From assembly GCA_028691715.1 (NCBI GenBank), contig JAQUYR010000005.1, positions 1 to 35,990 of the forward strand: a stretch of 35,990 bases of DNA, in the 5' to 3' direction. Below are positions 1 through 35,990 of the stretch, piece after piece. Both the position numbers and the translations under genes were made by a program. This stretch comes from Bacilli bacterium (GTDB lineage Bacteria > Bacillota_I > Bacilli_A > ML615J-28 > CAG-698). The stretch's first letter is position 1. Each line of letters starts with the position of its first letter. The notes under the pieces were generated by a model. The model saw nothing but the letters and a program-made list of their open reading frames with translations. It made no database searches and was not told the origin of the DNA.

Positions 1-2
1 TC

Positions 3-470
3 AATGAGTTAAAAGAATCAGGGATAGTAGATCCAAATAAGATAAAGGTTGTCAGAGTTAATCTCCCCAACATAGATCCAAAAAAGAAGTTTTTATTAGG
101 AGTTGTCGAGACAATCGTCTCTATATTGTTGTTTTTTGGATTAAGTGGTTATATAAAATGGGTAAATTACAACAACCTCTATTATTTCCTTCTCCTTGAG
201 ATGATTTTTATTGTAGGTGAGATAATTTTAAAAAAAGCAATAGACTTACTTATGCCAAAATTTGCAGTATACTCCTTAGGGGCATTTACAATTATTGCTA
301 GTATTATTTCATTTGTTATTGCTCTATTAGTGGCTCCTAATGTCTCAATAAATTCCACTTTTTCACTTATTATGTTTTTTATTATTTTCTTGATAACCAG
401 GGCTTTTATAAAAACCTTAATCATTAATAGGTTATTTATGAGACCAAGAAAGAACAAGCCAGTATTATGA
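3..470 (+). CDS. Multi-pass membrane protein, 5' truncated by the window edge
   Basis: The frame is open from position 3 (NELKESGIVDPNKIKVVRVNLPNIDPKKKFLLGVVETIVSILLFFG...), so the listed start at 126 is probably internal. Several hydrophobic helices. The stop overlaps the next start (ATGA). Confidence 0.7.
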   Translation, partial: NELKESGIVDPNKIKVVRVNLPNIDPKKKFLLGVVETIVSILLFFGLSGYIKWVNYNNLYYFLLLEMIFIVGEIILKKAIDLLMPKFAVYSLGAFTIIASIISFVIALLVAPNVSINSTFSLIMFFIIFLITRAFIKTLIINRLFMRPRKNKPVL

Positions 471-1111
471 TAACAATAATTTTTGATTTAGATGGAACTG
501 TTTTAGACACATATGGATTAATAAGAGAAACTTTTATTCGTTTGTTTGCAAGATTTTTACCAGAATATACTTATACTGAAGCGGATTTGCAAAGTTTTTT
601 TGGACCACCATTAAGGGATACCTTCAGAAGAATTGGTTGTGATGACTTGGAAACTGAAAAAATGTTTCATGAATATAGGAAATTAAGCGTTGAGCTACAA
701 CCAGAATACTTGAATGTCTTCCCTGATACGGAAGAAACCCTGAGCGTTTTAAAAAAGTCAGGATATAAGTTAGCTATTTTTTCTAATAAGATTGAAGAAG
801 CAATAACTTCTGGTTTGAAACAGGTTGGATTATATGAATACTTTGATATGATTGTTGGAATAGATCAGGTAAAAAATCCCAAACCAAACAGCGAAGGAAT
901 CGAATTAATAAGAAAAGAGATGCAGGCAGATTTATGTATCTATATTGGAGATACAAAGATAGACATAGAAACAGCTAAGAATGCTAATGTTGATGGAATT
1001 GGTGTCAGTTGGGCTCTTACTTCTAGAGAAGAGCTTTTAGCAAGTGGAGCAAAGCATATAGCAGGTAATATGAAAGAACTTTTAAAGATAGTGAGGGAAA
1101 ATTATGTATGA
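467..1111 (+). CDS. ppaX: HAD-superfamily phosphatase, pyrophosphatase PpaX-like
   Basis: N-terminal FDLDGTVLDT motif; IFSNK and YIGDTKIDIETAKNA motifs; position upstream of trxB/whiA. Confidence 0.8.
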   Translation: MITIIFDLDGTVLDTYGLIRETFIRLFARFLPEYTYTEADLQSFFGPPLRDTFRRIGCDDLETEKMFHEYRKLSVELQPEYLNVFPDTEETLSVLKKSGYKLAIFSNKIEEAITSGLKQVGLYEYFDMIVGIDQVKNPKPNSEGIELIRKEMQADLCIYIGDTKIDIETAKNANVDGIGVSWALTSREELLASGAKHIAGNMKELLKIVRENYV

Positions 1112-2015
1112 TGTTTTAATAATTGGTGCCGGACCTGCAGGTATGACTGCAGCAATTTACGCCGCTAGAGGGAATTTAAAAGTAGGTATTATTGAGCATG
1201 GTGCCCCTGGAGGTGCAATGGTAAATACCTCTACAATAGAAAACTATCCAGGATTTAAAAAAATCGATGGTGCCTCTTTATCAATGGAAATGTTTGAACA
1301 GGTGAATGAACTCGGAGTCGAATATTTGGGATATTCAGCACAAATGATTAAAAAAGAGGATAGGGAATTCACTATTAAAGTAGATGGCTTAGATGAAGAA
1401 TTAGAAGCAAAAGCTGTAATCATTGCTACAGGGACAAAAAATAAGGTCCTTAATATTCCTGGAGAAAAGGAATACACTGGGCACGGAATATCTTGGTGTG
1501 CTATCTGTGATGGATCTTTTTACAAAGCAAAGGATGTTGCTGTCATCGGTGGGGGAAATTCTGCTTTAGAAGAAGCTTTATATCTTTCTGATATTGCTAA
1601 GAAGGTCTATATAATTCATCGCCGTGAAGGCTTTAGGGGTGCTGAGATTCTTTTAAGCAAGTTAAAAGAGAAGAAGAATGTTGAATTTATTCTAAATACA
1701 GTTCCTATTGAATTTCTAGGTAATGATAATCTTCAAGAAATAAAATTAGAAAACAAAGTGGAGAACAGAATTTTTAATATTAAAGTAGAGGGATGTTTTG
1801 AATATATTGGACAACAACCATCTAGTACTTTAGTTCATGCTTTAGATATTTCTGATGAAAATGGTTATATTCTAGTTGACAGGAACTATGAAACAAAAAT
1901 TAAAGGACTTTTTGCCTGTGGCGATATAGTGGCTAAAGAAATCAGACAGATTGCAACAGCTGTAAACGATGGAGCTATTGCTGCCTTAAATGTTATTAAA
2001 TATTGTAAGGAATAA
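1104..2015 (+). CDS. trxB: Thioredoxin reductase
   Basis: FAD motif GAGPAGMTAAIYAAR, redox CAICDG (WCAICDGSFY), NADPH motif GGGNSALEEALYL. Confidence 0.95.
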   Translation: MYDVLIIGAGPAGMTAAIYAARGNLKVGIIEHGAPGGAMVNTSTIENYPGFKKIDGASLSMEMFEQVNELGVEYLGYSAQMIKKEDREFTIKVDGLDEELEAKAVIIATGTKNKVLNIPGEKEYTGHGISWCAICDGSFYKAKDVAVIGGGNSALEEALYLSDIAKKVYIIHRREGFRGAEILLSKLKEKKNVEFILNTVPIEFLGNDNLQEIKLENKVENRIFNIKVEGCFEYIGQQPSSTLVHALDISDENGYILVDRNYETKIKGLFACGDIVAKEIRQIATAVNDGAIAALNVIKYCKE

Positions 2016-2018
2016 AAT

Positions 2019-2966
2019 ATGTCTTTTGCTAGTGATGTAAAGAAAGAAATCAGTAACATCCAAGGCGATGATTGTTGTTTGAAGGCTGAACTATATTCAA
2101 TAATAAAATACCGGGCAACTATAAAAATATCATCAGGTGATTTTAAAATAGAAATTGTAACAACTCTAAATTCAATAGCGAGAAGAATAGTCTATTTATA
2201 TAAAAAGCTATATAATATAAAACTCGAAATAATCCTTGTTGAACAAAAAAAGCTAAATTATAAAGATGTATATGTTCTGACAACAACAGAAAAAGGATTA
2301 TATGTCCTTAAAGATCTCAATATAATCGATGATAATTATGAAATAAAGCAAGATATTGCTGAGGTTATGTTCACAAAGAAATGTTGTAAAATAAGCGTTT
2401 TAAGAGGAGCCTTTATGGTTAGAGGTTCGCTTAACGATCCCAAAAAGAGTAATTATCATTTAGAAATAGTTGCTATGAATCAGAATGACGCTGATTTTTT
2501 AATAAAAATTCTTGGCGATGTTGGGATAGTAGGGAAGAGTATTGTTCGCTCTAAAGGTGTTGTTGTTTATCTGAAAAAAGCTGAACAAATTGCAGATTTT
2601 TTACGATATATCGGAGCAACAAATAGCTTATTTTATTTTGAAGATGAAAGAATTAGACGTGATTATAGCAATTATGCCAATAGAACAATTAATTGTGATA
2701 TCGCCAATGAAGAAAAAGCGATAACTACTGCTGCTAGACAGTTAAAAAACATTGCCTACATTGAGAACAACTATGGATTGTTAAATCTATCTGAAAGATT
2801 AACAGATGCTGTTTTACTCAGAAACACATATCCTGATGATTCCTTATCACAATTAAGTGAAAAATCTGAGGAATTAATAGGAAGGTATATCTCTAAATCG
2901 GGTCTGAGTCATTGTTTTAAGGATATCGAGAGAATGTGTATCCAAATAAAAAAAGATAAGAAATAA
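2019..2966 (+). CDS. whiA: WhiA sporulation/cell-division regulator homologue
   Basis: MSFASDVKKEIS start, FMVRGSLNDPKKSNYHLEI (LAGLIDADG-like) and C-terminal HTH (LSQLSEKSEELIGRYISKSGLSHCFKDI). Confidence 0.9.
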   Translation: MSFASDVKKEISNIQGDDCCLKAELYSIIKYRATIKISSGDFKIEIVTTLNSIARRIVYLYKKLYNIKLEIILVEQKKLNYKDVYVLTTTEKGLYVLKDLNIIDDNYEIKQDIAEVMFTKKCCKISVLRGAFMVRGSLNDPKKSNYHLEIVAMNQNDADFLIKILGDVGIVGKSIVRSKGVVVYLKKAEQIADFLRYIGATNSLFYFEDERIRRDYSNYANRTINCDIANEEKAITTAARQLKNIAYIENNYGLLNLSERLTDAVLLRNTYPDDSLSQLSEKSEELIGRYISKSGLSHCFKDIERMCIQIKKDKK

Positions 2967-2969
2967 ATC

Positions 2970-3197
2970 TTATCTTAGATTCGAAAAGTCAAATAAATCT
3001 TTTATATCTACATCAAGTGATTTAGCAATTTTTTCAATGTTTTTTAAGGTGATATTCTTTTCTGCTCTTTCGATGTGACCGATGTATGTACGATGTAATC
3101 CTGTTTCGTAACCAAGTACTTCTTGGGAGTAACCTTTACTATTTCTTAGTTGTCGTACTCGTAATCCAAATAGCACATTTATGCTTTTTTCTTGCAT
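2970..3197 (-). CDS. Small XRE-family regulator, controller (C-protein)-like
   Basis: HTH FGLRVRQLRNSKGYSQEVLGYETGLHRTYIGHIERAEKNITLKNIEKIAKSLDVDIKDLF. The start at 3197 (MQEKSIN) has an upstream SD GAAGGTGA on the minus strand; the ORF track start at 3251 includes promoter sequence. Confidence 0.85.
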   Translation of the reverse strand: MQEKSINVLFGLRVRQLRNSKGYSQEVLGYETGLHRTYIGHIERAEKNITLKNIEKIAKSLDVDIKDLFDFSNLR

Positions 3198-3219
3198 TGC
3201 TATCACCTTCAATACATAT

Positions 3220-3261
3220 ATAATAAGCAAAACAAGAATTTTTATCAACATACTATAAGTA
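3220..3261 (-). promoter_or_regulatory. Promoter of the XRE gene with an adjacent TACT-N3-AGTA dyad
   Basis: Minus strand: TTGATA (3248-3243), 17 bp, TATTAT (3225-3220). The dyad TACTTATAGTA (3261-3251) lies 2 bp upstream of the -35. Confidence 0.6.
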
Positions 3262-3277
3262 GCATTTAGGAGACATT

Positions 3278-3625
3278 ATGATTGAAAAAATAGGCGTTGA
3301 CATCTCAAAAAATGAGCGTTTTAGAGATTTTATTTTTGATGCTAAGAAATATGGGAAGATATTATCACCTCAGGAAATTGTTATTTTCAATGGATTTGAT
3401 CTTGAGAAAAGAAGGATTGAATATTTAGCCAGCCGCTTTTCTGGAAAAGAAGCATTGTATAAAGCATATAACAAAAAATTTTCTTTTGATAAAGTGAGTA
3501 TCCTTAATGATGAGACTGGTGCCCCATATATTGAAGCAGATTTTTTAAATGAATATATTATTCATATTTCTCTTTCCCATGAAATAGATAATAGTATTGC
3601 ATTTGTTATTCTTGAGAAAAAATAA
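3278..3625 (+). CDS. acpS: Holo-[acyl-carrier-protein] synthase
   Basis: IGVDIS start motif, FSGKEALYKAY, ISLSHE; SD AGGAG upstream. Confidence 0.9.
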   Translation: MIEKIGVDISKNERFRDFIFDAKKYGKILSPQEIVIFNGFDLEKRRIEYLASRFSGKEALYKAYNKKFSFDKVSILNDETGAPYIEADFLNEYIIHISLSHEIDNSIAFVILEKK

Positions 3626-3637
3626 TTGAAAAGTTGC

Positions 3638-3666
3638 TTGATAAAAATAACTTTTTTTAGTATAAT
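3638..3666 (+). promoter_or_regulatory. Sigma-A type promoter
   Basis: TTGATA (3638-3643), 17 bp, TATAAT (3661-3666). Confidence 0.7.
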
Positions 3667-3706
3667 ATGTATAGTTTTAAAAATAAGTATTAAAAGGTGA
3701 GATGAA

Positions 3707-4240
3707 ATGAACAAAAAAGTTGTTAAGACTAATTCAACAAGTTATAAAACCATTATTTTTTGGGGTGTTATTGCTATATTAACATTAGCATTTGTAGTTA
3801 CCATTGTTATAAGATTCATAGGATCAAGAACAATTAACAGTTATGATTCTATTGATCATGTAGTGGGTGATGAGATTTTTGAAAAGAAAGAAGAAACCTA
3901 TTTAGTATATCTATATAGTTCAGATGATGAATATAGTGAAGCAGTTGATGCTATGGAAGAAATAATTTTTAATTATGTAACTTTCCAAGGAAGAAATGAT
4001 AGTGATGCTGATGTATATAAGATGTATGCAGCTGATTTATCAAATCCTGAAAATGCTAAATCAGTGGTTTATGAATCAACAACAAATGTTTTGAGTGTTG
4101 ATGATTTTGATTCACTAAAGGTAAGCGATAAATCCATCCCTGTTTTATTGGTTATAAAAGATGGTTCAGTTATATCATATGATATCACTGACAATGACAT
4201 AAGTGATTATTTACAAACAATAATTGATGAAAACAAGTAA
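3707..4240 (+). CDS. Membrane-anchored thioredoxin-fold-like protein lacking a CXXC motif
   Basis: One N-terminal TM helix, then TYLVYLYSSDDEYSEAVDAMEEI...IPVLLVIKDGSVISYDIT, a thioredoxin-like pattern. SSDD lies where CXXC would be expected. Confidence 0.5.
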   Translation: MNKKVVKTNSTSYKTIIFWGVIAILTLAFVVTIVIRFIGSRTINSYDSIDHVVGDEIFEKKEETYLVYLYSSDDEYSEAVDAMEEIIFNYVTFQGRNDSDADVYKMYAADLSNPENAKSVVYESTTNVLSVDDFDSLKVSDKSIPVLLVIKDGSVISYDITDNDISDYLQTIIDENK

Positions 4241-4270
4241 TATAAAGAAGGGGAAGCCCTTCTTTATATT
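4239..4270 (+). terminator. Terminator-like hairpin, 14-bp perfect stem
   Basis: AATATAAAGAAGGG-GAAG-CCCTTCTTTATATT; the T-tract is weak. Confidence 0.6.
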
Positions 4271-4278
4271 AAAAAATC

Positions 4279-4307
4279 TTGACATTAAAGGCATTTTGTT
4301 ATAACAT
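4279..4307 (+). promoter_or_regulatory. tRNA operon promoter
   Basis: TTGACA (4279-4284), 17 bp, TAACAT (4302-4307), just upstream of the tRNA-Ser. Confidence 0.55.
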
Positions 4308-4320
4308 ATTAAAGGACTGT

Positions 4321-4411
4321 GGAGTAGTACTCAAGTGGCTGAAGAGGTGCCCCTGCTAAGGGTATAGATCGGGAAACTGGTGCAAGGGTTCAAATCCCTT
4401 CTACTCCGCCA
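4321..4411 (+). tRNA. tRNA-Ser(GCU), CCA encoded
   Basis: Acceptor GGAGTAG/CTACTCC, long variable arm, anticodon loop CTGCTAA (GCT at 4355-4357), T-arm GGGTTCAAATCCC, G-CCA. Confidence 0.95.
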
Positions 4412-4422
4412 TTTTATTTATT

Positions 4423-4499
4423 GGCCTTTTGGAGAAGCGGTTTAACTCACATGCCTTTCACGCATGCATTCACGGGTTCGAATCCCGTAAAGGTCACCA
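4423..4499 (+). tRNA. tRNA-Glu(UUC), CCA encoded
   Basis: Acceptor GGCCTTT/AAAGGTC, anticodon stem CATGC-CTTTCAC-GCATG (TTC), T-arm CGGGTTCGAATCCCG, A-CCA. Confidence 0.92.
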
Positions 4500-4542
4500 T
4501 GTATATAAGTCAATAAGCCTTCTGACTTAAAGACATTAATAT

Positions 4543-4579
4543 GACTATTTTACTAATTTATAGTGAAATAGTCTTTTTT
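4543..4579 (+). terminator. Rho-independent terminator of the tRNA unit
   Basis: GACTATTTTAC/GTGAAATAGTC stem followed by TTTTTT. Confidence 0.8.
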
Positions 4580-4703
4580 AATACTCAAACACTATTTTTT
4601 TATATAGTTAAGAGTAAAGAAAGAATGATGAAGTAGAGCAAAAATAATTAAATAATAGATATTTTCTTTTATCTATGATATAATGTAAAGTGAGGTGAGG
4701 ATA

Positions 4704-5618
4704 ATGCCAACATGGGGAGAACTATTAAAAGAATTGACTCCAACTAAAGATAAAGATGGAAATGATATACAAGGATTAAATTTTGATGAATTAAGATTAA
4801 AATATATTCAATTGTTAAGTCAAAATACTGGTAGAAATGTTATTGCATACTATTCTGGTTGGCTAAAACCTGGAAGAACACAAAACATAGATATAAACGA
4901 TAGTGATATTACTGGATTTATGAATTCAATATATGAGTTAGACTGTTCTAAAGGTTTGGATATTATTTTACATACTCCTGGTGGTAATCCAACTGCTACA
5001 GAAGGAATCGTAAAATATTTACATAATAAATTTGGAAATGATATACGTGTTATTGTTCCTCAAATGGCTATGTCAGCAGGTACTATGTTAGCCTGTGCAG
5101 CAAAAGAAATATTCCTTGGATCGCACTCGTGTCTTGGTCCAATTGATCCACAGTATGGAGGTATTCCAGCATATAATATTATACAAGAATTTAAAGAAGC
5201 AAAAGTTGATTTAGAAAATAATCCAAAATCGAAGGAATTTTGGAGAATACAATTTGAAAAATATCCTGCAGCATTTTTTTACTCTGTTTGCGATAGTATA
5301 AATTTATCAAGCCTTCTTGTTGGAGAATGGTTAAAAAAATATATGTTTATTGATTCTCCATCCGAAGATATTAGTAAAAAAGTTAAAAAAATTTTAAAAA
5401 ATTTGAATAGTAATAATAGATCACATTCACGTCATTTTACTTTTGATTTTTGTCAAGAAATTGGTTTAAATGTTAAAAAAATTGAGGATGATCAGACATT
5501 ACAAAATTTAATTTTAAGTGTTCATCATGCTTTTATTATAACATTGGATAATACTAATGTTACAAAGATAATTGAGAATCAAAATGGATTGAGATATATA
5601 AGTAGCCAAAGTAAGTGA
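4704..5618 (+). CDS. SDH_sah (Clp-fold, SppA/ClpP-like) serine protease
   Basis: DIILHTPGGNPTATEGIVKYL and MAMSAGTMLACAAKEIFLGSHSCLGPIDPQYGG (nucleophile Ser in MSAGT). No TM helix. ATG at 4704 is preceded by SD GAGGTGAGG; the track start at 4695 is a GTG within it. Confidence 0.8.
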   Translation: MPTWGELLKELTPTKDKDGNDIQGLNFDELRLKYIQLLSQNTGRNVIAYYSGWLKPGRTQNIDINDSDITGFMNSIYELDCSKGLDIILHTPGGNPTATEGIVKYLHNKFGNDIRVIVPQMAMSAGTMLACAAKEIFLGSHSCLGPIDPQYGGIPAYNIIQEFKEAKVDLENNPKSKEFWRIQFEKYPAAFFYSVCDSINLSSLLVGEWLKKYMFIDSPSEDISKKVKKILKNLNSNNRSHSRHFTFDFCQEIGLNVKKIEDDQTLQNLILSVHHAFIITLDNTNVTKIIENQNGLRYISSQSK

Positions 5619-5625
5619 GGGAAAG

Positions 5626-5814
5626 ATGGAAAATAAATTAATAATAAATAAAATCGATGAGCTATATCAAAAATTATTTTCTCAAGAAGAAATACAAAAT
5701 TTTAAATATAACAATGAATGGATTACAATTGAAAATTTTGGTAAAGAAGCAGATTATTCTACATCAACTGATAAAACTGATTTTTCTTTAGAAATGATTA
5801 ATGGTAATAAGTAG
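5626..5814 (+). CDS. 62-aa small protein, probably co-transcribed with the upstream protease
   Basis: Starts 7 nt after the protease stop with SD GTGAGGGAAAG; sequence MENKLIINKIDELYQKLFSQEEIQNF... Confidence 0.6.
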   Translation: MENKLIINKIDELYQKLFSQEEIQNFKYNNEWITIENFGKEADYSTSTDKTDFSLEMINGNK

Positions 5815-5914
5815 TAAATAAAATAGATTATTAAAGACTAAGACACTTGTATTATTAACTTATATCTACAATATTTATTGATTTTATATTTATAAATATA
5901 AACATTAAGATTGC

Positions 5915-5952
5915 ACCACCTAAGGCAGAAGTGCTAAAAGGTGGTTTTTTTA
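5915..5952 (+). terminator. Rho-independent terminator
   Basis: ACCACCT...AGGTGGT stem (5915-5921/5939-5945) followed by a T-tract. Confidence 0.8.
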
Positions 5953-6310
5953 TTCAATATAGACAAAGCACCAACGCAAATTCCTTTTTCTAGTTAAAAT
6001 AGACTTTTTACTATCTCGAGGAACGTTGAAACTGTGGTCTGTCTAGAGAGAAGATAGGCATTTTAATTAAAAAGTAAAAAAATAAAGGAAAATATTCATT
6101 TTAAATGATTAGAGAGCATTCTACATTGAAAGTGGCTATTTTTTTATTAAAAGTAACATTGATAAATTGCATTTTTGAGATATAGTTGAAATTGTGTTTT
6201 ACATGTGTAATGTAGAAACATATCGAGATAAAAGAACTATTTCCAAATTGTGATGCTTTGTTAGTTCTTAAAAAAAGAGTGGAAAACTATCTATTGAAAT
6301 TGAAGATAGC

Positions 6311-6374
6311 GTTAGAATATTTCTGAGACAAATAATGGAAATGTTTAAACAAACGAGTGAAAAATTGATATAAT
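6311..6374 (+). repeat. Copy A of a shared promoter/upstream element
   Basis: GTTAGAATATTTCTGAGACAAATAATGGAAATGTTTAAACAAACGAGTGAAAAATTGATATAAT; aligns to 7590-7652. Contains -35-like TAAACA, 17 bp, TATAAT. Confidence 0.6.
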
Positions 6375-6477
6375 GTGTTTTAAGATTTATTCTACTTTAA
6401 TGAGAATTTTTCTCGCGATATAAGTTATTTACTAAGTTCAGTTAAATAGATATAATTTTAGTAAGGAGAGTGAAAGT

Positions 6478-7473
6478 ATGGAACAATTTGGAGAAAAACT
6501 TAAAGAATTAAGAACTAAAAATGGTGAAAGTCAAAAAAAATTAGCTGAAATACTTAATGTTTCATTTCAATCAATTTCAAAATGGGAACAAAGTATTCAT
6601 TATCCTGATGTCTTTTTAATAGAAAAAATAGCAATGCATTATAATGTTAATATAAATTATTTATTCGATAATGAAATCATAAAGGAAATAAAATCAGAGA
6701 ATAAAATAGAACATTTTAAACTTGTCACTACTATAAATCACAGTGATTCAATCGTTACTTGGACTGATTATGAATATGAAGGCACAATTGCACCGATTGC
6801 TAATCTTGATTCGAGACGTCATTGTGCTGGGAATCGTTTTATTAAAACACATCCTGGTCCCAAAGGATACTTAATCATTGCCGTAAATGAAAAGAATGAA
6901 ATATGTTTTATGGCAGAACACCGAGACCATCCCTATTTTCCTATTTGTGGTCCAATAGGTGAGTTTTATTCTCGATTAGATGGTATTGGAAAGGCTAATC
7001 CTTGTTTTATTATTGAAGAATCTTATGAAAGTAGAGGACAGAATGCGAAAGATTTTGAATTTGTTATTCCTAAAAATGGTATTTTAATTAATATTCCTTA
7101 TCAATCAATAGAAACAAAAAATTTATTAATGTTTATTGTTTCAAATAGACTAAGAAAGAAAATACAAAATTATTTTCCTAATGTGAAAATAAGTGGGAGA
7201 ACATTATTTAATGGTCTTATAATTACAAATGAGTTAAACAATGTAAAAGTTTATTTAGAAGATAATCAGATAGTTTTCGAAAAAGAATTTAGTTGTGAAG
7301 AAATAAGAGAAGATTTATCAGATAATAACACTAGAGATTATATAGAAGATTTGGAATACCAAATTAATGATTTAGAATCAAGGCTTGAAATTTTAGAGGA
7401 GCAATTAACACGATTTGATGAATTAGAGCAACAAATTGACAATTTAGATTCACGATTGTGCGACATGGAATAA
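6478..7473 (+). CDS. XRE-type HTH protein with an uncharacterised beta-rich middle domain and C-terminal coiled coil
   Basis: HTH: FGEKLKELRTKNGESQKKLAEILNVSFQSISKWEQSIHYPDVFLIEKIAMHYNVNINYLF. C-terminal heptad-like YIEDLEYQINDLESRLEILEEQLTRFDELEQQIDNLDSRL. SD AAGGAGAG. Confidence 0.85.
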   Translation: MEQFGEKLKELRTKNGESQKKLAEILNVSFQSISKWEQSIHYPDVFLIEKIAMHYNVNINYLFDNEIIKEIKSENKIEHFKLVTTINHSDSIVTWTDYEYEGTIAPIANLDSRRHCAGNRFIKTHPGPKGYLIIAVNEKNEICFMAEHRDHPYFPICGPIGEFYSRLDGIGKANPCFIIEESYESRGQNAKDFEFVIPKNGILINIPYQSIETKNLLMFIVSNRLRKKIQNYFPNVKISGRTLFNGLIITNELNNVKVYLEDNQIVFEKEFSCEEIREDLSDNNTRDYIEDLEYQINDLESRLEILEEQLTRFDELEQQIDNLDSRLCDME

Positions 7474-7481
7474 TTAAGTTG

Positions 7482-7507
7482 GCTTGCTAGAAATAGTAAG
7501 CTTTTTT
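7482..7507 (+). terminator. Rho-independent terminator
   Basis: GCTTGCTA-GAAA-TAGTAAGC followed by TTTTTT. Confidence 0.8.
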
Positions 7508-7589
7508 CATTTGTAAGTAATTTGTAGAGCTTATATTAGTTTTTTAAGAAAGATTTGATAGAATATCAGTAATAATAATTAAAAGGAAT

Positions 7590-7652
7590 GTTAGAGATAT
7601 TTGTTACTACTAATGGAAATGATTAGACAAATAATTGGTAATTTGATATAAT
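7590..7652 (+). repeat. Copy B of a shared promoter/upstream element
   Basis: GTTAGAGATATTTGTTACTACTAATGGAAATGATTAGACAAATAATTGGTAATTTGATATAAT; -35 TAGACA, 17 bp, TATAAT (7647-7652). Confidence 0.65.
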
Positions 7653-7685
7653 TAAATTAATCTCAATGAAAGGATGGAGCTAACC

Positions 7686-8774
7686 TTGTTAATAATACTA
7701 ATCATAGTATACGTTACAATATTTCTCATTATTCTACTCATTTCATTTTGGTATTTTATCAATGAAAAAATGTATCAAAGGCATGTTGATAAAAAAACTA
7801 ATCTTTTTTTACATGCTGAAAAAGAAGAGATTAAATTAATTGGTGAAACAAAAACGGCGACAACAAAACATATTTCTTTTCTGACAAAGCAACTAAAGAA
7901 AAACAAGAATTTACAGGCATTTGATAAGATGATATCTCTTGTTCATGAGGAAAACGCTGAAGAAGCATTTTTATATGTTTATTCAATTACTGAAGTGTTT
8001 GTTAACATTGTAAAGGAGTTTTATCATAAAGCTACTATTTATCAGGCATATTTTGCTTATTTAATTACTAAATATCCTATTAATTTAAAGATTGAACAAG
8101 GAAAGATTAGGGAATTTCTCCTTGAAATTTGTACATCTAAATCCATATATTGTCGTGAGAACGCTTTGTATGGTTTAGCAATGATTGGTGATGCTAAGAT
8201 ATGCTTTGAAGCTCTAAACGCTCTAGCTATTAGTGGAAGAATGACTCAAGTAAAATTGTTAACTGAATGCTTGATTGATTTTAAAGGAAATAATAGTGAA
8301 TTATTAAATTATTTATTAAATAATTTTAATAACTATCCTCGGCAAATAAAGATTTCTATTATTGATTATGCTCGTTTCGTAAGCTGTGATAGTGTTGAAG
8401 AAATATATGAGATACTAAAAAAGGAAACCGATGAAGAAGTTTTATATTCGTGTTTAAGATATTTTGGAAAACATAAATATAATGATGCTTTAGAATATAT
8501 AATCAACTTTGGTAATAAAGCTTTACAGGATGAATGTTGGGGATTTGTTGCTGTGATATCCTCTGTTTTAAAGTTATACAAATATTCTGTATCAACAAAT
8601 TTTCTATATAAGGCAGTGATTTGCCCTGATTGGTCTTCTCGTGAGAATGCTGCCAAAACGCTTATCCATTTTTTTGGTAAAAGAACATTACAGATTTTAT
8701 CAAAATATCAAGATAAATATGCTAATGAAATGATTCAATATCAACTAAATACAAAAGATCTTGTGAAAGAATAG
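7686..8774 (+). CDS. Membrane-anchored HEAT-repeat-like protein
   Basis: One N-terminal TM, then alpha-helical repeats (CRENALYGLAMIGDAKICFEALNAL; SRENAAKTLIHFFG). TTG at 7686 has SD AGGATGGAG; the ATG at 7674 lies inside that SD, so the track start is probably wrong. Confidence 0.7.
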   Translation: MLIILIIVYVTIFLIILLISFWYFINEKMYQRHVDKKTNLFLHAEKEEIKLIGETKTATTKHISFLTKQLKKNKNLQAFDKMISLVHEENAEEAFLYVYSITEVFVNIVKEFYHKATIYQAYFAYLITKYPINLKIEQGKIREFLLEICTSKSIYCRENALYGLAMIGDAKICFEALNALAISGRMTQVKLLTECLIDFKGNNSELLNYLLNNFNNYPRQIKISIIDYARFVSCDSVEEIYEILKKETDEEVLYSCLRYFGKHKYNDALEYIINFGNKALQDECWGFVAVISSVLKLYKYSVSTNFLYKAVICPDWSSRENAAKTLIHFFGKRTLQILSKYQDKYANEMIQYQLNTKDLVKE

Positions 8775-10190
8775 ATGGTGATAATAATGATGGAGATTCT
8801 AAAATCTATTTTACAAATCATCAGTTATATGTTTATTGGTTATTCAATGATATATACGACGATAATGGTAATTTTCGTAATCATGGGGTGGTTTTTGTTA
8901 TATAAACAAAAGCAACAAAGGAGATTTGAGAATCGTTTGATAAATAAATTTTATTTACCAATTTCGATTATCGTTCCCGCATACAATGAAGAGTACACAA
9001 TTATTGGTTCAATAAAATCATTGTTAAAACTGGATTATAATTTATATGAAATTGTGGTTATTGATGATGGTTCAAAGGATGAGACGAGTAAAAAAGTTAT
9101 TGAAGAATTTCATATGCATAAAATAAACCGACCAATCCATAAGATGATTAAATGTCAACTAGAGGAATTTTTGTATGAATCCCATAGCGAGAAGGTTCCA
9201 ATTACTCTTGTCAGGAAGAAAAATGGTGGAGTTAAAGCCGATGCTATAAATATGGGAATAAATGTTTGTAAATATCCCTATTTTATATGTATGGATGCTG
9301 ATTCGGTCCTTCAAAATAATTCATTAAAGGAAATCGCAACACCTGTTATGAAAGATGATTCAATAGTTGCTGTTGGTGGAGCTATAAGAATCCTTAATGA
9401 TGTAAAAATAAAGGATGGCAAGGTCATTAAGTATCGTATACCGCGAAATTGGCTTTCTGCTTTACAAGTAGTTGAATATGACCGAACATTTGCTTCAGCA
9501 AAATTCTTTTTTAACAAAATACGGGGAAATGCTATCATTTCTGGAGCTTTTGGTCTCTTTAAAAAGGATATTGTCATCAAGGTAGGGGGATATGATTCCA
9601 AAGCTATTGGTGAAGATATGGATTTGGTTATGAGTATCAGTGGATATTGCATGGAGAATCACATCCCATATAATATTGATTACGTTCCTTCAGCAATCTG
9701 TTGGACTCAGGCTCCTGAGAGTTTAAGAGATATTAAGAGCCAAAGAACCAGATGGCATATTGGAATGAGACAAAACATTCGTAAATGTAAAAGAATGATA
9801 GGTAACCCTAAATATGGTAGTTTAGGAACGATTACAATTCCTATATTTTTGCTATTTGAACTATTTTCTCCAACAATTGAGGTTGTTGGAATGCTGAGTC
9901 TAATTATAGCAATTGCTTTAGGAAAGGTATCATTAATGCATACTTTAATGATAACAGCAATATATTCTCTATTCGGTATTTTTTCATCGATTGTAGCTTT
10001 TTCAGCTGGAGTACAATCGTTTGATATCAAACTATCCTTTAAAGATATTCTCAAGGTAATCGGTGTCTGTCTTTTTGAGTTATTATTCATGCATCCTTAT
10101 CTATTGTATGTTCGCCTTGTTGCTTCCTATAAACCATCGAGAAAGAAAATTGTTTGGAAGTCTCTGGAAAGAAAAAAGATTGATAGTTAA
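8775..10190 (+). CDS. Family 2 glycosyltransferase, processive type, membrane-bound
   Basis: ISIIVPAYNEE, VVIDDGSKD, DADS, GEDMDLVMSI and QRTRW (QxxRW) motifs; flanking TM helices. Confidence 0.9.
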   Translation: MVIIMMEILKSILQIISYMFIGYSMIYTTIMVIFVIMGWFLLYKQKQQRRFENRLINKFYLPISIIVPAYNEEYTIIGSIKSLLKLDYNLYEIVVIDDGSKDETSKKVIEEFHMHKINRPIHKMIKCQLEEFLYESHSEKVPITLVRKKNGGVKADAINMGINVCKYPYFICMDADSVLQNNSLKEIATPVMKDDSIVAVGGAIRILNDVKIKDGKVIKYRIPRNWLSALQVVEYDRTFASAKFFFNKIRGNAIISGAFGLFKKDIVIKVGGYDSKAIGEDMDLVMSISGYCMENHIPYNIDYVPSAICWTQAPESLRDIKSQRTRWHIGMRQNIRKCKRMIGNPKYGSLGTITIPIFLLFELFSPTIEVVGMLSLIIAIALGKVSLMHTLMITAIYSLFGIFSSIVAFSAGVQSFDIKLSFKDILKVIGVCLFELLFMHPYLLYVRLVASYKPSRKKIVWKSLERKKIDS

Positions 10191-10206
10191 TAATTTATTG
10201 CAAAAA

Positions 10207-10230
10207 AAACTTACCTTTATTGGTAAGTTT
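10207..10230 (+). terminator. Terminator hairpin
   Basis: AAACTTACC-TTTATT-GGTAAGTTT. Confidence 0.7.
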
Positions 10231-10319
10231 CTTTAAATTATAATGAATAAATATCATATTTCTTTCTAATTTTTATTTGTTGTTGTATAATAAAGATAAC
10301 AAAAGAAAGGGTTAGTTTT

Positions 10320-11099
10320 ATGAAAGAAACGATTATCGGATTACTTATCCCATTTTTAGGGACAACACTTGGTGCTGGAATGGTATTTTTAATTAGAAAA
10401 GAAATAAAGCCGGCAATTCAAAAACTATTATTGGGATTCGCTTCTGGAGTAATGATTTCGGCATCTGTTTGGTCTTTACTCATCCCTTCAATTAATATGT
10501 CAGAGACTCAAGGAGTGATTGCTTGGCTCCCACCAACAATCGGATTTCTGTTGGGAATGGGATTTTTATTGTTACTCGATACAATAATTCCCCATTTGCA
10601 TTCTAGAACATCTAAACCTGAAGGGGTAAAGACAAAATTAAATCGGACTACTATGTTAATCTTTGCGGTTACACTACATAATATTCCTGAGGGAATTTCT
10701 GTTGGGGTGGTTTTTGCTGGAGCTTTAGCGGGAAATACTGGGATAACAATGGCTGGAGCTTTAGCTTTAGCTATCGGTATTGCTATTCAAAATTTTCCTG
10801 AAGGAGCAATTATTTCCATGCCATTAAAAGCTGAAGGAAATACTAAAAGAAAATCCTTTGCATATGGAGTTTTATCGGGAATTGTTGAACCAGTTGCCGC
10901 CTTTATCACTATTTTGCTGACTAATATTATGGTACCAATTTTACCATATCTACTAGCTTTTGCTGCTGGAGCTATGATTTATGTAGTTGTTGAAGAATTG
11001 ATACCTGAATCTCAAAAAGGGGAGCATTCTAACATTGCCACTATTGGTATTGCTGTTGGTTTTGCTATTATGATGATTCTTGATGTAGCCTTAGGGTAA
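10320..11099 (+). CDS. ZIP-family metal transporter
   Basis: TM protein with HNIPEGISVGVVFAGAL and QNFPEGAIISMPL motifs. Confidence 0.9.
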   Translation: MKETIIGLLIPFLGTTLGAGMVFLIRKEIKPAIQKLLLGFASGVMISASVWSLLIPSINMSETQGVIAWLPPTIGFLLGMGFLLLLDTIIPHLHSRTSKPEGVKTKLNRTTMLIFAVTLHNIPEGISVGVVFAGALAGNTGITMAGALALAIGIAIQNFPEGAIISMPLKAEGNTKRKSFAYGVLSGIVEPVAAFITILLTNIMVPILPYLLAFAAGAMIYVVVEELIPESQKGEHSNIATIGIAVGFAIMMILDVALG

Positions 11100-11103
11100 A
11101 CAG

Positions 11104-11338
11104 AAACTCAATAAGATATTATTGAGTCAGAGCGTTGACAAAGTCAACGCTCACATTTTTTTGTTTACTAGTTTTTACTAAGTGGGGATTTATTTCATAT
11201 ATAGGCCATTTGTGGGGGTATATTACTATAATATACTCCTTTTTATACCTTGTGTGGTGAAAATAAAAAACTACCTTTTTTAAAAATACAAAAAGGTAGT
11301 TTGTCATCAGTCTGACTCAATAAGATATTATTGAGTTT
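11104..11338. repeat. Hairpin-dense intergenic element bounded by near-identical inverted repeats
   Basis: Left AAACTCAATAAGATATTATTGAGTCAGA (11104-11131). Right TCTGACTCAATAAGATATTATTGAGTTT (11311-11338); its reverse complement matches the left end except in the 4-nt loop. Internal hairpins at 11130-11152, 11215-11239 and 11268-11302. Confidence 0.65.
11130..11159 (+). terminator. Terminator after the ZIP gene
   Basis: GAGCGTTGAC-AAA-GTCAACGCTC then ACATTTTTTT. Confidence 0.75.
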
Positions 11339-11395
11339 TTTTATTGTCTGGGAGATTAAAATATGTTAGAATATTAATAATTGGAAGGTAAAAAA

Positions 11396-11887
11396 ATGAG
11401 AGAACTTGAATTTGTATTGTTAACAGAAAAGGATATTATTCCGATGACAAAAATAATGAAGGAGGCTTTTGATGCCGATTCATTGATGCACTTAGGAAAA
11501 ATTGGAGGACCTCCAGGATATGATAATGGTGAGTTTCTGAGGAAATATGGATTACATGAGAAATCAACAGCTTATAAAATATTGCTAGAAAAGGAAGCAA
11601 TTGGGGTAGTTATTTTATGGATTAACGAAAAGACTAACATCAACTTCCTTGGCTGTATCTTTATAGATCCTAAAGTTCAAGACCAGGGACTTGGCCTAGA
11701 TATATGGAAGATGATTGAAAAAATGTATCCCGATACTATCAAATGGTGTACTGAAACACCAACATTTTCTCGTAGAAATCATAACTTTTATGTCAACAAG
11801 TGTGGCTTCCATATTGTTAAAATTGATAATCCCCATAGTATTGAAGAGGGATCATTTAATTTAGAAAAGGTTATGAAGAAGGGATAG
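11396..11887 (+). CDS. GNAT-family N-acetyltransferase
   Basis: LTEKDIIPMTKIMKEAF...FLGCIFIDPKVQDQGLGLDIWKMIE (acetyl-CoA binding-like); SD GGAAGG before ATG 11396. Confidence 0.8.
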   Translation: MRELEFVLLTEKDIIPMTKIMKEAFDADSLMHLGKIGGPPGYDNGEFLRKYGLHEKSTAYKILLEKEAIGVVILWINEKTNINFLGCIFIDPKVQDQGLGLDIWKMIEKMYPDTIKWCTETPTFSRRNHNFYVNKCGFHIVKIDNPHSIEEGSFNLEKVMKKG

Positions 11888-11888
11888 A

Positions 11889-12839
11889 ATGATGAAGGTT
11901 GCTGCCATACAGTTAAATAATTACCTTGGAGAAATGGTCCAGAGTTTTATTGCTGCTGAAAATTTAATTATTAAAGCAGTTGAAGAAAAAGCAGAAATGG
12001 TTTTCTTGCCTGAATTATCAACCTGTGGGTATATTCCTAATGATGATATTTGGAGCTTTGGTGAAAAATCAAATGGAATAACAAATAAATGGTTATCGGA
12101 GATGTCAAAAAAATATTCAATCTATATTGGTGCTGGCTTTTTAGAATGTGATGGTCATGACTTTTATAACTCATATGCTATTTCTAGTCCTGAAGGAAAG
12201 ATTTTAGGAGTCATTCGGAAAGTAGAACCTGAAGCGTCATGCTTTAAAGGTAGTGATGTTGGAAGCATCATCAATACGCCAGTAGGAAAAATTGCTGTGG
12301 GTATTTGTGCTGATAGCCATAAAAAATGGTTTTTCCAAAGAATGAAAAAGGAGAGACCAGACTTATTAATTCTTCCTCATGCCTGGGCTACACCAAGCAC
12401 TAAAACTGGGATAGTCAAGGATAAAGATATTGAAGATAGTAAAAAGATTGTTCATGATTTCGGAGCAATTTATGCTAGACAATTAAATATACCAGTTATC
12501 TTCATAAATTCTTGGGGAATTATGCCAAAGATGATGGGAATCTTGGGGAAAACTATGTTTACCAATAGGTATTTAATCCAGGGAGCTTCAGCAATTTTTG
12601 ATTCTCATAATCTAGCAGTATATTGTAAAGATGAAGAAAATTATTTAGTTGCAGATATCAGCTTTCAAGACAAGAAAGATGAAGATAACATTAAACAGAG
12701 GTTTTACTGGGGATGGATTCATCCTGGCTCTTGGTTTATCAGAAAGATTATTATTCCCCTTGATATTGCAAAGGGAAAGAAGCATTATCTTAAGAGTAAA
12801 GTGAGAAAAGAAAAGGCCGATGCTGTTTTTGATTTATAA
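11889..12839 (+). CDS. Carbon-nitrogen hydrolase (nitrilase superfamily)
   Basis: Catalytic E/K/C context: VFLPELSTCGY, VIRKVEPE, GICADSHKKWF. Confidence 0.88.
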   Translation: MMKVAAIQLNNYLGEMVQSFIAAENLIIKAVEEKAEMVFLPELSTCGYIPNDDIWSFGEKSNGITNKWLSEMSKKYSIYIGAGFLECDGHDFYNSYAISSPEGKILGVIRKVEPEASCFKGSDVGSIINTPVGKIAVGICADSHKKWFFQRMKKERPDLLILPHAWATPSTKTGIVKDKDIEDSKKIVHDFGAIYARQLNIPVIFINSWGIMPKMMGILGKTMFTNRYLIQGASAIFDSHNLAVYCKDEENYLVADISFQDKKDEDNIKQRFYWGWIHPGSWFIRKIIIPLDIAKGKKHYLKSKVRKEKADAVFDL

Positions 12840-12863
12840 TATAACATTAAGGATGGAAAGAAA

Positions 12864-13511
12864 ATGAAAATAATAGATATTAAGACATGGAAGGGCAGAA
12901 AACATTATGAGTGGTTTAAGGAATACAAAGTTCCATATTATAATGTAACAATGCGCTTAGATATTACTAAATTTTATAACTATATTAAGAAAGAAGGATA
13001 TTCCTTTTTTATTCCTTTGATGTATATTGTGAATATAGCTCTTAATGAAATAGAAGAATTTCGTTTGCGCATAAGGGGTGAAGAAGTTATTCTTTATGAT
13101 GAGTTATCGCCAGCTTATACGATAATGACTGATGATGGAATTTTTGATAACTGTGAGAATGAGTTTGTTAAGGATTTTAAAGAATACTATCACTTAGCAA
13201 AAGAAGCAATTATTAGGGGAAAAAAGGGAATTGATGATGAAAAAAAATATAATGATCCCAATCGCTTGGATCAACTATATTTTACCTGCCTTCCCTGGAT
13301 TGATTTTTTAAGTGTTACTCATCCGATGACTGATGATAACAACTCATGTATTCCCCGAATTATTTGGGGTAAATACACGAAGAAGGATGAAAATGTTGAA
13401 ATAACTATGGGAATTCAAGTGAATCATGCCCTTGTTGATGGTAAGCCATTATGTGATGGTTTTAACAAAATTCAGGAATTTTTAAACGAACCAGAAAGAT
13501 ATTTGAAATAG
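12864..13511 (+). CDS. Chloramphenicol acetyltransferase-like (CatA-type) acyltransferase
   Basis: FFIPLMYIVNIALNEIEEFRLRI, SPAYTIM, and catalytic-His region QVNHALVDGKPLCDGFNKIQEFL. Confidence 0.8.
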   Translation: MKIIDIKTWKGRKHYEWFKEYKVPYYNVTMRLDITKFYNYIKKEGYSFFIPLMYIVNIALNEIEEFRLRIRGEEVILYDELSPAYTIMTDDGIFDNCENEFVKDFKEYYHLAKEAIIRGKKGIDDEKKYNDPNRLDQLYFTCLPWIDFLSVTHPMTDDNNSCIPRIIWGKYTKKDENVEITMGIQVNHALVDGKPLCDGFNKIQEFLNEPERYLK

Positions 13512-13534
13512 GCCTAATAGGCTTATTTTTTTTT
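13507..13534 (+). terminator. Rho-independent terminator
   Basis: AATAGGCCT-AAT-AGGCTTATT followed by a T-tract. Confidence 0.85.
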
Positions 13535-13555
13535 ATAAAAAAGTATAAAAAAATA

Positions 13556-13584
13556 TTGACAAACAGGGATAATATATTTATAAT
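13556..13584 (+). promoter_or_regulatory. Perfect consensus sigma-A promoter
   Basis: TTGACA (13556-13561), 17 bp, TATAAT (13579-13584). Confidence 0.9.
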
Positions 13585-13603
13585 ATATATGTTTTGTTTA
13601 CAT

Positions 13604-13627
13604 TTACTAAACTTAAAGTTTAATATT
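13604..13627 (+). promoter_or_regulatory. Operator-like element 1
   Basis: TTACTAAAC-TTAAA-GTTTAATATT, imperfect dyad. Confidence 0.75.
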
Positions 13628-13634
13628 TTATGAC

Positions 13635-13658
13635 TTACTAAACGATGAGTTTAATATT
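13635..13658 (+). promoter_or_regulatory. Operator-like element 2
   Basis: TTACTAAAC-GATGA-GTTTAATATT; arms identical to element 1, 31 bp away. Confidence 0.75.
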
Positions 13659-13672
13659 AAAGGGAGAAAAAA

Positions 13673-14209
13673 ATGGACATTGGGGTAAAAATAAAAAGAT
13701 TAAGAGTCTTGTGTCAACTCACACAAGAAGAATTGGCAAATCGTTGTGAACTCACCAAAGGGTATATTTCCCAGATTGAGAATGATTTAACAAGTCCTTC
13801 CATTAGTACTCTAACTGACATTTTAATAGCTCTAGGAACAAATTTGAAAGAGTTTTTTAATGATGGTGAAGATGATGAAAAAATCGTCTTTACAAAAGAA
13901 GATTATATTGTGAAGGAAGAAAAAAACCATACGATGACCTGGTTAGTTCCTAACAGTCAGAAAAACGAGATGGAACCAATCCTGTTTACTTTAGAGGCAA
14001 ATAGTGAAACAACAATAGATATGCCCCATGAAGGTCAGGAATTTGGTTACATTCTTGAAGGGGAAATCGTCATCGTTCTTGGTGGAAAAAATATCTCGTG
14101 TAAAAAGGGTGAAACATTCTATTTTACAACTGATAAAAATCACTACTTAAAGAATACTACGAGGAAAATTGCAAAGATTATTTGGGTTACTAGCCCACCA
14201 AACTTTTAG
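13673..14209 (+). CDS. XRE-cupin transcriptional regulator (PuuR-like)
   Basis: HTH IGVKIKRLRVLCQLTQEELANRCELTKGYISQIENDLTSPSISTL plus C-terminal cupin (HEGQEFGYILEGEIVIVLGGK...GETFYF); directly precedes potA. Confidence 0.9.
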   Translation: MDIGVKIKRLRVLCQLTQEELANRCELTKGYISQIENDLTSPSISTLTDILIALGTNLKEFFNDGEDDEKIVFTKEDYIVKEEKNHTMTWLVPNSQKNEMEPILFTLEANSETTIDMPHEGQEFGYILEGEIVIVLGGKNISCKKGETFYFTTDKNHYLKNTTRKIAKIIWVTSPPNF

Positions 14210-14224
14210 AATGGATTATAAGAT

Positions 14225-15739
14225 ATGAGAAAAAAGAATGTGATCATCGAATTAATTGGTGTCTCAAAGGAATTTGATGGAAATACTGTTGTTGATGATT
14301 TTAATTTATATGTGAAAAAAGGGGAATTCATAACCTTTTTGGGCCCATCTGGCTGTGGTAAAACCACCACTCTTAGGATGATTGCTGGCTTTGAAATGCC
14401 GACGACTGGGCAAATTTTGTTAAATGGTCAGGATATTACATCGCTTCCTCCATTTAAAAGACCAGTTAATACTGTCTTCCAGCGTTATGCTTTGTTCCCT
14501 CATTATGATGTGTATGACAATGTAGCTTTTGGTTTAAAGATGAAAAAAATCAAAGGGGAAGTTATAAATAAAAATGGTGAGACTGTTGAAGTCAAAAGAA
14601 AACTAACAGTTGAAGAGATAGATGAGAAGGTTACTAAGGCCTTAAAAATCGTTGATCTTGAGGAGTTTGAATCTCGTGATATTTCCACTCTGTCTGGAGG
14701 GCAACAACAAAGAGTTGCTATTGCCCGAGCAATAGTCAATGAACCAGAAATATTGTTGCTTGATGAACCACTAGGAGCTCTTGATTTAAAAATGAGAAAA
14801 GAGATGCAACTTGAATTAAAGGAAATGCATAAGAAATTGGGAATCACCTTCATTTATGTAACTCATGACCAAGAAGAGGCTTTAACAATGTCAGATACAA
14901 TTGTGGTCATGAAGGATGGTATGATTCAACAAATCGGAACACCAATGGATATTTATAATGAACCAAAAAATGCCTTTGTTGCCGATTTTATTGGTGAAAG
15001 CAATTTATATAATGGAACAATTACGGGAGAAAAACATGTAATGTTCTTAAATCATATCTTTGAGATGGTTGATGATTTTGCTAAGAATGAAAAAGTGGAC
15101 ATCATTATCAGACCAGAAGACATCTTTTTGATGGATAAGGACAAAGGGATGGTCAATGGAAAATTGGTCAGCAAGATATTCAAAGGTGTTTATTTTGAGT
15201 ATGTTATGATGATTGGTAAAAACGAAGTTGTCATTCACGACACTAAAGAATACGATATCAATCAAGTATTAAGTATCTATATAAAACCTTTTGATATTCA
15301 TATCATGAAAAAAGAGTTCATAAACAATGTTTTTGAGGGATACATCACTAAAAATAATAAGGTTGTTTTTGCTGAAGGAGAGTTTGATTGTGATGTTACA
15401 CAATTGATTCCCAATACAATTCTTGATGATGATGGTTATCTAGTCGATAATAAAGGTGTACGTTATGATTTAACTGATGCCGATGTTAAGGTTGAAATAG
15501 GATTAAAGGATATTGATATCAGTGATAATGAAGAAGACGGTGTAGTTATTGGACAGATAGTTTCCATAATATACAAGGGCGATCATTATCAGGTAATCGT
15601 CAGAACTGAAGATTATGATGATTTTGTCATTGATACTGAATATACTTGGAATGAAGATGATACAGTCAGTGTCGCTATTCTTCCTGAAAATATAAAGATG
15701 ACACTAAAGGCTGAGGCTAAAAACTATGTCAAGGATTAG
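14225..15739 (+). CDS. potA: Spermidine/putrescine ABC transporter ATPase, extended C-terminus
   Basis: Walker [35 protein letters not shown]; PotA gene order; 504 aa with a long C-terminal regulatory part. Confidence 0.9.
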
Positions 15740-16523
15740 ATTTTCTCGTAAGCAATTATCTCTTCCATATGCTCTGTTTTTGTTGTTCTTTGTCGTTTTT
15801 CCCCTATTCTTGATAATCTACTATGCTTTTACAGGAAATGATGGGAATTTCACATTAAACAATTTTATTAATTTCTTTAGTGATAATACCAAGCTCAATG
15901 TGCTTTTAATCAGCGTTGTAATCGGCTTTGGTAATACTGTCATTTGCTTATTGCTGGGATACCCAGTAGCGATGATTTTGAGTAACAAAACCTATAATAA
16001 GAGCAAAGTAATTGTAATGCTCTTTGTCATGCCGATGTGGATAAACTTTGTTTTAAGAATTGCCGCAACAAGAGATTTGCTTTATTGGATTGGAATCAAT
16101 GGCGGTGAATATCCATATCTAGCAACCATGATTGGTATGGTTTACAATTATCTGCCATTTACAATTCTTCCTCTTTATACGACGATGTTAAAGATGGATA
16201 AGAGTTTAATCGAGGCTTCATATGATTTAGGAGCCAATAAAAATCAAACATTTGTTAAGACAATAATTCCTATGACAATGCCAGGAGTTATCAGTGCTGC
16301 CACGATGGTTTTCATGCCCACTATGTCCTCTTTTGTCATCAGTGATGTCATGGGAGAGAATAAGATTCAATTAATAGGTAATTCAATTCAACTCAATTTT
16401 GAACAGGGTCAATGGCATAGCGGTAGTCTAATCGCTTTAATTATGTTAATCATTATTGGTATATCTATGTTAGCAACAAAAAATGTTCAAAAACAAGAAA
16501 ATGTTCGTGGTAGTTTATGGTAA
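15726..16523 (+). CDS. potB: Spermidine/putrescine ABC permease
   Basis: Multi-TM, EAA-type loop [23 protein letters not shown]; overlaps potA. Confidence 0.9.
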
Positions 16524-17314
16524 AAAAATTTTTTGCTAAGGCTTATATCATCATAATGCTACTTTTTATGTATGCTCCATTGTTGGTGTTGGCGATATTT
16601 AGTTTTACTAATACTCAAAACATCGGTACATGGAATGGGTTTTCTTTTGAATTATATGGATTAATGTTCAAAAATAAGGACATAATGAATGCCCTTTATA
16701 ACACAATTACCGTAGCTATAGCCTCAAGTATTGTTGCTACTATTCTAGGAACACTAGGAGCTATCGGTATCTTTTATAGCAGTAAAAAAGTAAAGAAATC
16801 AATGGAGGCTGTATCACAAATTCCCGTGTTGAATGCGGAAATAGTAACAGCTCTATCGCTGACAATTCTTTTCGTTTTTGTTGGTATTGAGTTTAATTTT
16901 ATAACTTTATTGATTGGACATGTCGTTTTAACGGTTCCCTTTGTTGTTTTAAGTGTGACACCCAAGTTAAAACAGATGGATCCTAGTATTTATGAGGCAG
17001 CGCTAGATTTAGGAGCAACTCCTAATAAAGCGTTATGGAAAGTTATTATGCCTGAGATTATGCCAGGAGTATTTTCTGGTTTCGTTCTAGCAATCACCCT
17101 GTCTTTAGACGATTATATTATTACGGCATTTACTCGTAATAATTCTTTTCAAACACTGAGCACTTATGTTTATGGAGCTACTGCAAGAAAGGGTGCATTA
17201 CCACCAGCTTTAAGGGCCTTGTCAACAATAATCTTCATTGTCATATTGATTGGCTTGATTGTTGTCAATGCGAAAACTAAAAATAATAATGGAATAAAAA
17301 AGGAGAGACATTAA
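16517..17314 (+). CDS. potC: Spermidine/putrescine ABC permease
   Basis: Multi-TM, EAALDLGATPNKALWKVIMPEIMPG; overlaps potB and potD. Confidence 0.9.
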   Translation: MVKKFFAKAYIIIMLLFMYAPLLVLAIFSFTNTQNIGTWNGFSFELYGLMFKNKDIMNALYNTITVAIASSIVATILGTLGAIGIFYSSKKVKKSMEAVSQIPVLNAEIVTALSLTILFVFVGIEFNFITLLIGHVVLTVPFVVLSVTPKLKQMDPSIYEAALDLGATPNKALWKVIMPEIMPGVFSGFVLAITLSLDDYIITAFTRNNSFQTLSTYVYGATARKGALPPALRALSTIIFIVILIGLIVVNAKTKNNNGIKKERH

Positions 17315-18741
17315 TGAAAAAAACAATTTTTTCTTTACTAGTTATGATTATGGCAGTATTTATTATCACTCAAATCAGTGTAAAGGCTGAAGAAGAAGTA
17401 ACATATTTAAGAGTGTATAATTGGTATGAATATATTGAGGATGGTAAAGACGAAGATGGTAATAAAATTACTACTTCAGTAATGGAAGAATGGGAAGCAG
17501 ATTATAAAGCGAGAACTGGTAAAACAGTTAAGGTTGTATATGATATGTTTGAGACCAATGAGATCATGTTGAACACTCTAAAGACTGGTAAAACCAGTTA
17601 TGATTTGGTTTGCCCTTCTGATTATATCATTCAAAAGATGATTAGGGAGGATATGCTTGAGGAAATAGATCTAACAAAGATTCCTAACTATGTAGCTTAT
17701 GCTTCACCATATTTAAAGCAATTGTTTGCTGATAATGGGTGGACAAATTATGCTATCGGTTATATGTGGGGAACTATGGGTTTCATCTATAATCCTGATA
17801 AGGTTTCTGAGAGTGATATCAGCAGTTGGACAATTCTTTGGAATGAAGCATATAAGAATCGTTCTACAGCTAAAAATAGTGTTCGTGATACTTATATAAT
17901 CGGTGTATTCTATGTTTATCAGGATGAACTAAATCAATTAGCCAGTGATTACAAAAATGAAGTAATTGATGAAGAAACATATAATAAGCAAATCGGTGTT
18001 ATCATGAATAGGACTGATGATGAAACACTGGCTAAGGTTGAAGAAGCTTTGAATTTAATGAAAGCCAATATCTATGGATTTGAAGTGGATAGTGGTAAAA
18101 AAGATATCGTGACTGGTAAGATTGATATCAACTTTGCTTGGAGTGGCGATGCTGTTTATGCCATGGATACAGCAGAAGAAGAAAATGATATGGAATTAAA
18201 TTATATCGTTCCCGATGAAGGCAGTAATGTCTGGTTTGATGGTTGGGTAATGCCCAAAGGTGCTAATGTTGATCTAGCATCTGACTTTATCAACTATTTA
18301 TCTCTACCAGAAGTAGCAGTTAAAAATATGAATAAAATTGGATATACTTCAGCAATCGCTGGTGATGCAATATTTGATCAGATTATCGACTGGTATGGTG
18401 AAGAAGATGGTATAGAAGTCGATTTGAGCTATTTCTTCAATGGTACATTATCAGATGACAGGCTGACTGATGGAAAGGCTATTGTTACAATAAACGAAAG
18501 AGGGCGCCAATTTGATGCTCAATATCCTGATGAAGAAATAATAGCAAGATGTGGTGTTATGGAAGATTTTGGAGACCGCAATGAAGCAGTTTTAGAAATG
18601 TGGCAAAGAGTAAAGGGTAATGAAGTATCAATCTGGGTTATTCTGGGAATTGTTTTGTTCATTTCTGGTGGAGTTGTAGCATATATATTGAATAATAAAT
18701 CTAAGAAAGTCAGAAACAATAGGTTGAAGAAAAGAGTTTAA
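17314..18741 (+). CDS. potD: Spermidine/putrescine-binding protein with a C-terminal TM anchor
   Basis: Signal peptide, LRVYNWYEYI, YDLVCPSDYIIQKM, FDGWVMPKGANVDLASDFINYL; C-terminal hydrophobic WVILGIVLFISGGVVAYIL followed by KSKKVRNNRLKKR. Confidence 0.9.
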   Translation: MKKTIFSLLVMIMAVFIITQISVKAEEEVTYLRVYNWYEYIEDGKDEDGNKITTSVMEEWEADYKARTGKTVKVVYDMFETNEIMLNTLKTGKTSYDLVCPSDYIIQKMIREDMLEEIDLTKIPNYVAYASPYLKQLFADNGWTNYAIGYMWGTMGFIYNPDKVSESDISSWTILWNEAYKNRSTAKNSVRDTYIIGVFYVYQDELNQLASDYKNEVIDEETYNKQIGVIMNRTDDETLAKVEEALNLMKANIYGFEVDSGKKDIVTGKIDINFAWSGDAVYAMDTAEEENDMELNYIVPDEGSNVWFDGWVMPKGANVDLASDFINYLSLPEVAVKNMNKIGYTSAIAGDAIFDQIIDWYGEEDGIEVDLSYFFNGTLSDDRLTDGKAIVTINERGRQFDAQYPDEEIIARCGVMEDFGDRNEAVLEMWQRVKGNEVSIWVILGIVLFISGGVVAYILNNKSKKVRNNRLKKRV

Positions 18742-18757
18742 TAACTCTTTTCTTTTT
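18727..18757 (+). terminator. Rho-independent terminator of the pot operon
   Basis: AAGAAAAGAGTT-TAAT-AACTCTTTTCTT followed by Ts; the hairpin spans the potD stop. Confidence 0.85.
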
Positions 18758-18855
18758 TTATGGAAAATAATTTAAAAAACATTTTGAAAAACTAAAAAAT
18801 TATAGTATAATAATCATAGTGCGAATACGTTTTCTTTTATAAGGAGGTATATTTA

Positions 18856-20916
18856 ATGAAAGAGTATAAAACTAGCAAAATTAGAAATGTCACATTGATG
18901 GGACATTTGGGTAGTGGCAAAACGAGTTTGGGTGAATCCTTATTATTTGCTACAAAGGCAATTGAAAAGAAGGGCGAAGTAGAGAAAAAAACTACTGTCG
19001 GCGACTATTCAGTTGAAGAGCAACTACGCCAAACCACATTGACATCTTCATTACTTCCATGTGAATGGAAAGATTACAAGATCAACTTCATTGACACTCC
19101 AGGATCTGAAGAATTTATAGGTGATATTGAAAATGTATTATCTAGTACTGATGGTGCTGTTATTTTAATCGATGCTACAAAAGGTGTTGAAGTTGGTACT
19201 GAAAGAGTTTGGGATGAACTTCATAAACGCAATATCCCAACAATAATTTTTATCAATAAAATGGACAAAGAAAATATCAAGTTTGATGAAGTAGTCGCTT
19301 CTATTAATAAAAAATTAAGCAAAAATGCAACCGCTTTCACATGGCCAATTGGTGGCACTAATGACTTCCGCGGCTTTGTTAACCTGTTAGATAAATCAGC
19401 GGTATTATTTGATGGCAACTCATGTAAAGAGGGTCCAATACCAACAGAACTTAGTAAAAAGGTTGAAGAGGTTAACGGCGAACTTATTGAAAAGGTTGCT
19501 GAGACATCAGAAGAATTGATGGAAAAATATTTCAGTGGTGAAGAACTGACAGCAGAAGAGATAAGAGAAGGATTAAAACTAGGAGTTTCTGATTCTGAAC
19601 TATTCCCCGTTTTGGTCGGCTCCGGAACAAAGAATGTCGGTGTAGAAACATTGCTTGACATGATTATAAATTTCTTACCAGCACCAGATGAAAGACCTCT
19701 TAAAGAGGGATTTGATGCCAATAAAAAAGAAGTTACTAGAGAAATGAATGATTCTGCTCCTTTAGCAGCATACGTTTTTAAGACAACAATCGATCCATTT
19801 GTTGGTACTATTAGTTTCTTCAAGGTATATTCAGGATCATTGAAATCGGGTCAGGAAGTATATATTCCATCGACGGGAACTACTGTTAAAATTGCTCAGA
19901 TTTTTACTGTTATGGGAAAAAATCAGATTTCTGTTGATGTTGTCAATGCTGGTGATATCGCCTGTGTTGCCAAAGTATCGGAATTTTATAATGGTCTGAC
20001 ATTCTGTGATAAAAAGGATCCAATCACTTATCCAAAAAATGAACATCCTACTCCAATAATCTATGTTGCTATTCAACCAAAGAATAAAAATGATGAGGAT
20101 AAATTATCGGGATCACTTCAAAAATTACGCTTAGAGGATGAGACTTTTGAGATACTTAGAAATCCAGAAACTGCTCAACAACTAATCGGTGGTCAAGGAA
20201 TGACACATCTTGGATATGTTTTAGAAAAGATGCGCAATATGTTTAAAGTTGAAATGGAAACTTCTGATCCAAAAATCGTTTATCGCGAGACAATCAAGGC
20301 AAAGGGTGAGGCCCAGGGACGTCATAAAAAACAGTCTGGTGGAGCTGGACAATTTGGTGATGTTTGGATTCGCTTTGAACCATGTAAAGAAGATTTCATC
20401 TTTGCTGAAGAAGTTGTCGGTGGAGCTGTTCCAAAAAACTATTTCCCTGCTGTTGAAAAGGGATTGATTGAAACATTAGAACATGGTCCATTAGCTGGTT
20501 TCCCAGTAATCGGAGTAAAAGCAACACTATTTTATGGCTCTTACCATCCAGTTGATTCCAATGAATTATCATTTAAATTAGCTGCTGGATTGGCTTTTAA
20601 AAATGCTATTGATAAGATTAAACCAACAATACTTGAACCTATATGTGAAGTAAGTGTTACAGTAAAGGATGAATTTGTTGGTGATATCATGGGTGATATG
20701 ACTAAACGTCGTGGACGCGTATTGGGTATGGAACAAGGTCACGGAATGCAAACAATCGTTGCTGAGGTTCCAGAAGCCGAAATTATCAAGTATGCAACCG
20801 ATTTGAAAGCAATGACTCAAGCAAGCGGTCGTTTTAGCCGTAAGTTTATCCGCTATGATGAAGTTCCTGAATTATTAATCAAGAAAATCATTGAAGAGTA
20901 TAAGAAAGAAAAATAA
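18856..20916 (+). CDS. Elongation factor G-like GTPase (paralogue type)
   Basis: G1 GHLGSGKTSL, switch II DTPGSEEF, NKMD; domain IV KAKGEAQGRHKKQSGGAGQFGDVWIRFEP; SD AAGGAGG. Confidence 0.9.
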   Translation: MKEYKTSKIRNVTLMGHLGSGKTSLGESLLFATKAIEKKGEVEKKTTVGDYSVEEQLRQTTLTSSLLPCEWKDYKINFIDTPGSEEFIGDIENVLSSTDGAVILIDATKGVEVGTERVWDELHKRNIPTIIFINKMDKENIKFDEVVASINKKLSKNATAFTWPIGGTNDFRGFVNLLDKSAVLFDGNSCKEGPIPTELSKKVEEVNGELIEKVAETSEELMEKYFSGEELTAEEIREGLKLGVSDSELFPVLVGSGTKNVGVETLLDMIINFLPAPDERPLKEGFDANKKEVTREMNDSAPLAAYVFKTTIDPFVGTISFFKVYSGSLKSGQEVYIPSTGTTVKIAQIFTVMGKNQISVDVVNAGDIACVAKVSEFYNGLTFCDKKDPITYPKNEHPTPIIYVAIQPKNKNDEDKLSGSLQKLRLEDETFEILRNPETAQQLIGGQGMTHLGYVLEKMRNMFKVEMETSDPKIVYRETIKAKGEAQGRHKKQSGGAGQFGDVWIRFEPCKEDFIFAEEVVGGAVPKNYFPAVEKGLIETLEHGPLAGFPVIGVKATLFYGSYHPVDSNELSFKLAAGLAFKNAIDKIKPTILEPICEVSVTVKDEFVGDIMGDMTKRRGRVLGMEQGHGMQTIVAEVPEAEIIKYATDLKAMTQASGRFSRKFIRYDEVPELLIKKIIEEYKKEK

Positions 20917-20922
20917 AAAACT

Positions 20923-20941
20923 GGGCTATTTAATATAGCCC
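20923..20941 (+). terminator. Terminator-like hairpin
   Basis: GGGCTAT-TTAAT-ATAGCCC; short T-run. Confidence 0.55.
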
Positions 20942-20959
20942 TTTAATTATAGGTGAAAT

Positions 20960-21793
20960 ATGAGACTAGAATATATTGTTGATGTTGAAGAAATGATGAT
21001 CAAGGATTATATTTTATCAATCGGTCTATCACAAAGACTGGCTAAAAAAATAAAACTATACGGAAATATGTCGGTTAATGGTCTTGCAGTGAAAAATTAT
21101 GAAAAGGTTAGACGGGGAGATATTTTAGTTTTAGAGTATGATGAAATGATGAATGAAGATATTAAAGTAAATATGGAGAAAGTTGATATCCTATATGAAG
21201 ATGAATGTTTATTGGTCGTCAACAAACCAGTTGATTTAGCATCACAACCATCAAGAAAACATCAGGATGATAATTTGGTTTCAAGGCTAAAGGGTTATTT
21301 TATAAATAAAGGAATAACTTCAAACATTCATATTGTGAACCGCCTTGATTATTCAACATCCGGTCTTTTAATAGTCGCCAAAACAGGAAATATTCATCAT
21401 CAGTTGACCAAAGATAACAATATCAAGAGAAAATACCTAGCAATCGTTGAGGGAAAATTTATAGATAAAGTGGGAAGAATTAGTCTACCAATTGCTAGAG
21501 TTGAAGAATACAACATTAAAAGAGCAGTTGATTATAAAGGACAGGAAGCAATAACTAACTACAGAGTTCTTAAGGAGAAGGATGATACTAGTATAGTGGA
21601 ACTATGTTTAGAAACTGGAAGGACTCATCAAATAAGAGTCCATCTCTCCTATCTTGGTCATCCAGTATTGGGAGATAAGTTATATGGCAAAGAAAATGAT
21701 CGCTTATATCTTCATTGTTTCTATTTAGAATTTCCTCATCCACTAACGAATAAAATAATAAAAATTGAAAATAAACCAAAATGGAATGTTTGA
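20960..21793 (+). CDS. RluA-family pseudouridine synthase
   Basis: S4-like N-terminus, HIVNRLDYSTSGLLIVAKT, ETGRTHQIRVHLSYLGHPVLGDKLYG. Confidence 0.92.
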   Translation: MRLEYIVDVEEMMIKDYILSIGLSQRLAKKIKLYGNMSVNGLAVKNYEKVRRGDILVLEYDEMMNEDIKVNMEKVDILYEDECLLVVNKPVDLASQPSRKHQDDNLVSRLKGYFINKGITSNIHIVNRLDYSTSGLLIVAKTGNIHHQLTKDNNIKRKYLAIVEGKFIDKVGRISLPIARVEEYNIKRAVDYKGQEAITNYRVLKEKDDTSIVELCLETGRTHQIRVHLSYLGHPVLGDKLYGKENDRLYLHCFYLEFPHPLTNKIIKIENKPKWNV

Positions 21794-21855
21794 AATGCTT
21801 GTAATAAATAAAAATATTTAGTATAATAGTAGTATTGAAAAGTAAAGGTGAAAAT

Positions 21856-23026
21856 ATGAAAAAAGTATTTGGAATTATTGTTTTAAGCTTAACTTGTTTA
21901 TTCTTAGTAGCTTGTGGTGGTAATGAACCTACTGAGTATAAAATCAGTCTAACAGGACCAAGCACAGTTGAAGTTGAAGATGAAATTACTTTAGAAGCTA
22001 AGGTAAATGATTTGGAAAATCCTGTTTTTGTTTGGAAATCAGAGAATGAAAAAAATTGCTACAGTCGTTGATGGAAAAGTAATGGGTATTTCTGTTGGGA
22101 AAGTAAATATTACTGTTAGTGTTAAAGATAACGAAGAGATTGAAGCAGTGACAAAGGAAATCGAAGTTACTGAAAAGGCAATCCAATATAATATTATTGT
22201 CTCTAAAGACATTTTAAATTTAGTTATAGGAGATGAAGAAACAGTTACAGCAACTGTAACCCCTGAAACAGCCTTGTCATGGACTTCTAATACTTTAGCA
22301 GTCGCTACAGTTGTCGATGGTAAAATTGTTGCTGTTGGTGCTGGTACTGCTACTATATCTGTAACAACAGCTGATGGATTAGCATCAAGAGCAATCAGTG
22401 TTATTGTTACTGCTCCAAAAAATTTGACACCTGAACAGGCTCAAGAAAAATTAGAGAATAAGATCACCGAATATCTTGAGGCAACAGGAGGAAACTTTAC
22501 ACTATATACCAGTGATGGAACCGAAGAATTAACCTTCGCAGTCCAATATAATATCAGTGATAATATTTTTTCTGGCTTGAAATATGTCCTTAGTGGTAGT
22601 TCAGAGGCTCACATTTATTTAAAAGATGGCTATGCTTATATGGCATCTAATGGTACTACTAGTAAAACCGTAGTTAATACTTCCGAAAATCAAAGATTAG
22701 TCAGTCAATACGGCTTTGAAAAAGTAGCTGAACAAGTAATTGCTTATTGCCAGGATAATGCCTTGTTTGATGCGATGACATTTGTCAGTGAAACTGAGAA
22801 TGTGAATAAGTTTGAGATTGATGTTGCTAGTTATGCCGGTTCAGTAATGGACTTTGGTGGTGTAGAAAAGGCCGAATTATATGTCACTGTCGTTGACGGC
22901 GAAGTGACAGAAGTCAAATTAGTCGTTGTCTCAACAGCAACATTTACTATTACAGGAACATTTGGTGGTACTGGAACTCAATCAATCAAATACCCTAGTG
23001 ACTTAAATACATATCCAGAAGTATAA
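21856..23026 (+). pseudogene. Ig-like (BIG2) domain lipoprotein, split by a +1 frameshift at an A7 run
   Basis: Lipobox LSLTCLFLVACGG in frame 1 (stop at 22071). The continuation KIATVVDGKVMGISVGKVNITVSV...VTATVTPETALSWTSNTLAVATVVDGKIVAVGAGTATISVTT is in frame 2. The join is at AAAAAAA 22049-22055. Confidence 0.75.
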
Positions 23027-23040
23027 ATATTTATAGGTAT

Positions 23041-23067
23041 AAAAAATCCTCTTTTTGAGGATTTTTT
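23041..23067. terminator. Bidirectional-type terminator
   Basis: AAAAAATCCTC-TTTTT-GAGGATTTTTT. Confidence 0.85.
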
Positions 23068-23126
23068 ATTTGTTTAAAATTACAATATCTCTTTCAAAGA
23101 TAATCTTTTTGTGATATGATATTAGT

Positions 23127-24116
23127 ATGAAATCACTAATTTTAAAACAGTATGGAAAAAACGAGATATCATTTTATTTAGCTGTTGAAGAATACTTGTT
23201 GGACAGGTATCAGGAAGATATTTTTTTCCTATGGGATTTGAATAAATCGATAATCATTGGCCGAAATCAACTAATTGATGCCGAGGTCAATGTAAAATTT
23301 GTCAGGGAAATAGGAGCAAAAATTTATCGTCGTCCGAGTGGTGGAGGGGCAATTTTTGCTGATGAGGGATGTTTTATGTTTACCTTTGTCAGTAAAACAA
23401 TATCGAAAGAAGAAGCATTTAAGAAATATCTAGCGTTAATGGTAAAAGCATTGCAAAAGATGGGAATAGATGCTTATTTTTCTGGAAGAAATGATTTGAT
23501 GTTTAAAGAGAAAAAATTCTCAGGAAATGCTTATTACCAGACCGAGAAGGGCTCAATCTTGCATGGAACATTTCTGTTTAAAACAAATCTGGAAAATCTC
23601 GTGCGCTCTATCACCCCTGATAATGAGAAGCTAATCTCAAAAGGAATAAAAAGTGTCTCTGAAAGAGTTATTAATATTGGTGATTACACCAATATATCTC
23701 AAGAGCAATTGATGGATTCTTTGCTTGAAGAGATGAGTCAAGATAAAATCTACCTGGATGAAGATGAGTATCAGAAGATTAAAAGAATAGAGAAGAAATA
23801 TTTATCCGATGAATGGATTATTGGTGAAAATCCTCCCTATACTTTCAAGAATGAAAAAAGATTTCCTTTTGGGAAACTGATGGTTTACATCGACGTTAAG
23901 AAAAAAAGAATTAACAAAATTACTTTTAAGGGGGATTTTTTAATTCTTGATAACCTGGAGTTATTTTCTCAGGCTTTCATTGGTGAGGAATTTTGCTTGA
24001 AGAACATTAAAAAAGTTTTGAGTGAAAATGATATAAGTAAATATATAATGAATAGTAATAACGAACAATTTTTGAGTCTAATTTTTGAGGAGGAGTATTG
24101 TGGAAGCACAGAATAA
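23127..24116 (+). CDS. lplA: Lipoate-protein ligase
   Basis: IIGRNQLIDAEVN, RRPSGGGAIFADEGCFMFTF, FSGNAYYQTEKGSILHGTFL; first gene of the gcv cluster. Confidence 0.92.
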   Translation: MKSLILKQYGKNEISFYLAVEEYLLDRYQEDIFFLWDLNKSIIIGRNQLIDAEVNVKFVREIGAKIYRRPSGGGAIFADEGCFMFTFVSKTISKEEAFKKYLALMVKALQKMGIDAYFSGRNDLMFKEKKFSGNAYYQTEKGSILHGTFLFKTNLENLVRSITPDNEKLISKGIKSVSERVINIGDYTNISQEQLMDSLLEEMSQDKIYLDEDEYQKIKRIEKKYLSDEWIIGENPPYTFKNEKRFPFGKLMVYIDVKKKRINKITFKGDFLILDNLELFSQAFIGEEFCLKNIKKVLSENDISKYIMNSNNEQFLSLIFEEEYCGSTE

Positions 24117-25194
24117 AAAAACTGTTTTATTTGATGAGCATGTACATCATGGAGGAAAGATTGTTGAATTTGGGGGCTTCTTGATGCCACTTGAATATGT
24201 TGGAATCACTGAAGAACATCTAGCTGTTCGAAAAGACTGTGGTTTATTTGATGTATCGCATATGGGAGAGATTTATATCAGAGGTGTTGATACCTTACCT
24301 TTTATTGATTATCTAATAACCAATGATATTATCAATGCTCCAACAATGAAGATGACATATGGATTAATGCTATATCCTGATGGTGGTGTTATCGATGATT
24401 TAATGGTGTACAAGTACAGCAATGATTTTTGCCTATTGGTCATTAATGCCTCTAATATCGAAAAGGATTATAACTGGATTACTGAACATGTTGATGGTTT
24501 CAAAGTGACTGTTGATAATATGTCAGATAAGTACTCCCAATTAGCACTTCAGGGGCCTAATGCTGTAAAAGTTTTACAAACATTAACCGATTATAATCTG
24601 AATAGCTTAAAATTGTTTGATTTTACAGAGATAATGATTATTGGTAAAAAGTTTTTAACCTCACGTAGTGGTTACACCGGAGAGGATGGTTTTGAAATAT
24701 ATGGCAGTAATGAGGATATTGTTGAACTCTTCAGAATTCTTGTTGATGAGAAAAAGGTTCAGCTTTGCGGCCTTGGTTGTCGCGATACGCTGAGGTTTGA
24801 ATCAGCAATGCCTCTTTATGGTCATGAAATAGATAAAGATATCAATCCCCTTGAAGCAGGGTTGAATTATGCAATCAAATTGGATAAGGATTTTATTGGT
24901 CACGATGTTCTAGTAAAGACTAAAGAAAATGGTCTTAAGAGAAAGTTGGTTGGCCTAGAAATCCTTGATCGAGGAATCGCTAGAGGAGGTTATGAAATTG
25001 TAGATGATGATGTGGTGATCGGTCATATCACCACGGGCTATATGATTCCAGGTACTTCAAACTGCTATGCTTTAGCTTTAATTGATAGTAATTATTGTAA
25101 AATTGGTACGGAAGTATTTATCAGAATCAGGAAAAACTTAGTTAAAGCGAGAGTACGAAACAAGAAATTTTTAGAAAAGAAATATATCAGATAG
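24100..25194 (+). CDS. gcvT: Glycine cleavage system T protein
   Basis: KDCGLFDVSHMGEI, LALQGPNAVKVL, SRSGYTGEDGFEIY. GTG start at 24100 after SD GAGGAGG. Confidence 0.93.
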   Translation: MEAQNKKTVLFDEHVHHGGKIVEFGGFLMPLEYVGITEEHLAVRKDCGLFDVSHMGEIYIRGVDTLPFIDYLITNDIINAPTMKMTYGLMLYPDGGVIDDLMVYKYSNDFCLLVINASNIEKDYNWITEHVDGFKVTVDNMSDKYSQLALQGPNAVKVLQTLTDYNLNSLKLFDFTEIMIIGKKFLTSRSGYTGEDGFEIYGSNEDIVELFRILVDEKKVQLCGLGCRDTLRFESAMPLYGHEIDKDINPLEAGLNYAIKLDKDFIGHDVLVKTKENGLKRKLVGLEILDRGIARGGYEIVDDDVVIGHITTGYMIPGTSNCYALALIDSNYCKIGTEVFIRIRKNLVKARVRNKKFLEKKYIR

Positions 25195-25204
25195 GAGAGT
25201 ATTT

Positions 25205-25582
25205 ATGAGTAAAATTTTAGAAAATTTGAAATATGCTAAAAGCCATGAATGGGTCAGAGTAGAAGGTAAGACAGCTTTTATTGGTATTACTGACTTTGCT
25301 CAGAACAGTTTGGGATCAATTGTTTATGTTGAAGGTGGAGACGAGGGGGATGAAGTAGTCCAGTTCGAATCCTTTGGAGCTGTTGAAAGTGTCAAGGCAG
25401 CATCGGATATTCTATCTCCATTGAGTGGAACGATTGTTCAAGTGAATGAAGAAGTAATCGATAATCCTGAACTTTTAAATGAAGATCCTTATAAAAATTA
25501 TATTATCAAAATTGAATTGAGCAATGAAGAAGAATTAGGTAATTTATTAACTGCTAATCAGTATGCTGAGGTTGCCAAATAA
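25205..25582 (+). CDS. gcvH: Glycine cleavage system H protein
   Basis: KSHEWVRVEGKTAFIGITDFAQ, lipoyl-Lys context FGAVESVKAASD. Confidence 0.95.
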   Translation: MSKILENLKYAKSHEWVRVEGKTAFIGITDFAQNSLGSIVYVEGGDEGDEVVQFESFGAVESVKAASDILSPLSGTIVQVNEEVIDNPELLNEDPYKNYIIKIELSNEEELGNLLTANQYAEVAK

Positions 25583-26901
25583 TGACGATGTATAAGTATT
25601 TTCCTCATAGCGAAAAGGATATAAAGGAAATGCTTGAAGTCATTGGAGTAAAAAAAATTGATGATATATTTGGTGATATTCCCCAAAACATCCTTTATCA
25701 GAAAAAAATCAATATCGATCACAGTTTATCAGAGATTGAACTTCGAAGAAAATTGATGAAAATTGCTGGGATGAATAAGGAATATATCAGCTTTTTAGGA
25801 GCTGGAGCATATGATGTATATACCCCAAGTGTCATCAAAGCGATTACTTCAAGACAGGAGTTTTTAACATCATACACTCCATACCAAGCAGAAATATCTC
25901 AAGGAACTCTCCAATATATATTTGAATTCCAGAGTATGATTTGTGAACTGACAAATATGGATGTTGCTAATGCTTCACTATATGATGGAGCAACTTCAAC
26001 AGCTGAAGCTGTTTTTATGGCAGTATCTCAAACAAAAAGGAAGAAAATTCTGATTTCTAAAACTGTTAACCCCAGAACTATTGAGGTTATTAAGACATAT
26101 ACAAAATATCGAAATATCGAAATTTCTTACATCGAGGAAAAAGATTTTTCTTATGATGAAGAAGATTTGTTAAATAAGCTTAATGATGAGGTCTCTGGTG
26201 TTTTAGTTCAAAATCCTAATTATTATGGAATTATTGAAAATTATAATAGTGTTGTTAGTACTATTCATGAAAACAAGTCATTATTAATTATGAATGCTGA
26301 TCCGAGCACTCTTGGTTTAATTAAAACACCAGGAGAGATAGGCGCTGATATTGTCTGTGGTGATGCTCAGACATTGGGAATTCCCCTTGCGTTTGGAGGA
26401 CCATATATCGGGTATATGGCAACAACAGAAAAGTTAATGCGAAAATTACCTGGTAGAATTGTGGGTATGACCAATGATACTGAGGGAAAAAGGGGTTATG
26501 TTTTGACAATTCAAGCTCGTGAACAGCACATAAGAAGAGAAAAAGCGACTTCTAATATCTGTTCAAACCAAAGTCTGATGGCTCTACACACTGTAATATA
26601 TGGCAGCCTATTAGGGAAAAAAGGACTTGTCCAGGTAAATGAAATTGCTTATAGCAATTCTCATTACCTATATCAACAACTATTACAGACAGGAAAATTT
26701 GAAGAGGTCGCAAAAAAACCTTTTTTAAAGGAATTTGTTATAAAATCACTTATCGATATCAACAAACTAAATCAAAAACTAATGACTAAAGGTTTTTTAG
26801 GTGGATTAAATATTGGAAATAATCTCTATTTACTATGTGCAACTGAAGTTAGAACAAAAGATGAGATTGATGAATTCATCAATATCGTGAAGGAGTTTTA
26901 A
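25582..26901 (+). CDS. gcvPA: Glycine dehydrogenase (decarboxylating) subunit 1
   Basis: FLGAGAYDVYTPSVIKAI, TSYTPYQAEISQGTLQYIFEFQSMICELT. Confidence 0.95.
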   Translation: MTMYKYFPHSEKDIKEMLEVIGVKKIDDIFGDIPQNILYQKKINIDHSLSEIELRRKLMKIAGMNKEYISFLGAGAYDVYTPSVIKAITSRQEFLTSYTPYQAEISQGTLQYIFEFQSMICELTNMDVANASLYDGATSTAEAVFMAVSQTKRKKILISKTVNPRTIEVIKTYTKYRNIEISYIEEKDFSYDEEDLLNKLNDEVSGVLVQNPNYYGIIENYNSVVSTIHENKSLLIMNADPSTLGLIKTPGEIGADIVCGDAQTLGIPLAFGGPYIGYMATTEKLMRKLPGRIVGMTNDTEGKRGYVLTIQAREQHIRREKATSNICSNQSLMALHTVIYGSLLGKKGLVQVNEIAYSNSHYLYQQLLQTGKFEEVAKKPFLKEFVIKSLIDINKLNQKLMTKGFLGGLNIGNNLYLLCATEVRTKDEIDEFINIVKEF

Positions 26902-26902
26902 T

Positions 26903-28345
26903 ATGTATGATAAACTGATATATGAAATTTCTAAGGGTGATCGAATCGCCTATAGTCTTCCAAGCAATGAGATAGAGGGCTTTAAAATAGCTGATGACCT
27001 CAGAAGAAAGACTCCACTGGATATGCCAGAAGTTACTGAACTAGATGTTGTTAGGCACTACACTAAATTATCATTAAAAAATTATGGCGTCGATCAGGGC
27101 TTTTATCCTTTAGGTTCTTGTACAATGAAATACAATCCTAAAATTGATGAAGAAATCGCCAGTCTTTCAGGATTCATGAATATTCACCCCTTACAAAGCG
27201 TTGATACTTTACAGGGAGCTTTGAAAATATATTATGAAACATCACTTCTTTTAAAAGAATTAACAGGAATGGAAGAATTTTCCTTCAATCCTTTTGCTGG
27301 TGCCCATGGGGAATTAGTGGGATTGATGATAATGAAACAGTATCACATTAATCGTGGAGATTTTAAAAGAACAAAGGTAATCGTCCCCAATAGTGCTCAT
27401 GGTACTAATCCAGCAAGTAGCAGTGTTTGTGGCTTTGAAGTTATTGAAGTGGAATCAACTGACAAAGGAACTGTTGACATTGAAAAATTACGAGCTGTTG
27501 TTGATGATACTGTTGCTGGTATCATGCTTACTAATCCCAATACAGTGGGAATTTTTGAAAAAGATATTTTAGAAATTGCTAAAATCATGCATGATAATGG
27601 TAGTTTGTTATATTATGATGGGGCGAACCTAAATGCTGTTTTAGGAACTGTTCGTCCAGCTGATATGGGATTTGATATCATGCATATCAATCTGCATAAG
27701 ACATTTTCGACTCCTCATGGTGGTGGTGGACCTGGCAGTGGACCAGTTGGTGTCAAGAAGGAATTGGTAGATTTATTACCAAATCCTCGAGTTGTTAAAA
27801 ATAAAGAGGGATATGATTTTTTGTATAGCGATAAATCAATAGGTTCAATAAGTGGCTTTTATGGGAATTTTCTCGTTGTTGTTAGAGCATATTGCTACAT
27901 TCTCAGCTTGGGAAAAGAAAATATTGCCAATGTATCGAAATTAGCGGTACTGAATGCTAATTATATCAAGGAATCATTAAAAGATTGTTATAAATTACCA
28001 ATTACTGGATTGTGTAAACATGAAGTAGTTTTTGATGGCTTAATTGAGGGAGATGCTTCAACTTTAGAAGTTGCTAAAAGGCTACTTGATTATGGATACC
28101 ATCCACCAACGATATATTTTCCTCTTTTGTTTCACCAGTCAATAATGATTGAGCCAACAGAAAATGAATCTAGGGAGACTATTGATGACTTTATCAAGGT
28201 GATGAAAAAAATTGCCGTTGAAGCCAAAGAAACTCCTGAATTGCTTCACAATGCTCCTCATAACACCATTGTTAAGAGACTTGATGAAGTAAAAGCAGCC
28301 AGATTCCCCATAGTGAAATATAAGGATTTATTGAGGACTCAATAA
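26903..28345 (+). CDS. gcvPB: Glycine dehydrogenase (decarboxylating) subunit 2
   Basis: YPLGSCTMKYNPKI, AHGTNPASSSVCGF, NLHKTFSTPHGGGGPGSGPVGV (PLP Lys). Confidence 0.95.
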   Translation: MYDKLIYEISKGDRIAYSLPSNEIEGFKIADDLRRKTPLDMPEVTELDVVRHYTKLSLKNYGVDQGFYPLGSCTMKYNPKIDEEIASLSGFMNIHPLQSVDTLQGALKIYYETSLLLKELTGMEEFSFNPFAGAHGELVGLMIMKQYHINRGDFKRTKVIVPNSAHGTNPASSSVCGFEVIEVESTDKGTVDIEKLRAVVDDTVAGIMLTNPNTVGIFEKDILEIAKIMHDNGSLLYYDGANLNAVLGTVRPADMGFDIMHINLHKTFSTPHGGGGPGSGPVGVKKELVDLLPNPRVVKNKEGYDFLYSDKSIGSISGFYGNFLVVVRAYCYILSLGKENIANVSKLAVLNANYIKESLKDCYKLPITGLCKHEVVFDGLIEGDASTLEVAKRLLDYGYHPPTIYFPLLFHQSIMIEPTENESRETIDDFIKVMKKIAVEAKETPELLHNAPHNTIVKRLDEVKAARFPIVKYKDLLRTQ

Positions 28346-29685
28346 TGAAAGATCTAATAATAATTGGAGCAGGTCCTGGTGGTTATGAACTTGCCTTAGA
28401 GGCTAGTAAAAAAGGTTTGAAAGTAACCTTGATCGAGCAAGATCAACTGGGAGGTACTTGCTTAAACTATGGTTGTATACCAACAAAATCATACTATCAG
28501 AATGCTAAAATATTGAAAGAACTCGAAAAAAAGGAAATTTTTGGAATAACTGGAAAACTGGATTTTGATTTTTCTGTGGCATATAAGCGTAAAGAAGAAA
28601 TTATTTCTTCTTTAAAAGAAGGAATAAAATTTTTACTTGATAAAACAGATATTGAGTATATCAACGGACGTGGAAGGTTAATCAATAGCAATACAGTTAA
28701 AGTTGGTGAAGAAACATATATAGCAGAAAATATCGTAATAGCTACGGGATCTAGACCAATACGTCTAGATTTACCAGGCTTTTCTTTAGAAGGTGTCCTG
28801 ACATCTAGAGACTTACTGGAATTGAAAGATATCCCTCAAAAGATGGTGATAATTGGTGGTGGCGTTATCGGTATTGAAATGGCTTCAATTTTCCATAAAT
28901 TTGGTTGTGATGTTGAAGTAATCGAAATGTGTGATGCAGTTTTACCAAACTATGACCAGGAAATAAGTAAGCGACTTCAGGGCTACTTAAAGCAACAGGG
29001 AATAAAAATTCATATGCGAAGTAAAGTCGTAAAAATAGATAAAAAAGAAAATCTAATTGTCAATTTTATTGAAAAAGATTCTGAGAACTTGATCGTGTGT
29101 GATAAGGTTTTACTGGCAATCGGGAGAAAACCTAATATAGATAATTTAGGACTAGAAGATGTTGGTATAAATTATACTGGAAAAGGAATAACAGTAGATG
29201 ATAACTTTATGACCAATATTCCTCATATCTATGCCATTGGCGATGTCAATGGCAAGACAATGCTAGCTCACGCGGCAACATATAGTGGCTATAAGGTATT
29301 ATCAAATATATTAAATGAGCCAGATGAAATTGATTTAGAGAATATTCCTTCCTGTGTCTTCACTTTCCCAGAGATTGCATCTATTGGACTAACTGAAGAA
29401 GAAGCTAGAAAAACAGGTTTAGAAGTTAAAATTGGAAAATCTATGTATCGAGCTTGTGGAAAAGCAGTTGCTATGAATGAAGTAGAAGGCTTTGTAAAGC
29501 TAATTGCTATCGATAATGTAATCATGGGAGCTCATATCATTGGTTATGATGCCAGTGTTATCATTCATGAAGCCTTGCCGTTAATTAATGAAAAAATAAC
29601 AGTTTCAAGAGCATCTGGTTATGTTCATGCCCATCCAACTTTGAGCGAAGTATTTTCTGGTGCTTTAAAGGAATTAAAAAAGTAG
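28345..29685 (+). CDS. lpdA: Dihydrolipoyl dehydrogenase
   Basis: GGTCLNYGCIPTKSY, GGGVIGIEMASIF, YAIGDVNGKTMLAHAA, C-terminal HAHPTLSE. Confidence 0.94.
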   Translation: MKDLIIIGAGPGGYELALEASKKGLKVTLIEQDQLGGTCLNYGCIPTKSYYQNAKILKELEKKEIFGITGKLDFDFSVAYKRKEEIISSLKEGIKFLLDKTDIEYINGRGRLINSNTVKVGEETYIAENIVIATGSRPIRLDLPGFSLEGVLTSRDLLELKDIPQKMVIIGGGVIGIEMASIFHKFGCDVEVIEMCDAVLPNYDQEISKRLQGYLKQQGIKIHMRSKVVKIDKKENLIVNFIEKDSENLIVCDKVLLAIGRKPNIDNLGLEDVGINYTGKGITVDDNFMTNIPHIYAIGDVNGKTMLAHAATYSGYKVLSNILNEPDEIDLENIPSCVFTFPEIASIGLTEEEARKTGLEVKIGKSMYRACGKAVAMNEVEGFVKLIAIDNVIMGAHIIGYDASVIIHEALPLINEKITVSRASGYVHAHPTLSEVFSGALKELKK

Positions 29686-29705
29686 ACTAATTAAAGTCTA
29701 CTTTT
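29678..29705. terminator. Convergent bidirectional terminator between lpdA and udk
   Basis: AAAAGTAGACT-AATTAA-AGTCTACTTTT. Confidence 0.85.
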
Positions 29706-30324
29706 ATTTTTTGAATAGATCAACAATCTTAGTGACAAGAAAATCGATAGCTACATGATTTTCTCCGCCTTCGGGAATAATAATATCAGCATATTTCTTT
29801 GATGGTTCAACAAATAATAGGTGCATCGGTCTTACAGTTGCAAGATATTGGTCGACAACCGAATCAACAGTCCTTCCGCGGTGTTTTATATCTCGGGAAA
29901 GTCTTCTGATGAATCTGATGTCATCAGGAGTATCAACAAATATTTTTATATCAAAGAGATCTTTTAATTCGGGAATTGCAAAAATCATAATTCCCTCAAC
30001 TATTACAACATTTGCTGGATTAATTATTTCTTTTTCCTGACTGCGATTATGGATGACAAAATCATATGTTGGTTTTTCTATGCTATTACCATTTTTTAAT
30101 TGTTTTAGATGTTCTATCAGTAGAGTTGAGTCGTAAGAATCGGGATGATCATAGTTTATTTTCGCTCTTTCTTCTAAAGAAAGATTGGAAATTTCCTTAT
30201 AATAATCATCCAGTCTGATGACTACTACTGAGCCATATTTTTCAGATGCCTGAAAAACTTTCTTAGCAATTGTTGTTTTACCACTGGCTGTTCCACCAGC
30301 AATACCAATTAATGTAGTTTTCAT
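29704..30324 (-). CDS. udk: Uridine kinase
   Basis: GIAGGTASGKTTIA P-loop, RLDDYYKE, YDHPDSYDSTLL, RRLSRDIKHRGRT. Confidence 0.94.
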   Translation of the reverse strand: MKTTLIGIAGGTASGKTTIAKKVFQASEKYGSVVVIRLDDYYKEISNLSLEERAKINYDHPDSYDSTLLIEHLKQLKNGNSIEKPTYDFVIHNRSQEKEIINPANVVIVEGIMIFAIPELKDLFDIKIFVDTPDDIRFIRRLSRDIKHRGRTVDSVVDQYLATVRPMHLLFVEPSKKYADIIIPEGGENHVAIDFLVTKIVDLFKK

Positions 30325-30490
30325 AATTTATCTATATGACATTTGTAATCAGATTACTAAAAAATAATATTAAAATATGATTACAGTGTCCTCCTTTAAT
30401 AAAAATATTATAGCATGATTTCTCAGGAATATAAATAAAAACAATAAAAATATTAAATTTACCAAGCAAAAATTGCAACATTTGTAAATA

Positions 30491-30519
30491 TTGACATTAA
30501 ATGATTTTTGTATTATTAT
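30491..30519 (+). promoter_or_regulatory. Promoter of the GGDEF gene
   Basis: TTGACA (30491-30496), 17 bp, TATTAT (30514-30519). Confidence 0.75.
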
Positions 30520-30568
30520 ATGTGTATCTATGCTTTTTGGATTCATGAAGATGAAGTGGGGTATTTTT

Positions 30569-33211
30569 ATGAAAAAAAACAAAAAGAGTTATCAAAAAGC
30601 TTTTCTTTTAATTCCGCTTTTAATAGCTTTAACATTATCACTTTTGTTTTTAGATTCATTTAATTCAAAAGCTATTAATCATATTGAAGATTTATCAAGA
30701 AATCAACTGGAAGAATTGTCAACTCAAACCAGTAATGCCTTTCGTGAAAGAATCGCTACATCTTTGATCTATGTGAAGAGTGCCGCGGTTGTTTTCTCCA
30801 AAAATGATGATCTTTATGGAGTTGATTCTTTAAGCACGCTTAATAGAATTGGTGAAGAGAGTATTTTCGATCGCCTTTTTATATGTGATATGACTGGTAA
30901 TGCTATTTATAGCAATGGCGATACTATCAACATCGCTGACAGGGATTATTTTAATAACGCTATAAATGGGGAAACAGGAATTTCTGATATTATTATTTCA
31001 AAGCTGGATGGTAATAAAGTTTTCATAGTGTATTCACCAATTTACTACGATAATGAGATTGTGGGGATGCTTGGAGCAACTTATCTGGTGTCGAGATTAG
31101 CGGATAAAATTGAGACAAATTTCTTTAATAATCAAGGATATACAGTAATTTTCCAAAAAGAAAATGGAGAGTATATTCTAAATAGCAATATTAATGATGA
31201 TGATTTTGAAAATGATATCTGGGGATTTCTTGAAAGTGTAGAATATGATCCAGATTACAATTTTAACATGCTCAAAAATGATATCAATAATGATATAAGT
31301 GGTTATACTAAATATATCTTTTCTGGTGATACTCAATATGTTTATTATTCAAATGTGGGTATTAATGATTGGGAGATATTATTAGTTCTTCCGATGAGTG
31401 TTATCAGTGCAAATACTCTCAAGATAACTAGTTATGCCTTAATTCTTCTGACGGAAATAGTGGGAGTTATTTTTCTAGTTTTCCTGATAATATTTTTATA
31501 TGAGAATAAAAAGAGTAAAGAATATAGAAACATCTATGAAGAATTATTATTCTTGACAAACACCTCTCCTGGTGGTCTATTAAAGTATCGTTTCAACGAA
31601 GAAAAGGAAATAATCTATGCCTCAGATAGATTTTTTGAAATGATAGGATATACCAAAGAAGAAGTAGCCACTAAATTTAAGAATTCTTTTAGAGAAATAG
31701 TCTGTGATAAAGTTTTAGGAACCCAAATAGAAGAAGCTCAGATGAAAGAAAACAAGATTTATCAGACCCAGTATTGTATTAAAACAAAATCAGGGCTACC
31801 ATTATGGATTTCTGATCAGAGCACTATAATCTATGAAAAAGGGCAAAAGTATTGTTGTTGTTTAATAGTCGACATCACGGAAGTTAAGAAGGTCGAAAAG
31901 GAATTAAGGTTGAGCAACGAGCGATATGACATCATTATTTCACAAACTGACAAGGTAATGCTTGAATACAATATTAAGGATGATGTCTTGAAATTCTTAA
32001 CAAACACCGATAAAATTTATGGAATGAGTCCTGTGATGAAGGGACTTACTTCGAAAGTTGATGAAATGAGTTTCATCGATGATGAGAGTAAAACTAATCT
32101 CAAAGAATTAATAGAAAAAGTCAGAAATGGAGCTAGCAAAGTTTTTTGTATTGTTAAAACATATAACAGCCGGGGAACGAATTCCTGGAAGCGCGTCTAT
32201 GGCTCAGCAATTTTTGATGAATTTGGTGTCCCAACAACAGCTGTTGGAATAATAGAAGATATTTCAACACAAAAAGAAGCTCAAATAAAGATTGAGAAGA
32301 CTCAAGCTAATTTAGAGGGAATGATTTCTTATGCAACATATGCTTTCATAATTGATCTAAAAGATGGAAAAGTGGTTTATAAGATTGATAAGAAAAATCC
32401 TAATTCAAAAATAGAGCAATCAACTGACTGGTACATTGAATTACAAAATACGATTTTATATTATGTCAGTCGTGAAGATCAGAGAAAAGTTCAGAATTAT
32501 TTCAACCTTAAAACTATTCTTAGTGACTATCGAAATGATCGGGTTAAAAAAACGGTTGAGTTCAGAATTAAGAATGATAGTGGTGAATTTGTATGGGCTC
32601 GGGCTAAAGTCAATGTTATTGAAGACACTGAGAAAAAAGAATTCCTATGTTATGCCTATATAATCGATATCGATGCTGAAAAGAAACGTGAATTCTACTT
32701 GTTACAACAATCTGAAAGAGATTCTTTGACGAAATTATATAATCGCCGAACAGCCAAGAAGAAAATTGATGAATTCTTGAGCAAGGACAACAAATCAATT
32801 CATGGTTTCTATATGCTTGATTTGGATAGATTTAAAGATGTCAACGATAAGTTTGGTCATAATTTTGGTGATAAAGTTATAAAGAGTTTCGCTGATACCT
32901 TACAGGGAATGTTCAGTGATAACGATATCGTCTGTCGTTTAGGTGGCGATGAGTTTATAATCTTACAAAAATATGCTTATTCTGAGAATCGTATTAAAGC
33001 AAAACTTGGCGAGGTTTGCAATTTGATTGCTGAAAAATATCATTTTACAGAATTAAAACTGCCAATGACAACCAGTATTGGAGCTGTTATTGCTCCATAT
33101 GAAGGAAAGAATTTTGATGAATTATATAAAAAAGTTGATAAAGCTTTATATATTGCCAAAGAAGAAGGCGGTAATAAGTTTATTTTATATAAAGAAGATC
33201 AAAACAATTAA
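30569..33211 (+). CDS. Putative membrane diguanylate cyclase: dCache-like sensor, PAS domains, GGDEF
   Basis: N-terminal TM, periplasmic-type sensor, second TM (ALILLTEIVGVIFLVFLIIF), PAS/PAC regions, C-terminal MLDLDRFKDVNDKFGH...RLGGDEFIIL. ATG at 30569; the track start at 30491 is inside the promoter. Confidence 0.9.
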   Translation: MKKNKKSYQKAFLLIPLLIALTLSLLFLDSFNSKAINHIEDLSRNQLEELSTQTSNAFRERIATSLIYVKSAAVVFSKNDDLYGVDSLSTLNRIGEESIFDRLFICDMTGNAIYSNGDTINIADRDYFNNAINGETGISDIIISKLDGNKVFIVYSPIYYDNEIVGMLGATYLVSRLADKIETNFFNNQGYTVIFQKENGEYILNSNINDDDFENDIWGFLESVEYDPDYNFNMLKNDINNDISGYTKYIFSGDTQYVYYSNVGINDWEILLVLPMSVISANTLKITSYALILLTEIVGVIFLVFLIIFLYENKKSKEYRNIYEELLFLTNTSPGGLLKYRFNEEKEIIYASDRFFEMIGYTKEEVATKFKNSFREIVCDKVLGTQIEEAQMKENKIYQTQYCIKTKSGLPLWISDQSTIIYEKGQKYCCCLIVDITEVKKVEKELRLSNERYDIIISQTDKVMLEYNIKDDVLKFLTNTDKIYGMSPVMKGLTSKVDEMSFIDDESKTNLKELIEKVRNGASKVFCIVKTYNSRGTNSWKRVYGSAIFDEFGVPTTAVGIIEDISTQKEAQIKIEKTQANLEGMISYATYAFIIDLKDGKVVYKIDKKNPNSKIEQSTDWYIELQNTILYYVSREDQRKVQNYFNLKTILSDYRNDRVKKTVEFRIKNDSGEFVWARAKVNVIEDTEKKEFLCYAYIIDIDAEKKREFYLLQQSERDSLTKLYNRRTAKKKIDEFLSKDNKSIHGFYMLDLDRFKDVNDKFGHNFGDKVIKSFADTLQGMFSDNDIVCRLGGDEFIILQKYAYSENRIKAKLGEVCNLIAEKYHFTELKLPMTTSIGAVIAPYEGKNFDELYKKVDKALYIAKEEGGNKFILYKEDQNN

Positions 33212-33303
33212 ATTCATTAAAATAAATTAAAATAATATTGAATAATAATGTATAATGTTGTATAATATTGTCTGTAGGTAAAAAAAAGAAAATTGGAGGC
33301 ATT

Positions 33304-34017
33304 ATGTTAGAAATAAAAAACTTATCAAAAACGTATACTAAAGGTAAAAAGGCCGTCGATGATGTAACATTGACCATTGAATCAGGAGAAATATTTGCTT
33401 TTATAGGCCATAATGGTGCTGGTAAAACAACAACAATCAAATGTGTTGTTGGCATTTTGGATTTTGAAGAGGGAGAAATTTATATTGATGGAGTATCGGT
33501 TAAAAAGAATCCTCTTGAATGCAAGCGTAATATTGCCTATATTCCCGATAATCCCGATTTATATGAGGCTTTAACAGGTATACAATATTTGAATTTCATA
33601 TTTGATATTTATCAGATTTCTAAAAACGATCGCACTGAAGGAATAGGTAAATATGCTAATATGTTTGAAATAACCAATAACTTGGGAGATATAATTTCTA
33701 GTTATTCACATGGTATGAAACAAAAATTGGCTTTAATTTCCGCGTTAGTCAGAAAGCCTAAGCTTTTGATTCTCGATGAGCCTTTTGTTGGCTTAGATCC
33801 AAAAGCATCTTTTCAGGTTAAAGAAGTGATGAAAGAGATGTGTGCGAATGGTTCAAGCATTTTCTTTTCAACTCATATTCTCGAGGTTGCTGAGAAATTG
33901 TGCGACAAGGTAGCAATAATCAAAAATGGAAAGCTTGTGGCAAGCGGTACTATGGAAGATGTCCGCGGTGATAAATCATTAGAAGATGTGTTCTTGGAGC
34001 TAGAAAACCATGAATAA
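33304..34017 (+). CDS. ABC transporter ATP-binding protein
   Basis: GHNGAGKTTTIK, SSYSHGMKQKLALISAL, LLILDEPFVGLD. SD GGAGG before ATG 33304. Confidence 0.93.
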   Translation: MLEIKNLSKTYTKGKKAVDDVTLTIESGEIFAFIGHNGAGKTTTIKCVVGILDFEEGEIYIDGVSVKKNPLECKRNIAYIPDNPDLYEALTGIQYLNFIFDIYQISKNDRTEGIGKYANMFEITNNLGDIISSYSHGMKQKLALISALVRKPKLLILDEPFVGLDPKASFQVKEVMKEMCANGSSIFFSTHILEVAEKLCDKVAIIKNGKLVASGTMEDVRGDKSLEDVFLELENHE

Positions 34018-35605
34018 TTTTTGGGTAATACTTAAGGCTAATATCATAAATTCGTTTGCCTTAAATAAAGTCTTTAAGAAAAACAATCATGGAACGAGAT
34101 CTTTATTGATGTTGGTTTTCGTAATTGTTATGGCGATTGCCATGATGGCTTTATTCTGGCTATACATGTATATATTTGAACTCTCTTTTTTGAGTGGTGG
34201 TAAACCAGAAACAATTTTACTGGTCGGTATTGTTTTTTGGTCGCTGATGTCAATTATTATGACGATAACTAGAGCTAATGCCTACCTTTTCAAATCCAAG
34301 GATTTTGAAATGCTAATGGCTCTTCCCGTTAAGTCGAATGTAATTATTGCCAGCAAGCTGGTAAATCTTCTTTTAGTAAACTACTTTATGATGCTTTATA
34401 CCTATGTTCCAGCATTGATTGTTTATGCAATGTTTAATACAACAACCTTCTTGTTTTGGGTTTTAGCTATCATTGCTATTATATTTATTCCCTTGTTGCC
34501 AGTTACTATTTGTGGAATCATCGCTTATTTACTAGGCTTTATTCCTATTAAAAGAAAACTGAAGAATTTAGCAACAATAATCTTTTCTCTAGCATTTATT
34601 TTCATTATTATGCTTGGAAGCATGAGTGCTCAGGTAATTGAAACAGATCCTACTGGTTTTGCAAATAGTGTCTATAATACTCTAAATAAGGCCTATTTTT
34701 TGGGCTCATATGCGTTTTTCGGTATCCGGGGGAATATTATTCAATACCTTTTATTCGTGGCCATATCGCTAATTCCATTCCTTGGTTTTATCTGGTTGGT
34801 TAGTCTGAACTATTTAAAATCTAACACCAATACAGTATCTGGCGATGTCATTAAAGATTTTAAATTGGGTGAATCAAAGGTTACTGGCCAAGCAGAGGCT
34901 GTTTTTGGAAAAGAGATCAGAAAATATTTTGGAACACCGATGTATGTTTTAAACACAATTGTTGGCCCAGCTTTATCTTTGATTATGCTCATCCTTTTAA
35001 TTACTAAGAAAGACGAATTCTTTAATGATGTTAATGGTATTCCTCTTGATTTAGCTCCACTCATCGTAATAGGGTTAATTACTTTTATGGCATCATTAAC
35101 AAGTACAACATCGAGTTCTCTGTCTTTAGAAGGAAAGAATTTCTGGATTATTAAATCTGCACCAATCCCAACAAAAACTGTTTTTATTGGAAAAATAATT
35201 GTTAATCTTGTAATAACAATTCCGTTTATTTTAATAGATGCTATTTTATGTGCCATTTTCTTAGATTTTAATTTCTTCTATACTTTAATGGTATTTATTG
35301 TTCCTGCTCTATTTGCTATTTCAATTAGTATTTTGGGTTTGTATGCCAACTTACTTCTTCCTAGATTTGATTATGATCAGGAAATCAAGGCGATAAAGCA
35401 ATCTATGAGTGTCTTAGTAACGATGGGATTTTCTTTTTTGATAACCATCTTGCTTGTTGGGACAATAATTCTTGGACTTTCTGTTATCGGTAGCACAGTT
35501 TACGCTTATTTATTGATTACTTTACTTGCAATTATTATAGCAGCAGTATCATACATATTAATTTCCACTCATGGTATTAAACTATATGATAAATTGAATT
35601 GCTAG
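34010..35605 (+). CDS. ABC exporter permease, multi-TM
   Basis: About 10-12 hydrophobic segments; start overlaps the ATPase gene. Confidence 0.85.
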   Translation: MNNFWVILKANIINSFALNKVFKKNNHGTRSLLMLVFVIVMAIAMMALFWLYMYIFELSFLSGGKPETILLVGIVFWSLMSIIMTITRANAYLFKSKDFEMLMALPVKSNVIIASKLVNLLLVNYFMMLYTYVPALIVYAMFNTTTFLFWVLAIIAIIFIPLLPVTICGIIAYLLGFIPIKRKLKNLATIIFSLAFIFIIMLGSMSAQVIETDPTGFANSVYNTLNKAYFLGSYAFFGIRGNIIQYLLFVAISLIPFLGFIWLVSLNYLKSNTNTVSGDVIKDFKLGESKVTGQAEAVFGKEIRKYFGTPMYVLNTIVGPALSLIMLILLITKKDEFFNDVNGIPLDLAPLIVIGLITFMASLTSTTSSSLSLEGKNFWIIKSAPIPTKTVFIGKIIVNLVITIPFILIDAILCAIFLDFNFFYTLMVFIVPALFAISISILGLYANLLLPRFDYDQEIKAIKQSMSVLVTMGFSFLITILLVGTIILGLSVIGSTVYAYLLITLLAIIIAAVSYILISTHGIKLYDKLNC

Positions 35606-35618
35606 AATTAAGCTATAA

Positions 35619-35646
35619 AAAAGCACTAGAAATAACTAGTGCTTTT
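35619..35646. terminator. Terminator after the ABC operon
   Basis: AAAAGCACTAG-AAATAA-CTAGTGCTTTT. Confidence 0.85.
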
Positions 35647-35664
35647 AATTTGTTCAAAAAATAC

Positions 35665-35693
35665 TTGCAAAAGATGATAACTTTTAGTATAAT
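35665..35693 (+). promoter_or_regulatory. tRNA operon promoter
   Basis: TTGCAA (35665-35670), 17 bp, TATAAT (35688-35693). Confidence 0.75.
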
Positions 35694-35708
35694 ATTAAAG
35701 CATGAGCT

Positions 35709-35782
35709 AGGGGTATAGTTCAATGGTAGAGCAGCGGTCTCCAAAACCGTAGATGAGGGTTCGAATCCTTCTACCCCTGCCA
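35709..35782 (+). tRNA. tRNA-Trp(CCA), CCA encoded
   Basis: Acceptor AGGGGTA/TACCCCT, anticodon loop CTCCAAA, T-arm GGTTCGAATCC, G-CCA. Confidence 0.95.
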
Positions 35783-35789
35783 TTTTTTT

Positions 35790-35866
35790 GGCGAACGTGG
35801 CGAAGTGGTTAACGCTCCGGATTGTGGCTCCGGCATTCGTGGGTTCGATTCCCATCGTTCGCCCCA
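35790..35866 (+). tRNA. tRNA-His(GUG), CCA encoded, with G-1:C73
   Basis: GGCGAACG...CGTTCGCC-CCA; anticodon stem CCGGA-TTGTGGC-TCCGG (GTG). Confidence 0.95.
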
Positions 35867-35990
35867 TTAGAGTTAAGTATAGTCGATACCAAAATATCGG
35901 CTATTTTTTCTTTTTTAGACATAAATACTGCAACTATTAATGATTTATAGGGTATTTCTGCAATAAATATAGCAGTAGTAGTATATATAA

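Follow-up and report, generated by a model that had tools for sequence, protein, structure and literature searches.

A conserved lattice of GTTTA/TAAAC half-sites as the likely operator of an XRE-cupin regulator encoded beside polyamine transport genes

An array of GTTTA and TAAAC half-sites lies just downstream of the promoter of an XRE-cupin regulator gene and potABCD in the window (the whole 35,990-nt stretch of DNA that was analysed). The array is very likely the operator of the XRE-cupin protein encoded directly 3′ of it, with autorepression by the same protein. From comparative sequence analysis we have strong confidence that this protein binds the array and that it represses xre-potABCD, and moderate confidence in cooperativity between the modules of the array. 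Because the same operator also heads speA and speD-speE in relatives, the array appears to define a polyamine homeostasis regulon. With some reserve, we favor a regulon widespread in Firmicutes, in which one XRE-cupin protein, acting on a lattice of N7 and N5 dyads, would repress polyamine import and synthesis with a polyamine as co-repressor, and in which operator and regulator would have moved between pot and spe genes in the course of evolution, those of Clostridioides difficile included. Polyamines are central to growth, and their control in Clostridia and in uncultured gut and sediment Bacilli is largely unassigned. The words of the array precede polyamine import and synthesis genes in many gut bacteria, C. 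difficile among them, and this suggests that a single, so far undescribed switch governs polyamine balance.

The promoter is of the sigma-A type (13556 to 13584, forward strand) and matches the consensus at 12 of 12 positions; the −35 element TTGACA (13556 to 13561) and the −10 element TATAAT (13579 to 13584) are separated by 17 nt. It was found exactly where a reading made from the sequence alone (the sequence-only reading) had placed it. An intrinsic-terminator-like hairpin with a T-run after it (13505 to 13529, forward strand) lies 3′ of the upstream gene, which encodes a CAT-fold protein; one such hairpin was found, against 0.0 expected from shuffled sequences. Since the hairpin closes the upstream gene, xre-potABCD (13673 to 18741) looks like a separate unit. 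Its genes, all on the forward strand, are xre (13673 to 14209; 178 aa), potA (14225 to 15739), potB (15726 to 16523), potC (16517 to 17314), and potD (17314 to 18741). PotA, the ATPase of a polyamine ABC transporter, has 504 aa with a long C-terminal part, and it passed the cut-off of the PotA model TIGR01187 (357.4 bits against 355.6), which supports membership in PotABCD. The best models for the permeases PotB and PotC were spermidine/putrescine permeases, below the equivalog cut-offs, and the best model for the 475-aa substrate-binding protein was PotD, also below its cut-off.

The sequence-only reading had drawn two copies of a 24-nt unit with identical arms, TTACTAAAC-TTAAA-GTTTAATATT (13604 to 13627) and TTACTAAAC-GATGA-GTTTAATATT (13635 to 13658), 31 bp apart and downstream of +1. 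Both copies and their distance proved correct for the window, and the placement fits a transcription start predicted near 13591, ~7 nt past the −10. TAAAC-N5-GTTTA is the core inside both 24-mers and has no other match in the window; there were two perfect matches in the window, and only 1 of 100 shuffled windows gave two matches even when up to 3 mismatches were allowed. The unit as drawn is nevertheless incomplete. Its GTTTA and TAAAC half-sites are conserved and the N5 dyad is real, but the 24-nt boundary, the outer TT, and the ATATT are not conserved, and an upstream GTTTA, together with the N7 palindrome to which it belongs, had been overlooked.

That half-site, F0 (GTTTA, 13596 to 13600, forward strand), precedes the first TAAAC with 7 nt between them, which completes a GTTTA-N7-TAAAC-N5-GTTTA triplet. 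The middle member, R12 (TAAAC, 13608 to 13612, reverse strand), joins F0 across N7 and F22 (GTTTA, 13618 to 13622, forward strand) across N5; R12 and F22 correspond to the first copy drawn earlier. The second module consists of R43 (TAAAC, 13639 to 13643, reverse strand) and F53 (GTTTA, 13649 to 13653, forward strand), the latter shortly 5′ of the ribosome-binding sequence. R34 (13630 to 13634, reverse strand) has decayed to ATGAC in the window, and many relatives have AAAAC or TAAAC here. The complete lattice, F0-R12-F22-R34-R43-F53-R65, has all its members present in L046/L064. Of these, the window has F0, R12, F22, R43, and F53; the place of R65 is taken by the ribosome-binding sequence, and the second module is without both outer half-sites.

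One scan retrieved 80 orthologous loci (54 to 85% identity), which together with the window gave 81 leaders; 59 of these, from Bacilli and Clostridia metagenome-assembled genomes and Peptostreptococcaceae, were non-redundant at 80% identity. Spacings between exact GTTTA (F) and TAAAC (R) words in the 59 leaders were compared with 200 dinucleotide shuffles. The most conserved element of the array was GTTTA-N7-TAAAC, which was exact in 54 of 59 leaders (shuffle mean, 0.10; maximum, 2). TAAAC-N5-GTTTA was present in 39 leaders (0.10 expected), and an F-to-F distance of 22 bp was present in 41 (0.08 expected). The 31-bp distance between the two copies is also kept in 12 to 13 of the 59 leaders (F-to-F in 13; R-to-R in 12, with 0.10 expected for R-to-R), and an F-to-F distance of 53 bp occurs in 15. 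When pot leaders of relatives were aligned, the half-sites were retained in 54 to 55 of the 59 diverged leaders; this is the unbiased figure, the alignment itself being anchored on exact F-N7-R, which fixes the F0 and R12 columns by construction. The interior of the N7 site, which was not used for anchoring, is symmetric with an A/T-rich center (GTTTA-g-T-A-W-T-A-c-TAAAC), and the profile of the F22-N7-R34 site resembles that of the first N7 site. Most orthologous leaders have the promoter at the same position, with the −10 mostly ending 6 to 12 nt 5′ of F0. Two Peptacetobacter leaders (L081 and L092) have an extra N5 dyad between −35 and −10, overlapping the −10, and the downstream triplet is also present.

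An N5 neighbor (at most 1 mismatch) accompanied 48 of 65 exact N7 pairs. Conversely, 42 of 52 exact N5 pairs had an N7 neighbor, and the 10 without one include the window's second copy. In speA leaders, N7 occurs mostly without N5. We lean toward N7 as the site of one dimer and N5 as the junction between dimers; it is possible that one protein can bridge either dyad.

A search of the window's own genome (a 1.44-Mb draft, ~82% complete) for the arm pattern returned only the two copies at the pot locus as perfect matches, and not the many unrelated copies that would have spoken against an operator. Weaker matches were at or below the level of the reversed-pattern control, and no regulon beyond the pot site was discernible in this draft-genome scan. 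Among 71 genomes of the family of Tepidibacter, 65 contain the exact triplet, with 68 matches against 3 for the reversed control, or ~1 per genome. Two exact triplets lack pot or spe neighbors (G049:C5 and G099:C332), which is within the control rate of 3 in 71 genomes. The exact and 1-mismatch scans were decisive; at 2 mismatches the family scan was uninformative, with weak matches at the control level. One-mismatch matches in C. difficile that adjoin a LysR-like gene (L141) or have MerR-like and GGDEF/EAL-like genes in their neighborhood (L149; names assigned by eye) look like chance.

The array travels with polyamine genes. Except in two Tepidibacter loci (L061 and L074), potA lies directly 3′ of xre in all orthologous loci, and the order xre-potA-B-C-D is retained in nearly all. 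The same two loci, which have no potABCD beside xre, have the only leaders among the 81 without an N7 palindrome or a near match to it. In Tepidibacter mesophilus, an exact triplet precedes speD-speE (L139), with three N7 sites after TTGACA...TATAGT, and AdoMet decarboxylase and spermidine synthase were confirmed there with Pfam; a triplet with one mismatch precedes a stand-alone potAB (L143). The array precedes speD-speE in two more genomes (L190 and L191), and in G067 an array heads speA-speD-speE and is followed by another that heads xre-potABCD. In G092 and G034, xre is followed by speD-speE, and in G091 it is followed by speE; these xre leaders have N5 cores with degenerate outer half-sites, and the potAB genes of G092, located elsewhere with no adjacent xre, are preceded by an exact triplet. 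The N7 palindrome with at most 1 mismatch, in the form GTTTA-N7-TAAA(C/T/A), was found just 3′ of the −10 in 10 of 10 testable speA leaders, that of C. difficile included (shuffle mean, 0.26; maximum, 3). The target set named earlier, potABCD, was probably too narrow, as relatives appear to add speA, speD, and speE. RNA-seq of a C. difficile fur mutant has shown a rise of CD630_10230, potABCD, and speAHEB transcripts (PMC6311696). CD630_10230 is the C. difficile ortholog of xre and adjoins potA, and the joint rise is as expected under one common repressor but is not proof of one.

The regulator has the XRE-cupin architecture, with HTH_3 (PF01381, residues 7 to 61) and Cupin_2 (PF07883, residues 104 to 172) both above their cut-offs, and, judging from site conservation, a palindromic site adjoins its own gene. 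Its AlphaFold model (pLDDT, 89.6) has helices at residues 3 to 62 and a beta barrel, and its best PDB match is 1y9q, an HTH_3 regulator. Residues K29, I32, S33, and E36 of the recognition helix are invariant among 56 orthologs. We infer binding of the array by the XRE-cupin protein because the recognition helix is invariant alongside the half-site and because gene and operator are linked. The ortholog in G052 (L206/L218) has the same recognition helix, yet its xre leader is without the GTTTA lattice. That leader carries a ATATGAAAG-AAAAA-ATTTCATAT palindrome near the promoter instead. Autoregulation by the XRE-cupin protein, as proposed in the sequence-only reading, gains strong comparative support from retention of the half-sites in 54 to 55 of 59 leaders, from the near-uniqueness of the array in each genome, and from its association with polyamine genes, which holds even where the regulator gene has relocated.

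In the mechanism that we propose, the XRE-cupin protein would read the half-site GTTTA (TAAAC on the opposite strand). The half-sites form two alternating dyads, GTTTA-N7-TAAAC and TAAAC-N5-GTTTA, starting a few bases past the −10. At least two dimers bound next to each other would occlude the transcription start together with the first transcribed bases. Transcription of xre-potABCD would then be stopped at initiation or at promoter escape, and the regulator would thereby limit its own synthesis. The position of the array just past the −10 fits repression through binding at the core promoter. A polyamine in the cupin domain would strengthen repression; we consider a polyamine the probable, though by no means assured, ligand and co-repressor, because all the inferred targets, uptake and synthesis genes alike, raise intracellular polyamine. 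The sequence-only reading had not specified the sign of the response, which is predicted here only from gene content.

The same operator and protein could also work with the opposite sign, a polyamine acting as inducer and freeing the operator of its repressor, by analogy with PuuR and PauR. We consider this unlikely, though it deserves more weight than the other alternatives. PuuR leaves DNA with putrescine, and PauR-controlled genes are derepressed by putrescine or cadaverine (PMC7901475). The regulator shares its domain architecture with both proteins, and the PuuR equivalog NF007408 is its best NCBIfam model; however, it scored 94.3 bits against that model's cut-off of 211. PuuR and PauR have catabolic targets, whereas the putative targets found here are uptake and synthesis genes only, for which induction by the product would create a runaway loop.

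That the array instead belongs to a different regulator is very improbable. One candidate is RR_1586 of C. difficile, a response regulator of the OmpR family. Its predicted sites include a stretch of the pot operator, the C. difficile copy AGTAAACAAAATGTTTAGTAAA before PotABCD, but in the same study RR_1586 favored DRTTAAGNWWW as a direct repeat, and its binding to inverted repeats was weak or absent (PMC6222199). By eye, the C. difficile site fits this motif with about three mismatches, whereas the conserved signal is the mirror-symmetric GTTTA/TAAAC, and presence of the array tracks xre-cupin and polyamine genes. We argue for reassigning this stretch to the XRE-cupin array on the grounds of mirror symmetry and conservation. 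Inspection of the array for the RR_1586 direct repeat, DRTTAAGNWWWDRTTAAGNWWW, revealed no TTAAG direct repeat. Slightly less probable again is action of the repeats in the RNA leader, as hairpins of a riboswitch, an attenuator, or a translational control element. The repeats do belong to the transcribed leader, and the two arms of each dyad could base-pair in the transcript, but the leader folds no better than shuffled sequences (z, −0.36) and no Rfam family was matched. Of 55 leaders, 19 keep the anchored TAAAC arm intact while the arm that would have to pair with it in an N5 hairpin is degenerate, and in several leaders (L081 and L092; G034, G035, G091, and G092) a site is placed between the −35 and −10 or overlaps the −10. 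A chance origin of the repeats, without function, has a negligible probability: weak matches are common in an AT-rich genome, but conservation across diverged species far above that of shuffled sequences already refutes it.

In operators of the λ and SinR types, XRE-type HTH dimers occupy adjacent palindromes near a promoter; the system described here has no recognized relationship to them beyond the HTH, and its effector domain is a cupin. XRE-cupin proteins of Pseudomonas repress neighboring genes from palindromic sites; PauR, ErfA, PsdR, PA0535, and PA4987 are such local repressors, and autoregulation of pauR has been proposed (PMC7901475). They differ from the XRE-cupin protein studied here in their catabolic targets, in derepression by polyamine, and in lineage and gene neighborhood. 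PuuR, the putrescine utilization repressor of E. coli, has in common with it the XRE HTH, the cupin, and polyamine gene targets; it differs in that its targets are catabolic, while here uptake and synthesis genes are the putative targets, a GTTTA/TAAAC lattice makes up the operator, and the opposite sign is expected. A PuuR-type sensor has apparently been rewired from inducer-released to co-repressed control. The protein architecture is known, but we found no published description of this operator or its regulon in a search of openly accessible papers. An operator that marks uptake and synthesis genes would provide a direct means of defining the regulon in many genomes, and CD630_10230 and the pot and spe promoters of C. 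difficile gain a testable role.

Spermidine synthase (PF01564) was not detected in three genomes of the window's genus (G000, G013, and G014); the control was positive in 11 of 14 known genomes. Import is probably the route to spermidine in this genus, because it has no detectable spermidine synthase, though an arginine decarboxylase fusion is present. On contig C25 of the window's own genome (L154:1-2466, reverse strand), one frame of at least 822 aa contains an Orn/Lys/Arg decarboxylase domain (OKR_DC_1) and PAD_porph (agmatine deiminase type), so that an arginine decarboxylase and the enzyme that follows it in putrescine synthesis appear to be fused. The regulon in this organism may consist of xre-potABCD alone, because no array was seen before its arginine decarboxylase (the draft-genome scan gave no site on that contig). 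Two genes 5′ of xre, a carbon-nitrogen hydrolase (11889 to 12839) matches N-carbamoylputrescine amidase weakly (47.6 bits against 410), and a link to polyamine synthesis is possible. The C terminus of PotD has, by eye, a hydrophobic segment and a basic tail resembling a membrane anchor.
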